In this document: positions 1 through 64,000 of the stretch, piece by piece
Numbering within the stretch: position 1 is the first letter of the stretch
Layout of the letters: each line of letters begins with the position of its first letter
Assembly: GCA_019359045.1 (NCBI GenBank)
Contig: JAHHIA010000005.1
Coordinates: 186,001-250,000, forward strand
Reading direction: 5' to 3'
DNA: 64,000 nt
Origin: Scytolyngbya sp. HA4215-MV1
GTDB taxonomy: Bacteria; Cyanobacteriota; Cyanobacteriia; Leptolyngbyales; Leptolyngbyaceae
Position numbers and translations under genes: made by a program
The notes under the pieces: model-generated
Told to the model about the DNA's origin: nothing
What the model saw: the letters and a program-made list of their open reading frames with translations, nothing else
Database searches by the model: none

Positions 1-40
1 AATCTCTGCTGATTGTGAGATTGACACAGTTCTCGCTGTC

Positions 41-68
41 GGAATTCAGGAGTTGGAATTCAGGAGCG
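41..68. repeat. 14-bp imperfect tandem duplication
   Basis: The 12-mer GGAATTCAGGAG occurs at 41-52 and again at 55-66, giving two adjacent 14-bp units. The second unit covers the stop codon of the glycine-rich protein gene on the minus strand. It looks like a small local duplication with no obvious function. Confidence 0.6.
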
Positions 69-1592
69 ATCGCGATCGATCTCAATCACCCCATAAACAT
101 CTGGGTTATCGATCGCACTTTCACCCGCCTGGGTTGCCATATTCTCATGAAACGTAAGATTGCCCAATGACCGAACCTTGGGCACGATCGCCACACCGGC
201 TTGGGTCTTGAGCGCTTCCGTCACCATGAAAAGTGCCCCCCCTTTGCCTTGACCAGGATTGGTGCCCTGTCCAGCGATCGCGGCATTCTGGCGAAACGTC
301 ACACCTTGCAGCGTCACAGTTCCGGCTCGGACAAACACTGCACCGCCAAATCCGCCGCCGCCGCCGCTACTGCCCAAACTGCCATTGCCCCCGCCAAAGC
401 CTCCCAAACCAGGCAACCCAGCAATGCCAATCCTACCGCCATTGCCACCCGTACCGCCACTGCCACCCCCTCCCCCAAAACCGCCCCTTCCGCCATTTCC
501 GCCATTGCCACCATTCCCCGCATCATGATAGACCGGAGGCTCATTCGGTTTGGTGGTTAATTGAGCATTGCCGCCGTTGCCGCCATTGCCAGCATTGCCA
601 AAACCGCCAAAGCCACCGCCACCGCCAAAAGCGATCGTCCCCATACTTGTGGGATTTGCCAAATGCTCCAGGTTACTAAAGCCGCCAAAGATCCCAATCC
701 CGCCATTACCGCCATCTCCCCCGTTACCGCCATTGCCACCATCGGCTCCCCCATTTCCCCCATTACCGCCATTGCCCGCATTACCGAAGCCACCAAATCC
801 ACCGCCTCCCCCAAAGGCAATGCTGCCAATACCATGGATGCCAATGCCATTCACTCCCGCGATCGCCCCCCGATTTGCCTTCAATTGACCTTTCTGGCTG
901 GTAATCTGAACGGTTTCTGGCAGAGCAGCCTCCTCAAAATCTGCCAAACTGATGCCATTGAGACCGACGATCGCCCCTCGATTGACTTCCAGATGATTGC
1001 GATCTGTGGTGACTTGGCTGCGCAGCGGCAACTCCCGACGACTGCCATCTCCCCCAATCGCCTGGTTAGCAACAAACATCACCCCTTTCATCGTCACTGT
1101 ACCATCGTTGATAAACACGCCCCCTCCCATGCCCGCTGCGCCGCCGCTGCCCTGCCTGCCTGCTTCTCCCTTTGCTAGCCCATGAGCAATAATGAGGTTT
1201 TCGAGCGTCACGTTGCCGCGATCGAGATACAGAACCCGCACCGTATCATTGCCACTAATCGTGACATTTCCATTCCCAAGCAAAACCAGATTACTCCGGA
1301 TTTTGGGTAAAGACTGGGTAAGCGTAATCGTACCGTTGAGACCGCGCAAATCCAACAAGGTCAACTCAGACTGGTGATTCGCCTGTTCAATGGCCGATCG
1401 CAAAGAGCCTGCGCCGGTCTCTCTCGTGGTTGTAATGGGTAGGATATGGCGAAAGGTTGTTTCCGCCGCCTGAACGGGCAGTATGGTCAGTAGCCAAATC
1501 CAGACGATCGCTAAAACAACCCCAAAGATCAGCCCAAATCGCCAGCGACTTTCCCCAAGCCCAAAGTATTGCCTCAGCACCCAGACAAACAT
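60..1592 (-). CDS. Glycine-rich exported beta-helix-like repeat protein
   Basis: Protein of 510 residues with a membrane or signal segment at about residues 20-43 ending in a likely cleavage site (VQAAE). The next ~150 residues look like parallel beta-helix rungs (the motif GGGVFINDGTVTMKGVMF), as in polymorphic outer-membrane or adhesin-like proteins. The middle is very rich in Gly and Asn (GGNGGNGG runs) and contains a duplicated block beginning IAFGGGGGFGGFGNAGNGG. A further pair of repeats reads NRGAIVGLNGI and NRGAIAGVNGI. A final rung resembling the first (GGAVFVRAGTVTLQGVTF) follows the Gly-rich part, so the Gly-rich stretch looks like an insertion within a beta-helix. Surface or outer-membrane exposure is inferred; no catalytic motif is visible. 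Frameshifted shadows on both strands arise from its GC-rich repeats. Confidence 0.8.
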   Translation of the reverse strand: MFVWVLRQYFGLGESRWRFGLIFGVVLAIVWIWLLTILPVQAAETTFRHILPITTTRETGAGSLRSAIEQANHQSELTLLDLRGLNGTITLTQSLPKIRSNLVLLGNGNVTISGNDTVRVLYLDRGNVTLENLIIAHGLAKGEAGRQGSGGAAGMGGGVFINDGTVTMKGVMFVANQAIGGDGSRRELPLRSQVTTDRNHLEVNRGAIVGLNGISLADFEEAALPETVQITSQKGQLKANRGAIAGVNGIGIHGIGSIAFGGGGGFGGFGNAGNGGNGGNGGADGGNGGNGGDGGNGGIGIFGGFSNLEHLANPTSMGTIAFGGGGGFGGFGNAGNGGNGGNAQLTTKPNEPPVYHDAGNGGNGGNGGRGGFGGGGGSGGTGGNGGRIGIAGLPGLGGFGGGNGSLGSSGGGGGFGGAVFVRAGTVTLQGVTFRQNAAIAGQGTNPGQGKGGALFMVTEALKTQAGVAIVPKVRSLGNLTFHENMATQAGESAIDNPDVYGVIEIDRDRS

Positions 1593-1750
1593 CCCCCTAC
1601 ACCCTCACGATCGAGTTACCATGTCTCATCGATATCACCCTTGTCACCCAGATGCCATCTATCACATCAGGAAAGTCATCACCAACTCATGAAGTTCTAC
1701 CTACCTCATTCGCGTGACTGATTCTTGATCATCGATAGTGGTTTTACTGC

Positions 1751-2836
1751 ATGACTTTTATTTCCTTGCCTGCAACTGCTCTCCTTATTTATATCAGCAT
1801 TAACCTCTGGTTATATTGGTCAGTTTTTTGTCATGAAATGGGGCATTTTATCTTTGCCAAAATTTCAGGAATTAAACCGTATCGAGTCAAGGTTGGATCG
1901 GGTCCTCAGCTATTTCGAGGACGATGGTTCGATGCCATTTTTGAATTGAGGCTCTTCCCTTCAGGAGGCGTTACTTATACTGCCTATTCCCATCTCGAAG
2001 GTCTGAAAACCAAATTAATTCTATTTTTTATCGGGGGCTGTTCAGTTAATTTCTTATTCCTAACGATATTGGTCAGTCTCTATTTCACGACTCGTCAGTT
2101 TTTTATCCTTATTTTTATAGGAATTGAATTAATTCTATTAGTCTCTAACTTGACGCCAAGAACGCTCAAAATTGATGGTAGAGCCTATACCAGTGATGGG
2201 AAAAATATTCTTTCAGCCTTAAAGACAGACTACGAGCAAGTATTCAAAATGTTGTTTGCAGCCTATCAAAAATCACTCTTAAGATATGAACACCAAGACA
2301 ACATCGCTGCTAAAAAATTTCTGAACAATGATTTAGAGCTTTTAATGAAATTAAGCCAGGCAGAAGCGGAGCTTTCATTAGGACATTTTGATGAAGCTGT
2401 TCCCCTCTTTCTAGAAATTCTTCAAGATGCTAAATTGTCATCGCCTGAAAAAGCATTTATTTTGGATTATTTATCTTGTGTTGTCGTCATCCATGGCTGC
2501 AAACGGTATTTGAAAGAAGCAGAAAAATGGTCGGCAGAGGCAATCCGCTTGGCGAGTTCTTCCAAAACCTTGCAAGGCACCCGAGGCGCAGTGCTGATTG
2601 AGGCGGGCAGATACGCGGAGGGAAAGCAATTACTTTTACCTCTTACAACCCCAGAGAATGAAGCCCTTGATCAGGCAATCAGTAGCTGCTATCTCGCCAA
2701 AGCAGAATATTTTTTGGGTAATGAGTCAAACGTTAAAGATTGGTTGCTGAAAGCAAAAGCAACCGGAGTGGCTGGTCATACTCTAGAAAGAATTGAAACC
2801 GAATTGAGTGATTTTGTAACGAAATCGCAATCGTAA
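1751..2836 (+). CDS. M50/site-2-protease-like membrane metalloprotease with C-terminal helical repeats
   Basis: Protein of 361 residues. HEMGH at residues 28-32 is the zinc-binding HExxH motif and lies in a hydrophobic segment. A second hydrophobic region ends with SNLTP and then SDG, matching the N-x-x-P...DG motif that supplies the third zinc ligand in M50 proteases. From about residue 170 the protein becomes soluble, with TPR-like helical pairs (for example LSLGHFDEAVPLFLEIL). Together this suggests an intramembrane or membrane-bound protease with a protein-interaction tail. It lies 6 nt upstream of the next gene on the same strand, so co-transcription is likely. The gene is clearly more AT-rich than its neighbours, which may reflect horizontal acquisition. 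The substrate cannot be read from the sequence. Confidence 0.75.
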   Translation: MTFISLPATALLIYISINLWLYWSVFCHEMGHFIFAKISGIKPYRVKVGSGPQLFRGRWFDAIFELRLFPSGGVTYTAYSHLEGLKTKLILFFIGGCSVNFLFLTILVSLYFTTRQFFILIFIGIELILLVSNLTPRTLKIDGRAYTSDGKNILSALKTDYEQVFKMLFAAYQKSLLRYEHQDNIAAKKFLNNDLELLMKLSQAEAELSLGHFDEAVPLFLEILQDAKLSSPEKAFILDYLSCVVVIHGCKRYLKEAEKWSAEAIRLASSSKTLQGTRGAVLIEAGRYAEGKQLLLPLTTPENEALDQAISSCYLAKAEYFLGNESNVKDWLLKAKATGVAGHTLERIETELSDFVTKSQS

Positions 2837-2842
2837 TAAATC

Positions 2843-3496
2843 ATGAGAAGACTCCTGGTAACGATGCTGGTTGGATTCTTAGGGTTGATGTCCTCAGGCT
2901 ATGCCCTTTCTCTCATGGCAACCCAACCGCCCGAAGAGATGGTTCGTCAAAACTTCGCATGCCCAAACAAACAATTGCCAGTCAGTAGCTTTCAGGTTCT
3001 GGGGCGGGTGAAGTGGCAAAAAGGAACGATCGTTCTTTTTAGAGCACTTTGCCCAACGACGAAAGAAGAACACCCTGTTATGCAGCGAATTTTTGGTTAC
3101 AGACTTGCCCAGCGTCAGGGCATGCACTGGCAATTGAATGGCAAAGGTAGTTTTGGTAGCATCACCCCCTTTCCAGAGGCTAAAAAACTGGTGGAATATG
3201 GCATTGGCCAACCCAAACACAAAGCTAGAGAACCTTATACGATCGTATACGGACAAACCCTAACCAGCAAAGTGGTTGCCGTAGAAGCAACCTTTGACAA
3301 TGGCAAACTGATTAACGTCAGCCCCCAAAACGGGGCTTTTGCGCTGCTGGCTCCAGGTGCTAGCCGTATCTGTGAATTGCGAGTGATTGGCACAGATAAC
3401 CAGATTTTGCGCCGCGATGATTTGACAACCGATCGCCGCCAGAACAAGCCTAAACTTTGGTCACATCGTTGTTGGCAGACTACGCTCCAGCTATAG
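2843..3496 (+). CDS. Hypothetical exported protein
   Basis: Protein of 217 residues starting 6 nt after the M50 protease gene, so probably in the same transcript. Residues 1-27 form a typical signal peptide (MRRLLVTMLVGFLGLMSSGY). The mature part has scattered cysteines and no recognised domain. A motif around FGSITPFPEAKKL and the paired Cys residues (ICELRV, HRCW) suggest a small folded exported protein. The gene order suggests a link to the membrane protease, but no function is assigned. Confidence 0.65.
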   Translation: MRRLLVTMLVGFLGLMSSGYALSLMATQPPEEMVRQNFACPNKQLPVSSFQVLGRVKWQKGTIVLFRALCPTTKEEHPVMQRIFGYRLAQRQGMHWQLNGKGSFGSITPFPEAKKLVEYGIGQPKHKAREPYTIVYGQTLTSKVVAVEATFDNGKLINVSPQNGAFALLAPGASRICELRVIGTDNQILRRDDLTTDRRQNKPKLWSHRCWQTTLQL

Positions 3497-3991
3497 CGAT
3501 GTACGAATTTACACAAAAAATGGGGATAGCCTGAACTATCCCCAAGAGTTACTTACTGAGAGTTTTGAGATTATTCTCTAGGAATTTACTAGGAATTTAA
3601 CGAGGAATTCTGTTCACCAGGAACCCCTTATAACCTATCGGCGTCCCTAAGATCGCCCCGCCCCCGCTTCGCGTCAAGTAGCACAAGATATTCCCACCCT
3701 TTTTCCATAAGGCGGCATCGAGTATTGCTAGACACGCGCTTTGGTCGCATTTTTACAACCCTGTAATTCCTCGTTACCAAGCTCTGGCTTTGCAACCAGA
3801 CTTGAACCAAATTTGAGTTGGTTCCCTCAAAACCGATCCTGATTGAGCCGTTTCAGCGCCAAGATGACGAAAAAGCATTATTTAGGCTAAAAATGAAAGA
3901 ACTCCGATCGTGGAGTCAGCCAGCTTAAGTCTGGAGCATACCAGACACTCGCTCAGGCACACCCCTGCTCCAGATTTCTAATGTAAAAGTG
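3497..3991. other. Intergenic stretch with a hairpin and degenerate repeats
   Basis: No convincing gene. The stretch holds the hairpin at 3522-3543, three close copies of an AGGAATTT-like motif at about 3575-3610, and a segment at 3765-3800 (CTCGTTACCAAGCTCTGGC) that resembles dispersed intergenic repeats of filamentous cyanobacteria. A 60-residue minus-strand frame at 3628-3810 has no protein-like character. Confidence 0.5.
3522..3543 (-). terminator. Hairpin with adjacent T-run on the minus strand
   Basis: GGGGATAG (3522-3529) pairs perfectly with CTATCCCC (3536-3543) across a 6-nt loop. The plus strand has an A-run just upstream (3515-3520), so the minus-strand transcript would read hairpin then U-run, as in an intrinsic terminator. 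It also lies about 25 nt after the stop of the plus-strand gene ending at 3496, where the stem could stabilise the 3' end. Confidence 0.6.
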
Positions 3992-4423
3992 ATGCAACCA
4001 TTGACTCGGTTCGTTCTCCGTTCGGCGTTGACCAGTGTTTTCACGCTCGTCTCCCTCGCCTTGCCAGCGATCGCTACACCAGGGCAGTGGGTACGAATCC
4101 TCACCGATAGTTACGGGGATACCTGGTATGTTGATGCGGGATCGATCGAAGGGCGGAATGCTTATCGGTACTTCTGGTCCTACGTGCTTTATCAAACCCC
4201 CGTCTCACACGACAACGGCTTAGCTTATAGTGCCGCTTACTACCTATCTGTCGATTGTCCCAAACAGTTATGGAGAGTGCGATACGTCCGTTTTCTCGAT
4301 CAAAAAAACCAGACTGTATCCGAATATGAACCGGGAGAAAACGGCAGGCTTGGAGACAGCAGCATTGTGAGTGAAGGGGGCGCCGCTTCTTTGAAATTTG
4401 TGTGTTCTCGACGACGATCGTGA
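3992..4423 (+). CDS. Small exported protein resembling surface-adhesin E-like proteins
   Basis: Protein of about 143 residues with a signal peptide (cleavage near ALPAIA-TPG). The mature domain starts WVRILTDSYGDTWYVDAGSIEG, then has a Tyr/Trp-rich stretch and two cysteines (VDCP, FVCS) that could form a disulfide. This pattern of W-V-x-I...G-x-x-W-Y-V-D resembles the surface-adhesin protein E-like fold found in many cyanobacterial secreted proteins; that assignment is by recall only. ATG 3992 is chosen over the adjacent GTG at 3989. Its role is unknown. Confidence 0.65.
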   Translation: MQPLTRFVLRSALTSVFTLVSLALPAIATPGQWVRILTDSYGDTWYVDAGSIEGRNAYRYFWSYVLYQTPVSHDNGLAYSAAYYLSVDCPKQLWRVRYVRFLDQKNQTVSEYEPGENGRLGDSSIVSEGGAASLKFVCSRRRS

Positions 4424-4650
4424 ACATCCGTATTCTGGGCAAAATAACAACATAACCATTCTGATAACGATTTCATCGGCTGATGCGACAGGTTGAAATC
4501 CCCTGCGGGAATTAAGAGGATTCATCACATAGTGCAAGGCTTTTATTTAGATTGGTATTATTTTTTGGCTTTTTAGGGCACAAACCAGGGTACCCATCAA
4601 GTTTACGGATTCTCTATTTTTTAAAACGACAACCCAATCCTCAAAAATTT

Positions 4651-5220
4651 ATGAACTACGCTTCTTTCCGATTGCTTGTGTGCTCTAGTTTAATCGCGAC
4701 TGTTGTTACTCCCTTGGCAACTGTGCCCTGGCAAAACCAGGCAGCGATCGCCCAGGATACTGAGGGATGCGAAATCGTGATTGGTGGCAGAAATGTTGAT
4801 ACCAGCAAGCTCTGTGGTACTGCCACCCCTGTCAAAGCCAGCCGCAGCTACTCCATTGCTCCGATCAAACGCCGCGATGGCGGTTCACCTGTGATTGATG
4901 TCACTTTCAACGGCAACCGCAAGTTTGAGATGATCTTCGACACGGGAGCCAGCATCACCGTCATCAATCCCCGCATGGCGCAAGCCCTCCAAGTCAAGCC
5001 GGTCAAAATGGGCAAGTTCGTGATGGGCGATGGGGCAGCAGTGTTGTTGCCGATCGGCTACATCCGCTCTGTCTCCATTGATGGAGCCGTGGTCCAAAAT
5101 GTGGAAGTGGCGATCGCTGAAAATTTGTCGATCGGGCTGCTGGGGCAAAACTTCTTTGGAGCTTACGAAATCCGCATCAAACAGTCTGTTCTGGAGCTTC
5201 ATCGCCGCCAGAATGGGTGA
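4651..5220 (+). CDS. Retropepsin-like (clan AA) exported aspartic protease
   Basis: Protein of 189 residues from ATG 4651. It begins with a signal peptide (ending near QAAIAQD). The catalytic signature FDTGAS lies at residues 96-101 with Asp97, followed by a hydrophobic-hydrophobic-Gly motif near the C-terminus (IGLLGQNFFG), as in single-lobe retropepsin-like proteases (TIGR02281-type). Such enzymes work as dimers, so each monomer supplies one Asp. In-frame codons continue upstream to 4552 but lack export features. Its TGA stop directly abuts the reverse-complement stop of the transglycosylase gene (shared TGATCA), so the two genes converge with no spacer. Confidence 0.8.
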   Translation: MNYASFRLLVCSSLIATVVTPLATVPWQNQAAIAQDTEGCEIVIGGRNVDTSKLCGTATPVKASRSYSIAPIKRRDGGSPVIDVTFNGNRKFEMIFDTGASITVINPRMAQALQVKPVKMGKFVMGDGAAVLLPIGYIRSVSIDGAVVQNVEVAIAENLSIGLLGQNFFGAYEIRIKQSVLELHRRQNG

Positions 5221-7410
5221 TCACAATCCCCACTTAAATGCAGTTGGATGATCTGCTGCATAACCAGCAACTTGCTGAGAAATTTGGGGATTATAGAGCC
5301 GCAGATAATTCCAATAATTCTCAAATACTGCTTTCACATAGCCTTTCGTCTCGTCATAGGGAATCGCTTCCACAAACTCATCCGGGTCCCGCACTCCTTT
5401 TTGCAACCAATCTGCCACCGCACCGGGTCCCGCATTGTAGCTGGCAACTGCTAACAACGAGTTGTTGCTATATTCCTGATGCGTATGATCCAGATACCAG
5501 GTGCCCAGTTTGATATTGTCCTCCGGATCATTGAGCTTGTATTGCTTCAGGTTAATTTTGCTGGCAATTTCGGCAGCAGTATCAGGCATCACTTGCATCA
5601 GACCTGTTGCTCCCACTGCCGATCGAATTCCCGGCATAAAGCGAGACTCTTGCCGAATCAAGGCAGTCACCAAAATCGGGTTAAGTTGCCGCTGTTGCGA
5701 CCAGGTTTCGATCGGATTTAAGAACGGGAAGGGGTAAAGTGCATACCAATACGACAATTGCCGCTTCAGCGCTTGATACTCCGTGCGCTCTTGGGGAATT
5801 TCACGCTGGCTTAAAAAGTCCAGCATAAAAATGCCATCCAAATTATCCCCAATTCCCAACCGCATCAACCCATCCGTATACTGCTCTGCCACCGTGGGCT
5901 GCACCCGGTTTTGAAATTCTGTTTGCCAGAGCCGCCAGGCATCACGCCCTTGCCCCAACTTGTAGAGTTCTTGCAAAGCGGCCGATCCCACGGGCAATGG
6001 CTGACGGATCACCGCTCGATTCACCTGCGGGTTCAGTTGCCGCAGATTGTGGAAATCCCCCACTTCCCAGCCCAGGTAAACTGCCGATCGCCAGGCGTAG
6101 TAAGAGTTGGGATATTGACGAATCACCTGCGTATAAGCTTTGCGGGCATCGTTTTCTTGCTGGAGTTGTTGTGACCACTTGCCCACCCAAAATCCTGCTT
6201 CTGCTGCCAGGGGGCTATTGGGGTTGGCTGTGGGAATCGGTTGCGCCCATTGCACTGCCGTCTTGAGATCGCCCGATTTGGCCTTTTGCCAGGCAACATT
6301 CCAGCGCAATTCGGCAGTGGCATCCGCATCAGCATACTTTTGCAGCAACTGTTGACGAATTTTTGCTGCTGTTTTCTGACTACTTTGTCCATCCAGTAGT
6401 TTGGCTTTTGCCAACAACGCTTCGGCTGCCCGATCGGGGAAATGCTGAACGATTTGGTTGAGATAGCCGATCGCGGTGTTAGGTTCTGCCAGACGAGATA
6501 GGCGAATCAGCGCCAGGGAAGTTTCTCTCGCTTTAGGAAATTCTTTTACCATGCGCTGGTATGCCTCATAGGCACCCCCTCGCTCACCCAGTTGCAAGCC
6601 CCGTGCCATTCGGTAAGCATTCAAAGGCGTACGAGGCGCATGGGCATAGGCAGCACCAGCTTTGCCATAGTCTTGCTTTTCCCAATAGCCAAAAGCGATC
6701 GCTGCCCAATCTTGTGGGGTTAATTGTTGGGCATAATTGCTGGTCAAGCGATCGAGCACAGCCAGATAGTTGGTTTCGTAGAGACCCGATTTTGCCACGA
6801 TCAAAAGCAAGGGCAACTGTTTCGGGTTTTTCTTTAAGCGGGTCTGGGCAATGTCCACCGCACGAGGATGGGTCGGAAACTGGGCGATCGCCTGATCCCA
6901 ATACTGCGGCAGATTGCGTCCCAACGCATACAAGGCTTCAGCGGCGGCTGGATCTTGAGGGTAGCGACTCAACACTTCTTTCCAGCTTGCCTCTGCTTTG
7001 GCTGAATCCCCAGCGATTTCATAGGCGGTTGCCCGTTTAACCAAAATGTAGGGGGCGAGAGCGGGATAGTCTTTTTCTAGATCTTTGAGCCAGGTGAGCG
7101 CATGCCGTCCCTGTGCCTGAAGGATCAGGTCGCTAGCCAGTAGATACCGCGCCCGGAAGCGATCGGGAGAACCCAGACTGTTGGCGATCGTTTCCAGTGT
7201 CACCGCCCGTTGTTCTGGCTCAAGCTCTAACACTGCTGCCAGACTATCCTGACTACCCTCTGATTTCAATGAATTCAAGGCATTTTGCCCACCTGGCACC
7301 CCCATCTGGAACAGGTTGCGCAAACCAAAAGGAGAGAAGGCGGCGATCGTGACCACACATAGCCCTGTCCCCACTGCGATCGAAACCTGGGTTGCTCTTC
7401 GCTTCAGCAT
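5221..7410 (-). CDS. Soluble lytic murein transglycosylase (Slt70-type) with TPR superhelix
   Basis: Protein of 729 residues. An N-terminal signal anchor (residues ~8-30) is followed by a long alpha-helical solenoid with TPR-like repeats (about 60-560) and a C-terminal SLT/GH23 lysozyme-like domain (about 575-700). The domain shows ALIRQESRF with the catalytic Glu, SAVGATGLMQVMP and VASYNAGPGAV, which are the three conserved SLT motifs. The enzyme cleaves the MurNAc-GlcNAc bond of peptidoglycan to form 1,6-anhydro ends in the periplasm. GGAGAAAGG lies just ahead of the ATG. The gene converges on the aspartic protease gene with no gap. Confidence 0.92.
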   Translation of the reverse strand: MLKRRATQVSIAVGTGLCVVTIAAFSPFGLRNLFQMGVPGGQNALNSLKSEGSQDSLAAVLELEPEQRAVTLETIANSLGSPDRFRARYLLASDLILQAQGRHALTWLKDLEKDYPALAPYILVKRATAYEIAGDSAKAEASWKEVLSRYPQDPAAAEALYALGRNLPQYWDQAIAQFPTHPRAVDIAQTRLKKNPKQLPLLLIVAKSGLYETNYLAVLDRLTSNYAQQLTPQDWAAIAFGYWEKQDYGKAGAAYAHAPRTPLNAYRMARGLQLGERGGAYEAYQRMVKEFPKARETSLALIRLSRLAEPNTAIGYLNQIVQHFPDRAAEALLAKAKLLDGQSSQKTAAKIRQQLLQKYADADATAELRWNVAWQKAKSGDLKTAVQWAQPIPTANPNSPLAAEAGFWVGKWSQQLQQENDARKAYTQVIRQYPNSYYAWRSAVYLGWEVGDFHNLRQLNPQVNRAVIRQPLPVGSAALQELYKLGQGRDAWRLWQTEFQNRVQPTVAEQYTDGLMRLGIGDNLDGIFMLDFLSQREIPQERTEYQALKRQLSYWYALYPFPFLNPIETWSQQRQLNPILVTALIRQESRFMPGIRSAVGATGLMQVMPDTAAEIASKINLKQYKLNDPEDNIKLGTWYLDHTHQEYSNNSLLAVASYNAGPGAVADWLQKGVRDPDEFVEAIPYDETKGYVKAVFENYWNYLRLYNPQISQQVAGYAADHPTAFKWGL

Positions 7411-7913
7411 GACCTTTCTCCGCCAAGATGGAACTGGAACATGGGACTCTAGACGTTGAACTTTAGCGTTGGCATCTAGACTTCAGACATTGAACACAAA
7501 CCCTGAAACTTTAGACTCTAGACTGTGGACTTTGGATTCTACAATCAAAATCAACCCATAGCTTCATTCTTTTCTAAAGGGTTCACAGGCCATCAGTGAA
7601 TTATCTACCAGTAGATAATTCACTGCATCTATCGTTGCAATGGTTGCAAGCTCATCTCTCAGGTTCGCTTCCAACATTGCTTCACAGTAATGAAAGACTG
7701 CGGTCGTTGCAGCCTGTTCCATTATGCGGTGTTCTTTTTATTTCGTGTCTTTCTTTTTGCCGAAGCCTGAGAGACATTGCAGCAAATCGGATTCAGACAA
7801 TCCAGAATTTCCTCGTCACCTCATCCCCCCCCAATCACTCCCCTCAGAAACCGCCAGGCTTTGCAAGTTACAAAGAATATGGCAAACTAAAACCTTTGTT
7901 CTTCAGGAAACTT
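7411..7913. other. Intergenic stretch with low-complexity repeats and a long palindrome
   Basis: 7441-7545 is a run of degenerate CTAGAC / CTTTAGAC / GGACTTTGGA words, a low-complexity pattern common between genes in this kind of genome. 7594-7625 is the palindrome listed separately. An open frame runs through 7596-7913 into the acetyltransferase gene but does not look like protein. Confidence 0.5.
7594..7625. promoter_or_regulatory. Near-perfect 32-bp palindrome (15-bp arms)
   Basis: CAGTGAATTATCTAC (7594-7608) is followed by CA and then its exact reverse complement (7611-7625). Fifteen perfect base pairs around a 2-nt centre suit a homodimeric regulator's operator or a cruciform. With a 2-nt loop it is a poor RNA hairpin, and no T-run follows. 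It lies between the divergent transglycosylase gene (start 7410) and the acetyltransferase gene (start about 7914), so it could control either. The binding protein is unknown. Confidence 0.55.
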
Positions 7914-8360
7914 GTGACTCACCTGATTGTCAGACTGGCTGAAATGCCGCAAGAATTTCCTCTAGTGAGATCGGTGCGGCAGGCTGTGTTCCAGATCGAA
8001 CAAGGGGTTGCTCCAGAGCTGGAATTTGATGGACGAGATGAGCAGTCCCAGCATCTTCTGGCATTTTGGGATAACCGCCCTGTCGGCACGACCCGCATCC
8101 GAACTCTGGAAAATCAGTCTGCCAAAGTTGAGCGAGTTGCCGTTTTGTTAGAAGCCAGAGGATTGGGGATTGGCAAAGCACTTATGGCAAAAGCACTGGA
8201 GCTTTTGAGTAAGCAAAAGGTGCCTGAAATCCAGATCCATGCCCAAATGCAAGTGCGGGATTTTTATAAAAAGCTCGGTTTTACTCCAGAGGGTGAGGTT
8301 TTTTCAGAAGCGGGGATTCCCCATGTGAAGATGAAAAAGCAACTCATCCCGCTGGATTGA
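7914..8360 (+). CDS. GNAT N-acetyltransferase, YjcF/ElaA-like
   Basis: Protein of 148 residues from GTG 7914, preceded by AGGAAA at 7905-7910. The sequence begins V-T-H-L-I-V-R-L-A-E and continues with SVRQAVFQIEQG, the N-terminal pattern of the YjcF-like GNAT group. The acetyl-CoA loop is ARGLGIGKALM, and NxxAxxFYxxxGF appears as MQVRDFYKKLGF. A partner substrate in this group is not established. In-frame codons extend upstream to 7596, but that part is low-complexity intergenic sequence, and the 148-residue form matches the family length. Confidence 0.8.
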   Translation: MTHLIVRLAEMPQEFPLVRSVRQAVFQIEQGVAPELEFDGRDEQSQHLLAFWDNRPVGTTRIRTLENQSAKVERVAVLLEARGLGIGKALMAKALELLSKQKVPEIQIHAQMQVRDFYKKLGFTPEGEVFSEAGIPHVKMKKQLIPLD

Positions 8361-8421
8361 TGTCGTTTTGGATTTTGCGTCAAAGCTCTACGTGAGCAAA
8401 GTAAACGTTGGGTTGAATTGA

Positions 8422-11085
8422 GTGATTCGTCAAGGTCAACAAGAATGGATTAAAGGGTTGCCGAAACTGGGCTTGATCTGGCTATTCGTGGCGATCGGCG
8501 ATCGCCTCTGGTTCACGTTGGATCATGGAATTCCTGCCTGGGATCAAGCAGACTATTTGACTGGCACCCTCAACTACTGGCAAGCCCTGCAACATCCCCA
8601 GTGGTTTTCCACCGAATGGTGGACTCGGTTGTGGCTACTCTCTTCCAAAATTCCGCCGCTCACCTACCTCGTCACTACGCCAGTCTTCAATTGCATCGGC
8701 AGAGGCATGGATCAGGCAACCGTGATCAACCTGGGGTTTAGTGCCATTCTATTGGGTTCAGTTTACAGTCTGGGCACCTGCTTGTTTACTGCCCAAGTGG
8801 GGCTATGGGCAGCGGGGCTATGTGTTTTATTCCCCTCGCTCTATGGGGTTCGGCTGGATTTTCTGCTGGACTATCCCCTCACGGCAATGGTAATGCTCAG
8901 TTTTTGCTGCCTGACGATATGGCGCAACACCGTTCAAGTTGAGCGTCTGGCTCGGCATCCTGCCTGGTTGCCTGATCGCCTCCCTTTGCCAAAACTGTTG
9001 CTTGCACTGCTGCCCTCTCGGTCTTCGTCCATCTGGGCGATCGCCTTTGGGATCTCTCTGGGATTGGCATTTTTAACCAAACAGACAGCACTATTTTTCT
9101 TGTTGATCCCGATGCTTTGGTTTGCAGGTGAGATGCTCTGGTGGTGTGCCTGGAACCAGATTGGGTTACTGCTAGGTGCAGGGCTGCTCTCAACCGTGAT
9201 CTGGTTGCCCTGGTATCGCATCAATTGGTTGCTAATGCTCACCGCGAGTAAACGGGCAGTGGTAGATTCAGCGATCGCCGAAGGCGATCCCCCGCTGAAT
9301 AGCCTGAATGCCTGGATTTTTTATTTAAAGGATCTTCCCCAGGAGATTTCTGGCTTGTTGTTGCTGGTGTCACTGGTGGGGTGGCTGTTCTATTGGCGAC
9401 GCAGCCGCATTTTGCTGTGGGACTCGATCGCCGAAGCCCTGCCCCAACCCAAACACTATCGCCAAACGCTGTATCGCCAGATGGGGCGATCGCTGAGTTG
9501 GCTGGCAATCTTTTGGGTGGGAGCCTACTTGCTCTGTTCGCTCAACATCAACAAAGATCCGCGCTATGTTATGCCCTATTTGCCGATCGTGGCAGTGTTT
9601 CTAGCCTATGGTTTGTTACTGCTGCCGGGACGGGGGATTCGCTGGGGCACCGTGGGGGTTGCCACCCTATTGATGGGACTAAATCTGTTGCCAGTTCAAG
9701 CTTGGGCGACGCCGTTTCTGCAAAATCAACGTGCGCGTCATCCATTTCTATCGGGGCAAGGATTTCCCCATGCCCAGGTGATTGCAGAGATGATTGAAAC
9801 CGAACCATTCTTGCGATCGACCTTAGGCGTGTTGCCTTCCACCGCTGAGATCAATCAACATAACCTGAATTTTTATGGGGCATTACGAGACTTTCAGGTC
9901 TATGGCAGACAGGTCGGCACCCGTTTGTCCCAGGTGAAACAAGATACCAACGCCCTCTCCTGGTTTGTTACCAAATCGGGCAATCAGGGATCAATCCGCC
10001 ATCCGGAAGCGCTTCAGGCGATCGTGAAACAGGTCGAAGACGAAGGAAATTTTATCCTGCAAAGAAGTTGGGCATTGCCAGATTTTAGCCAGCTCAAGTT
10101 ATTTCATCGACGAGTGCCCTGGGTTGAAGTCGAACCACTGCTGGGGCAACCGTCGCTAGCCCAAATCAAACTCGATCAAATTACCCTGGCGCAGCAGGCG
10201 CCACCCGGTCAGCCGATCGCCATTACCTATCAGTGGTCGGGTCCCTGGCAACAGTTGCGAACAGGGATTGTTTTACTGACCTGGCAAGCGATGGAGCGCA
10301 ACCAACCGTCAACCCCCTTAGCCTCTAAACCTCGAACCTCTCGTCCCTTCTGGCTACACGATCATGGCATTGGCATGGGAAATCTGGAGAGTGGTGCAGC
10401 GAATGTTGAACCCTCGTCTACCTTTCAAGTGATTGAGCGCACTGCCATGGTGCCGCCTGCCACAATCGCGCCAGGGACTTACACCCTGACGGCAACTTAC
10501 CTGAATCGAGCCACTGGTGAAACCTACGCGATCGCGACACCGCCCATTCGTCTGCAAATCACCCCAACTGCGCCAGTGGTCACCGCCCCCGATCCCGATT
10601 GGGTTACTCAATTTCGTATGGCGGCACGGGCATTGCCTCAGGGCATAACAGGATTAGCTGCGTTATTTGACACCATTGGGCGCATTAATCAGTACGATCC
10701 CATTCAGGACTATCTGGTGCAGGCAAAGCAATCGCTGAGTTATCGCTGGCAACAAGACCCCCAGAATCGCGAGTTTGCTTATGCTGTAGCGCTCACGGAG
10801 GTGTTGCGCCGACAAATCAATCCGGCGATCGGCACACTGCAACGAGTCATCCAACTGGACGCCCAAAACCCTAATGCCTATGCCTATCTTGCCTTTGTCC
10901 ATCTCTATGCTTTTCATCCTCAAGCGGCTCAAGCTGCCCTCAAATCTGCCCTGGCAATCGACCCCCGATCGCCCGAACTGCACTTGTTAAGCGGCGTGGC
11001 TGACCTGATGCAAGGTCATTTACCCCAGGCGTGGCAACAGGTGGAAGCGTACCAAAAGTTGCAGAAAGTGAGGAAAAAGGGGTAA
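8422..11085 (+). CDS. GT39/PMT-like membrane glycosyltransferase with C-terminal TPRs
   Basis: Protein of 887 residues starting at GTG 8422. The N-terminal half has about ten hydrophobic segments. It opens with an Asp-containing loop, DHGIPAWDQADY, after the first segment, as in Dolichyl-P-mannose-type (PMT/ArnT-like, GT-C fold) enzymes. Another conserved stretch is SLNINKDPRYVMPYLP. A soluble beta-rich region (about 560-720) follows, then a helical TPR region (AVALTEVLRRQINPAIGTL, then PNAYAYLAFVHLY) to the C-terminus. It probably moves a sugar from a lipid carrier onto an exported acceptor, but donor and acceptor are unknown. The C-terminal TPR fusion is unusual for the family core. Confidence 0.75.
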   Translation: MIRQGQQEWIKGLPKLGLIWLFVAIGDRLWFTLDHGIPAWDQADYLTGTLNYWQALQHPQWFSTEWWTRLWLLSSKIPPLTYLVTTPVFNCIGRGMDQATVINLGFSAILLGSVYSLGTCLFTAQVGLWAAGLCVLFPSLYGVRLDFLLDYPLTAMVMLSFCCLTIWRNTVQVERLARHPAWLPDRLPLPKLLLALLPSRSSSIWAIAFGISLGLAFLTKQTALFFLLIPMLWFAGEMLWWCAWNQIGLLLGAGLLSTVIWLPWYRINWLLMLTASKRAVVDSAIAEGDPPLNSLNAWIFYLKDLPQEISGLLLLVSLVGWLFYWRRSRILLWDSIAEALPQPKHYRQTLYRQMGRSLSWLAIFWVGAYLLCSLNINKDPRYVMPYLPIVAVFLAYGLLLLPGRGIRWGTVGVATLLMGLNLLPVQAWATPFLQNQRARHPFLSGQGFPHAQVIAEMIETEPFLRSTLGVLPSTAEINQHNLNFYGALRDFQVYGRQVGTRLSQVKQDTNALSWFVTKSGNQGSIRHPEALQAIVKQVEDEGNFILQRSWALPDFSQLKLFHRRVPWVEVEPLLGQPSLAQIKLDQITLAQQAPPGQPIAITYQWSGPWQQLRTGIVLLTWQAMERNQPSTPLASKPRTSRPFWLHDHGIGMGNLESGAANVEPSSTFQVIERTAMVPPATIAPGTYTLTATYLNRATGETYAIATPPIRLQITPTAPVVTAPDPDWVTQFRMAARALPQGITGLAALFDTIGRINQYDPIQDYLVQAKQSLSYRWQQDPQNREFAYAVALTEVLRRQINPAIGTLQRVIQLDAQNPNAYAYLAFVHLYAFHPQAAQAALKSALAIDPRSPELHLLSGVADLMQGHLPQAWQQVEAYQKLQKVRKKG

Positions 11086-11128
11086 TAGTGAAGGGGAACA
11101 TCCGAGCGTGGTGCTTTCTGGAGAAAAA

Positions 11129-11806
11129 ATGACTACTCCAAGATTTGATGTGTTTTTAGCCGGAGCCAGCCGAGGAGTCGGGCGAGAAATTGCCCAGATT
11201 CTGACCGCTCAATCGTTGCAAGTGAGAGCGCTGTTGCGGTCTGAGGCAAGTCGCTTTGATTTGGAAGCGATGGGCATTGAAGCTGTGATAGTCGATGCCC
11301 TGGATGCAGCCGGTGTCGAAGCAGCGGTGTTAGAAAAACCAATCCGCACTGTGATCAGCACGATGGGGGGAATGCCTCAGGGGAGCGAACGAGTGGATTA
11401 CCTGGGCAACAAAAACTTGATTGATGCAGCCGTGAAGGCAGGCGTGCAAAAGTTCATTCTGGTATCCTCGATCGGAGCGGGGAATAGCATTGTTGCCCTA
11501 TCTCCCCAGGTATTAGAAGTGTTGGGATCTGTTCTCGCCGAAAAAGAGAAAGCGGAACAACACCTGATGAATAGCGGCTTAACCTATACGATCGTCCGTC
11601 CGGGCGGGCTAAAGTCCGAACCTGCGACTGGCAATGGAGTTCTGACCGAAGATCCCAAAATTTCAGGCACTATCCATCGGGCAGATGTGGCGCAGTTGGT
11701 GTGTCGTTGCCTATCGAACGATCGCACCAATCACAAGATTTTTTCTGCCATCGATCTCGCCATGCCTCATACCCAGGCGGAGTTTGTGGCGTTTTCTTGG
11801 GAGTAA
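11129..11806 (+). CDS. NAD(P)-binding atypical short-chain dehydrogenase/reductase
   Basis: Protein of 225 residues from ATG 11129, preceded by GGAG at 11120-11123. The N-terminal FLAGASRGVGREIA is a Rossmann dinucleotide-binding loop of the GxxGxxG type. KFILVSSIGAG and YTIVRPGGLKSEP match the NAD(P)H-binding (PF13460, NmrA-like/atypical SDR) group. The usual Tyr-x-x-x-Lys triad is not present, as expected for atypical members, so it may act as a redox-sensing or isomerase-like protein. A GTG 21 nt upstream would add seven residues. The substrate is unknown. Confidence 0.8.
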   Translation: MTTPRFDVFLAGASRGVGREIAQILTAQSLQVRALLRSEASRFDLEAMGIEAVIVDALDAAGVEAAVLEKPIRTVISTMGGMPQGSERVDYLGNKNLIDAAVKAGVQKFILVSSIGAGNSIVALSPQVLEVLGSVLAEKEKAEQHLMNSGLTYTIVRPGGLKSEPATGNGVLTEDPKISGTIHRADVAQLVCRCLSNDRTNHKIFSAIDLAMPHTQAEFVAFSWE

Positions 11807-11865
11807 GGTGGGAATGGGGAAGTGATGGGGGGATGAGGTGATAGGGATGAGGAAGATAATGCTCC
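11807..11865. repeat. Purine-rich gene-end spacer
   Basis: A run of GGGGA / GATGGGG / GATGAGG words follows the dehydrogenase stop. Similar purine-rich tails follow other plus-strand genes in the window (11085-11100, 40776-40795), and the complementary pyrimidine form is at 31110-31177. Confidence 0.4.
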
Positions 11866-12624
11866 CTATTCCAATGCTTGAAAAGGCTTCAGACAGGCTA
11901 AAAACGTTTGGGCTTCTGGATGGGACGATCGCAAAAACTCGCTTGGAGTTGCCAGTTCCACCAACCGTCCCGCTTGCATTAAACCAATTTGGGATCCCAG
12001 GACAAAGGCTTCTTGAATGTCGTGGGTGACAAAAACCACGGTTTTACCCAGGTTTTGTTGCAGGCGACGAAATTCTTGCTGTAGGTCCAGGCGTGTGATC
12101 GGATCGAGAGCACCAAAGGGTTCATCCATTAACAGAATGGGAGGATCGGCTGCCAGGGCACGTGCCACGCCAACTCGTTGCCGCTGCCCACCGGAAAGCT
12201 GATAGGGGTAGCGATCGGCAAACTGGTCAGGTTCTAACCCTACTAAATGCAATAGTTCATGTACGCGCGCCTTGATCTGCAATGGTTTCCAGCCCTGAAG
12301 TGTGGGCACTACACCAATATTGCGGGCGATCGTGAAGTGAGGAAAGAGTCCTGTTTCCTGAATCACATAGCCAATTTGTCGGCGTAATTGGATTGGGTCC
12401 CAATCTTGAGTGGATCGTCCCTGAACTTGTATCTCACCCTGGGTGGGAATCAATAAAGCGTTGATCAGCTTCATGGTGGTGGTTTTGCCAGAACCACTGC
12501 GCCCCAACAACACCAGCACTTCTCCTGGTGGAATCGCAAAATTTAAATCGGAGACCAGTTCATGCTGCCCAACCCGATAGGTGACGTGATGAAATGCGAT
12601 CGTGGTTGCCTCATCGGAAGCCAT
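11866..12624 (-). CDS. ABC transporter ATP-binding protein, glycine betaine/osmoprotectant (OpuCA/ProV) type
   Basis: Protein of about 252 residues. Walker A is GRSGSGKTT, the Q-loop lies in GYVIQETGLFPH, the signature is LSGGQRQRVGVARAL, Walker B is ILLMDEPFGALDP, and the switch His is in VFVTHDIQEA. The GLFPHFTI and EPFGALDPITR features match quaternary-amine uptake ATPases. ATG 12624 places the start just before the first strand (IAFHHVTYRVG). An upstream ATG at 12747 with GGAG ahead would add 41 non-conserved residues. No permease or substrate-binding gene is adjacent, so this looks like an orphan subunit, or its partners lie elsewhere. Confidence 0.88.
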   Translation of the reverse strand: MASDEATTIAFHHVTYRVGQHELVSDLNFAIPPGEVLVLLGRSGSGKTTTMKLINALLIPTQGEIQVQGRSTQDWDPIQLRRQIGYVIQETGLFPHFTIARNIGVVPTLQGWKPLQIKARVHELLHLVGLEPDQFADRYPYQLSGGQRQRVGVARALAADPPILLMDEPFGALDPITRLDLQQEFRRLQQNLGKTVVFVTHDIQEAFVLGSQIGLMQAGRLVELATPSEFLRSSHPEAQTFLACLKPFQALE

Positions 12625-12817
12625 AAAGCCGAATCCTGGAGTAATGGAAAGGTTAGGGAGGGAGAAATTGCTGGAATCAAGTTGGTCAAAATTGGTTCTT
12701 TGCCAGCAGGATGAGGATGAATCTCTACCTTGCTCAGTGGCAGGCATCTTTCTCCGTAATCATAGTGGGTTGAGATGAATCCAGTGGAGTGCTGGTTGTG
12801 ATTTATCTGAATTCTTG

Positions 12818-13339
12818 ATGCCAATGTTTACGATTCACACGGTCCAAAAGCTGTTTTTGGCATCGTTGACCGAAATGTTGACCGAAAGTCAAAGTACAGG
12901 ATTTCGTGCAGTTCAACGATTGCTAGACGAGTGGGAAACTGGCACCCATCGCTTCGATCGTCCTGGTGAAGCCCGGTTTGTAGCAACGATTAACCGTCAG
13001 ACGATCGGGATCTGTGGGTTAACGATTGATCCTTACACCGACCAGCTCGATTGCGGACGAGTTCGGCGACTCTATGTCATGATGGAACACCGTTGCAACG
13101 GCATCGGTCATGCCCTGGTAGAACGGGTGATTGCTGAAGCACGGTTGAGTTTTACCCAATTGCATGTGCGGACCGATCATCCGATCACCGATCGCTTATA
13201 TCGATCTATATCGATCGCTGGGCTTTCTCCCCTGTTTCGATCTGCCGCATCTCACCCATCGATTATCACTGCTATCGCCCGCCTGATCACCCCTTCAATT
13301 TACGCTTTGCTCTATCGTTGTTTATGCCTGTGCGTCTGA
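12818..13339 (+). CDS. GNAT N-acetyltransferase
   Basis: Protein of about 173 residues. The core GNAT pattern is visible: ATINRQTIGICGLTID, then VRRLYVMMEHRCNGIGHALVERVI, where R-x-x-x-G-I-G is the acetyl-CoA pyrophosphate loop. The C-terminal ~45 residues after the fold look degraded or unusual. The stop lies 16 nt inside the next gene (start 13324), so the two are probably translationally coupled. ATG 12818 is preferred over the TTG just upstream. The acceptor substrate is unknown. Confidence 0.7.
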   Translation: MPMFTIHTVQKLFLASLTEMLTESQSTGFRAVQRLLDEWETGTHRFDRPGEARFVATINRQTIGICGLTIDPYTDQLDCGRVRRLYVMMEHRCNGIGHALVERVIAEARLSFTQLHVRTDHPITDRLYRSISIAGLSPLFRSAASHPSIITAIARLITPSIYALLYRCLCLCV

Positions 13340-14766
13340 AACTGTTTTTGTTGCTGGCTAGTTTGGCTGGCATCCTGTTGAGCAGCAATGCTGCTGATCC
13401 CGCGTTTCTGCCCAAGACTGGTTCAGTCACCCTGCCGCCCTCCCGCATGGCTGGCGAAGATGCCACTATTCAGGACGTTGTCATACCAGGACCTGTGCGG
13501 GCACTCCCTGGTCGTCTGGATCAGGTGCCATTGGTCAGCAGCAACAGTCCAGAATGGATCAAAACCGGGGGGATTTTACTCTCCTCCTTTCCGCCCCAAG
13601 GCAAAACCGTTGCAGCGGCACATCTCAACTTGCCGTTGCAGGGCAAATTCAACCTGTTCACCCATCACTTCACCCACACGCCCAAAGACCTGCAAACCCT
13701 GTATTTAGGGGTAATTGTGCAGAATCCGGGCAAACAAGCTGTGACGATCGACATTCTGCAAGCAGCCAGCTATTTAATGGAGCCAGATGCGCCATTCAAA
13801 AACAAGCCGCCTATCCTGGAAAATCCCAACGGGGAAGTGTTTTCGGGACCTGGCATCCGCGCTGTGGATACAGTGCTGCGGGGGCAGCGCCAAAAAGATT
13901 TTCCTGCCAAGGTGGTGATTCCGCCGGGGGAATATCGCTTGCTCATGAACCAACCTATTCCCGTGAAAGGACTAGAACGTCCGATAAATGGTCGATCGAC
14001 CTTTATGCGGCTTCAGAGTAGTGGCACAGTGTATGTGGCAGACCTGGCAATGTTTGCGCCCAAAATGGTGGATGGCAGCGATCGTCCTCCCACGTTACAA
14101 GAGTGGCAACAATTACTGCTTACAGGCAACCTGGCGGGACCTCGCGACAAAACGCCCACGCCCCCCAATCAGGTGGGTGGTGCGCTGATTTACAGTCGAG
14201 TGGCTGGGGTGCAGCAAGGTTCGACCTGGCAAGCTCAATTGGTCGATCCCGGCAAATCTCATCTGGCGTTGCCCGCACCAGGACAACCCGTTTCCTATGC
14301 CATCAGTACTTTGCGAGGGGGACGACTCGGTACGGAGCAAACCCAAGCTGCCAAGTTGCTGGTGCGCTATCCCGACACTGCATACGAATCCCACGCCAAC
14401 TACGCCACCCTCTATGACCTGAGACTACCCTTGCTCAATCCGACCAACCAATCCCAGACTTTTACCCTTACGCTGGCAACACCCATTAAGGAAGACAAAC
14501 TCGCCAAGTCTGGTGTGCTCTTCCGTCGTCCCCCACCCAGCTTTCCCTACTTTCGAGGCACTGTGCGGTTGCGATATGCCGACGATCTCGGACATCCCGT
14601 GACTCGCTATCTCCACCTCTGGCAGCGCACGGGACAATTGACAGACCCCCTGGTGACCTTGCAGATGAAACCGGGCGAAAAACGGTTTGTGCGTCTGGAT
14701 TTCTTTTATCCGCCCGATTCAACCCCACCGCAGATCTTAACGATCGCCACTCAAGCAAAAGACTGA
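13324..14766 (+). CDS. DUF3370 family exported protein
   Basis: Protein of 480 residues with a signal peptide (LKLFLLLASLAGILLSSNAA). The sequence VRALPGRLDQVPLVSSNSPEW followed by GGILLSSFPP is the hallmark of cyanobacterial DUF3370 proteins. The mature protein looks beta-rich and has no catalytic motif. Its start overlaps the acetyltransferase gene by 16 nt. The family is confined mainly to cyanobacteria and its function is unknown; the signal peptide suggests an envelope location. Confidence 0.82.
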   Translation: MPVRLKLFLLLASLAGILLSSNAADPAFLPKTGSVTLPPSRMAGEDATIQDVVIPGPVRALPGRLDQVPLVSSNSPEWIKTGGILLSSFPPQGKTVAAAHLNLPLQGKFNLFTHHFTHTPKDLQTLYLGVIVQNPGKQAVTIDILQAASYLMEPDAPFKNKPPILENPNGEVFSGPGIRAVDTVLRGQRQKDFPAKVVIPPGEYRLLMNQPIPVKGLERPINGRSTFMRLQSSGTVYVADLAMFAPKMVDGSDRPPTLQEWQQLLLTGNLAGPRDKTPTPPNQVGGALIYSRVAGVQQGSTWQAQLVDPGKSHLALPAPGQPVSYAISTLRGGRLGTEQTQAAKLLVRYPDTAYESHANYATLYDLRLPLLNPTNQSQTFTLTLATPIKEDKLAKSGVLFRRPPPSFPYFRGTVRLRYADDLGHPVTRYLHLWQRTGQLTDPLVTLQMKPGEKRFVRLDFFYPPDSTPPQILTIATQAKD

Positions 14767-14882
14767 ACAGCACCTCATCCCAGGCTGATGAACCAACTGA
14801 GAAAGACATTGTGATCAAGCAGAAGCTAATACCGCTGCTGGCGATGAGCAAGAGGTTGGGTTATCCTCTACCCCACCACCCC

Positions 14883-15158
14883 TCAATCCTCCAACCGCAA
14901 ATCAAAATTCTCCGGGTCACGTTTACCCAGCGACGAAGGCGGACGATCGCTACTCCACACCCACCAAACGCACCCACACTGGCAATGATAAAACTCTTGC
15001 CACTTGCGGCGATGGTCTTCCGTAAATACAGGCGATCGGCGATTGAGCCAAACCTGTTTAGCTTCCATCGAACTGAACCGGCAAGCAGGGCAACAAAACT
15101 CATGCGCGTGAACTGCCGAATCAGTCCAGTCAGGCGGAGTGGGAGCAAAAGCATCCAT
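14883..15158 (-). CDS. Small zinc-ribbon-like conserved hypothetical protein
   Basis: Protein of 91 residues from ATG 15158. Two CxxC-like pairs, CCPAC near the N-terminus and CQCGC further on, are spaced like a zinc ribbon. Between them lies WLNRRSPVFTEDHRRKWQEF, and WWVWSSDRPPS follows, a very conserved-looking Trp/Arg-rich core. This pattern is recalled from small cyanobacterial hypothetical proteins. In-frame codons extend to ATG 15206, but residue similarity begins at MDAFAPTPPDW. It is convergent with the DUF3370 gene. Function unknown; DNA or RNA binding is a guess from the ribbon. Confidence 0.6.
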   Translation of the reverse strand: MDAFAPTPPDWTDSAVHAHEFCCPACRFSSMEAKQVWLNRRSPVFTEDHRRKWQEFYHCQCGCVWWVWSSDRPPSSLGKRDPENFDLRLED

Positions 15159-15472
15159 GCAATCAAGAAGTGACGTAAAGGGAAAGACGAATGACCTGAT
15201 TATCAACGGTCTCGTTTCAAAGGGCGAGAAATTTCCGGAACCTAAAAGGATTCAAAATTCTCTATCTCACTAAAGATTTCTAAAGTTTTTCGCCAATTCT
15301 CCGTTTCTGCTTCATTCTAGGGCTTCAGAAGTGATGCAATGGTTCAGCTTTGATCTATTGTTTTTAACGGTAGCGTTTTTACCGATCAGGCGGTTCGTCC
15401 AGACCAGTCGCTTAACCAAAGCTATCACGATGATGAGTTTTAGAGCATGTTGTTGGAGCGGGGACTAAACCC
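15159..15472. other. Intergenic stretch upstream of the CNT transporter gene
   Basis: No gene seen. The perfect palindrome AAACCCATGGGTTT at 15467-15480 spans the ATG (15473) of the transporter gene, so the start codon would sit in a 7-bp self-complementary DNA site. Nothing else stands out apart from AT-rich sequence at 15250-15300. Confidence 0.4.
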
Positions 15473-17428
15473 ATGGGTTTGCTAAACTTTCTTTCCTTAG
15501 CTGGCATCTTCGGACTCTGCGCGATCGCGTGGTTATTTTCCGAAAACCGCAAAATTATTCCGTGGCGCGTCATCATCTGGGGCATCGGTCTACAACTCAT
15601 TATGGGTTTTTTGGTGTTTCGGTTTCCCCTTACCAAATTTGCCCTCAATGCCTTTAGCAACTTGCTCAATGGTGTGTTCATCGCCGCCGATGATGGAGCA
15701 CGGTTTGTATTTGGCCCCCTCCTGATTCCCAAAATTGGCGAAGCGCCCATTTTCGGGATTGGCACCATCTTTGCCTTTCGAGTTTTGCCCACCGTAATCT
15801 TCTTTGGCGGCTTGATGGCGTTGCTCTACAACATTGGTGTCATTCAACCGATCGTCAACTTCTTCGCCAAAGTGTTTTACGCCACCATGCGCCTGAGTGG
15901 AGCAGAAGCCATGAGCGGTGCTGCCAATATCTTTGTCGGCATTGAAGCTGCGATCGTCGTCAAACCCTTCCTCGCCAAAATGACCCGGAGCGAGTTGTGT
16001 GCCATTCTGGCGTGCTGCTTCGGGACTGCTGCCTCCTCTACCCTGGCAATTTACGTCCGAGCCTTGGAAGGCGTGTTCCCCAACATTTTGGTGCATCTGG
16101 TCTCCGCTTCCATTATCGCGATTCCGGCTTGCTTCGTGTTGTCCAAAATTGTAGTGCCTGAAACTGGCGTGCCAGTGACTGCCGGAGGCATTCCCCAAGA
16201 AAACAAGCAGAGAAAAAGTAAAAAGCTACCCAGTGGAGAACCCAATGGCACTCCCCCGGCTGCGCCGGAAACCCGCGCTCTGGGTGCCATCCCCGACAGT
16301 CCCAGAACTCGCATTCAAAGCGATGACGAAGAAACCGAGACGCTAACGCCTCCACCCCGCCCACGCAATCAGAACGATGGAGATGCGCGTCCAGTTCCCC
16401 CACCTCCACCCCCACCAGGCAAATTCCCGCTCAAAGACGAAGTTGACGCCCCCCCCAACTCTTATCCTCCCCAAGAAACAGTGGCAGGAGAGCCAGTGGA
16501 ACGGGTTAGCCCCATGGACGCTGCTATTTTGGGAGCGATCGACGGCATGAAGATGGCGGTCACGATTGCTGCCGTCTTGATCTTCATCCTGGGATTGGTC
16601 TCATTAATTAACCAAATCTTTGGTGTGCTGGCAAGCTTCAAAGGCTCAGACAATCTAGTCTTACAGTCGATCGGGCAGTTCTTTAGTGTGGTGACGCTTC
16701 AGAATATTTTGGGGGCATTGTTCTTGCCCCTCACCTTTCTAACTGCAGTTTCCGACAACTGGGATGAACTGTGGCGATCGTCCGTCATCATTGGACGACG
16801 ACTGTTTGAGACTGCCATTCCGCCCTACCAAACCCTGGGACAAGAAGCCTTGAAAGGTGCTTTCTCGCCGCGAGCTATTTTGGTTATTAGCTATGCGCTA
16901 TCGGGCTTTGCCCACCTGGCATCGGTGGGGATTTTTGTGGGAGGGACGATCGCCCTGATTCCTTCCCGTCGTAAAGACATTACCGATCTGGGTTGGAAAG
17001 CGCTCTTTGTCGGTACGCTGGCAACCATGATGATTGCCAGCGTCGCAGGCGTTTTCGACAACGGCGATCCCAGCATTTTGGGTATCAAGCAAGCGCCCAA
17101 CCCCGCCATATCGCCAGCGCCGAGCCCCACTTTACCCATCCCAGGGTTGGCTAGCCCCAGCCCGACTGTGTCGCCTACCGCATCGCCTACGGTTCCAGCC
17201 GCTTCTCCTAGTCCTGCTGGGTCTCCAACGGCAAGCCCTTCGCCGCAAGCAAGCACAGCCCCTCAGCCCTCCCCCACGGCTTCCGCCAAAGCTGCGCCCT
17301 TGAATGCACCCAAAACACCCGTGAATCCATCGAAACCGCCTGCGGTCAGCTCACCAACGCCTAAAGCGACGAAAACACCCGTAAAGCCTTTGCCCACTCC
17401 CACGGGGACGAAGACGCCGGCGGGGTGA
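15473..17428 (+). CDS. CNT-family (NupC-like) nucleoside transporter homologue with proline-rich insert and tail
   Basis: Protein of 651 residues. Residues ~1-230 and ~345-540 match the concentrative nucleoside transporter fold: FRVLPTVIFFGGLMALLY, LSGAEAMSGAANIFVG, KMTRSELCAILA and SRRKDITDLGWKAL are CNT landmarks. Known CNTs couple Na+ or H+ to nucleoside uptake across the inner membrane. Substrate-site motifs differ: family G(Q/M)TEAP is GIEAA here, NEFVAY is ETAIPPY and GFAN is GFAH, so the cargo may not be a nucleoside. A hydrophilic Pro/Asp/Arg-rich insert (~235-345) separates the halves. The last ~110 residues are a low-complexity Pro/Ser/Thr/Ala tail with many PSP and TPV words. Confidence 0.8.
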   Translation: MGLLNFLSLAGIFGLCAIAWLFSENRKIIPWRVIIWGIGLQLIMGFLVFRFPLTKFALNAFSNLLNGVFIAADDGARFVFGPLLIPKIGEAPIFGIGTIFAFRVLPTVIFFGGLMALLYNIGVIQPIVNFFAKVFYATMRLSGAEAMSGAANIFVGIEAAIVVKPFLAKMTRSELCAILACCFGTAASSTLAIYVRALEGVFPNILVHLVSASIIAIPACFVLSKIVVPETGVPVTAGGIPQENKQRKSKKLPSGEPNGTPPAAPETRALGAIPDSPRTRIQSDDEETETLTPPPRPRNQNDGDARPVPPPPPPPGKFPLKDEVDAPPNSYPPQETVAGEPVERVSPMDAAILGAIDGMKMAVTIAAVLIFILGLVSLINQIFGVLASFKGSDNLVLQSIGQFFSVVTLQNILGALFLPLTFLTAVSDNWDELWRSSVIIGRRLFETAIPPYQTLGQEALKGAFSPRAILVISYALSGFAHLASVGIFVGGTIALIPSRRKDITDLGWKALFVGTLATMMIASVAGVFDNGDPSILGIKQAPNPAISPAPSPTLPIPGLASPSPTVSPTASPTVPAASPSPAGSPTASPSPQASTAPQPSPTASAKAAPLNAPKTPVNPSKPPAVSSPTPKATKTPVKPLPTPTGTKTPAG

Positions 17429-17434
17429 TAGGGG

Positions 17435-17776
17435 TTATCCTTCTACACTAACGACTTCATTGCGGGTGCGTATACTCAAAACTTTGTGCCAGTGTTGGGC
17501 GAAGGTACTTCCCAAGTCAATGGCAGCAGCATGTTTTAGGCAAATTTGCACTTGTTGCAGCGCTTCGTCGCTGGAAGTGGCAACCCCAAAGACATCGGGT
17601 TCGGCAGCGTCGTTGATGTTGTTGATCGCCCTCCAGACAACCCAAAAATAAATTCGCCGACTGAGCCGAGTGACGGAATAAAAACCTTGCAGAGTTCGGG
17701 GCTTGGTTAAATACATGATGACGGTTCCCACTGTGTATAATCGCGAACGTGCTTTGGTGGCTGGAGAGAGCTGCAT
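17435..17776 (-). CDS. Conserved hypothetical protein
   Basis: Protein of about 113 residues from ATG 17776. It contains RIYFWVVWRAINNIND and GVATSSDEALQQVQICLKHAA, an alpha/beta pattern with a Trp-rich segment that resembles uncharacterised cyanobacterial proteins. An alternative ATG at 17716 would start at MYLTKPRTLQGFY. It ends convergently 6 nt from the transporter gene's stop. No function can be assigned. Confidence 0.55.
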   Translation of the reverse strand: MQLSPATKARSRLYTVGTVIMYLTKPRTLQGFYSVTRLSRRIYFWVVWRAINNINDAAEPDVFGVATSSDEALQQVQICLKHAAAIDLGSTFAQHWHKVLSIRTRNEVVSVEG

Positions 17777-17905
17777 AACGAGAGACGAAGAGGACAAGAT
17801 GCACCTTATTCCCTCCCCTCAAAATTGTTTTCTCAATCTCCTGGCTTTCCCGATTGACGATTACTGATTGATACATCAAGGGTGAGATGAATTACAGAAA
17901 CATAC

Positions 17906-19000
17906 TTAATCCTCGATCGCATGTAAGTCAAGTTTGACGACGATAGTGGTTCCGGTTCCGGTTCCGCTGTGAATTGTTAGCGTCCCGTGATGCAGTTCCA
18001 CCAAGCGCTTGATTAAGGCTAAGCCCAAACCTAAGCCTTTGCGCTCGTAGATTTCTCGGTTGAACTGGATATATTCTCCTAGATTCGCAATTTGGTCGAG
18101 GCTAAGTCCTTTGCCCCGATCTCGAATCGTGAGGCAAAAATAGGGCCCGATCGGCTCACTAATCACCCAAATGGGGGTTCCAAATTCAGAATTTTTGAGC
18201 GCGTTCTCTAGCAATTCTTGAACAATGCGTCTAAGATAGACTTTGCAAATCGAAGCAGAACTTTCTTGAATTTCTAACTGGATATCCGCATATCGGTTGA
18301 ATTCATGTGCTTTTTCTTCTATCCAGCCTTGGATATAGGAAGCGGTTGCGTAGGTAATATCTTTCCTCAGCTCTTGAAGTTGTTGAGGGTCTGCTGACAA
18401 GGTTTCCATTTCTGCATGAAGCAAAAAGTTTTGGCACATTTTGTCCAATTGGGTGGCAGCTGTGTAGGTGCTTTTCAGCATTTCCGACACCTCTGTACCC
18501 GAAAGCGTATCGTAGTGGTTCATGAGCAAATTCAGACTACCCAAAATAATACACAAAGGTGTATTGATCTCATGGGGCAGATAAGCATTGATGTTGCTCC
18601 GCAGATTACTGAGCTTGAGCTGTTCAATCCGATGGCGGTTGAGGGCAATTTGGATAGTGGTATTCAGTTCAGAAGCCTGGAAGGGTTTCAGAATATAGCC
18701 AAAGGGTTCACTAATTTTTGCTCGTTCTAGCGTATCTGTATCGGCATGGGCAGTCAGGTAGACTACCGGGATGTGGAATTCTTTGTGAATCTGGTTAGCG
18801 GTCTCGATGCCATCTTTCGTGCCCGGCATCACGATATCCATTAAGACTACGTCTGGTGGGGTTTCTAAGATTTTCTGAAGTGCCGCCTCACCATCCTGCA
18901 CAATGGCGACCACCTCATAGCCGAGATCTCGAAGAATGTCCTCAATTTCGCGAGCGATTAGAATTTCATCTTCTGCAATTAAAACCTTGGTGGGTATCAT
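17906..19000 (-). CDS. Response regulator receiver-histidine kinase hybrid (REC-HisKA-HATPase)
   Basis: Protein of 364 residues. The receiver (1-125) has the acidic pair in LIAEDE, the phospho-acceptor Asp in VVLMDIVMPG and the Lys in YILKPF. A linker and a HisKA-like dimerisation helix follow, with His in LPHEINTPL. The C-terminal HATPase has an N-box (ELLENALKNSE), G1 (RDRGKGL) and G2 (GLGLGLALIKRL). The protein can therefore accept a phosphoryl group and act as a kinase. It lies downstream of the cyanobacteriochrome kinase on the same strand, 337 nt apart, which suggests it is that kinase's target. No DNA-binding output is present. Confidence 0.88.
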   Translation of the reverse strand: MIPTKVLIAEDEILIAREIEDILRDLGYEVVAIVQDGEAALQKILETPPDVVLMDIVMPGTKDGIETANQIHKEFHIPVVYLTAHADTDTLERAKISEPFGYILKPFQASELNTTIQIALNRHRIEQLKLSNLRSNINAYLPHEINTPLCIILGSLNLLMNHYDTLSGTEVSEMLKSTYTAATQLDKMCQNFLLHAEMETLSADPQQLQELRKDITYATASYIQGWIEEKAHEFNRYADIQLEIQESSASICKVYLRRIVQELLENALKNSEFGTPIWVISEPIGPYFCLTIRDRGKGLSLDQIANLGEYIQFNREIYERKGLGLGLALIKRLVELHHGTLTIHSGTGTGTTIVVKLDLHAIED

Positions 19001-19337
19001 GCGGAAAAAATGGTTGGGTTGTCACTAAATTAACTTCGGATCGTCGTATAAAAAATAACTCAAAAGTGTGACAACACAATGAAGGGGGGGCGTAACCAGC
19101 GATTTGTTAGGTAAAGATAACCTGTCCCTGAAGTAACCAGAGAGTTCCCATTCGAGTTATCGCTAGATCTACAATGATTTGGATTAAAGATCAGGGTAAA
19201 TTGACCCTGGATTTCCAGTCACTTGTTTAAGGGGATGTTTTGAGAATCCTTTTGCAAGTAGCAACAGACCCGATCCCTCTAAATCCGCCCTTGAGTAGAC
19301 AGAGGGCTAAGTCACTTTGCCCGATCGCGGGCCACTG
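19001..19337. other. Spacer between two kinase genes with a dispersed repeat
   Basis: No gene. 19231-19290 contains a repeat also found at 33390-33449 (see the repeat entry). The rest has no clear promoter or terminator beyond a G-run at 19084-19090. Confidence 0.4.
19231..19290. repeat. Short dispersed repeat, copy 1
   Basis: GGATGTTTTGAGAATCC with CAAGTAG and ATCCCTCTAAATC at fixed spacings matches 33391-33449 (GGATGTTTTAAAAGTCC, CAAGTAG, ATCCCTCTAAATC) at roughly 80% identity over about 60 nt. The 33.4-kb copy runs into the partial transposon-like element there. The role is unknown. Confidence 0.55.
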
Positions 19338-22300
19338 TTAAAACCGCTGACGGTAGTTGAGGGCGGAGAAGGTGAGTTCAAAGCGCGTGCCATGCGTGCG
19401 ATCGAGGGCGAGATGTCCCCGTAGTTGCAAGGCTAAATCGTAGGCAATTTTCAGACCCAGCGATTTTAGATGCTTCAGGTCAACGGTTTCAGCAATCCCA
19501 ACTCCATTGTCTTGAATACTCAATACATAGTAGGGGGAGGCGAGAATACCCGATCTTTCAGTTATCAAAACACTCTCTTGAGAGTTATACGAACTATCGG
19601 GCGGAGATGCAGCCAAAGCAGGTAATTTTTGCTCCAGTGTAATATAAATTTCTCCGTGGGGCTGATGAGGAAACGCATGTTTAATGGCATTGGTGATCAG
19701 TTCATTCAGCAGCAGTCCACAGGGGATGGCAGTTTCCAAATTCAAGGCGATGGGTTGGAGGCGATAAGTTAAATGAATGCGGGTAGAACGATTGCTATGC
19801 GCTGACAGAATGCTGTTACCTAAGCGCTGAATATATTCAGAAAAGTTAAGTTGACCCAAGTCGCCGGATTGGTGCAAGGTTTCGTGAATCAGTGCCATTG
19901 CCTGAAGGCGGCTACGGGTATCGGCTAAGACCGTAGAAACGGTTGGGTGTTGAATTGCTTTGATTTGCAACCAAAGCATGGAAGAGATGACTTGCAGGTT
20001 GTTTTTGACCCGATGGTGGATCTCTTTGAGTAAGATTTCTTTTTGAGCTAACTGATGTTCCAATTGCTTGTAGAGGTTGGCTTTTTGGGTCGCAATGCCA
20101 ATCTGGAACCCCAATTGCTTAAAGAGATCGATTTCCGCTGGTTGCCACTGGTGGGTAGTGGTGCAGTGATGAGCAATTAACACACCCCAAATTTTATCTG
20201 CTTGCAAAATTCCTACAACTAAATTGGCGCGAACCTGGAGTTGTGCCAAAAAATCCTGATGACAGGCTGCGATCTCATCAGTTTGGGTGTCCGCTAGCGT
20301 AGTTGTATAGCCGCATCGATACCTTTCAGCCCAGGCTTGCCCAAAGCAGGGGTCTTGGATGGTATTGCCTACTAGGGATAGGGCAGGTTGAGCGACTGAC
20401 TCTAGCTCAATCATCACGTTATAGCTGGCATCGAAGTGGCAAACCAGAATCCGATCGCAGTGCAAAAAGTGCCGAACCTGCTCCAAACAGGGCATTAAGA
20501 CTTCATCTAACTGAACCGATTGATTAATCGTTTGAGCGATCGTTGCCAATAGGTGATCAGCTTCTGCTTGACGTTGCAGATGCAACTCGGTTTGTTTGCG
20601 ATCGCTGATATCCGTAACTCGCACCAGTGCCATCTGTTGACCTGCGACTTCAATCCGCTTTGAAGCTAGACTGCCCCAAAAGTTGCGTCCCTGACAGGTG
20701 GCATATTCAATTTCTTGGCTCCAGATCCCTTGAGCTTCAATTCTGCTGCGTGCCTCTGCCAGCGCCTCTGCTAAAAAGGGTTCTTTGTGCAGCGTAAAGC
20801 CCGGAATGCCAATCAGGTCAGATTTACTGTCTGCCTCGAAGAGTTCTATGGCTCGTTGGTTGCAGTCTAAAATTTTGGAGGAATCTGTCTCAACCAGAAA
20901 AATGGCATCTGCCGATTCTTGAAACACCGCTTCAAACAAGTCTCGACTCTGCCGGAAGGCAGTAGTTCTTTCTTGAACTTGCTGCTCTAACTGTTGGTTG
21001 AGTTGATGGACCTGCTGATAGAGATGGGCTTGTTGAATGGCGATCGCCAGTTGATCTACAAACCGCCGCGCCAACTGAATTTCATCATGGGTAAATGGCT
21101 TAGTGGGCGAGATTTTTTGGCTCCCCAAGCATCCCCAAACCTTGCCATCCACCTCCAGCGGAACAATCAGCCAGGCACCGGGGATCTGTTGAGCTACTTG
21201 CTGGTTGATGGGATCATCTAGGGTTTTCACATCCTCAATGACCACAATTTCCCCTTGTCTTAAGCGCTTTGCGATAGGATTATCCTGGTCAGGAATCTCT
21301 ATTACTGAGGGCAAAAGGGTGGTAGAATCTGCCAGATAGTTTTCGCTACGCACCCAAACTTGTCGCTCTGGCACATACTGATAAATCGTGGCGCTATCAA
21401 GTTGAAGCAGTTCAGCAAATTCGCGCGTAGCAGTGGAGAAGATAGTTGCCAGATCCAGCGAGTTGCGGATTGTTTGCACTACCCGGTTAAAAGCCTGTTC
21501 CTGAGCGGCTTGTTGGTGCAGTGCTGATTCCGCTGCTTTGAGCGCAGTGATATCACTAAAGCTAGAAATGACGGACCGAACTTCGCCTTCAGCGTCCAAT
21601 TGGGGAATCGAATTGATCAGTGCCCAGATGCGATCGCCATAGGCAGGACGATACATGCCCACTACGTGGTTGCGAATCGGTTGTCGGGTCACGATCGCCA
21701 GGCTAATGGGACATTGTTCCTTGGGTAAGGGTGACCCATCCTCTCGAATGTCATACCACTCAATATCCTGAGACTTTTTGCCCAGTAATTCGCTGGCACT
21801 TCGCCCCAGCAGTTCCACTGCCATCTGGTTCAGCATCAAGATTTCTGTATCCGGAGCAACGATGAAGATCCCTACCGCCACATCTTGCACCAGCGATCGC
21901 AGCCGTTCCTCACTGTCTCGCAAAGCGGTTTCTGTCTGTTTTAGTTCGGTAATATTAGTGCTCGTGCCAATTAGGCGATAAATTTGATTTTGTTCATTTC
22001 TGAGAGGCGTCAGATTAGTAATCCACCAGAGATCTTGCCCACCAAAGCAGATTTTTTCAACATGGGTGGTACTGCTACCCGTCTCAACACAGCTTTGATA
22101 ATTTCGCCGCACCAAGGCAGCATCTTTGGGCGGCATCACGTCTTCTGGCGCTTTACCCAACAAATCTTCGTTTGCAATTCCGGTCAGGCGAGAGTGGGTA
22201 GGATTGAGTCCTGCAAAACGAAAATCACCCTCTGCCAATACATCCATGACAAAAATGCTTTCCCCAGTGCCTTCATAAATACTCCGAAGAAAGGTTTCTT

Positions 22301-23420
22301 TTTCTTGTAACGCTAGTTCCGCTTGTTTCAGGTCAGTCAGGTTGCGAGTGTTGACCACAACTCCAGTAATTGCGCCATCGGCTTCCAGGTAAGGCGAGTA
22401 AGTGACACTAAGAAACTGGCGACCCAAATGGGGGTAGTCAAACCATTCTTCGTAGCTGATGGTTTCACCTGCCAAGCAGCGATCGACCCGGGATTTGATG
22501 ATGTTGGCAAACACTTCAGCCCCAAACAGTTCGGCAATGGTATGTCCCACAATTTCGTGGCGAGATTTGTTCGATCGTTCGAGATAGGTCTGGTTCACTA
22601 TTTGATAGGTGTAGTGGCGATCGAGCAAGGCAATGCCATCTGAAGTGGAAGACACGATCCCTTCGTACTTACGCAAGGCAGATTCGATCCGTTGGCGAGC
22701 GTCAATGTTCGCAGCGGTGCCCATCATGCGGATGGGTTTGCCATCTGCGTCGTAGAACGTCTGTCCCGTGCTCTCAATCCAGCGAATGCTCCCATCCGGC
22801 AACACGCCGCGATACTGATGTTGATAGCTACATCCACTCTCAATGGATTGCTGCATTGCCTGGATTAAGGCTGCGCGATCGTCTGGATGCACGGCGCTAT
22901 AAAAAGTTTCCGGGTTTTCATCGAAACTGCCTGGTGCTAGCCCGAACAATCGCTCAGTTTCAGGCGACCAGATGGCTTTGCCTGTCAAAAAATCGCAATC
23001 CCAAATGCCCATTTGGGCAGCTTGCAAAGCCATTTTGAGCCGTTGTTCGCTTTCCTGGAGTTCGAGATTTAGTAAGGCCTGAATTTTGCGCTGTGCTCGT
23101 GCCAGTCGCAGACTGGGTAAGTTGGCAAGTATCGCAATTAGAGAAAAAAAGATTAATTCGATGCCGTCATTTATTTTTTCAATCTGAAGCGTGTTGAGGG
23201 GCGGGATAACCAGAAAGTCGATTGCCAACATTGATAGAATCACAGCAAGCCAGCCTGCATGAGGGCTGAACCCACCACTGAGCAAGATCGCGGCAAAAAA
23301 CGGCAAATAATCCCAGTGACCCAAAATGGGGTGGAAAAGCTTCGTGAGGATGCCGGCAATAACAACCAGCAAAAGGCTGATGAAATAGGGCTTTGGGCGA
23401 AAATTCAATCTACTGAGCAT
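19338..23420 (-). CDS. Multi-PAS/GAF sensor histidine kinase (HisKA_2 type) with a DXCF-type cyanobacteriochrome GAF
   Basis: Protein of 1360 residues from ATG 23420. Residues ~10-100 form about four membrane segments, resembling a KdpD-type (DUF4118) anchor. Four PAS domains follow (~125-640), then a GAF (~655-800), another PAS (~835-950), a second GAF (~960-1115) and a HisKA_2/HATPase kinase with phospho-His about 1136 (EIHHRVKNNLQVISS). The second GAF has DPCF with Cys1025 and a CH pair with Cys1053/His1054, followed by RANLVV and WGVLIAHHC. These are the DXCF and canonical bilin-binding cysteines and the C-terminal signature of cyanobacteriochromes. It probably senses light through a covalently bound phycobilin. 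The downstream hybrid regulator is a likely partner. Confidence 0.9.
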   Translation of the reverse strand: MLSRLNFRPKPYFISLLLVVIAGILTKLFHPILGHWDYLPFFAAILLSGGFSPHAGWLAVILSMLAIDFLVIPPLNTLQIEKINDGIELIFFSLIAILANLPSLRLARAQRKIQALLNLELQESEQRLKMALQAAQMGIWDCDFLTGKAIWSPETERLFGLAPGSFDENPETFYSAVHPDDRAALIQAMQQSIESGCSYQHQYRGVLPDGSIRWIESTGQTFYDADGKPIRMMGTAANIDARQRIESALRKYEGIVSSTSDGIALLDRHYTYQIVNQTYLERSNKSRHEIVGHTIAELFGAEVFANIIKSRVDRCLAGETISYEEWFDYPHLGRQFLSVTYSPYLEADGAITGVVVNTRNLTDLKQAELALQEKETFLRSIYEGTGESIFVMDVLAEGDFRFAGLNPTHSRLTGIANEDLLGKAPEDVMPPKDAALVRRNYQSCVETGSSTTHVEKICFGGQDLWWITNLTPLRNEQNQIYRLIGTSTNITELKQTETALRDSEERLRSLVQDVAVGIFIVAPDTEILMLNQMAVELLGRSASELLGKKSQDIEWYDIREDGSPLPKEQCPISLAIVTRQPIRNHVVGMYRPAYGDRIWALINSIPQLDAEGEVRSVISSFSDITALKAAESALHQQAAQEQAFNRVVQTIRNSLDLATIFSTATREFAELLQLDSATIYQYVPERQVWVRSENYLADSTTLLPSVIEIPDQDNPIAKRLRQGEIVVIEDVKTLDDPINQQVAQQIPGAWLIVPLEVDGKVWGCLGSQKISPTKPFTHDEIQLARRFVDQLAIAIQQAHLYQQVHQLNQQLEQQVQERTTAFRQSRDLFEAVFQESADAIFLVETDSSKILDCNQRAIELFEADSKSDLIGIPGFTLHKEPFLAEALAEARSRIEAQGIWSQEIEYATCQGRNFWGSLASKRIEVAGQQMALVRVTDISDRKQTELHLQRQAEADHLLATIAQTINQSVQLDEVLMPCLEQVRHFLHCDRILVCHFDASYNVMIELESVAQPALSLVGNTIQDPCFGQAWAERYRCGYTTTLADTQTDEIAACHQDFLAQLQVRANLVVGILQADKIWGVLIAHHCTTTHQWQPAEIDLFKQLGFQIGIATQKANLYKQLEHQLAQKEILLKEIHHRVKNNLQVISSMLWLQIKAIQHPTVSTVLADTRSRLQAMALIHETLHQSGDLGQLNFSEYIQRLGNSILSAHSNRSTRIHLTYRLQPIALNLETAIPCGLLLNELITNAIKHAFPHQPHGEIYITLEQKLPALAASPPDSSYNSQESVLITERSGILASPYYVLSIQDNGVGIAETVDLKHLKSLGLKIAYDLALQLRGHLALDRTHGTRFELTFSALNYRQRF

Positions 23421-23475
23421 GGCAGGCAAAGGGATTGATTGCAGGGTAAGTGAATGCCATCGACAAACAGAACCA

Positions 23476-24708
23476 TTAGCCCTTGTGATGGCTCAACACC
23501 TGTTCATAGGCTCGTCCGGCTTGCTCCCAGGTAAATGCACGCTCAACCAATTCTCGTCCAGCTTGGGCAAGTTGCGATCGCAAATCAGCATCTTCAAACA
23601 GATGACTAATTGCACTGACATACTCTTCTACACGGTTGGCTCGCAGTGCCCGTAGGGGCGTATCCGATCCATCTACTGACAAGCCTTCTAATCCGCGATC
23701 GCTACCGACGATCGGCACCCCCGTCGCCATCGCTTCCAGGGTTTTGTTTTTAATGCCAAAGCCTGTCAACAGGGGCACCACACACACCGCTGACTGGTGC
23801 ATATACTCCAACACCGAAGGCACGCGCCCGGTTACAACCACGCCTGGACCGTTCGCCAACACTTCCACTTCTGGTGTCGGTCGCCCACCCACAATATAAA
23901 AGGTGGCATCAGGATAGCGCTTCTGCACTTCTGGAAAAACCTCTAACGCAAAAAAACGTGCCGCGCCAATATTGGGGGCTAAGTCCATTGCACCCACAAA
24001 CACAAGCTGATGTCCGCCCGGATCAGTGGTGCGATAAGGAAACAATTCCAAATCCACCCCATTTGGGATCACATGCATCCGAGCACGCGGATTAAAAGGT
24101 CGCATTTGCTGAAGATCGTCTTCAGTGGTGACGACAATATCGGAGAAATGGTTGCAATAGCGCTTTTCGTAGGCGTACAGCACGGGTAGATAGAGGCGAT
24201 CGCGCAACTGATAGGTCGAAGCTCCCTTTTCCAACTGATTGCGCGCTGCCCAGTACACCGAACTGTGCACATTGACCACTGTCGTGACGGACTGCTGATA
24301 TTCGGGTCGGACGTAGATGGCATTGGCACTGTGCTCACAGGTGATGACATCAAATTTTTGAGCTTGGACACGCTCATCGACCCAAGACTGGATCTCAGGC
24401 GAATAGCGGTGGAGCACATTGGGAGGAGTGCTTTGCCACCACGATCGGACGAATTGCTCAACCTTGCCTGCCACTCGTGCCAATACCTGGGTCGGTTCTG
24501 CTGCTTCGCCATAAGGAAAGATGACTAAATCACTGACAAATTCGCGCAATGCTGCCACGTCTTGTTCTGGAACTTCTGGGTAGCATTGAGTCACTAAAGT
24601 AACCGTATGACGTTGATGTAAATATTTCAGTAGATTAAATGTCCGCACCTCAGTCCCCGTCAGCGTAGGAGGGTAAGGAAATGTGGACGAGATCATGAGA
24701 ATATTCAT
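23476..24708 (-). CDS. Family 4 glycosyltransferase
   Basis: Protein of 410 residues with the two-Rossmann-domain GT-B plan. The N-terminus MISSTFPYPPTLTGTEVRTF carries the Gly-rich acceptor-side loop. HVIPNGVDLELFPYR is the typical hinge. The C-terminal donor-site motif is GFGIKNKTLEAMATGVPIVG, with the conserved Glu of the E-x7-E motif. It likely transfers an activated sugar to a polysaccharide or lipid acceptor at the cytoplasmic membrane. The stop lies 55 nt upstream of the cyanobacteriochrome kinase start, on the same strand. The divergent neighbour at 25159 is a methyltransferase, a common pairing in glycan loci. Confidence 0.88.
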   Translation of the reverse strand: MNILMISSTFPYPPTLTGTEVRTFNLLKYLHQRHTVTLVTQCYPEVPEQDVAALREFVSDLVIFPYGEAAEPTQVLARVAGKVEQFVRSWWQSTPPNVLHRYSPEIQSWVDERVQAQKFDVITCEHSANAIYVRPEYQQSVTTVVNVHSSVYWAARNQLEKGASTYQLRDRLYLPVLYAYEKRYCNHFSDIVVTTEDDLQQMRPFNPRARMHVIPNGVDLELFPYRTTDPGGHQLVFVGAMDLAPNIGAARFFALEVFPEVQKRYPDATFYIVGGRPTPEVEVLANGPGVVVTGRVPSVLEYMHQSAVCVVPLLTGFGIKNKTLEAMATGVPIVGSDRGLEGLSVDGSDTPLRALRANRVEEYVSAISHLFEDADLRSQLAQAGRELVERAFTWEQAGRAYEQVLSHHKG

Positions 24709-25158
24709 GGAAAATTAGTCAAAAATTCATCGGAGGGCACTTGAACAGTCAGGAATCCAGGATGGAGATCGTGTAAGTTTTAGAGAGTACAGACAAAACT
24801 ATAACCCACTCTAAAAGCGTCTATCTATACGCAATCCTGTCCAAAACAAAAAAAATACCTAAGCCAGTGCAATCACTCAAAAGGCTTCATGTAAAACCCG
24901 TTTTATCCTTGAAAGAGGTTTCTGCGATCGCAAAATTCGCGATCGCAATGTTATGGTGTATCTGAACTTTGAGTCGAAGGAGCATCGCAACCTGGCGATT
25001 TATTTTTGTATTGGCTCCCTCCCTATTTGCAACCTTCCAAAGATGACTGATTCGCGATCGATCGCGACAATTCAAACTAGCAATTGTGATTTTTAAGACA
25101 TTCTGACAGGTCGAATAATCAATCGTTCTTTCTCCTAATTTTCCCCTCATTGATTCCT
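24709..25158. other. Divergent intergenic region
   Basis: 450 nt between the divergent glycosyltransferase and methyltransferase genes, so promoters for both must lie here, though no clear -35/-10 pair is visible. Two HIP1 octamers (GCGATCGC at 24924-24931 and 24939-24946) are spaced 15 nt apart. A short minus-strand frame at 24887-25150 does not look like protein. Confidence 0.4.
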
Positions 25159-25959
25159 ATGAAAAGAGTTGAGCAACAAACTGACTGGATCGACACCTGG
25201 AAAGATGTCCATAGCTACGATTTGATGGAAGTTTATGGTCAAGTCAAATGGCTGGGACATGCCTATGCCTACGACATTCGCCGCAGAAATGTCTTTGAAC
25301 TCATCCAAAACGTGGTCAAGCCAGGGGCAAAAATTTTGGATGTGGCAGCAGCGCAAGGAAATTTTGCCTTACCGTTAGCTGAAATGGGCTATGAAGTCAC
25401 CTGGAACGATTTGCGGGCAGAGTTGATTGATTATGTCAAACTTAAGTACGAATCAGGCACCGTCCATTACGTACCCGGAGATGTCTTTTCACTAGGGTTT
25501 GACGGGTGTTTTGATTTGGTTTTAATTGCTGAAATTATTGAACACGTGGCTCACCCGGATGAGTTTTTGAAGAAGATTTCTCAACTGGTGAAACCGGGTG
25601 GATATATTGTCATGACTACACCCAATGGCGAATATTTCCGCAATACCTTACCCAAATTTTCCGATTGTGCTGATCCCTCTCAATTTGAAAGCATTCAGTT
25701 TGCTCCCAATTCGGATGGACACATTTTCCTCCTGCATTTAGATGAGGTGGATCAATTAGCCAACCATGCTGGATTGTCGATCGTCGAAACCCGATTATTT
25801 GTCAATCCATTGACCAATGGGCACATCAAATTAGAGAATGCGCTGAAGGTGATGCCCCGTCCCTGGGTTGAGCAAATTGAAGGGTTTACTGAATCCTTGC
25901 CCTGGGGCGTGCAGAGAAAGTTGCATAAAGGCATGGCAGTTTTGATGCAGCGTACTTGA
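25159..25959 (+). CDS. Class I SAM-dependent methyltransferase
   Basis: Protein of 266 residues from ATG 25159. Motif I is AKILDVAAAQGNFALPLAEMG, where the usual DxGxGxG is DVAAAQG. Post-I is VTWNDLRAELIDY and the motif IV region is FDLVLIAEIIEHVAHPDEFL, followed by KPGGYIVMTTPNGEYF. This is the Methyltransf_11/23 fold, with the EIIEH pattern of O-methyltransferases of the UbiG-like type. The acceptor is unknown. Divergent placement next to a glycosyltransferase suggests a sugar or lipid-glycan substrate. Confidence 0.85.
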   Translation: MKRVEQQTDWIDTWKDVHSYDLMEVYGQVKWLGHAYAYDIRRRNVFELIQNVVKPGAKILDVAAAQGNFALPLAEMGYEVTWNDLRAELIDYVKLKYESGTVHYVPGDVFSLGFDGCFDLVLIAEIIEHVAHPDEFLKKISQLVKPGGYIVMTTPNGEYFRNTLPKFSDCADPSQFESIQFAPNSDGHIFLLHLDEVDQLANHAGLSIVETRLFVNPLTNGHIKLENALKVMPRPWVEQIEGFTESLPWGVQRKLHKGMAVLMQRT

Positions 25960-26009
25960 TGCGCTTGGAACTCTCGCTAAAAGTGCAATCCAGGCGGAAG
26001 AGCGATCGT

Positions 26010-26339
26010 CTATTGCCCACAGCAGCGATCGATCCCTAAACTATCGAGCAACAAATCACTGACTGCATTGGCAACCGCAAACTCGCTATAAAAGCTCTGA
26101 GAGAAATCGAAGGCTTGCATTTCGGTCACGATCGCAATCACTAGAGAACCCAAATCATTCTCTCCCTCCATGCGTTGACGGACAAAAATCTGAGCTGCGC
26201 GATCGGCAATGGTATGGTTAACCTGCTCTGGGATAAACTCCTGGTTCAGCCAATTGAGCAACGCTCGCCGGAGCCATTCCCCCTCTTGCTGAGGGTTTTG
26301 GGCAGGGGGCAGCGTAATGGGGGGAATCGGATCAGCCAT
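26010..26339 (-). CDS. Conserved hypothetical protein
   Basis: Protein of 109 residues from ATG 26339 (MADPIPPITLPPAQ...). It has an amphipathic helical core (LRRALLNWLNQEFIPEQVNHTIADRAAQIFVRQR) with a conserved-looking acidic C-terminus. A GTG at 26423 would extend it by 28 residues. It lies just downstream and antiparallel to the methyltransferase gene. I recognise it only as a cyanobacterial-type hypothetical, with no function. Confidence 0.5.
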   Translation of the reverse strand: MADPIPPITLPPAQNPQQEGEWLRRALLNWLNQEFIPEQVNHTIADRAAQIFVRQRMEGENDLGSLVIAIVTEMQAFDFSQSFYSEFAVANAVSDLLLDSLGIDRCCGQ

Positions 26340-26645
26340 CAATTTCGAGTTCAGCGTTCGGTGCAAGTTTGTTGCTAACCAGTGTAAAGCGGTCAGGGTT
26401 GCCTCATTCAGGACTGGCAACACTTCTGCATAAATCGTTTATGCAGAAGACGCTGGCGTTGCTGCATCAAGGTATGACTCCTAGAGTTGTATGAATTGAA
26501 ACTTCGTCCCAATTCATGCTGCTATAGCAGCTTTCACCTGAGTGAAGTACTTCACACCCTTGAAAAGGGCTATATTCAGAAACACCCAGTTGCTCATAGA
26601 AAAGCGCTTCCCAATTTAAGCTCTAAACTCTACAATCCAAAATTA
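26340..26645. other. Intergenic stretch upstream of the L/F-transferase homologue
   Basis: Mostly non-coding. It includes TCTAAACTCTACAATCCAAAAT at 26620-26642, which resembles the dispersed repeat at 31079-31108. Palindromic GCAGAAG / CTTCTGC words lie at 26430-26455. The true start of the neighbouring plus-strand gene may lie within it (TTG 26487). Confidence 0.35.
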
Positions 26646-27254
26646 TTGGGACGAGGCACTTGGCACTTGGTTAGCAATCGGTTCAATATCCCAGCAATTA
26701 TCCAGGGTTACGCCCAGGGCTATTTTTTGATGGCAAACGATTCGGGCGACGGATTGGACTGGTACTCTAGCCGTGAAAGAACCCTCATTCCCCTGGACGA
26801 TCGATTCCGCTATCCTAAATCTCTGCGTCGGGTGCTCAACCAAGATCGGTTTACCATCGCCATTAGCCAGGATTTTACTGCCGTGGTGGAAGGATGTGCC
26901 GATCGCGAAACCACCTGGATTTCGGACGAACTGAAAGCAATTTACTGGGAACTGTATCAGGCTGGCTGGGCATGTAGTTTTGAAACCTGGCAGGGCGATG
27001 AACTGGCGGGTGGTATTTTGGGGATTGTGATTGGCGGAGCCTTTATTGGCGAATCAATGTTCTACCGAATCCCTGAGGGATCTAAGGTGGCAATGGTCAA
27101 ATTGGTGGAGCGATTGCGAGAACGTCAGTTTGTCTTGTTTGATGCCCAGATGATGAACCCCCATTTGGAGCGATTTGGTGCCTATGGGGTGCGGAATAGT
27201 GAGTACAAAGACCTACTGCGATCGGCGTTACAACGGCAGTGTTGGCTCGAGTGA
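26646..27254 (+). CDS. aat: Leucyl/phenylalanyl-tRNA-protein transferase family protein
   Basis: About 202 residues from TTG 26646, matching the cyanobacterial Aat length, although the frame stays open back to TTG 26487 and no strong RBS fixes the start. Diagnostic stretches are QGYFLMANDSGDGLDWYSS, TWISDELKAIY, GGAFIGESMFYR, and FDAQMMNPHLERFGA, which parallel the E. coli motifs RGIFPWF, TWITRG, FCGESMFSR, and DCQVLNDHTASLGA. Family enzymes move Leu or Phe from tRNA to an N-terminal Arg or Lys, creating an N-degron read by ClpS/ClpP. Key substitutions exist (DCQ versus DAQ), so its amino acid preference may differ. No clp genes are nearby. Confidence 0.8.
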   Translation: MGRGTWHLVSNRFNIPAIIQGYAQGYFLMANDSGDGLDWYSSRERTLIPLDDRFRYPKSLRRVLNQDRFTIAISQDFTAVVEGCADRETTWISDELKAIYWELYQAGWACSFETWQGDELAGGILGIVIGGAFIGESMFYRIPEGSKVAMVKLVERLRERQFVLFDAQMMNPHLERFGAYGVRNSEYKDLLRSALQRQCWLE

Positions 27255-27366
27255 GGGAGATGGGGAAAGCAGGCAACTCAAGGGTATCACTCCAAACCTC
27301 CGAGTTTTTGACAAACTGGAGATCTGGAGTGTCAGAGTAAACGTGGAAAATCTTGAGCTTTGGTGA

Positions 27367-27476
27367 TTAAGTAGGTAGCCCTAATTAATTGTAAGAAAGG
27401 GGTTTGGGGGCGCAGCCCCCAAGCAGGGGGGTTTACCCCTTAAAACATCTCAATTTAATTTAGCCCAGCTACTTAG
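27367..27476. terminator. Palindromic element between convergent genes with a strong hairpin
   Basis: TTGGGGGC (27404-27411) pairs with GCCCCCAA (27415-27422) around a GCA loop. AAGGGGT (27397-27403) pairs with ACCCCTT (27435-27441). The outer arms TTAAGTAG... and ...CTACTTAG extend the imperfect symmetry to about 110 nt. It lies between the stops of two convergent genes (27254 and 27473), so a bidirectional transcription barrier is likely. Its arm ACCCCTTAAAACATCTCAA recurs in variant form at 32513-32530, so it may be a dispersed intergenic unit. Confidence 0.6.
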
Positions 27477-30013
27477 ACCGTAATGCCATTGGGATTGGCA
27501 GTGCCCGTCAGCAATGCCTCCACTTGAGCCGGGGTCAACCCCGGATTAGCGCTCAAAATCAGGGCAGCGACTCCAGCTACATGAGGCGTCGCCATAGAAG
27601 TACCACTGAAAGAGCTATAGGTGTTATTCGGTGTGGTAGAGAGAACATCTACACCAGGTGCAACGATGTAATCTAGCGGGGTTGTGCCTGCCCGATTCGA
27701 GAAATTTGCCAGGGTATTGGTAATATCAACTGCGCCCACAGCAATGCCCCAATCAGTCGCATGACGAGCCGGGAACCCTGGCTGGCTTTGTCCTTCATTG
27801 CCCGCTGCCATCACCACGACTACGCCTTGATTAAAGGCATACTCGATCGCATCGCGAATTTCAGTCGAGAACCCACCGCCCAAACTCAGGTTAATCACAT
27901 CCGCGCCATTGTTCACTGCATAGATAATGCCTGCTGCAACCCCGGTTGAGGAACCCCCATTGGGACCCAAAACCCGCACGGGCATAATCGTGGAATTGTA
28001 GGCAACGCCTGTCACCCCAAAGCCGTTGTTCATTCCTGCGATCGTTCCGGAAACATGGGTGCCATGCCCTTCCGTATCCATAGGGTCATTGTCGGCATCC
28101 ACAAAATCCCAGCCCCGGACATCATCAATGAAGCCATTGTTGTCATTGTCAATGCCATCTCCAGCAATTTCACCCGCATTCACCCAAATGTTGCCACTCA
28201 GGTCTACGTGGTTATAGTCCACGCCCGTATCAACCACTGCCACAATCACTCCCTGTCCGGTGTAGCCCTGGTTCCAAACTTCGGGCGCCCGTACTTGATC
28301 CAGTCCCCAGTCATTGCCGCCCCGATCGGGTACATCAGCAAAGGTAGGTAACCCCAAGGCAGCGGCGACGGCAGCGGCAGCATCAACCAACCCATAGCCA
28401 TAGTTCACGTTGAATCCAGGAGGCAAATTGACCGCAGATGCCGAAACATCCAGCGTATAGGTGGTATCTCCCGAAAACTGGGCGATCTCAATGTAGTACG
28501 TACCCGCCGATAAGCCCTGACCGATGGACTCAGCCGCAGTGCCTCCCAACGTTGAAGCGGCAACGACTTCACCTGTGTCCACCACACCATTGTTGTTGGC
28601 ATCGTGAATCAAGAAAGCATCGGCATCGGCACTTAACCCAGTCAGACTCAAGTTAAAGGTACTAGTCGTATCGATCGAAAAGCTGTAGAAATCAAGCGGA
28701 TCAGCAGTCCCCACAAAGTCATTAAACGTGAGAGAAGAGTTGAGCACGCCAATATTAAAAGCTGTGCCCAGCGTATTGCCTGCCCCATCCGCATTTAGCG
28801 GTGTTGCTGTCAGATTCAGGTTATAAGACGTCTCCCCCGAATATTGGTAGACCTGAAGCAAATAATTCCCGGCTACCAACGGGTTGAGATTGATAAATTC
28901 ATCCAGGGTTCCAGCATTGTCTGAAAAAGCAATTTCTTCGTTGTTATCAACCATGCCATTCGCGTTAAAATCGCGAACTAAACGAATATCTACATCGGCA
29001 GACAATCCTGCCAACGTCACACTCAGGCTACTTTCAACCTCCAAATTGAACTCATAAACATCTGCCGTATTCAGAGCCCCAATCGTGCCGGAGACGTTTT
29101 GAGTGCCGCTGAATGCACCGAGATCCGACTCTGCTGCCAGCAAATCGCTCGGAACGGCGGTAGAAAGATTCAGCGTGTAGCTCCCCTCTCCCAAAAACTG
29201 ATAAACCTGGACAAAGTAGTTGCCAGCCGCTAATGCTTGCAGGTTGATGGTTTCATTGCGATTATTGCCTTGGTTAGAAAAGGCGATCGTCTCATCTGGA
29301 TCGATGACCCCATTACCATTGCTATCTTGAATCAAACGCACATCAATATCGCTACTCAATCCACTCAGAGACAGGTTAAAGCAACTGGTAGTATCCAGGC
29401 TAAAACTGTACAAATCCGAGGTGTTGTTACTTTGGATCACCCCATTAAATGTTTGAGTGGCATCCAACAAACCTGCATTCACTTCAGTTGCTAATAAGTT
29501 ACTCACTCTATCCGAAGACAGGCTGAGATCATAAGAGGTATTGCCTGAAAATTGATTGACGACGATCGAATAAGCACCCGCTTCCAGAAACTGCAAGTTA
29601 ATTGTTTCATCCGCATTACCATTACGGTTTGAAAAGGCAATCAATTGCCCTCGCCGATCGAACAATGCCACATCTGCATCGGCACTTAAACCTGTCAATG
29701 TCAAATTGAAACTGCCATCATTTTGGAGACGGAAGCGATACATATCGATCGTGTCAGTAACACTCACAGAATCGCTAAAATGACCCGTTCCAATCAAAGT
29801 CCCAATTTTGTAAGCGGAATCAAACGAACTACCTGGGTCGTTAGTCAGTCGCGGATCGAAACTCGATCGACCACCAGATTCGCGGCTGGGGAGAAGGGGT
29901 TCGGTTAAATCAGAAACAAACTTAGCGGAGCTATCTAAAGTTGTGCTGAAAGTTGAGCTGGTAGCCCAGAATTGTCTAACATCCGAAGAAGCATAAAAAG
30001 TAGTTCGAGGCAT
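27473..30013 (-). CDS. S8 subtilisin-like serine protease with N-terminal PPC domains
   Basis: Protein of 846 residues. Four PPC (bacterial pre-peptidase C-terminal, beta-sandwich) repeats of about 115 residues occupy ~50-555, each with a pattern like YSFSLDTTSCFNLSLSGL. The subtilisin domain follows, with Asp in VVDTGVDYNH (~597), His in GHGTHVSG (~652), oxyanion Asn in AAGNEG, and Ser in GTSMATPHVAG (~805). Three PPC repeats and the region before the catalytic domain carry D-x-N-x-N-G-like Ca-binding loops (DSNGNGVIDPDE, DFNANGMVDNNEE, DANNNGVVDTGEV). PPC domains usually lie at the C-terminus; here they precede the protease. No clear signal peptide is visible. Confidence 0.9.
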   Translation of the reverse strand: MPRTTFYASSDVRQFWATSSTFSTTLDSSAKFVSDLTEPLLPSRESGGRSSFDPRLTNDPGSSFDSAYKIGTLIGTGHFSDSVSVTDTIDMYRFRLQNDGSFNLTLTGLSADADVALFDRRGQLIAFSNRNGNADETINLQFLEAGAYSIVVNQFSGNTSYDLSLSSDRVSNLLATEVNAGLLDATQTFNGVIQSNNTSDLYSFSLDTTSCFNLSLSGLSSDIDVRLIQDSNGNGVIDPDETIAFSNQGNNRNETINLQALAAGNYFVQVYQFLGEGSYTLNLSTAVPSDLLAAESDLGAFSGTQNVSGTIGALNTADVYEFNLEVESSLSVTLAGLSADVDIRLVRDFNANGMVDNNEEIAFSDNAGTLDEFINLNPLVAGNYLLQVYQYSGETSYNLNLTATPLNADGAGNTLGTAFNIGVLNSSLTFNDFVGTADPLDFYSFSIDTTSTFNLSLTGLSADADAFLIHDANNNGVVDTGEVVAASTLGGTAAESIGQGLSAGTYYIEIAQFSGDTTYTLDVSASAVNLPPGFNVNYGYGLVDAAAAVAAALGLPTFADVPDRGGNDWGLDQVRAPEVWNQGYTGQGVIVAVVDTGVDYNHVDLSGNIWVNAGEIAGDGIDNDNNGFIDDVRGWDFVDADNDPMDTEGHGTHVSGTIAGMNNGFGVTGVAYNSTIMPVRVLGPNGGSSTGVAAGIIYAVNNGADVINLSLGGGFSTEIRDAIEYAFNQGVVVVMAAGNEGQSQPGFPARHATDWGIAVGAVDITNTLANFSNRAGTTPLDYIVAPGVDVLSTTPNNTYSSFSGTSMATPHVAGVAALILSANPGLTPAQVEALLTGTANPNGITV

Positions 30014-30182
30014 ACTTTTTTACCAGGGGGCGAAGGATGGACATCGTACCAAAAACGCTTGAGAGTAGGAGAAAATCAGAAGCGATTGCGCCGTTTAGCG
30101 ACAACCTCCACTTATCAGTTCGTTTATTCAAAATTCTGCAAAAAAATTGAATAAATGGATATTGCCTGCAAGGGTACCTTTT

Positions 30183-30998
30183 CTAAAACAGGCTTGCCAT
30201 TCCTATCGCCACGATCGCTCCAATCAGCGTATTCAGAACATTCACCCATTCATTGGTCAACCAGGGCAAGCGAGTTTGCAAGGTTGCTCCAATGACACTT
30301 TCAATATTTGTTGCTACAAATGCAGCCAACACACAAATTCCGATGCCCGCCACATCAATCAGTCCGACCGCCCAGCCCACCAAAGCGATCGCGATCGACG
30401 CCAGCATTCCTGCCAGTGTGCCTTCCAAACTCACTGCGCCCTCGGTTCCACGAGGCACCGATCTCAGTGTGGTAATCAAAAATGTGCTTTTGCCATACGC
30501 CTTACCCACTTCACTGGCACAGGTATCCGACAACTTGGTACTAAAGCTGGCAACATAGCCCAACCCCAAAAGTGCTGCAACGCTGCCCCTTTTCACCGGA
30601 TCAGCCATGATCCAAGGCAAAAGAAACACGCCAACGGCACACAACGCTCCCACCAGCGCTGAACCCCATACATTTTCGGGTCCTCTTGCACCCGATCGTT
30701 TCTCTGCAATCCCCGCAGATTCCTTCTCTGCCATGCCAATCCGAGTGACCGCCGACCCCACCAAAAAATAGAACATCACCACCAGATAACCTCGCCAGCC
30801 CAAACTTCCCCAAATCAGCACACCCAATGCCCAGGCATGGAGTAACCCAGCAGGAGTCAGGAGTTGCTTTGGCGCAAACCAGGCAACGATTGCCAAAACT
30901 GTATTCAGGGCGATCGCGCTGCCCCAGGGCAGCAGGCTAGGTGCAAAAACAGCAGAAAAGAGAGCAGGAGTTGATAGCCAGGCAACAAAAGAAACCAT
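30183..30998 (-). CDS. DUF92/VTE6-like phytyl-phosphate kinase, membrane protein
   Basis: Protein of 271 residues with about six hydrophobic segments. FSTKLSDTCASEVGKAYGK, TTLRSVPRGTEGAVSLEGT and NIESVIGATLQ are the conserved features of the DUF92 (TIGR00297) family. The plant and cyanobacterial member VTE6 phosphorylates phytyl-phosphate to phytyl-diphosphate for tocopherol and phylloquinone synthesis. That assignment is by family; the paralogue's exact substrate is inferred. No other prenylquinone genes are adjacent. Confidence 0.82.
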   Translation of the reverse strand: MVSFVAWLSTPALFSAVFAPSLLPWGSAIALNTVLAIVAWFAPKQLLTPAGLLHAWALGVLIWGSLGWRGYLVVMFYFLVGSAVTRIGMAEKESAGIAEKRSGARGPENVWGSALVGALCAVGVFLLPWIMADPVKRGSVAALLGLGYVASFSTKLSDTCASEVGKAYGKSTFLITTLRSVPRGTEGAVSLEGTLAGMLASIAIALVGWAVGLIDVAGIGICVLAAFVATNIESVIGATLQTRLPWLTNEWVNVLNTLIGAIVAIGMASLF

Positions 30999-31078
30999 GA
31001 GCTTCAGTAGGATAGAAAAATCACCTCCTCCATTTTGACCGGATCAGTCCAGAAAACTCGTTTTACCCCGGCGAATCG

Positions 31079-31177
31079 GATTTTGGATTGTAGTTTGTTG
31101 AAACCATACATCCCATCCCCCCATCTTCCCATCCCCCTATCTTCCCATCCCCCATTTCCCCATCCTCCCTTCACTCC
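31079..31177. repeat. Dispersed repeat with polypyrimidine tail, copy 1
   Basis: GATTTTGGATTGTAGTTTGT plus GAAACCATA (31079-31108) matches the reverse complement of 34879-34908 at 29 of 30 positions. It is followed by a CCCATC/CCTTCC-rich tract at 31110-31177, directly upstream of the VOC gene ATG. The 34.8-kb copy is also flanked by a purine/pyrimidine-rich tract in the corresponding orientation. Origin unknown. Confidence 0.65.
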
Positions 31178-31178
31178 C

Positions 31179-31640
31179 ATGCCTCAGACCTACTTTCACC
31201 TTGCCTTCCCAGTCACCAACATCCCCCAGACCAAGGAATTTTACGCTCAAGGATTGGGCTGCCAGATTGGGCGCGAAACGATCGATTCGGTGATTTTGAA
31301 CCTGTATGGCAATCAACTCGTTGCCCACGTTGCCCACGAACCGTTAACCCCTCAAAAAGGCATTTATCCTCGGCACTTTGGCATCATTTTCGCTGATCAG
31401 ACTAACTGGAAAGACTTGTTAGAACGTGCACAACAGCAAGATCTACGCTTTTATCAGAAACCGAAGCAACGCTTTGTGGGTTTGCCCTTAGAACACTACA
31501 CCTTCTTTCTAGAAGATCCTTTCTATAACTTGCTGGAGTTCAAGTTCTACCGCCATGCTTCAGCGATTTTTGGCGATCGCGAATATGCCCAGATCGGAGA
31601 TCCTCACGAAGCAGTCCCGCAACATTCCACCCCGAATTGA
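31179..31640 (+). CDS. VOC (glyoxalase/dioxygenase superfamily) protein
   Basis: Protein of 153 residues from ATG 31179. It starts with FHLAFPVTNIPQTKEFYAQGLG and contains YPRHFGIIF and FFLEDPFYNLLEFKFY, the beta-alpha-beta-beta-beta arrangement of VOC metalloenzymes. Putative metal ligands are His6 (YFHLAF), the HFG histidine and Glu in NLLEFK. Members range from glyoxalases to extradiol dioxygenases and fosfomycin-type resistance proteins. No specific reaction can be claimed. Confidence 0.82.
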   Translation: MPQTYFHLAFPVTNIPQTKEFYAQGLGCQIGRETIDSVILNLYGNQLVAHVAHEPLTPQKGIYPRHFGIIFADQTNWKDLLERAQQQDLRFYQKPKQRFVGLPLEHYTFFLEDPFYNLLEFKFYRHASAIFGDREYAQIGDPHEAVPQHSTPN

Positions 31641-31722
31641 GCACCTTCGACTTTGGACGCAAGCGCTAGCAATAAGTGCACCAGACTCTGTGCTTGGGCA
31701 AAATCCAAACCTTGAGCGAAAT

Positions 31723-32394
31723 CTAAACCCCAACTCCGTCCCGGTGCTCTTTCGTCGAGATCGCCTGCCATCTTTGGGCAACCTGGGGTCTTAGCGGCTC
31801 AGCCAGTGCTTCTGCCACCGCTTTCAGACTGCGAGAGTCTCGTATTGCAGGTCCATGAAACGCCCAATCACCCAGTTTGACATTCCTGCCGATCGGCATA
31901 CAGGCAGTACTCCCTGGCACAATCATCATCAAATCTAGCGGTACCCAAAGCGAGGTAAAGTTGATTTGCTCTAGCATGGCGGCATCTTGATTCAGGTCTC
32001 GTAGAAAGGGGCTATCAGGACGCATTTGCACCGCTGCCGTGAGTCGAGAACCATAGGCAACCCAGGTACCCCGATGGGGAGAAACTAGTGTTACCAAGCG
32101 TTGGACGCGATCGATGCCACCTAAACGCTGCACGTAATAGCGACCCACAATTCCCCCCATGCTGAAGCCAAACAGATCCAGCGCTTGTTCTGCTGGGAAA
32201 GTCACGGCAATATAATCCGCCACTTGTTGCGCCAGACAATCAATCCCCATGGAACCGTTACATGGGACTAGATCCAGGCTATAAACCGACCAGCCTAACT
32301 GCGTCAGATAGGTAGACATCTGGCTAAAAACAGTGGTCGTGTCATTAATACCGTGAAGCAAGAGAATGGGGTTGCGAGGCTTAGAGCGATTCAT
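31723..32394 (-). CDS. Alpha/beta hydrolase, lipase-like
   Basis: Protein of 223 residues from ATG 32394. PILLLHGINDT is the oxyanion HG motif, and GFSMGGIVGRYY is the nucleophile elbow with catalytic Ser. The fold matches the GXSXG lipase/esterase (PGAP1-like or LipA-type) group, with VTLVSPHRGTWVA following the elbow. Catalytic Asp and His are probably in VPLDLMMIVPG and WAFHGPAI. No signal peptide is visible, suggesting a cytoplasmic enzyme. A TTG three codons earlier is possible. Confidence 0.82.
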   Translation of the reverse strand: MNRSKPRNPILLLHGINDTTTVFSQMSTYLTQLGWSVYSLDLVPCNGSMGIDCLAQQVADYIAVTFPAEQALDLFGFSMGGIVGRYYVQRLGGIDRVQRLVTLVSPHRGTWVAYGSRLTAAVQMRPDSPFLRDLNQDAAMLEQINFTSLWVPLDLMMIVPGSTACMPIGRNVKLGDWAFHGPAIRDSRSLKAVAEALAEPLRPQVAQRWQAISTKEHRDGVGV

Positions 32395-32911
32395 TGATTT
32401 CAATCGGCTGGATATGCCTCCAGCATAGAAAGAATTGCTGTTCGTCGAGATCGCGCTAGGACAGATTGTTAAATGTCCTAGTGGTCATCAAAACTGTTTT
32501 AAGGGGTTGAAAACCCTCAAAACATCTCAAAATAGTTTGTGTAGATTTGAGGGTCACTCAAATCTATCCTGACAGACTAATGGACGAGATCGCTCGATTG
32601 GGCGATCGTCCAATCATTTAGCCAAAAATTCAACGGCAAAAAAATTTATAATCAATCTCAGGTGTGGACAAGTCCTGATAGCATCAATACAGGATCTTTT
32701 TAAGTATTCTATTCAATGGTGAGGTGACTCTACAAAAGTCATCGCCTTTTCGTCTAATTTGCATCCCCTGACCAGAGAGTTACCACAGCATCGACCCTAG
32801 GGCTTTGGTAAGGTCAGTTTTATCTTTGAAGCTGGGTTGTGATACTGCACTCTGCTTCGTTTCTTTACATCCCCAACCAGTGTGTCAGGCTAAATTTCAG
32901 GAGCGATCGTA
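32395..32911. other. Intergenic stretch with small hairpins
   Basis: The hairpin at 32542-32566 (listed separately) and a GGGTT-GAA-AACCC stem (32504-32516) lie here. ACCCTCAAAACATCTCAA at 32513-32530 resembles 27435-27453. A TATAAT at 32648-32653 is about 260 nt before the next ATG but has no good -35. No gene is seen. Confidence 0.4.
32542..32566. repeat. 10-bp hairpin
   Basis: TAGATTTGAG (32542-32551) pairs perfectly with CTCAAATCTA (32557-32566) across a 5-nt loop. No T-run follows on either strand, so it is not a textbook terminator. It lies downstream of neither neighbour gene, as both the hydrolase and the next gene start away from it. Confidence 0.5.
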
Positions 32912-33331
32912 ATGGGAAGTATCTTTGGTTTTATCAAAAGTCTTTTCGGTGGAATCTTTGGTTTTATCGGTGGAATCTTTGGTTCAAAGAAAGCGAAAGA
33001 AGATTCAACAGCAGATTCTAAGCAAGCTAAGAAAAAGAATTCTGGCTATTTCCTGGAGCTAGATGACGCTCGCAGTGTTTCGACCACAGTTGCGGCACCT
33101 GCCGAAAAGGCATCTGCTGAACCCGTTACAGCCGTTGCTAGCCCTGCACCTGCTAAGGCAGATCCAAAGCCTGCACCTGCTAAGGCAGATCCTTTGAATT
33201 TGCCAGTTCCGACTGTTACCAATTTCGCGACAAACTATTTGGTTCAAGGCGATCGCAACGGTCGTCGTCGTCCAGGTGCCAATATGAACTACTTCTTGGG
33301 TATGGCGCGTCAGGTTAACCCCTCTCGCTAA
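32912..33331 (+). CDS. Small amphipathic conserved hypothetical protein
   Basis: Protein of 139 residues. AGGAG at 32899-32903 sits 8 nt before the ATG and fixes the start. Residues 1-24 are a Gly/Phe repeat (FGFIKSLFGGIFGFIGGIFG), likely an amphipathic membrane-associating helix. A Lys-rich stretch follows, then KNSGYFLELDDA, an Ala/Pro-rich linker with the duplicated word PAPAKADP, and a conserved-looking C-terminus with RRRPGANMNYFLGMARQV. I recall similar cyanobacterial proteins, but no function is established. The N-terminus could dock on thylakoid or plasma membrane. Confidence 0.65.
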   Translation: MGSIFGFIKSLFGGIFGFIGGIFGSKKAKEDSTADSKQAKKKNSGYFLELDDARSVSTTVAAPAEKASAEPVTAVASPAPAKADPKPAPAKADPLNLPVPTVTNFATNYLVQGDRNGRRRPGANMNYFLGMARQVNPSR

Positions 33332-33739
33332 GGGTGTAGGCAATACATCCACCCGAAATCGGATAGATTTCTTCAGGGAAATCGTCTGAGCGGATGTTTT
33401 AAAAGTCCTTTCTCAAGTAGTAATAGACACAATCCCTCTAAATCTCCCTGCTTTAGCGAAGCCATGCCGACAGGCTATACGCACCGCTGCGCTAGGAAAA
33501 AGGGGAAGTTTGAGTGCTGAAGCCTCCTTTTCAAGGGGGGGAATCTCTAGGGGTTTTGCCTTGAATCTCAGATTTGTGTGTACACCGTAGCCTTTTTAAG
33601 AGGGATTACGGGGGGATTTTTAAGTACTCAATACTCAGCTAACACCTTTTCAAACCACCTCTGAGTGGGCAATTAGCCATCGGCTGTTGTAATGACCAAC
33701 CTCAAAGCTCTGTCTCCTGTTGGGAGGTAGGGCTTTTGT
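33332..33739. other. Intergenic stretch with a composite repeat
   Basis: Holds the 33391-33590 composite repeat (separate entry). Downstream at 33591-33640 another repeat-like run reads TTTTTAAGAGGGATTACGGG. No gene. Confidence 0.5.
33391..33590. mobile_element. Partial/composite copy of the CTACNGTGT-type element
   Basis: The right end (33551-33590) reads TTTTGCC, TTGAATCTCAGATTTGTGTG and TACACCGTAG, matching the ends of the elements at 34985-35149 (reverse orientation) and 56312-56495. The middle shares CTGAAGCCTCC..TTTTCAAGGGGGG and GGAATCTC(T/C)AGGGG with the 56-kb copy. No left terminal repeat is present; instead the left part is the dispersed repeat also found at 19231-19290. No target duplication is visible. 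It looks like a truncated or recombined copy. Confidence 0.6.
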
Positions 33740-34825
33740 TTAGGAAGTTCGATTTTTGAGAAAAATAGCACTACTGTAAAGTTGAAAAGCCGGGTCCCAG
33801 TCGCTCGCCACTTGACGAAAAAGGTTGATATGGGGCTTCAATCGCTGCAAGTTTTCTGTCTGATCGATCGCTGTCTCAGCAAATGGCGTGAAATCTGACC
33901 AGATCGGCACCTTAGGCAACTGCATGGTTAAAAACTCGATCAAACGATTCCAATAGCCGCGAGTTGTCACGTCTTTTTGTGCGACTTCAGCGGATGAAAA
34001 ATCGACTCCCTGATTGAACTGGTACGCTCCATCATAAAAACGGAGAATGCAACCGCGACTGAACAAGTGCAAATCACAAAAACGAGCATAGTCTTGAGTT
34101 TGCTCTTTGCGTTGCAGCCGATTTCGCACATCCAAATCAACCACCTGTTCAAAAATGGGCAAAAGTCCTTCCACTCGCTGGTTCACTTCTGCCCAACGAA
34201 AACTGATGGTTCCTAGTTGGTCGGCTTCGTTGTAGCAAACCACATGTGCCTGCGGTTCGATCGCCTGAAAATACTGCACTCGAAAAACTTGAATTTTCTG
34301 GATGTCTGCCAGAGAAACGTTAAAAACCGGAACGCCTGCATCCTGCAATTCTTGCGTATAGACCTGTAGCTCCCCCATATTACTGGAGCGATACAGCCGC
34401 CATCCCCGACTGGGAATTTGCAATCGTGCTGTATAAGCATCTAATTTGGTAACCTTTGCCAACCCTTGCGCGATCGCCGCTTTCGCTTCAGGCTTCGCTG
34501 ATTCCAAAATCAAAAAACCTGGCTCATGGCTATCCGGAGCATTTGCCGCTTGAGCGATCGCCTGTTTTCGCCGTTCTTGCATCAATGTTTCTAGTCGTTG
34601 AATTCCCTGTCTGGTCTGCGCTGCCAACTTCGGATTCGTCACTTCTCGCAACAACTGCCGATAGATTTTCTCTGCTAAGTCCAACTTCCCCGATACTTCA
34701 TGCAACCGCCCCACATAAAACTGCACCCAGGGATCTTTGGGCGAAGTCTGCAACAGTTCCTTGACCAACCGAGCCGCAGTGCGATAATCCTTACGGTCAA
34801 AAGCCGCGATAACTTGATCAAACAT
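33740..34825 (-). CDS. TPR-containing conserved hypothetical protein
   Basis: Protein of 361 residues. An N-terminal pair of TPR-like helices (FDRKDYRTAARLVKELLQ, then WVQFYVGRLHEVSGKLDLAE) occupies ~1-75. A large alpha/beta region of unknown fold follows, with GFLILESAKPEAKAAI and IFEQVVDLDVRNRLQRKEQ. The conserved C-terminal half with RFCDLHLFSRGCILRFYDG resembles uncharacterised cyanobacterial proteins. Probably a scaffold; no catalytic motif seen. Confidence 0.6.
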   Translation of the reverse strand: MFDQVIAAFDRKDYRTAARLVKELLQTSPKDPWVQFYVGRLHEVSGKLDLAEKIYRQLLREVTNPKLAAQTRQGIQRLETLMQERRKQAIAQAANAPDSHEPGFLILESAKPEAKAAIAQGLAKVTKLDAYTARLQIPSRGWRLYRSSNMGELQVYTQELQDAGVPVFNVSLADIQKIQVFRVQYFQAIEPQAHVVCYNEADQLGTISFRWAEVNQRVEGLLPIFEQVVDLDVRNRLQRKEQTQDYARFCDLHLFSRGCILRFYDGAYQFNQGVDFSSAEVAQKDVTTRGYWNRLIEFLTMQLPKVPIWSDFTPFAETAIDQTENLQRLKPHINLFRQVASDWDPAFQLYSSAIFLKNRTS

Positions 34826-34878
34826 GATGAAAAAGGGTGAAAGATGAGGAAGTGATGGAGTAAAGAGGTGTTGGGGTA

Positions 34879-34908
34879 TATGGTTTCAACAAACTACAAT
34901 TCAAAATC
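34879..34908. repeat. Dispersed repeat with purine-rich flank, copy 2
   Basis: TATGGTTTCAACAAACTACA and the following ATTCAAAATC form the reverse complement of 31079-31108 with one mismatch. The purine-rich sequence immediately before it (34845-34878) parallels the pyrimidine tract beside copy 1. The two copies lie about 3.8 kb apart in inverted orientation. Confidence 0.65.
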
Positions 34909-34974
34909 GCAAATCTAAAATCGCCGGTCCAAAGTGGTATGACTTGGGTTCGATCGATCAGAGTCAAGCTTCAT

Positions 34975-35159
34975 GCTCCAAGAGCTACGGTGTACACACA
35001 AATCTCAAATTCAAGGCGCAACCACGGCGTTCCCCCTCACTCCCCTTCAAAAAGGGGGCTTCAGATTTCAAAGTCCCCCTTTTGAAGGGGGATTTAGGGG
35101 AATCAACCGAACTCAATAACATCATTGATCACTTGTGTGTACACGGTAGGCTCCAAGAG
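34975..35159. mobile_element. MITE-like element (165 bp) with 10-bp target-site duplications
   Basis: The element spans 34985-35149. Its ends CTACGGTGTACACACA and (reverse complement) CTACCGTGTACACACA match at 15 of 16 positions. The direct repeat GCTCCAAGAG lies at 34975-34984 and again at 35150-35159, the mark of a single transposition event. The interior has two short hairpins of CCCCTT/AAGGGG type. No coding capacity, so it must be mobilised in trans. The family relation is shown by the homologous copy at 56312-56495. It lies downstream of rsmE. Confidence 0.88.
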
Positions 35160-35198
35160 AGGGATGTATTCCAGACAATTGAACCAAATGATAAAACC

Positions 35199-35993
35199 TT
35201 AGATTGACTTTTCCTGCTCCAAAACAGACGCGATCAATGCCAACGCCACAAGCGGTGCAGTCACCGTACGAAAAATTCGTTTGCCGAAAGAAACCGCCTG
35301 AAAGCCTGCGGCGATCGCCTGTTCGATTTCGCAGTCTGACCATCCCCCTTCAGGACCGATCGCGATCTCAATCGCATTCAGCTCTGTTAATTGAGTGGGA
35401 GTCAGACAACTCAATAAAGCAGGCGCAACGCAACGAGTTACCCCAAGATAACGTCTGGTCGAATTTTCAACCACTACCTGTTGATTCAGACTGCGCAGAT
35501 AAGCTGCAAAGGTAGTCGGCTCTAACATGGCAGGAACTATTTGTCGTTCCGATTGTTCCGCAGCTTCTTGGACAATCCGTCGCCAGCGATCGAGCCTCTG
35601 AGGACTGGGCTGAAGCAATGTGCGATCGCTGATCACCGGAATAATGCAACTAACACCCAATTCCGTCGCTTGACGCACCACCTCATCAAAAGCATTTCCC
35701 TTGGGCAAGGCTGCAACCAACGTGAGCTGAACCGGCAATTCTGTATCAATGGCGATCTCTTCTAACAGCTTTGCCTGAAAGGGATTAGCGTCCTGTATAG
35801 GTAGCAGTTCTGCCAACCACCATCGTCCTTGCCCATCCATTACCACAAACCGATCCCCACCCTGTAGCCGCAACACCCGGTTCAGGTAATGGTGTTGTTC
35901 TAGTGTCAGCACAATCTGGCGATCGTAAAGTTGCGAAGGTGCCATCACCAATCGCTGCAATTGAGTGAATTTGTATCCCACTTCATGCGTCAA
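35199..35993 (-). CDS. rsmE: 16S rRNA (uracil-1498-N3)-methyltransferase RsmE
   Basis: About 260 residues. The N-terminal part has HHYLNRVLRLQGGDRFVVMDG, a PUA-like RNA-binding domain. The C-terminal SPOUT domain has AIGPEGGWSDCEIEQA and FGKRIFRTVTAPLVAL, forming the SAM knot. RsmE methylates N3 of U1498 in 16S rRNA on the 30S subunit. The start is uncertain: TTG 35993 or GTG 35981, since no ATG precedes the conserved N-terminus. It begins 12 nt after the guaA stop on the same strand, so it is likely in the guaA transcript. Confidence 0.9.
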   Translation of the reverse strand: MTHEVGYKFTQLQRLVMAPSQLYDRQIVLTLEQHHYLNRVLRLQGGDRFVVMDGQGRWWLAELLPIQDANPFQAKLLEEIAIDTELPVQLTLVAALPKGNAFDEVVRQATELGVSCIIPVISDRTLLQPSPQRLDRWRRIVQEAAEQSERQIVPAMLEPTTFAAYLRSLNQQVVVENSTRRYLGVTRCVAPALLSCLTPTQLTELNAIEIAIGPEGGWSDCEIEQAIAAGFQAVSFGKRIFRTVTAPLVALALIASVLEQEKSI

Positions 35994-36005
35994 AAAATTG
36001 CACCC

Positions 36006-37631
36006 TTACTCCCATTCGATGGTGCCAGGGGGCTTAGACGTAATGTCATAGACCACGCGATTGACACCGCGTACTTCATTCACAATCCGGTTAGAAATCG
36101 TCTCCAAGAGATCATAGGGAGCCCGTGACCAATCCGCCGTCATCCCATCTTCACTGGAAACAAATCTCAGAACAATCGGGTAAGCATAGGTTCTCTGGTC
36201 ACCCATTACACCCACGCTGCGAATTGGCAATAACACTGCAAATGCTTGCCAGAAGTCGTGGTAAATCTCTCGACGGTTAATTTCTTGGCGAACAATAAAA
36301 TCTGCTTCCCGCAGGATTTCGAGTTTGTCTTGAGTCACTTCGCCCAGAATCCGAATCGCCAGTCCTGGACCGGGGAAAGGATGGCGTTGAACGATTTCTT
36401 CGGGCAAGCCGATCGACCGACCCACCTTGCGTACCTCATCCTTAAACAGCTTACGCAGCGGTTCTACCAGCTTAAAGCGTAAGTCTTTAGGCAGTCCCCC
36501 TACGTTATGATGACTTTTGATCTTAACGGCAACTCGTTCACCCGTTTGGGGATCAACGTTCGTATCAGCAGACTCAATCACGTCTGGATACAAGGTACCT
36601 TGCGCTAAGTAATCGAAAGGTCCCAGGCGGCGAGATTCTGTTTCGAAAACTCGAATAAATTCGTGACCGATGCGTTTGCGTTTCTCTTCGGGATCAGTGA
36701 TTCCGGCAATCGCGGCAAGAAACCGTTCTTCTGCATCGACATATTCGACCGGAATATGAAATTGCTCATTAAATAGTTTTAATAACCGTTCTGGCTCCAG
36801 CTTTCGCATAAAACCCTGGTCAATAAACATGCAGGTGAGTTGGTCACCGATCGCCCGATGCAACAAAAACGCTAGCGTAGAAGAATCCACCCCCCCCGAT
36901 AACGCTAGCAACACTCGTTTGTCGCCAATCTTGGCACGAATCTCACGTACCGCTTCTTCGACAAATGCAGCCGTTGTCCAAGTCGGTTCACAGTGACAAA
37001 TGTGATAGACAAAGTTGCGAATCAGCGCTAGCCCACCCACCGAATGCACCACTTCGGGATGAAACTGTACCCCATACAGCTTGCGTTGATGATGGGCGAT
37101 CGCTGCACAAGATGTATTTTCTGTGTGCGCCAGAATCTCAAATCCCTCGGGTAAGTGGGTGACCGAGTCCCCGTGGCTCATCCACATAATGGTCTGGTCT
37201 TCTACATTGGTCAGCAAATCGGTGGGATCATCGATTCTGAGTGAGGCTTTGCCATATTCGCCCCGATCCGATCGTTCAACCCCGCCCCCCAACTGCTGCA
37301 CCATGAGTTGCATGCCATAGCACACCCCTAGAATGGGAATGCCGAGATCCCAAATCTGAGCATCACAGTGGGGAGCACCTGGGTCATACACTGAACTGGG
37401 TCCACCAGAGAGGATAATTCCCTTTGGGTTGAGCTGGCGGATTTGCTCCACGGTGGTTCGATAAGACAACACTTCTGAGTAGACTTGAGTTTCCCGGATC
37501 CGTCGGGCAATTAGCTCAGAATATTGAGAACCAAAATCTAGAATAATAATCATTTGACGTTGGAGAGACCCGAAATCATCTGTCTCTACCGCCGCGGAAG
37601 TGGGAATTAGCGTTTCAGTCTGAAGAGTCAC
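36006..37631 (-). CDS. guaA: GMP synthase (glutamine-hydrolysing)
   Basis: Protein of 541 residues from GTG 37631. The glutaminase part (~25-215) has [11 protein letters not shown], the nucleophile in GVCYGMQ and the His/Glu pair at [11 protein letters not shown]. The ATP-pyrophosphatase domain has [16 protein letters not shown]. The C-terminal dimerisation domain has [11 protein letters not shown] and ends at KPPGTIEWE. It makes GMP from XMP, glutamine and ATP in purine synthesis. Full length, with the intact end typical of the family. The divergent region upstream (37632-38291) should hold its promoter. Confidence 0.97.
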
Positions 37632-38079
37632 CGTGATGTCCTGATGTGGCGAAGTGAGTAGATGACAAGCTTTAAAGGGAAAAACTTGAATAGAGGGTAT
37701 CTAAACCGAAAAAACTAGAGGAATATTTTGGGTATTTTAACTACATTTTCAACAAAGTTGTTGGAAGAGTACCGCCCCTTTTTCGCTTTTGCTCAAATTT
37801 CGGACTTTGACTTATCACTACAGGTGGATGAAATACACGGGATTTGAGCCTTCAGTAAGCAAGCTCAAACTGTCTCAATTCTTAATGTCTAGCGTTCTAT
37901 AACCGGGGTCTTTGCTGCAATTTTAAGTAATTGCATGATCGCAATCGTTTTAGACCAAACGCATTCCACCGACATAAGAAAAACTTTGAGTGGTGTACAC
38001 GCTCAATCCACGTAGGATTGCTACAGAGTGCGCTTTTAACCCAGAGAAAATGTTATCCTGCACACAACAATAGAATTTT

Positions 38080-38145
38080 CAGTGATATTCAGCACAACAT
38101 GCAGTGACACTTAGCACAGTATGGGGTGATGTTTAACACAATGTT
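38080..38145. repeat. Three tandem imperfect 22-bp repeats
   Basis: Unit 1 (38080-38101) and unit 2 (38102-38123) share the CAGTGA..CTTAGCACA-type pattern: CAGTGATATTCAGCACAACA and CAGTGACACTTAGCACAGTA. Unit 3 (38124-38145) is more diverged (GGGTGATGTTTAACACAATG). A spacing of 22 bp is about two helical turns, so a regulator could bind all three on one face. It lies about 145 nt before the STAS-like gene ATG. Confidence 0.55.
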
Positions 38146-38280
38146 TTGTGACCGAGCGCAGCTAAGAGCGGGAAATTTAGATTCATCTTGGAACTGTGGG
38201 CAAATTATCCTGAAATCGTCCGTCCAAAGGCTTGCATCTCTTTCCATTCTCAGTCTCTTTGCTAAACTCCGGTGATCTCT

Positions 38281-38285
38281 GGAGG
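38281..38285 (+). promoter_or_regulatory. Shine-Dalgarno GGAGG fixing a start
   Basis: GGAGG at 38281-38285 sits 6 nt before ATG 38292 and decides this start over the in-frame ATG at 38232. Confidence 0.75.
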
Positions 38286-38291
38286 TTTCTT

Positions 38292-38819
38292 ATGCAGCAT
38301 TCCGCGTCTACTCCAGCCAATCTTGACCTTGATTGCGATCGCCCATTGACAGAGGTTCAGTCGATTTTTGAACCACAGCCGTATACGATTGTTTTGCAAC
38401 CCGGTAGCTCAACAAACCGCGTTGAAAGTTACGAATTTCAAGCCGAATTGTATCGGGCGCTGGATGATGCCACTGATGCAGTGGTGGTCGATTTATTATG
38501 GACTGATGGTTTAAGCAACCAGGCGATCGCAGTTCTTTCTGCTGGAATTAAGAAAGCCCTATTGCTAGGTAAAGCCCTTTCTTTCCAATCGATGAACAGT
38601 GCCACTCGCCAAGCCCTACAAAGAGAATGGCACCATCACCGCAGCTTATTTTTAGGCACCTGGAATAGTTCTTTTGCAGGTGAGTTAGAGCAATTTTTGG
38701 ATGGGTATGCCAACTCACTCAACGTTGCGGAAGAGATCACGAAACCCTCACGCTACTTTCCCGCAGACACAGAAAGAACAATCTTACAAGCTAAACCACA
38801 GACGCCTAAACCTGCATGA
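38292..38819 (+). CDS. STAS-like conserved hypothetical protein
   Basis: Protein of 175 residues. The order of predicted strands and helices (YTIVLQPGSST, AELYRALDDATDAVVVDLLW, GIKKALLLGKALSFQSMN) resembles a STAS or anti-sigma-antagonist-like alpha/beta domain, but the usual serine phosphorylation motif is not clear. The C-terminal tail is polar. GGAGG fixes the start. Context gives no partner; the neighbouring genes are guaA (divergent) and an MFS gene. The fold assignment is weak. Confidence 0.6.
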   Translation: MQHSASTPANLDLDCDRPLTEVQSIFEPQPYTIVLQPGSSTNRVESYEFQAELYRALDDATDAVVVDLLWTDGLSNQAIAVLSAGIKKALLLGKALSFQSMNSATRQALQREWHHHRSLFLGTWNSSFAGELEQFLDGYANSLNVAEEITKPSRYFPADTERTILQAKPQTPKPA

Positions 38820-39273
38820 TCCCCGATGGTTGGAGATTCGCTCCATTTACCCAACCAGATACAAAGTGCGTTCAGTGGGTGACAAAAATTTATTAAATAA
38901 ATTTGGTCAACTTGTGCTAATTTTTGTTCCAAGATCAAGGGATCAGAAGCATCATTTGAATGAACGGATATCAGCCTTGAATTCTTTAGTCAGAGAATGT
39001 TGTATCAAGCAAGTTCCTGTGTCTTGCGAATGAGTTTGGAAAATAGAAATCTGCCTAGGTGCAGTTGAGACTCGTCTGGAGGTCGTCTTCAATGGATCAA
39101 GCTCCAACGAAACCAGTTTGAGGTTTGGTCGTTTGAAGTTTAAATTTCTCCAACCATTATGCTTTCTAGCAACCCAAGAATTGGGTAAGGTTTCCAAGGT
39201 GTTGCAAGTTGTTTCGTCAGCTAGGCTGCGCTGCTTGCAATACGTCTAGACCATAACCGGGATTGAGAGCGGA
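38820..39273. other. Intergenic stretch, nothing recognised
   Basis: No gene, terminator or clear repeat seen in about 450 nt. A plus-strand frame at 38701-39033 overlaps the previous gene and has no protein character. Confidence 0.4.
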
Positions 39274-40776
39274 ATGCTGAGACCAGTCGTTGACCTTGTC
39301 GCTGTTGATTTTTCTGTTGAAAAGCCTCCCATTCTCTCAGAGCAAGAATTGCCCAAAAAACTGGAGCCATCCGAACGGTTAGAGGACTTAAAGGTCGCTT
39401 CGCCGCTGATAGCAACTCCACTCTCCGCCGCGATCGCGCGGGCAAGCATTCGTTCAAGTCTGCGTGCATCCACACTGGACGGCGTATTCGCGGCGATTTT
39501 CTCCAATATTGCCGGGGGGGTACTGCTGAGCAACTTTCTGGTTGAACTGGATGCCAGCCCGATCGAAATTGGGCTGCTTTCATCGATCCCCATGCTGGTG
39601 AACTTGATTCAGCCGCTAGGGGCATATTTGTCGAACCGGACTTCCAGCCGCCATTTGTACTGTCTCTGGATTTTTACCCCATCCCGGTTACTCTGGCTGG
39701 CACTCGTTTTTGGGATTGTCCTGGTGGACTGGGGGACGATGGCACCTCAACTGCTGGTAAAACTGGCATTGGCGATCGTGCTCATTAGCCACATTCTGGG
39801 GGCACTGGGGGGGGCTTCCTGGCTAAGTTGGTTGGCAGCCCTGGTCCCTGCCCAACTTCGGGGGCGCTACTTTGGTGTACGTAGCAGTGCGGCTAGCCTA
39901 ACCAGTCTCATTTGCCTACCTCTAGCAGGTTTAGCGGTGTCCTGGTACCCGGGTGGCTCCTTACAGGGCTACGGTGTCGTGTTGGCGGTGGGCATTGTCG
40001 CAGGACTCATCAGTCTGGGTTTTCAGAACTTTATGGTGGATGTGAATCCCCAAAAACAGCATCTTTTAACTGATACAACGGTAAAGCAACCCAAGCACCA
40101 GGAGGCAATGTCTCCAACAGACGAGCAAGCAACCGGAATAGCCTGGTTTCGAGACAGCAATTTTTTAATTTTCTTGCTATATTTCGCAAGTTGGGGATTT
40201 GCCACCAACCTCAGCAATCCCTTTTTTAATTTGTACTTACTGGATAATCTCTCGCTAGATGTCAGTTGGGTGACCCTCTACAATAGTCTCTCTGCTGGCG
40301 CAACGCTGTTGATGCTCATGGCGTGGGGGCAGCTTGCCGATCGTCTGGGCAATCGTCCCATTTTGATTTTGGTTGGACTAGCCGTTGCCATGATGCCACT
40401 CCTCTGGTTGGGGGTGAGCGATCGCCCAATTTCAGTGTGGCTTTGGCTGCCGCTTTTGCATGTGCTGATGAGTGGTGCCTGGGCGGCAATCGACCTGTGC
40501 AATAACAATATTCAATTGGCGATCGCGCCTGCCCGCCATCATTCCACTTACTTTGCTATTGCAGCGGCTGTGACAGGAGTCAGTGGCGCCCTGGGAACCA
40601 CCGTCGGCGGGTTTGTCGCTCAATTCGCTGACTATGGCGGCTTACCTGGACTTTTTGCCCTATCCAGTATGGTGCGTCTGGTGGCATTGCTGCCGCTTTT
40701 GTTTATCCACGAACATCGCAGTCGATCGTTGCGGCACATGATGTACGGGTTGTTGCAGGTGAAGGTGAAAGAGTGA
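39274..40776 (+). CDS. MFS transporter
   Basis: Protein of 500 residues. A hydrophilic N-terminal ~65 residues precede about 11-12 membrane segments. The A-loop-like motif RGRYFGVRSSAASL after the fourth segment and GQLADRLGNRPILI after the seventh or eighth are MFS hallmarks. A polar central loop (~250-285) separates the halves. Substrate unknown. The long N-terminal extension may be untranslated if a later start is used. Confidence 0.8.
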   Translation: MLRPVVDLVAVDFSVEKPPILSEQELPKKLEPSERLEDLKVASPLIATPLSAAIARASIRSSLRASTLDGVFAAIFSNIAGGVLLSNFLVELDASPIEIGLLSSIPMLVNLIQPLGAYLSNRTSSRHLYCLWIFTPSRLLWLALVFGIVLVDWGTMAPQLLVKLALAIVLISHILGALGGASWLSWLAALVPAQLRGRYFGVRSSAASLTSLICLPLAGLAVSWYPGGSLQGYGVVLAVGIVAGLISLGFQNFMVDVNPQKQHLLTDTTVKQPKHQEAMSPTDEQATGIAWFRDSNFLIFLLYFASWGFATNLSNPFFNLYLLDNLSLDVSWVTLYNSLSAGATLLMLMAWGQLADRLGNRPILILVGLAVAMMPLLWLGVSDRPISVWLWLPLLHVLMSGAWAAIDLCNNNIQLAIAPARHHSTYFAIAAAVTGVSGALGTTVGGFVAQFADYGGLPGLFALSSMVRLVALLPLLFIHEHRSRSLRHMMYGLLQVKVKE

Positions 40777-40811
40777 AGGGGGGAAAGGGGTGAGGTGTCT
40801 ACAATAAGAAC

Positions 40812-41798
40812 ATGAACCAGGTAGATTATCTTCGTATTAGCCTTGTCGATCGCTGCAATTTCCGTTGTCAGTACTGTATGCCCGAGGGGGACGAGATAGA
40901 TTACATCTTGCAGCAAAATCTGTTGACGCAGGCTGAACTGTTGACCCTGTTGCAAGAAGTGTTTATCCCAGTTGGGTTTACCCGATTTCGCCTAACAGGA
41001 GGCGAGCCATTGCTTCATCCATCGATTGTCGAGATTGTCCAGGCAATCGTGGCGTTGCCGGAAACGCAAGATCTGGCAATCACAACCAATGGCTTTTTGC
41101 TGGCAAATTTGGCGCAAAAGCTTTACAACGCTGGCTTACGCCGGATTAACATTAGTTTGGATTCGCTAGAACCAGAAACCTTTGGCAAAATTGCAGGACT
41201 GCGGGGGTTATCTCGTTGGCAGCAAGTTTGGGAAGGGATTCAAGCGGCGTACCAAGTTGGGTTTGATCCCCTTAAGCTCAATGTCGTAGTGATTCCGGGT
41301 GTAAATGACCACGAAGTTTTGGATTTGGCAGCTCTGAGCATTGAGCGAGCCTGGCATGTGCGTTTTATCGAATTTATGCCGATCGGCAACGGGGATTTAT
41401 TTCACGATCGCGGTTGGGTTAGCTCAGAAGAATTACGCCAACGCATTCGCGATCGCTGGGGCCTAACCGAAGCCCAATGTCGGGGCAATGGTCCCGCTGA
41501 TGTCTTTCAGATTCCAGGGGCAAAGGGCACGCTGGGATTCATTAGTCAGATGTCAGAGTGTTTTTGCGATCGCTGTAACCGCATGCGCCTTTCTGCGGAT
41601 GGGTGGCTGCGCCCTTGCCTGCTCAATGAAACTGGACAAATCGATCTTCGTACTGCCCTGCGTAGCGGCACTTCTATCGCATCCCTGCGCCAGCAAGTGC
41701 AGGAACTCTTAACCCTCAAACCAGAAATTAATTACAAACAACGCGAATCTGGCACGGTGAGCGGATACAGCCGCACTATGTCGCAAATTGGCGGATAG
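40812..41798 (+). CDS. moaA: GTP 3',8-cyclase (molybdenum cofactor synthesis)
   Basis: Protein of 328 residues. The radical-SAM cluster is Cys15, Cys19 and Cys22 in [27 protein letters not shown] is the SAM-binding GGE motif. The C-terminal cluster cysteines lie in [20 protein letters not shown], and the protein ends in the conserved Gly-Gly (SQIGG) needed for activity. It forms 3',8-cyclo-7,8-dihydro-GTP, the first step of molybdopterin synthesis with MoaC. No other moa genes are adjacent. Confidence 0.95.
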
Positions 41799-41917
41799 TG
41801 GGTTTCGATGGGTTTTCTATCCGGTTGATCAGCAATCTCGTTGAGGGGTAGACAATTTGTTCCCGCAAAGCCTTAAACTGGAGGATGCAATTTATGTCCT
41901 CAACTTACTGAATACCC

Positions 41918-42643
41918 GTGCGGAAGATTGTTATTGCTGGCAACTGGAAAATGTTCAAAACCCAGGCAGAAGCGCTGGAGTTCTTGCAAGGATTTGTTTC
42001 TCAACTGGATGAAACCCCTGAAGAACGAGAAATTGTGCTTTGTGTTCCCTTCACTGCGCTGGGGATTTTATCCAAAAGCTTGCACGGTGGTCGCGTCAGG
42101 TTAGGTGCCCAAAATGTTCATTGGGAGGAAGCGGGTGCCTTTACAGGCGAAATTGCTGCACCGATGCTGGTTGAGCTGAGTGTCCGCTATGTCGTAGTTG
42201 GGCACAGCGAACGCAGACAATTTTTTGGTGAAACCGATGAGACAGTGAACCTACGGCTCAAAGCAGCTCAAAAAGCTGGACTCATTCCCATTCTCTGCGT
42301 AGGCGAAAGTAAACAACAACGTGACGCCAATGAAACAGAGGCGCTGATTATTCGTCAGCTAGAGAAGGGATTAGTCGGAGTTGACCAAGAGAATTTGGTG
42401 ATTGCCTACGAGCCAATCTGGGCGATCGGAACCGGCGATACCTGCGAATCTTCTGAGGCAAATCGGGTGATTGGACTCATTCGCAGTCAGCTTACCAATC
42501 CTCATACACCGATTCAGTATGGCGGATCGGTTAAGCCAGACAATATCGATGAGATTATGGCGCAGCCAGAAATTGATGGCGCTCTGGTGGGTGGAGCCAG
42601 CCTGCAACCCGACAGTTTTGCCCGAATTGTGAACTATCAGTAG
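41918..42643 (+). CDS. tpiA: Triosephosphate isomerase
   Basis: Protein of 241 residues from GTG 41918. Substrate-binding Lys11 lies in GNWKMF, catalytic His in VVGHSERR and catalytic Glu in [19 protein letters not shown] is the phosphate loop. The enzyme interconverts dihydroxyacetone phosphate and glyceraldehyde 3-phosphate in glycolysis and the Calvin cycle. Family-normal length. The preceding moaA is 120 nt away, and no operon is implied. Confidence 0.97.
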
Positions 42644-42812
42644 CTGGGTAGAAAAGGCGAGACTGGCAGTTATAATCCATACTGGTTATCCAGAGAAATT
42701 GGGTAACCAGAAGGCGCGATCGTAACGATTTGTCAGGGGTAGAATATACCTGTCAGCACAAATCTATTTACACAGATGTTGATGTCTTAATCCCTGGATC
42801 TTTCGCGAAAAG

Positions 42813-43868
42813 CTACATTCTTCCTTTCAGCAAATAGGTTCTCATCTCTCCCTTACCCTTCACCTGGATGAAGCCTCGCTCCTCAAAGTGGTATTTCCCA
42901 TCCAAGCAATTAAACGTTGTTTCAGAGACCTGAATACAACTGGGAATCCCTTGGGATTCCATTCGGCTAGCGATGTTGACGGTATCACCCCAGAGGTCAT
43001 AGATAAACTTTTTGGTGCCGATGACCCCTGCAACAACAGGCCCTGTACTCACACCAATGCGGATGCTGAATGATTCGCCAGTATTAGCATTGAACTGAAT
43101 AATTTCTTTTTGCATATCCAATGCCATTTCTGCGATCGCCTCTGCATGATCCGATCGCACCGTTGGGATGCCCCCCACCGCCATATAAGCATCCCCGATC
43201 GTTTTAATTTTCTCTAAGCCATGCTGTTCTGCCAGTTGGTCAAATGCAGAAAAAATTTGGTTGAGCAAGCTGACTAGCTCAATGGGAGAGCGATTGCTGG
43301 CAAATTGAGTAAAATCCACAATATCGGCAAACAACACCGTCGCTTCAGCAAAACTATCGGCGATCGTGCTTTTATTTTGTTTCAGTTGTTCTGCAACAGG
43401 CTTTGGCAAAATACTCAGCAGCAACTGTTCTGATTTTTCTTTTTCAGCCTGTAGCTCTTGTAAATAAGCTTGTTCTTGATCTCGTAACCGTTTTTTCTCC
43501 AGACATGCACCAATTCGGGCTTTTAAAATCGTGGGGTTAAATGGTTTGAATAGGTAATCTTCTGCTCCTAACTCAATACAGCGCACCACGCTATCCACAT
43601 CATCCAACGCCGAAATCATGATGACGGGGATATGGCGAAGTTCCGCATCTGCCTTAAGATATTCCAAAACCTGGTAGCCATTCATTTCGGGCATCATGAT
43701 GTCCAGCAACACTAGATCAAAGGTTTGCTGTCGCATTAACTCGATCGCCTGCCTGCCATGTTCTGCCATCACCACAACATGCCCTTGTCGTTTCAGGCGG
43801 CGTGCCAGCAAGTCACGATTGGCTTCTACATCATCCACAATCAATACACTGCCTTGCTCAGCATTCAT
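42813..43868 (-). CDS. Receiver-class III adenylate cyclase
   Basis: Protein of 351 residues. REC (1-125): acidic pair in LIVDDVEANRD, phospho-acceptor Asp56 in LVLLDIMMPEMNG, Lys in DYLFKPF. A coiled-coil linker leads to a class III cyclase domain (~170-345). Metal Asp residues lie in FADIVDFTQF and IGDAYMAVGG. The base-selecting pair is Lys in EKIKTIGD and Asp in IYDLWGDTVN, the combination used for ATP, so cAMP is the predicted product. Phosphorylation of the receiver could gate cAMP output. It is the last gene of the kinase island, 304 nt from the GAF kinase. Confidence 0.9.
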   Translation of the reverse strand: MNAEQGSVLIVDDVEANRDLLARRLKRQGHVVVMAEHGRQAIELMRQQTFDLVLLDIMMPEMNGYQVLEYLKADAELRHIPVIMISALDDVDSVVRCIELGAEDYLFKPFNPTILKARIGACLEKKRLRDQEQAYLQELQAEKEKSEQLLLSILPKPVAEQLKQNKSTIADSFAEATVLFADIVDFTQFASNRSPIELVSLLNQIFSAFDQLAEQHGLEKIKTIGDAYMAVGGIPTVRSDHAEAIAEMALDMQKEIIQFNANTGESFSIRIGVSTGPVVAGVIGTKKFIYDLWGDTVNIASRMESQGIPSCIQVSETTFNCLDGKYHFEERGFIQVKGKGEMRTYLLKGRM

Positions 43869-44172
43869 AGCCCAATCCCTCTTGCTTGCCCTTGCGACAG
43901 CGTAATTGTCTGTCGATTTTCAGTTGCAACGAGCTTTGGAAATCAATTTTCCCGCCCCAGAGAAGTGTGAGCCAACTTATCTCATTGCTTTTTTTAATTG
44001 GTTTTAAGGGCATTTTAAAATTCCGGCTAAATAAACTCATGATAAGCAGCAAAAGCCTTGCTTGGAAAAGGGGGAATGAATCAAGTGATTGGAGAAATAT
44101 TGATGGATAAAACCAGTCGGTTTTTCCATCAAAGCCTGGCGCACTCCGGCGAATTCTGTGACATTGCCTTGT
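43869..44172. other. Spacer before the cyclase gene
   Basis: No gene. AT-rich (43945-44060). Likely holds the cyclase promoter, as the upstream kinase gene ends at 44173, but no consensus was found. Confidence 0.4.
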
Positions 44173-46491
44173 TTAGGCTAGCTGCTCTGTGTACACGGAA
44201 ATCAAGTTACGCACCTCACTAAGTAATTCTTCGCGGTTATATGCTCCTTTCTGGAGGATTCTTTCAACATAACCAGTAAGTTCTTGATAGTCATTGGGGG
44301 TAATCTCTTTGGCAGTGATTACGATGACTGGGATAGAGCGCCACTCAACTCGTTTTTGTAGTTCTGCGATTAAAGCAAATCCATCCATTTCTGGCATCAT
44401 CAAATCGAGCAGGATGAGTTCGGGATGGTGAAATTTCAACTTTTCGAGCGCAGTACACCCATTCTCAGCTTCAATGACTTCCCAGCCTTCTTTGTGCAGC
44501 ATACGCTGAAGCGCATTGCGAATAATCGGATCATCTTCGACGAGCAAGATGGGGCAAGGTGGAGACTCGCAGCGATATTTTTTGAGCAACACAGTAAGAC
44601 GATCGCGATCGATGGGCTTCGTTAGGTAATCCGAGGCACCTAAAGCGTAACCTCTATGCTTATCATCGACCATGCTTAGCATTATGACGGGAATCTTTGC
44701 AAGCTTTGGATCATTCTTTAAGGTTGAGAGTACCCCCCATCCATCTAACCCCGGCATCGTGACGTCTAAAATAATGGCATTGGGATGCAAGTTTCTGGCT
44801 TTTTGCAAACCTTCCTCGCCCGTTTCCGCACTTTCTACCCAAAATCCTTCCTTTTTGAGAAAGCGGCTGAGCAAATCATGAACAGCGATATCATCATCGA
44901 TGACTAAGATCGTATTGCTAGAAGGTAGATAGTTTATCGACGGGGCAGATGGAATCATCAAATCGGATGCAGGGGGCAAAGCGTTCGCAGGTAAATAAAT
45001 TGTAAAGGTTGAGCCTTGACCGGGTTCACTTTCTACCAGCACATCTCCCCCCATTAGCTGGCAAAATTTTTTGGTAATGACCAGTCCTAGTCCTGTCCCC
45101 CCGTACTTGCGTGTTGTAGAAGTATCAGCTTGAGTAAAGGCTTGAAACAACCGATCCACTTGTTTGGGAGTCATGCCAATGCCCGTATCGCTGACTTGAA
45201 AGAGGACGTAGGAAACTGCATCAGAACCCCAAAAAGGAGTGCCATTTTTTGTCTGTTGTGTCAGCCTTCCACTCTGGCGCTCGACAGTGAGAGTAATCGT
45301 CCCTTGGTCTGTAAATTTACTGGCATTGCTCAGAAGATTAAAAAGATTCTGCCGCAATTTGGTTTGATCGGCGTACATCGTGCCGATATCTTCGGGACAA
45401 TGCGAAATTAGGGTATTTTTATTTTTTTGCACCAACGGACGAATTGTATTGGTGACTTCATAAATCAATGTACTGAGATCAAAGGTTTCAGGGTATAGCT
45501 CCATTTTGCCTGCCTCAATTTTGGACAGGTCAAGAATGTCGTTAATGAGTCCCAACAGATGTTTGCCTGCCGCATGAATCTTTTGGACATCGGAGATACA
45601 ACTGGACTGCCTCAGGTCTTCTAATTCTTCCTGAAGCATTTCGCTGTAACCCAAGATGGCATTGAGGGGAGTGCGCAGTTCATGACTCATGTTTGCCAAA
45701 AATTGGCTTTTGGCACGATTTGCGGCTTCTGAGGTTTCTTTGGCAGACAATAGTTCGTTCGTTCGCTCTTCCACCTTGGCTTCCAGAAGTTGCCGCTCAC
45801 TTTCCAATTGCTGGTAGAAGTGAACCGTATTAATGGCAGTGGATGCCTGACTGGTCAAGTTTGCTAATCCCAGAATAGATTCATCATTGGTTTGAATGCG
45901 TGTTTGGTAGGGTGCCATCGTCGCTGTGTTGCCAACGATGAGTAATCCAAACGGCGATCGCGAATCTCTAGCCAGTGGAAAAATCACGTACTCATCCAAG
46001 CCCAAGCGATTGCCTAACTCACGGAGCGATCGAGCTTCACAAAAATCCGAACAGAGAATAAATTCCTCCCCCTGTTGCAATCCCAGTAGGGCAGGTTCAT
46101 CCAAAACCAGGGTCAACGCTTCAACCTGTTGTCGTGATTCCAGGTCATAGTAACCATCCAGCGAATGCACCTGAAACCGGGGAACCTCCGTCTGCAAGAC
46201 TTCAGGGGATTGTAGCAAAATGAGGCATCGCTCAAAATTGAGTTCGTAAATGACGAACTGTATCATCAGTGCCACAATTTCGGACAAGTCAAACGTAGCG
46301 TTTACTTGCTTCCCAATTTCATAGAGACGACGATAAATTTTGATTTGCCGATCCAGTTTTTCTTGAATGGTACACAAGTCACTCTCAATTCTGACCAAGC
46401 GCTTCACTTGACCCGATAACTGTTGATTCTCGCGCTGTAACCGCGCTAGTTCTATCTGGAGCGATTTCTCCTGAGAGGGGTTTGCTTCCAT
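44173..46491 (-). CDS. GAF-hybrid histidine kinase with two C-terminal receivers
   Basis: Protein of 772 residues. An N-terminal coiled coil (~1-45) leads to a GAF domain (~60-230). HisKA has phospho-His270 in [12 protein letters not shown]. HATPase has LSNASKF, DTGIGM and GGTGLGL. REC1 has Asp576 in [13 protein letters not shown] and Lys in DYLTKPI. REC2 has Asp696 in [14 protein letters not shown] but QKGAY at the usual KP position. There is no membrane segment, so it is cytoplasmic. It lies 82 nt downstream of the FIST gene, which may feed it a signal. The kinase core is very similar to those at 48286, 51425, 53773 and 56644. Confidence 0.92.
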
Positions 46492-46573
46492 ATCACTGAG
46501 AACAACAAAGGGATGGGAAAAACGAACCGAAAAATTGGGATGCGGCTTGCAACAGGCAACGCACTGCCTGACG

Positions 46574-47764
46574 CTAGTAAACTGTCATGAGAACAGCCGT
46601 GTAATTGTGAAAGCAATTATGCCCACTCACAGGACCAATTTCTCCATAGGTATAAAATCCAAGCCAGGGAATCTCTGTACCAACCGATTGTTGTAAGGTC
46701 TGTAAAAGCTGAAGTTTTTGTTGATCACGAAATGCCGACTTTCCTCGACCTGTACAGTCGAACTGGAGCACAAATTTGGGGATGCAATTGCCAATTTGAT
46801 CTTTGATTTCTTGCGCAATCGTGGTGACCCCCTTGGCAATTTTTTCGTAATCACGACGGGTCATCCAGATGCTGGTACCCACAGTGACTTCAGAAGGGAG
46901 CGTAATCGCACCTGTAGCTTCATCTTTGGTGAGCATAAAGCGAATCAGGTATTCATCGTAGTTTTGCAGATGTCCCGGTGCCTTGAAGCCCAGGCAAAGA
47001 CTATTGACCACTTTTTGCCAGTTGCCATCAATTTCTTCGGCAAGCAAGTATTCTTTCAGGACTTCTAGCACAGGCTGATGGTCAATTTCGTAGATGACAT
47101 TAGCTTCACAACGTGTCACCTTACGTTCACACCCGATCGGGATGCAGCCATGGTTGAGCGCCCAGGCAACCTTGCCCTTGCCCGAAAGCAATGCCCAGAC
47201 GACACCATCGGTAATCACCTGGTCGTTGCAGTACTGATAAGTGTGTTGCATTGCCAGGTTCCCCCCTGCTGCTCCACCAAAAATGGGCAGAAACTGGGTC
47301 GGATGGAAGATGGTTTCGAGGGCGGTGATAAAGCGATCGAAATTGAAGGTGATGCCATCTGCCAGCAAAATCATTGCCAGCGTATCAGGTTGTTGTTGTG
47401 CCTCGATCTCTTTGCCGACTTCGCGCCCCACCCGATCGGGATCTTGCTTTAATCCTGTCGCCACGCCATGACTAAAGTGCAATTCATCCGATTGGATCAC
47501 CATCACCCCAACCGAAAAATTGGACTCATCCGCTTCGTCGATCGCAATAATACCTGCCCCCGAACAGCCAAAAAGGGGCGCATTTCCGGTTTCCTGCCGC
47601 ACCGTATCCACCACGACTTGTTGATTGTAGCCAACCGCAGCAAACAAAAGAACAAAATCCGGATGATGAATCCCTGCCTGCTTTAAGGCTTTTTCGGTTG
47701 CCTCTTGTCCCGCAACGGTAGGATTGCGATGATGACTCATTCCAACCCCTGCACAGGTTCCCAT
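46574..47764 (-). CDS. FIST domain (FIST_N/FIST_C) sensory protein
   Basis: Protein of 396 residues. The N-terminal half has [10 protein letters not shown] and the C-terminal half has [19 protein letters not shown] with HNYTAVLM near the end, both FIST signatures. FIST is described as a ligand-binding domain found with signalling proteins (small-molecule sensing was proposed). GGAGG lies 9 nt before ATG 47764; a TTG two codons earlier is also possible. Located inside a kinase island and just upstream of a GAF kinase, it likely acts as a stand-alone input module. Confidence 0.88.
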
Positions 47765-48285
47765 TGGCAAATACCTCCCAAATCGAGTTTCAGTGTTGAA
47801 GCAGTATGCCTTAAAGGCAGCTTTTTCCGAGTAAATGAGAGAGAGGGTAAGCCTGTCCTGATGGCATACTCTTTCATTGACATAAATGGGTAATTTTGAG
47901 CGACTTACCCCTCACCGAAAAGCTCCTCTCCTCAATAGGGAAAGGGATTTAAGGTAAAGACTTAAAAACACGGAATGTCCCTAATTGTTTGCCACCGCAA
48001 TTATCTAGAACCTGGGTGAGGATCTAAGGTTGTGGTTGCGCATGGTTGATCGATCTGAAAATATCAGTAATACCTTGGTAAACATGACTGACCTCAAGAC
48101 GTGGGGAAAGCGCGTGGGCTACTGTCTCCACCCAGAGATTCTCCACCGCTCCCTGCTCTAGTTGCTAGGAGGATTACGACCAATCGGCATTGAAATAGAA
48201 AGCTTTGTGAAAAAGTTTTTGCCACAAACGACTTTACTGTCTAGGTGAATTGCTGCGTCTAAAATCAGCATGACAGTTAGCTTGA
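47765..48285. other. Spacer between the FIST gene and the Cache kinase
   Basis: About 520 nt without a gene. A plausible site for the FIST-gene promoter, but nothing specific is visible. No strong hairpin was found. Confidence 0.4.
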
Positions 48286-51200
48286 TCATGCCTTATCTGA
48301 TTGCTTTGTCACTAAATCCCGTACCTTTGTAAGCAGTTCTTCACAACTATAGGCTCCTTTTTGAAGAACTTGTTCAACTAACCCATTTAATCTGATTTGA
48401 TCTTGCGGACTGATGTTTTTTGCTGTTATGGCAACGATAGGAATCGATCGCCAATCTTCTCGTTTTTGCAATTCTGCAATCACTTCAAAGCCATCCATTT
48501 CCGGCATCATCAAATCCAATAAAATCAACATGGGTTGAATGGTTGCTAATTTTTCTAATGCAGCGCGACCATTCTCTGCATCAATCACTACCCAGCCCTC
48601 GCCTTCCAAAAGTTCATGCAAAATTTGCCGACTGGAATTATCATCTTCGACGAGCAAGATAGGGTCAGGCGATTGATCGCGGCAGTATTTTTTGAGGACA
48701 ACTGCCAAAAGGTCTCGTTCGATCGGCTTGGTGAGATAGTCCAACGCGCCTAAAGCATAACCTTTTCGCTTGTCGTCCATCATCGTCAGCATAATGACAG
48801 GAATATGTGCCAATGCTGGATCACCTTTCAGGATGGATAAAAGCGTCCAGCCATCAATTCCTGGCATCATCACATCTAGCGTGATGGCATCCGGTTTGAG
48901 CTGCTTGGCAAGCTCTAGCCCTTGTTGGGCATCCAGCGCGCTTTTAACTTGAAACCCTTCTTTCGCCAAAAAGTGCTGCATCAATTCATGAACAGCAGGG
49001 TCATCATCAATCACCAGAACTAGACTTGCCCCTTTAGGCAAGGGAAGATCCTTTGCAGAGTGATAGACGATTTCAGTCTCTGCCGCCTTTGGGTCAGCCA
49101 CCCAAACGGGTAGCTCCATCGTGAAACAAGACCCTACTCCTAGCTCACTACTGACGCTGATATCTCCCCCCATCATCTGGCAAAAGTGTCGGGTAATAGT
49201 TAATCCCAAACCCGTTCCTCCATATTTGCGCGTGGTGGAAGCATCTGCTTGCGTAAATGCCCGAAACAATTGACTGATTTGTTCGGCAGTCATACCAATG
49301 CCGGTATCGCTGACGCAAAATCTGATCTGGGATGTGGAATGGGCTGAGGCTGGCTTAGCCGCAGGTAACTCACTCGATCTAAGGATTGCTGCTTCAATCT
49401 TCTCAACCGTGAGGGTGATCGTTCCCTGTTCAGTAAATTTACTGGCATTGCTGAGTAGATTGAACAGATTTTGGCGAATTTTGGTTACGTCAGCATGCAT
49501 CATGCCCAAATCGTAGGGACAGTTTACGACTAAGGTGTTCTGTCTTTTTTCCAATAGGGGACGCATGGTCATAACCACATCCTGGATCAAAGCAGCAAGG
49601 TCAAATGTTTCCAGGTAAAGATCCATCTTGCCCGCTTCAATTTTGGATAGGTCAAGGATGTCATTGATCAACCCCAGCAGGTGTTTACCTGCCCGGTGAA
49701 TTTTCTTAAGGTCAGGGATAAAGTCTGCTTGTTCCAGATCTTCGGCTTCTTCTTGCAGCATTTCGCTGTAACCGATGATGGCGTTGAGGGGAGTCCGCAA
49801 CTCATGGCTCATGTTAGCGAGGAACTGACTTTTGGCACGATTGGCTTCTTCTGCAGTTTCTTTCGCTTTTTTCAATTCTTCGGCTTGTTTGCGCTCGGTA
49901 ATATCCCGTAAGTTTACAATTACGCCACTGATGGCGGTTTCTTGCAAGAGATTGGTGCAGATGGCTTCTAGAGTTCGCCAGGAACCGTTGTGGTGGCGAA
50001 AGCGCAGTTCGATCGCGGCGGCGACTCCAGGGATTTGCACAATTTCGGCAAAAGCCTCCATGAGTGGCTGTCGCTCATCAGGATGGGCAAAACTGAGTGC
50101 TGATCGCCCTACCATGCGATGGGGGTTCAGCCCTAAGATCCGTTGCAAAGAGGGACTCCCATAACGAATCACCCCTTCTGCATTGAGCACCAGGATTACA
50201 TCAGAGGCGTTTTCAATCAACGATCGAAAATAGGCTTCACTTTGTTGTAGTTCGGCGCGGGCTTGTTTCAGGTTTTGTTCACGTGCAAATATCTCCTCTG
50301 CCATATGACGAAAGCTGCGCGCCAATTGCCCTAATTCATCTTTTCGTTTGACCAACGCCTTCAGCCCTTCCATGCCAAAGGTTTCAGTTTGAATTGCCGC
50401 GGTTGCCGCAGTCAGTTGTGCTACGGGTTCTGTAATCAGACGCGCCAGAATCAAAGAAGCTAAAAAGCCGCTTGCCAAAACAAAAAGCGCCACAATGGTT
50501 GCTTGTTCCAGGTTTTGCTGCATGGCAGCCCAAAGATGATCAGTCCGTAACTGAATCAGCGTTGCGCCCGTAATATTCAGACTATCGCCCTGCGTAATGG
50601 GCGCAATCACTTTCAGCTTTTGGTTTTCCAGATAGCTCAGGGTTTCGCCTCGGGCGATCGCAGTTTGTAAATGAGTAATGTCGTTCGGTGTTAGTCCCTG
50701 GGTGTTATCCAGTTTCTGGAGCCCACTATAAGCCTGAGTTTTCAGGTTTTTGTTCAGAATCCAAATGCCTAAGATGTTATTGTTCAGAACCAATTCGTTG
50801 ACCAACTGCCCTAAGCCAATCTGCTCCTGCAATTCCTCCAAAAACTTGGCATGGTAGCCCACCTGAACAATACGGGGACGATCGACGCCTGCAACGCCAA
50901 CGTATTTAAATACCTGCGTATCCACCTCTCGCCGCCGTGCTTCTTGAACGACAGTTTTTTGCTTACCCGAAATCAGATCCCAAAAAATATATGCCTGAGG
51001 TTGTTTTTTAGGATCAGGGCTAAAGGTGAAATCGATTTCAGGAATGACCCGCAAATAGGCATGTCCTTTTTCGTCAGTAATCCAAAATTCATTCAAAACT
51101 GTGTGATCGGTTACCGCTTTGAGATGGGCGTTAATCTCCTTGGGTTTTAGACCTGCTTGTTCTGCGATCGCAACTAAATGGGCAGCCAGCGTTGCCTGAG

Positions 51201-51417
51201 CCACCATTTGGTCACTCAGTGCCTTCTCTGCATTTTTCGGTATTTCTTGCGTAAAAGCAGTCATTCGCGACACTGCCTGCGCTAGTAAAATACCATCTCG
51301 CTCTGTTTGCTTAAACAGCGACTGACGCGCCGCCAAAGTCAACACCCCGGTTGTCGCCAGTACTGCAACTGCCAGCAAACAGGTCACCATCAATAGGATT
51401 TGATTTCGCAGAGTCAT
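48286..51417 (-). CDS. Membrane hybrid histidine kinase: Cache-like sensor, HAMP, PAS, HisKA-HATPase-REC-REC
   Basis: Protein of 1043 residues. Two membrane segments (~7-27 and ~305-327) bound an exported Cache-like sensor (FWITDEKGHAYLRVIPEIDF). HAMP follows at ~328-382, then PAS (~395-512; SDVILVLNAEG, FRHHNGSWRTLEAI). Phospho-His538 lies in [15 protein letters not shown]1 Asp848 ([13 protein letters not shown]) has Lys in DYLTKPI; REC2 Asp968 ([14 protein letters not shown]) ends QKGAYSCEELL. It starts 7 nt after the CHASE4 kinase stop, so it is co-transcribed with the kinases upstream. Confidence 0.92.
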   Translation of the reverse strand: MTLRNQILLMVTCLLAVAVLATTGVLTLAARQSLFKQTERDGILLAQAVSRMTAFTQEIPKNAEKALSDQMVAQATLAAHLVAIAEQAGLKPKEINAHLKAVTDHTVLNEFWITDEKGHAYLRVIPEIDFTFSPDPKKQPQAYIFWDLISGKQKTVVQEARRREVDTQVFKYVGVAGVDRPRIVQVGYHAKFLEELQEQIGLGQLVNELVLNNNILGIWILNKNLKTQAYSGLQKLDNTQGLTPNDITHLQTAIARGETLSYLENQKLKVIAPITQGDSLNITGATLIQLRTDHLWAAMQQNLEQATIVALFVLASGFLASLILARLITEPVAQLTAATAAIQTETFGMEGLKALVKRKDELGQLARSFRHMAEEIFAREQNLKQARAELQQSEAYFRSLIENASDVILVLNAEGVIRYGSPSLQRILGLNPHRMVGRSALSFAHPDERQPLMEAFAEIVQIPGVAAAIELRFRHHNGSWRTLEAICTNLLQETAISGVIVNLRDITERKQAEELKKAKETAEEANRAKSQFLANMSHELRTPLNAIIGYSEMLQEEAEDLEQADFIPDLKKIHRAGKHLLGLINDILDLSKIEAGKMDLYLETFDLAALIQDVVMTMRPLLEKRQNTLVVNCPYDLGMMHADVTKIRQNLFNLLSNASKFTEQGTITLTVEKIEAAILRSSELPAAKPASAHSTSQIRFCVSDTGIGMTAEQISQLFRAFTQADASTTRKYGGTGLGLTITRHFCQMMGGDISVSSELGVGSCFTMELPVWVADPKAAETEIVYHSAKDLPLPKGASLVLVIDDDPAVHELMQHFLAKEGFQVKSALDAQQGLELAKQLKPDAITLDVMMPGIDGWTLLSILKGDPALAHIPVIMLTMMDDKRKGYALGALDYLTKPIERDLLAVVLKKYCRDQSPDPILLVEDDNSSRQILHELLEGEGWVVIDAENGRAALEKLATIQPMLILLDLMMPEMDGFEVIAELQKREDWRSIPIVAITAKNISPQDQIRLNGLVEQVLQKGAYSCEELLTKVRDLVTKQSDKA

Positions 51418-51424
51418 GGCTGCC

Positions 51425-53749
51425 TCAAACCCTCCCTGTATATTTACTCAGCAGATTCGTCAGCGATTTCTGCTGAATCGGTTTCACTAAGTAGTCAGCC
51501 GCACCCAACGAAAATCCCAGATTTTTTTCCTCGACCATGGTCATCATCACGACTGGGATGCTGACCAGATCAGGATCAGCTTTGAGTTTGGCAAGTACCG
51601 ACCACCCATCGGTGTGGGGCATCATGACATCGAGGGTAATTAACTGAGGATGGAATTTTCTGGCAAGTTGCAATCCCTCATCACCACTAAAGGCACTGAC
51701 CATCTTTAGCCCTTCTTTGCTGAGATAGCGCTGCATTAGGGTATGAACGGTTGAATCATCATCAATGACTAAAACAATTGCATCTCCCGGCCGAGGCAAG
51801 ATTGTTTGAGGCGGGTTAGCCGAAGGGACGTCCGTGCGGCGATCGGCGACTTGAACCGGGAGCCACATTTTGAACGTGGCACCTTTGCCAACCTCACTTT
51901 CTACCTGAAGATCTCCCCCCATCATCTGAGCAAACCGTTGCGTAATTGCCAGCCCCAATCCCGTACCTCCGTATTTGCGTGTGGTCGAAGAATCTGCCTG
52001 AGTAAATGCCTGAAACAGCTTGCTAATCTGGTCGGGGGCGATGCCAATACCCGTATCGCTGACTTGAAAAAGAATGAAAGATTGCGGGGCAAGGGTTGAA
52101 AGCTCCAACACATCTTTTTCAGGCTTTTCTAGCCTGCCTTCTATGCTCTGCTGTTCGCCCTTATCCGTGTGTGCCACAGTCAGCGTAATGGTGCCTGCCT
52201 GAGTAAATTTGGCGGCATTGCTCAACAGGTTAAATAAATTTTGGCGAACTTTAGTCAGGTCAGCATGCATATTGCCAACCTCAACTGGACAATGAACGAC
52301 GAGCGTGTTTTGGTTTTGTTCGATCAAGGGATAGAGGGTGCTGACTGTTTCCTGAATCATGCTGGGAACATGAAACGTCTCCAAGTAAAGCTCCATCCTT
52401 CCAGCTTCGATTTTGGACAGATCGAGAATATCGTTGATGAGACCTAGCAAATGTTTTCCTGCCCCATGAATTTTTGCCAGATCGGTGATGAACATTTCTT
52501 CGCCCAACTCGTTGGCTTCTTCTTGTAGCATTTCACTGTAACCAATGATGGCATTCATGGGAGTCCGCAACTCGTGGCTCATGTTTGCCAAAAATTGACT
52601 CTTAGCACGATTGGCAGCTTCGGCTGCATCCTTGGCAAACTGTAATTCTTTGGCTGCTTCTTGTTGTTGCTGCTTATATTGCTCCAGCGCGAAAAGCATC
52701 TGATTGATAGCCGTTGCTAGCCAAGAAAGCTCATCGTCTCCAATTTCTGCCACTCGTTTGCTCAAATCTCCTTCTGTACCGATGCAGTTGACCTCGGTAC
52801 TCAGGCGCGAAACCCTGGAAAGTACGAGTTTTTCCAACAGCAGTAGAGTAACCAGACAGAAGACCAGCCCCACGACTAAAATTGCCAGGGTTAAGTAATA
52901 GATGGCTTTGAGTCCTTGTTGATAGATGACTCTAGGATTTTTAACTTCAACCAGGAGGGCAGGTTTACCGTAGAGGTCGTTAAGAAGGGTATATCCCGCG
53001 ATCGTTTGCTTATTGAGGGGATGAACTGCAATAGCGGGTTCTGCGTGGACTGAGATGGGTTTATTTTGATGTTCAACAGTTTGGTTGACGATTTTGAGGC
53101 CAGGGGGAATTTGTGCTTCGTTCAGATTTTGGATTTTCAGGGGTAAACGGGTGATGGTTTCCAGTCGCGATATTTCGTCAGTATTGAGGTAGCGCCCTAC
53201 AATCAGAGTGCCTCGAATGGGGCCTTGAGCATCACTGGTGAGAATGGGGCGAGAGGCAACTATCATCGGCCCTTCAGGGAGCATGAGGATGCCTGCCAGA
53301 CTGCTTTCGGGAGAGTCGTGTTGCAAAAGCCGATCGCCCAAAACCAAGTGCTTTTGGATGGCTTCAGGCGTCGGCACTTTCTTTCCCCGGATAAGATCAA
53401 AGCCAGTACTGAACGTGACCTTACCCGAAGTCTGCACAAACGCAATAACATTCGCTCGAATTGCGATCAAACTCGCATCGTTCAGGTTCGTCTCCAAAAA
53501 ACGTGAGTTTCGGTCTTGCACAAACGCATAAGCATCATCCCAGGAAGACCAGTCGGCAAAGCGGTTATTAAACTGATGCACATTTTGATTGAAAATGCTC
53601 AGTGTGCCTCGCACCACTTGACGGGTATCTTGCTCTTCGGCTCGCGTGGAGTTCCCTAACAACAGCACATACGAAATGATGTAGAGTGCTGCATTGAGAC
53701 CTAGCAGAGTCACACTAATTACAAATAAGGTTCGTCTACGCAGTGTCAT
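51425..53749 (-). CDS. Membrane hybrid histidine kinase: CHASE4, HAMP, HisKA-HATPase-REC
   Basis: Protein of 774 residues from ATG 53749 (a TTG five codons upstream is less likely). A signal/TM segment (~8-30) precedes a CHASE4 sensor with [16 protein letters not shown], then a second TM (~275-297; [20 protein letters not shown]) and HAMP. Phospho-His392 lies in [12 protein letters not shown]. The HATPase has GGTGLGLA. A single REC has Asp707 in [14 protein letters not shown] and Lys in DYLVKPI. It sits between two kinase genes (23 and 7 nt gaps), an arrangement typical of one transcript. Confidence 0.92.
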
Positions 53750-53772
53750 GCAGCCTTCTCCCAATCAAATCT

Positions 53773-55830
53773 CTAGCTTAAACGGCAGGTCGGACGAGCA
53801 TAAGCAGTGACCAACTGACAAGTCTCTGCAATTACTTTTTCACGACTGTACGCACCTTGCTGAAAGATTTGCTCCGCATAGCCATTGAGCCGCAAGCAAT
53901 CTTCACGAGTCATATCTTTGACCGTAATGACGATAACGGGGATGGTTTGCCAGCGATCGTGAGCATGCAGTTCGGCAATGAGTTCTAGACTATTCATCTC
54001 AGGCAGTACTAAATCTAACAAAATCAGTTCCGGGGGAACTTGAAACATCTGATCGAGGGCAATCTGAACTGTATCCGCTTCGACCACGGACCAATGCTCT
54101 TTTTCGAGTAGACGACATAACATGGCGCGCGTCGGGTTATCGCCTGTCACCACCAAAATCTTGCGGGTTGTGCTGCCCAATTGCTCAGACGTAGGTTGGT
54201 AGTTTTGCAAAAACCGGGTCAGTCGCTTGAAATCGTTAGATTGGTTGAGAGAATCTGATAAACCCAAAACAAACCCCACATTGCGATGGTCGTGCATGGC
54301 AATCATGATAACGGGGATATCTGCCAGACGAGAATCCGCTTTAAGCGCTGCCAAAGTGCCCCAGCTATCTAGAGATGGCATGATCATCTCCAAAATGATG
54401 ATATCTGGGCATAACTCTCTGGCTAGACGTAACCCTTCTTCACCACACCAGGTCGTTACCACTCGAAACCCTTCCTGATTGAGGTTGCGAACCATGAGGT
54501 CCCGGATCGCCCGATCGTCATCAATCACCAGCACCAAACTGGCATCATCGGGTAAAGGTGTAGTTCCGGACGAAGCAGTCGTCACCAAATCGGCAGGATC
54601 GGCGGCAAGTGCAGTTGCCAGACGATAGTTTGCCACTTCCATGGGTAACCAAACCGTGAAAGTTGAACCCTGGTCTACATCACTTTCGACCGCGATCGAG
54701 CCTCCCATCATGCGACAAAAGTGCTGACTAATCGCTAACCCTAACCCCGTTCCTCCATAGCGGCGAGTGGTTGACTCATCCCCCTGGGTAAATGCCTGAA
54801 AGATCTTATCTTGTTGCTCTAGCGGAATGCCAACCCCTGTATCCATGACCCGAAAGACGACTACCGCGGGCGAGGGCGGAATCAAAGCCGTATGCTCTCT
54901 TGCCTGCCCACTGCGTCGCTTGCCCACTACCTCATCCGCTGGTTCGATCGTCAGCGTAATCGTGCCCTGAGCGGTAAATTTGGCTGCATTACTCAACAAA
55001 TTGAGCAAAATTTGCCGCACCTTAGCCGAATCGGCGTGCATGGTCCTTAAGTTTTGAGGACAGTGGACTTGTAAGGTATTGCCATTTTGCAGCACCAACG
55101 GCTGCACCGTATTGACCAAATCTTCGATCAGCAAAGGAATACTAAAATACTCCAGATGCAACTCCATTTTGCCTGCTTCAATTTTGGAGATATCCAAAAT
55201 ATCGTTAATCAGCTCCAGCAAATGTCTGCCCGAATTGCGAATTTTCTCCAGGTCGGGAATTAGACTACTATCTCCCTCCAATTGGATATCTTCTTCCAAA
55301 ATTTCGGTGTAGCCGATGATGGCATTGAGTGGGGTTCGGAGTTCATGGCTCATATTTGCCAAAAATGCACTTTTTGCCCGATTTGCCGCCTCTGCTGCTG
55401 CTTTTTCATGTTCCAATCGTTTTAGATAAGCATGTTCCTGATCTCGCAACCATTTGCGTTCTAGACAAGCATTAACTCGCGCAATGAACAAAACTGGATT
55501 GAGCGGTTTAAACAGATAGTCTTCTGCACCTAATTCGATACACTTCACCAGGCTATCCAACTCATCGACACCGGAAACCATGATGATAGGAATATGGCGG
55601 AGGATGGTATCAGCTTTGAGTTGTGCCAGCAGTTGATATCCACTCACGCCAGGCATCAAAATATCCAGTAGCACCAGATCAAAAGGCTGGTTATGTAGTG
55701 CCTGGATGGCTTGCTCTCCAGATGCCGCCAGGGTGACCATGTGATTTTCTCGCTGAAGTTGACGCGAAAAATAGAGACGAATCATTTCGTCATCATCAAC
55801 GACTAAGATGTGTCTCTGGTCAAGTTTCAT
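53773..55830 (-). CDS. REC-HisKA-HATPase-REC-REC hybrid kinase with a degenerate receiver
   Basis: Protein of 685 residues without membrane segments. REC1 has Asp56 (LVLLDILMPGVSGY) and Lys in DYLFKPL. Phospho-His162 lies in [15 protein letters not shown]2 has Glu481 in place of the phospho-acceptor (IIILEMIMPSLDSW) and LNQSN instead of LTKP (Gln530), so it cannot be phosphorylated normally. REC3 keeps Asp606 but its acidic pocket is changed (LVVTGDN) and Lys is Gln (QQGAY). Its start overlaps the stop of the regulator gene upstream by 11 nt, suggesting coupled translation. Confidence 0.92.
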   Translation of the reverse strand: MKLDQRHILVVDDDEMIRLYFSRQLQRENHMVTLAASGEQAIQALHNQPFDLVLLDILMPGVSGYQLLAQLKADTILRHIPIIMVSGVDELDSLVKCIELGAEDYLFKPLNPVLFIARVNACLERKWLRDQEHAYLKRLEHEKAAAEAANRAKSAFLANMSHELRTPLNAIIGYTEILEEDIQLEGDSSLIPDLEKIRNSGRHLLELINDILDISKIEAGKMELHLEYFSIPLLIEDLVNTVQPLVLQNGNTLQVHCPQNLRTMHADSAKVRQILLNLLSNAAKFTAQGTITLTIEPADEVVGKRRSGQAREHTALIPPSPAVVVFRVMDTGVGIPLEQQDKIFQAFTQGDESTTRRYGGTGLGLAISQHFCRMMGGSIAVESDVDQGSTFTVWLPMEVANYRLATALAADPADLVTTASSGTTPLPDDASLVLVIDDDRAIRDLMVRNLNQEGFRVVTTWCGEEGLRLARELCPDIIILEMIMPSLDSWGTLAALKADSRLADIPVIMIAMHDHRNVGFVLGLSDSLNQSNDFKRLTRFLQNYQPTSEQLGSTTRKILVVTGDNPTRAMLCRLLEKEHWSVVEADTVQIALDQMFQVPPELILLDLVLPEMNSLELIAELHAHDRWQTIPVIVITVKDMTREDCLRLNGYAEQIFQQGAYSREKVIAETCQLVTAYARPTCRLS

Positions 55831-56203
55831 GGCTGACCTCTTTTACCAGCAAGGCTTGAATTTTGCTCAAGAGTCGGGGAAACTCTATCGGTTTGGTGTC
55901 ATAGTCGTCACAGCCTGCTTCAATGCATTTTTCGCGATCGCCAGACATGGCATGAGCGGTCAATGCGATGACTGGAATTTTTTCGGTTGCAGGCAATGCT
56001 TTGATCTTGCGGGTTGCTTCCCAGCCATCCAAAATTGGTAGACTCATATCCATCAGGATTAAGTCAGGCAATTCTGCCTGAGCAATGGCTACCCCCTGAT
56101 CCCCATCGATCGCAATCAAGATCTGGTGACCTTTGCGTTCCAGTCGTCGGGATAACATGTCCCGGTTCATTTCGTTATCTTCGACGAGCAGAATCTTTGC
56201 CAT
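55820..56203 (-). CDS. Single-domain response regulator (DivK/Spo0F-like)
   Basis: Protein of 127 residues consisting only of a REC domain. The acidic pair is in LLVEDNEMNRD, phospho-acceptor Asp52 is in LILMDMSLPILDGW, and YDTKPI carries the Lys. With no output domain it is likely a phosphotransfer shuttle or an allosteric partner of the kinases. It is the first gene of a tight group and overlaps the start of the next kinase by 11 nt. Confidence 0.93.
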   Translation of the reverse strand: MAKILLVEDNEMNRDMLSRRLERKGHQILIAIDGDQGVAIAQAELPDLILMDMSLPILDGWEATRKIKALPATEKIPVIALTAHAMSGDREKCIEAGCDDYDTKPIEFPRLLSKIQALLVKEVSHET

Positions 56204-56643
56204 TCATAACCTCCAACCAACTGAGACCTTTTTGAAGTTTAGATTTGCGATTTTGGCGTGTGAGTTGGAATCCGCTTCCCAGGCAGCCCCTGTTATCCCC
56301 ATGCTTTGAACCTACGGTGTACACAAGTGATCAGTGATGTCATTGAGTGGGTTGATCCCCCCCTAGATCGCCATGCTGGCGCGCCGCTTCGCTAGAAAAA
56401 AGTGGGACTTTGAAATCTGAAGCCCCTTTTTTAAGGGGGTTGGGGGAATCTCCAGGGGTTTCGCCTTGAATCTGAAATTTGTGTGGACACTGTAGATGCT
56501 TTGAACTGGGCTGAAGTGCGAAGATTAAATGTCAATTAAAACGGATTGATGTCAACATAGGTGGCTCGGTTAAAACTCATAGGAACTGGCGCAATGCCAA
56601 GACGCACACCAACAAACAAGACGGTTTAAACCGGGTAGACTGC
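56204..56643. other. Spacer of the kinase island carrying a transposon-like element
   Basis: About 440 nt between the giant kinase and the response regulator genes; the MITE-like element is listed separately. The regulator's promoter may lie in 56204-56300. No gene. Confidence 0.5.
56301..56506. mobile_element. MITE-like element (184 bp) with 11-bp target-site duplications
   Basis: Element at 56312-56495. Left end CTACGGTGTACACAAG; right end reverse complement CTACAGTGTCCACACA (12 of the first 14 match). The direct repeat ATGCTTTGAAC occurs at 56301-56311 and 56496-56506. It is homologous along most of its length to the reversed 34985-35149 copy, including GGGACTTTGAAATCTGAAGC. A 5-bp hairpin (CGCCA/TGGCG) lies inside at about 56370. 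No open frame. It sits between two signalling genes, so it could alter their expression. Confidence 0.88.
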
Positions 56644-59600
56644 TTAAGATTGAGAAACTCTCAGGCAGGTGAGTACAAGATCTCGAACTTCACGGAGTAA
56701 ATCATCACGGCTGTAAGCACCTTTTTGCAGGATCTGCTCAACGTACCCATTCAGACGCAGATGATCGGCGGGGGAGAGATCCATTGCTGTGATGACAATG
56801 ACAGGGATCTGCCGCCATTCGGGTTGGCGGCGCAGTGCTTGAATAAATTGAAAACCATCCATTTCAGGCATCATCAAATCTAAAAGAATTAAATCAGGTT
56901 GTTTTTGAACCACTGCAGCGATCGCCGCCCGTCCGTTTTCGGCTTCTGTCACTTGCCAACCTTCCCGCAGCAGCAAGCGATGGAACATCTCACGGGTCGC
57001 TAAATCATCTTCAGCAATGAGAACCTGTCCCTTCAATTCGCCCGAATGGATATCCGGACAATATTTTTCCAGCAATCCAGCCAACCGCTTATAGTTAACG
57101 GGTTTGGTTAAATAATCGGATGCACCCAGCGCAAAGCCCAAATTTTTGTTATCGACGATCGTCACTACCACTACCGGGATTTCTGCCAGTTCCGGATCGG
57201 CTTTTAGCTCAGATAACACCCGCCAGCCATCCATTCCCGGCATCATCACATCCAACGTGATAGCATCGGGGTGCAGCTCTCTCGCTCGTTGCAAGCCATC
57301 CTGTCCACTGGTTGCCGTTTCGACCTGAAACCCATCTTTAGCCAGATAGCGCACCATGAGATCGCGTGTAGTGGCATCGTCATCAATCACCAAAATCGTA
57401 CCGATATTGGCTGTTACAGAGGAAGCAAAAGAGGAGGTTGTTTGCACAGACGATTCTTGAAGAGGCTCAGGTTTGAAATCGATCACTTCGATCGGCAATT
57501 CGATCGTAAAAGTTGAACCCTGACCGACTGCACTCACAACTTGGATATCTCCCCCCATCATCTGACAAAATCTTTGTGTAATCGCCAGCCCTAGCCCCGT
57601 GCCACCATACTTGCGCGTGGTCGAGGCATCTGCTTGAGTAAATGCCTGAAACAGACGACTCTTCTGACTTTCCGTCATCCCGATTCCCGTATCCTGGACT
57701 TGAAACTGGATAGTGGAGGTCGGTTGAGCCGCAGATTTCCGTAAGGTAGGCTGAGAATTAGGCGCTAAAGCATCCATGGTAGCCATCGTTCTCTCCGCTA
57801 CTTCTCGCTTTTCTACCGTTAAGGTAATAGTGCCTTGCTCGGTAAACTTACTAGCATTGCTCAGCAGGTTAAAAAGCGCCTGCCGAACTTTGGTCAAATC
57901 CGCGTGCATCGTCCCCAAAGGCTCAGCACAGTTGAGAACCAAGGTATTTTTATTTTTTTCGACTAGCGGTCGAATTGTATTGGCCACTTCATCAATCAGA
58001 CTGCTGATATCAAAGGTTTCCAAGAAAAGATCCATTTTTCCGGCTTCAATCTTTGAGATGTCGAGGATGTCGTTAATGAGACCAAGCAAATGTTTACCTG
58101 CACCCCGAATTTTTTCCAAATCTGGCGTCATGTCTTCGTAGCCCAGATCCTCAGCATCTTCCTGGAGCATCTCGCTATAGCCAATGATGGCATTCAGCGG
58201 GGTTCGCAATTCGTGACTCATATTTGCCAGGAATTGGCTCTTAGCACGATTGGCATCTTCAGCTGACTCCTTAGCTTTATAGAGTTCAACCTGGGTTTGT
58301 TTCCGTTCAGTAATATCTTCTACCGTGCCTTCGTAGCAGAGCAAATTGCCTTCTGGATCGTTCACTGCCACAGCATTCTCAGAAATCCAGATGATGCTAC
58401 CGTCTCGGCGATAAATTTGTGATTCAAACTCCGAAACTCTCCCCTGTTTCTGCATCAGGGCAATGAACTCGTGCCGTCGTTGCGGCTCAAGATAAAGCTG
58501 ATGTTCGATATCCGTCAGAGCTGCGATCAGATCTTGAGGAGATGGGTAGCCATAAATGCGTGCCAGTGCAGGGTTGGCACTCAGATAATGTCCATCGGGA
58601 GTGGTTTGGAAAATGCCAGTCACCGCATTTTCAAAGATGCTGCGATATTTTTCTTCGGCTTGGCGTAAGGCGGCTTCTGCTCGTTTGCGATCGCCCACTT
58701 CAATGGTAAGTGCGACCAAATCGGCGATCGATCCAGCAAAATTTTGTTCATTCAATTGCCACTGCCGATGTGTACCCACATGTTCATGACAGACCACTCC
58801 CACCACTTCCCCACGCACCCAGATGGGTGCATCAATCAGGGACAAAATCCCTTCAGGTTCTAGCAAATCCTCCCAAAACTCACGGGTGCGGGCGTCGGTG
58901 CGAGTATCAGTCACCGTTATTGTACGAGTGGTTTCCAGTGCCTGGAAGTAGGTAGGGTGATCGGCTAAAGCATGTTCAAATCCATCAGTATGGCGACAGG
59001 TACTTCGCCGATAAAGATCAATACATTGCAATTGGGTGCGATCGCGATTGTAAAGCCAAATAGCAACCTGTTCTACTTCCAGCGCATTGGCAGCAACTTC
59101 GGTGATTACCTTAAATGATTCTTCCAAATCGCCTTCTGCGATCGTCTTGTGGTTTGCCAGTTCTGCCAGCGCCTGACTTTGGCGACGTAGTTGCCGTTCG
59201 CTTTCTTGTAAAGCAATTTCTGCTTGTTTGCGATCAGTAATATCCAGACAAACACCCGTCAGCAAAAGCGGTTTACCATCTGGATCGCGGAGCACATTGC
59301 CTCGACTGGTTAACCAGCGAGGGGTGCCATCTTTGAGAACAATCCGATATTCGGCTCGATAGTCTTGTCCTTCTTCCAGCGTCAGTCGCTGGGCTTCTTG
59401 AATAATGGGGCGATCGTCTGGGTGCACCAATTCTAAAAACTCTTCAAACTTACCTTGAAAAGAACCCGGTTCCAATCCAAATAGGGACTCGAGTTCATTC
59501 GACCATTTTTCTTCGCCAGTAATAATATTCCAGTCCCAGGCGCCCATCCGAGCAGCCCCTAGCGACAGCCGTAACAGCTCCTCATTTTGGCGCAGCGCCG

Positions 59601-61611
59601 CTTCTGATTGTTGCCGTTCCAACTCTGCTGCCGCTCGAATGGCAAAAATTTGGAGCAATGTCTTTGCCAGTTGCTCATCGGTTAAGGGTTTGCGCCCCAT
59701 CACCACTAGCCAGCCCAACGGATTTTCATCACTATCCAGCAAGGGGGCTGCCAAATAACTCTCCACACTCATCTCAACCAAGCGACGATCGTGAGGAAAC
59801 TGCTCCGCCACATTGGCTGCATAGTAAATGAGATCTTTGCCTGTATGCACCTGGCAAGGAGTATTCGTGATCTCATATTCAAAATTCTCAACGATATGCC
59901 CCTGAGAAAAAACAATGACGGTAGAAGCGCGATCGGTCTCTTGGTCCTTTAATTTGGCAACCAGGACATACTCCATGTCGAGCGCTTCTGCCAGATATTG
60001 CACCAAAGATTGGAAAAACTTATCTCCTGTTGCTGCTGAAACCCCCTGGGCAACCGCCTGAAGCGCTGATTCGATCTCCTGGCGTTTAATAAACAGCCCC
60101 ATCTGAGAACCCAGCGTGTTCATCATTCTGAGGACATCATTATCGGGACGGCGGCGCTTGCGGCTAAAAAAGGACATGACGCCAACCACAGTGTCACCGC
60201 TGAGAATCGGCACCCCAAACGCAGCCCGCAATCCGGCTTGAGCCGCAATTCCTACCCGCAAAAATTGTTCATCATCGAGAACATTTGCCATCCAGATCGC
60301 TTCTTTTAATCCCCATACCCGTCCAGCTAATCCTTGCCCTTTGGCAAAGGTAATTTCTCGACTATCCTGCTCAAATTCTGTTCTCTGGGCGAAGGAATTG
60401 GCCCAACTTTCCACGTACCGCAACACGTTTAGATTGGGGTCCACAATCCAAAGTTCGCCCAAATCCCAATTCAACCCCTCACACATACCCTGCAAGATTT
60501 TAGGTGCTGCGTCTTGCAGCGTTGTTGATTCTGCCAGCGCCAGGGTTGCCGCATATTGGCTTGCCAACCGCCTTTTTGCCCGTCGCTGTTGAGAGAGGTT
60601 GCGGTTCAAAATCAAAAATAGGTAAAGCACAAAAATCAGAACCAGTAGGGCAAAGACCCTGAGCCACAGCCTCTTTTGGCTAAATTTTGAGACACGCGCA
60701 TAGAGCAACTGGTCTAAAACAGGTAAAACTGTGTCATATAGCTGAAATTGGCTGACCAGAGCCTGTTCGCTTGTCTTCAGGGATTGTTCGGGTCGATATT
60801 TTCCATCTTCCGGCTTTGCTGATCGTATGGCTTGTAAAACCAGGCGAGTTTTCGCATCGTTTTCTTGAAAAGCCGGTTCTAACCGTTGTTGGAACGTCGT
60901 GTTCGCTAAAAAAGCAATTTGTTTGCCCCGCCAATTGGCATCTAAAAGATCTGTAATCGCGCTTGCCAAAACGATCATTTTTACCCTTTCGTCCAGGCTG
61001 GCTTGTTTTTGCTTTGCCATTCGGATGCCTAAATCCCGCGATCGTGCTGTGCCTTCTATCATGCTAGGCAAGTGATGAATCAGGACATCCATCAAGTAGT
61101 AGCTATCCAGTTCAGGGTCCAAAATTAGGTTTGAAGTATCGCCCACATGGGTCATGAGGGCAATCAGTTTGTGGGTCAGGGCGGTTTGTTTGGCTAAAGC
61201 AGTTTCAGGAGACAGCGATCGCTCTTCATTTTTGAGCTGATACCAGGACTGCTTCCAGGCATCCCACTGTGCAGTTGTTTGCAACGTTTTCCCCAACTGC
61301 TGGTCAACCCCATCGACCTGTTGAATAACGGCTCCAGTTTCCTCCTGTTTGGCCAATAATTTTGCACTCAAAGAAGTATCCCCATTGAGATATTCACTGG
61401 CAATTCGTTGATGCTGAATCACTTGTTCCAAAAGTTGACGCAGGGCATTACTGTACTCAAGCCCCTGGCGTTCTTTTTGGGTAAACTCGATCTGGTTCTG
61501 TATCTCAGCTACCAACTGGTTGACTACGGTTCCAAACGGTAGCGTGAAAACTAGTAACAGACCGACCAGAGTTGCATGTCCAGCAAATTGCTTAAACAGC
61601 TTTTTTCTCAC
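56644..61611 (-). CDS. Giant membrane GAF/PAS hybrid histidine kinase with two receivers
   Basis: Protein of 1655 residues from GTG 61611, with GGAG at 61619-61622; a TTG at 61725 would add 38 residues. Two TMs (~14-33 and ~313-335) flank a mostly helical exported sensor containing LDPELDSYYLMDVL. Then come GAF (~350-500), GAF (~510-660), PAS (~690-810), GAF (~835-990) and PAS (~1000-1110). Phospho-His1133 is in [15 protein letters not shown]1 has Asp1454 ([13 protein letters not shown], Lys in DYLTKPV), and REC2 has Asp1578 ([25 protein letters not shown]). None of its GAFs has the bilin Cys-His pair. It is separated from the rest of the island by 440 nt with a mobile element. Confidence 0.93.
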   Translation of the reverse strand: MRKKLFKQFAGHATLVGLLLVFTLPFGTVVNQLVAEIQNQIEFTQKERQGLEYSNALRQLLEQVIQHQRIASEYLNGDTSLSAKLLAKQEETGAVIQQVDGVDQQLGKTLQTTAQWDAWKQSWYQLKNEERSLSPETALAKQTALTHKLIALMTHVGDTSNLILDPELDSYYLMDVLIHHLPSMIEGTARSRDLGIRMAKQKQASLDERVKMIVLASAITDLLDANWRGKQIAFLANTTFQQRLEPAFQENDAKTRLVLQAIRSAKPEDGKYRPEQSLKTSEQALVSQFQLYDTVLPVLDQLLYARVSKFSQKRLWLRVFALLVLIFVLYLFLILNRNLSQQRRAKRRLASQYAATLALAESTTLQDAAPKILQGMCEGLNWDLGELWIVDPNLNVLRYVESWANSFAQRTEFEQDSREITFAKGQGLAGRVWGLKEAIWMANVLDDEQFLRVGIAAQAGLRAAFGVPILSGDTVVGVMSFFSRKRRRPDNDVLRMMNTLGSQMGLFIKRQEIESALQAVAQGVSAATGDKFFQSLVQYLAEALDMEYVLVAKLKDQETDRASTVIVFSQGHIVENFEYEITNTPCQVHTGKDLIYYAANVAEQFPHDRRLVEMSVESYLAAPLLDSDENPLGWLVVMGRKPLTDEQLAKTLLQIFAIRAAAELERQQSEAALRQNEELLRLSLGAARMGAWDWNIITGEEKWSNELESLFGLEPGSFQGKFEEFLELVHPDDRPIIQEAQRLTLEEGQDYRAEYRIVLKDGTPRWLTSRGNVLRDPDGKPLLLTGVCLDITDRKQAEIALQESERQLRRQSQALAELANHKTIAEGDLEESFKVITEVAANALEVEQVAIWLYNRDRTQLQCIDLYRRSTCRHTDGFEHALADHPTYFQALETTRTITVTDTRTDARTREFWEDLLEPEGILSLIDAPIWVRGEVVGVVCHEHVGTHRQWQLNEQNFAGSIADLVALTIEVGDRKRAEAALRQAEEKYRSIFENAVTGIFQTTPDGHYLSANPALARIYGYPSPQDLIAALTDIEHQLYLEPQRRHEFIALMQKQGRVSEFESQIYRRDGSIIWISENAVAVNDPEGNLLCYEGTVEDITERKQTQVELYKAKESAEDANRAKSQFLANMSHELRTPLNAIIGYSEMLQEDAEDLGYEDMTPDLEKIRGAGKHLLGLINDILDISKIEAGKMDLFLETFDISSLIDEVANTIRPLVEKNKNTLVLNCAEPLGTMHADLTKVRQALFNLLSNASKFTEQGTITLTVEKREVAERTMATMDALAPNSQPTLRKSAAQPTSTIQFQVQDTGIGMTESQKSRLFQAFTQADASTTRKYGGTGLGLAITQRFCQMMGGDIQVVSAVGQGSTFTIELPIEVIDFKPEPLQESSVQTTSSFASSVTANIGTILVIDDDATTRDLMVRYLAKDGFQVETATSGQDGLQRARELHPDAITLDVMMPGMDGWRVLSELKADPELAEIPVVVVTIVDNKNLGFALGASDYLTKPVNYKRLAGLLEKYCPDIHSGELKGQVLIAEDDLATREMFHRLLLREGWQVTEAENGRAAIAAVVQKQPDLILLDLMMPEMDGFQFIQALRRQPEWRQIPVIVITAMDLSPADHLRLNGYVEQILQKGAYSRDDLLREVRDLVLTCLRVSQS

Positions 61612-61618
61612 AGCGGGT

Positions 61619-61622
61619 CTCC
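61619..61622 (-). promoter_or_regulatory. Shine-Dalgarno GGAG ahead of GTG start
   Basis: On the minus strand GGAG lies 7 nt before GTG 61611, and MRKKLFKQF plus a hydrophobic segment follow, a natural signal-anchor start. It argues against the TTG at 61725. Confidence 0.6.
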
Positions 61623-62251
61623 GATGAGTAAGGTGGAGGTTTGCCTTATGCAAAAAATGGGTCAAGTAGACGGTTTGATCAAAGAATCGCAACCAGGAAA
61701 TAGGGGCACTCCTGTGAGAACCCAAAATTAACGAATACGCCTTTAGTAGATGCCAGTCAGATCGTTTCGCAGCAAAACTGTAAGTAACTTTGGCTTAAAT
61801 TCCTCCTAAAGATGTGATTGATATACAGAGCAGTCGGTACATGATTCCGGAAATAAATGAAGGATCACGATTTTGGGTTAGGCACCCATGTCACCTGTGC
61901 TAAGCTGCAGCAATTTTCCCTGATGATAGAAACGATGGTCTAATGCAAAACGCCTGATTAGAAAAACTTTGCGTTCATGTGATCTGGAAATTCAGCAGTG
62001 CGGCAGCGAGCTTAATTAGTTCCAGAATTCCCAAATTTTCCGTATTATTACTCATTCTGATCTTTCTGTGATCACGATCGTGTTTTTTTAAGCGGATTGG
62101 TGTATGCATTCACGCAATTAAGCCAAAACACCTACCTTGGGCAATCCTTGCCTGTGGCAAACCCGCGTGAGGCTGTTTTTGGCAAGGACAATGCTCGCAC
62201 TGCAAGCCAGGTCAGCGGAAAATAGACACAGAGAAGCCTCAAACAAAAAGT

Positions 62252-62320
62252 AAGGTTGAGCTGAGGGTCCTCAAACCAGGCAAGCACAGGCTTGAGGGTT
62301 TGCAACCTCAACTCAACCTT
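62252..62320. ncRNA. Long imperfect hairpin downstream of frr
   Basis: 62252-62266 (AAGGTTGAGCTGAGG) pairs with 62306-62320 at 14 of 15 positions. Inside, CCTCAA (62269-62274) can pair with TTGAGG (62292-62297), or CAAACC (62272-62277) with GGTTTG (62297-62302), which exclude each other. Such alternatives could be a switching RNA, but a terminator or dispersed repeat is equally possible. It lies 35 nt past the frr stop in frr's sense. Confidence 0.4.
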
Positions 62321-62322
62321 CA

Positions 62323-62340
62323 GAGAGAAAAGGTTCTCTC
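62323..62340 (-). terminator. 7-bp hairpin just past the frr stop
   Basis: GAGAGAA (62323-62329) pairs with TTCTCTC (62334-62340) across an AAGG loop. It is 14 nt beyond the frr stop on the minus strand. No U-run follows, so it may stabilise or pause the transcript rather than end it alone. Confidence 0.45.
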
Positions 62341-62354
62341 GCCTCAACGATCGA

Positions 62355-62903
62355 TTAGACCGTCGTGATATCTTTTTCTTTTTCCGCTAGTAAAGTATCG
62401 ATTTTAGTCACGTACTTGTCAGTCAGCTTTTGTACTTTGTCTTGTAAGTCACGCGATTCGTCTTCTGAAATTTCGCTTGCTTTTTCTTGCTTACGGATAG
62501 AATCGACCGCATCTCGACGAATATTACGAATTGCAACTTTTCCCTCTTCCGCAAATTTTGCAGCGACCTTGACCAGCTCTTTTCGGCGATCGCTGGTTAA
62601 TGGTGGAATATTCAACCGAATCGTTGAACCGTCATTATTTGGGGTCAAGCCCACATCGGACATCGAAATCGCTTTCTCAACCAGGTTGAGCGAACTGCGA
62701 TCGAACGGCTGAATGTTAATGGTGCTGGCATCAGGGGTGCTGATATTGGCAAGCGATTTGAGAGGGGTCGGTGCACCATAATATTCAACCATTACGCGAT
62801 CGAGCAGCGCAGCGTTTGCCCGTCCAGTACGAATGGTGTTAAAAGACCGTTGCGTAGCGTCAACCGCTTTTTGCATGTGGTCTTCAGCATCAGCTAACTT
62901 CAC
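62355..62903 (-). CDS. frr: Ribosome recycling factor
   Basis: Protein of 182 residues. GGAGG at 62909-62913 lies 5-6 nt before GTG 62903, so the protein begins [14 protein letters not shown], not at the upstream TTG 62918. RRF signatures [19 protein letters not shown] and [16 protein letters not shown] are present, and the two-domain length is normal. It splits post-termination ribosomes with EF-G. It overlaps the pyrH stop by 14 nt, so translation is probably coupled. Confidence 0.97.
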
Positions 62904-63618
62904 AGAAACCTCCCACAATGGTTCCGATCGATTCTCCCATGACTGCGCGCCGAATGTTGCCCTTCACTGAGAGGTCAAACACAATAATGGGAATATCATT
63001 ATCTTTACAAAGAGAAATTGCTGTACTATCCATAACGCGCAAATCTTGGCTCAAAACATGTCCGTAGGTCAGGCTTTGATAGCGTTTTGCTTGAGGGTTG
63101 ATACGGGGATCAGAGTCATAGATCCCATCGACCTTGGTTGCCTTAAAGAGAACTTCAGCGTTGATTTCAGCGGCTCTAAGTGCAGCCGTTGTATCTGTTG
63201 TAAAGAAAGGATTGCCAGAACCACCCCCAAAAATGACCACTCGCCCTTTTTCGAGGTGCCGAATCGCCCGACGGCGAATATAAGGCTCGGCAACTTCCTG
63301 CATCGAGATAGCCGTTTGGACGCGCGTTGGAACACCAATTTGTTCCAGTGAATCCTGGAGCGTCATCGCATTCATCACAGTCGCAATCATGCCGATATAG
63401 TCAGCAGTTGCTCGATCCATCCCAGCAGCGGCACCTTTGACACCTCGGAAGATGTTGCCCCCGCCAACCACGATCGCGACTTGAACACCGGCAGCGGTGA
63501 CATCTGATACTTGCTGAGCGATTTCATGAACAACCTCAGGGTCAATTCCGTAAGTGAGACTCCCCATTAGGGCTTCTCCGCTCAGTTTTAGTAAAACCCG
63601 TTTGTAAGTTTTCCCCAT
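62890..63618 (-). CDS. pyrH: UMP kinase
   Basis: Protein of 242 residues from ATG 63618; an upstream TTG at 63654 is less likely, since family proteins begin near [20 protein letters not shown] binds phosphate, [10 protein letters not shown] is the GGGN loop, and [12 protein letters not shown] is the family C-terminal region signature. It makes UDP from UMP and ATP for pyrimidine supply. The pyrH-frr order is the classical arrangement in bacteria, here with a 14-nt overlap. Confidence 0.97.
62909..62913 (-). promoter_or_regulatory. Shine-Dalgarno GGAGG fixing the frr GTG start
   Basis: GGAGG on the minus strand sits inside the last codons of pyrH, 5 nt before GTG 62903. It explains the coupled start and rules out the 5-codon-longer reading. 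Confidence 0.8.
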
Positions 63619-64000
63619 GAAGTGACTATTTTCTGAACTCAAATGACTTGCCAACTAAGATAACACTAGTGTCTCAAGAAACTAGAGAAAACTAGAGAAA
63701 CCCTCTACCTTCAGACACTTTGATTCCAAGCCCCAACTGGTTTGCAAAGACTGATTTAACAATCTCAGCAATCCGGTCTAAAAAACCATCACCACTCAGT
63801 TAATAGGCTGACCCTTTGAGGGTTAACGAATCACCAGTCATTACGATTCAGGTACTGTCAATTCCGGAAAGCTTTGTTGGATTCCTCAGTTCTCTAACAA
63901 GCTGTATGTCTACCCTCTCCAGATTTTGTCACTTGCTAGATTGGCAGGGGAGAGACTCTCAACGAGCGCCCCTTCAATTATTACGATTTTTAACAATTTC
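63619..64000. other. Upstream region of pyrH
   Basis: No gene. GAAACTAGAGAAA is repeated in tandem at 63675-63700 (ACTAGAGAAA twice). The pyrH promoter should be here, but no clear -35/-10 pair was found. Confidence 0.4.

Follow-up and report, generated by a model that had tools for sequence, protein, structure and literature searches.

The window analysed here (the whole stretch of 64,000 nucleotides from Scytolyngbya sp. HA4215-MV1) encodes a multi-PAS histidine kinase whose second GAF domain (GAF2) is, by homology, a cyanobacteriochrome, with a HisKA_2 module as its output and a REC-kinase encoded beside it. We consider it very probable that GAF2 acts as a DXCF cyanobacteriochrome that gates the transfer of phosphate by the HisKA_2 kinase to the REC-kinase. 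Bilin attachment, the photocycle and its colours, light control of the kinase and the direction of that control, and the physiological role are predictions. The features of the locus are:

19338..23420, minus strand: multi-PAS, GAF and cyanobacteriochrome HisKA_2 histidine kinase; 1360 aa from the ATG at 23420
23085..23387, minus strand: DUF4118 membrane-anchor region (approximate); Pfam 34.3 bits, cut-off 28.4 bits
21036..21455, minus strand: GAF1, lacking a bilin cysteine; residues ~656-795
20046..20549, minus strand: GAF2, DXCF-type cyanobacteriochrome domain by homology, clade and predicted fold; residues 958-1125
20346..20348, minus strand: Cys1025, second (DXCF) cysteine, equivalent to TePixJ C494
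20262..20264, minus strand: Cys1053, predicted canonical bilin-attaching cysteine, equivalent to TePixJ C522, followed by His1054
19800..20024, minus strand: HisKA_2 domain (Pfam) with predicted phospho-acceptor His1136
19341..19715, minus strand: HATPase_c domain (Pfam, approximate)
17906..19000, minus strand: REC-HisKA-HATPase_c kinase, predicted phosphotransfer partner, 337 bp downstream of the HisKA_2 kinase

A longer reading frame (19338-23429) is available for the kinase, with a TTG start three codons upstream of the first ATG (23420). The Pfam domains comprise, from the N-terminus, the DUF4118 membrane region (15-115), four PAS domains, GAF1 (659-798), a further PAS (from 831), GAF2 (about 974-1113), and HisKA_2 (1136-1210) with HATPase_c; these positions are numbered from the TTG and are lowered by 3 in the ATG numbering, which is used for the motif residues. 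The HisKA_2 domain scored 87.1 bits (cut-off 22.3 bits) and is accompanied by HATPase_c, hence the proposed HisKA_2 output, rather than standard HisKA, is real. No PHY domain was identified in the kinase and HisKA_2 comes directly after GAF2, which places GAF2 outside a PAS-GAF-PHY module. The PAS domains were judged by eye not to be LOV domains, as the NCRFLQ-type motif is absent. No Rfam families and no plasmid match were found for the region.

Within GAF2, the DXCF motif (D1023-P-C1025-F1026) lies 28 residues ahead of the canonical Cys1053-His1054 pair, followed by ANLVV from residue 1065 and WGVLIAHHC from residue 1078, all exactly where the sequence-only reading had located them. The same 28-residue spacing of DPCF and CH is found in the reference DXCF cyanobacteriochrome, the GAF domain of Thermosynechococcus PixJ (TePixJ; PDB 3vv4, 4fof, 6p58), and GAF2 aligns with TePixJ (3vv4; ~32-36% identity, E 9.5e-26; phmmer against PDB sequences) with no gap through both cysteines. 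Cys1053 thus falls on the bilin-attachment position C522 of TePixJ and not beside it, and a match of this kind goes beyond a motif arising by chance. The other matches in this search were to many cyanobacteriochromes, to phytochromes, and to fluorescent proteins derived from them. GAF2 is identical to TePixJ at D492, C494, F495, W499, C522, H523 and N535, and differs at H498 (A1029), Q526 (F1057) and R507 (Y1038). Beyond the roles cited here, those of the TePixJ residues belong to established DXCF chemistry. PMC6955287 places W499 and H498 at the B-ring propionate of TePixJ and D492, Q526 and N535 along the pocket wall close to the bilin as it moves; it reports R507 in a crystal contact only. 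GAF1 provides an internal contrast, with neither cysteine and with D and I at the equivalents of C494 and C522. TePixJ itself is a methyl-accepting chemotaxis protein, in contrast to the HisKA_2 kinase that carries GAF2.

The AlphaFold model of GAF2, built from 40 homologous GAF domains, had a mean pLDDT of 94.2 and a pTM of 0.89. Its best structural matches were bilin-binding cyanobacteriochromes and phytochromes (Foldseek, 6oap E 1.2e-18, 4fof E 2e-14), with VIA Z 20-24 against cyanobacteriochrome structures. The solved GAF nearest to GAF2 is that of a dual-sensor histidine kinase (6oap, 6oaq, 6ob8; phmmer E 1.9e-39; ~40% identity in Foldseek), which shares the canonical CH and the role as a kinase sensor; unlike GAF2, it has Tyr at the second-cysteine position and is not of the dual-Cys type. 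Relatives were taken from whole-genome searches, as a scan of the genome contigs with GAF2 alone gave one locus (Elainella). In the tree, GAF2 joins dual-Cys relatives outside the red/green clade. Its own clade is supported and has seven members, drawn from three families and several genera; both cysteines are retained in all seven, at 50-64% identity to GAF2, which argues that the function is retained. TePixJ, the sole DXCF reference, branches on its own, without a resolved sister, and is not placed beside the GAF2 clade; with this one reference, the tree does not discriminate the nearest characterised DXCF lineage. The proposal of a DXCF cyanobacteriochrome is supported by the concurring sequence, clade and predicted-fold tests.

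The Scytolyngbya genome encodes PcyA as its only bilin reductase, and therefore the pigment available to GAF2 is phycocyanobilin. Teal-DXCF and red/green domains owe their twisted photoproducts to Phe residues in beta-2 and helix-4 (PMC5240096). At these trapped-twist positions, GAF2 has Ile1004 and Leu1061, comparable to the Val/Leu of TePixJ and different from the Phe/Phe of the red/green references; since the Phe pair is missing as in TePixJ, a blue/green photocycle is favoured over a teal one. The blue/green-type assignment is our best prediction, in agreement with the earlier proposal, and blue/orange, with phycocyanobilin retained, is the main alternative.

In the predicted scheme, GAF2 would attach phycocyanobilin via Cys1053 and would probably isomerise it, at least partly, to phycoviolobilin. 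In darkness, a second thioether from Cys1025 to C10 would give the blue-absorbing state, and blue light would flip the D-ring and break the Cys1025 bond to give the green-absorbing state. From GAF2, the change would be carried by the helix to the HisKA_2-HATPase module next to it, where phosphorylation of His1136 would be altered; phosphate would then pass to the receiver of the downstream REC-HisKA kinase, whose own kinase activity would relay the signal onward.

Two departures from this scheme concern GAF2 itself. The domain may be a DXCF cyanobacteriochrome that retains phycocyanobilin or reaches another photoproduct, i.e. a blue/orange, blue/teal or other pair. We regard this as possible, but as the less likely outcome: photocycles differ among the known DXCF domains, among which a teal-DXCF type has been described (PMC5240096), second-Cys and isomerisation chemistry are separable (PMC11284453), and the GAF2 pocket departs from that of TePixJ at A1029 and F1057; the teal variant, however, is argued against by I1004 and L1061 in place of the trapped-twist Phe pair. 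None of the sequence features examined separates phycoviolobilin from phycocyanobilin in GAF2. Far less probable, and in our view very improbable, is a degenerate GAF2 that has lost bilin binding and serves as a structural or ligand-binding GAF. Such domains would have precedent in GAF1 of the same protein, which lacks the cysteines, and in some kinases of the lineage, which showed a CL-type GAF only; GAF2, however, keeps both cysteines, the Asp, His1054, W1030 and N1066, and the cysteines persist throughout its clade.

About 15 of 96 GAF matches in the Scytolyngbya genome carry both DXC[F/L/I/M] and C[H/Y], as counted among the GAFs similar enough to be recovered with the GAF2 query; the claim that most GAFs are without the CH pair is true. 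GAF2 is not rare or exceptional in its genome, and is an ordinary, well-supported member of a known family. Three other DXCF GAFs of this genome have Phe/Phe at the trapped-twist positions (contig C31, 683905-684444, L020; 440363-440896, L024; 652015-652530, L025) and, unlike GAF2, are predicted to give teal photoproducts.

The neighbouring gene (17906-19000, minus strand) encodes, as described in the sequence-only reading, a REC-kinase hybrid, i.e. an N-terminal receiver fused to a kinase (Response_reg-HisKA-HATPase_c; Pfam). The catalytic residues are intact in both proteins, namely H1136, both asparagines and D1304 in the HisKA_2 kinase, and the REC Asp/Thr/Lys and the HisKA His in the REC-kinase. 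His1136 is invariant in all 16 HisKA_2 kinases compared, and all 16 REC-kinases compared keep the catalytic residues of both receiver and kinase, save for one Thr-to-Ser change. A total of six HisKA_2 domains are found in the Scytolyngbya genome, five of which are immediately followed by a receiver protein, and these five receiver proteins are all REC(-PAS)-HisKA-HATPase kinases (contigs C31, C7, C23, C29 and C16). The sensors ahead of these five HisKA_2 domains vary, comprising PAS arrays, an ethylene-receptor-like domain, a Ser/Thr-kinase-AAA-GAF protein and the GAF2 cyanobacteriochrome. Among 15 relatives of the C-terminal half of the kinase in other genomes, from several genera and families, 14 have a same-strand REC-kinase immediately downstream, and in the fifteenth (L061) it lies ~2 kb away. 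More generally, 77 of 104 HisKA_2 domains in 42 genomes of the same order have a same-strand, REC-containing match to the REC-kinase within 1.5 kb downstream, compared to ~0.05 expected as computed from the listed matches; 33 of the 77 align over the entire REC-kinase, and the remainder mainly over the receiver region. The partnership of kinase and REC-kinase is better supported than the earlier reading could know, because it is conserved in relatives, and the pairing of HisKA_2 with a REC-kinase is apparently general, with swappable sensors.

Alternatively, the REC-kinase might not be the target at all, with the HisKA_2 kinase signalling to a response regulator encoded elsewhere and the two genes kept together through shared expression only. 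The 337 bp gap between the two genes, and the identity of just 32-36% between the REC-kinase of the window and most neighbours of the related kinases, would fit such an arrangement. We nevertheless judge it unlikely: same-strand adjacency is kept across genera and families and among HisKA_2 kinases generally, and the receiver neighbours within the genome are uniformly REC(-PAS)-HisKA kinases. The intergenic 337 bp gave a single promoter-like match and a single weak match to a terminator, about the number expected by chance (not significant against shuffled sequences).

Phosphotransfer to the REC-kinase thus remains the preferred reading, and a two-tier relay, in which the HisKA_2 kinase would phosphorylate the receiver of a second kinase, is the most economical interpretation of gene order and residue conservation. 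Whether this represents a recurrent cyanobacterial cascade, i.e. a HisKA_2 kinase phosphorylating a REC that controls another kinase, with sensors that can be exchanged and with the present locus as its blue/green-light version, we consider evenly balanced. If so, light would control a kinase-to-kinase relay, not a transcription factor. For light-sensing HWE/HisKA_2 kinases, outputs that lack a DNA-binding domain are common (PMC10359499). One of these, LOV-HK EL346, resembles the kinase described here in having a HisKA_2-type transmitter under a photosensor (predicted here), but it is alphaproteobacterial and has a LOV-flavin input (PMC10359499), in contrast to the predicted bilin GAF, five PAS domains and predicted membrane anchor of the Scytolyngbya kinase. 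Further counterparts are cyanobacterial pairs of a cyanobacteriochrome-HisKA_2 kinase and an adjacent REC-histidine kinase (L057, L058, L059, L072 and L076), in which the GAF is 52-64% identical to GAF2 and has both cysteines; several have CY in place of the CH of GAF2, and L059 and L072 differ by an extra GAF before the kinase module. An incomplete literature search found no account of the HisKA_2/REC-kinase pairing; the one paper found that combines a cyanobacteriochrome with HisKA_2 apparently deals with engineered two-component signalling. If correct, our reading would provide a well-defined blue/green sensor on an understudied kinase type together with its likely partner, and a light-to-phosphotransfer pathway testable in vitro with two proteins. 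The succession of HisKA_2 and a REC-containing gene, the majority case in this cyanobacterial order, is a genomic handle on the signalling layout.

Two of the pairs have sensor regions of other kinds. One consists of an ETR1_N (ethylene-receptor-like)-PAS-HisKA_2 kinase and a REC-PAS-HisKA kinase (L079, 2332-4590 and 4464-6176, both plus strand), and the other of a 1756-aa Ser/Thr kinase-AAA-GAF-HisKA_2 fusion (L080, 3389-8656, minus strand) and a REC-PAS-HisKA kinase.

A distinct group of GAF domains was also observed, in which the canonical Cys is mostly followed by Leu (CL) and VRAN is replaced by VKSK or similar, with the DXCF cysteine retained in some. Within the same kinase lineage, this CL-type GAF stands in for, or joins, the cyanobacteriochrome GAF; it is located between the latter and HisKA_2 in L072, L059 and L074, and is also found in L060, L073 and L075 and, in the Scytolyngbya genome itself, in L022 and L028. 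The matches for L060, L073 and L075 included no cyanobacteriochrome GAF of the typical CH/CY kind, hence some members of the lineage may do without light input.

In the relative L061 (genome G013, 5914-9402, minus strand), the frame is broken at a red/green-type GAF, which leaves two open reading frames, and the match L042 (genome G003, contig C12, 29245-30849) contains an in-frame TAA; these represent either sequencing errors or decaying copies. Furthermore, a DXCF-type GAF in a 1525-aa protein (contig C14 of the Scytolyngbya genome, ~30.0-30.5 kb; L023, 1273-1809; L083) has an insertion of ~19 residues right after DPC, DPCLAKNYLRFSRSQSVTYDHAFVEDY, which would put a new loop at the chromophore cysteine.
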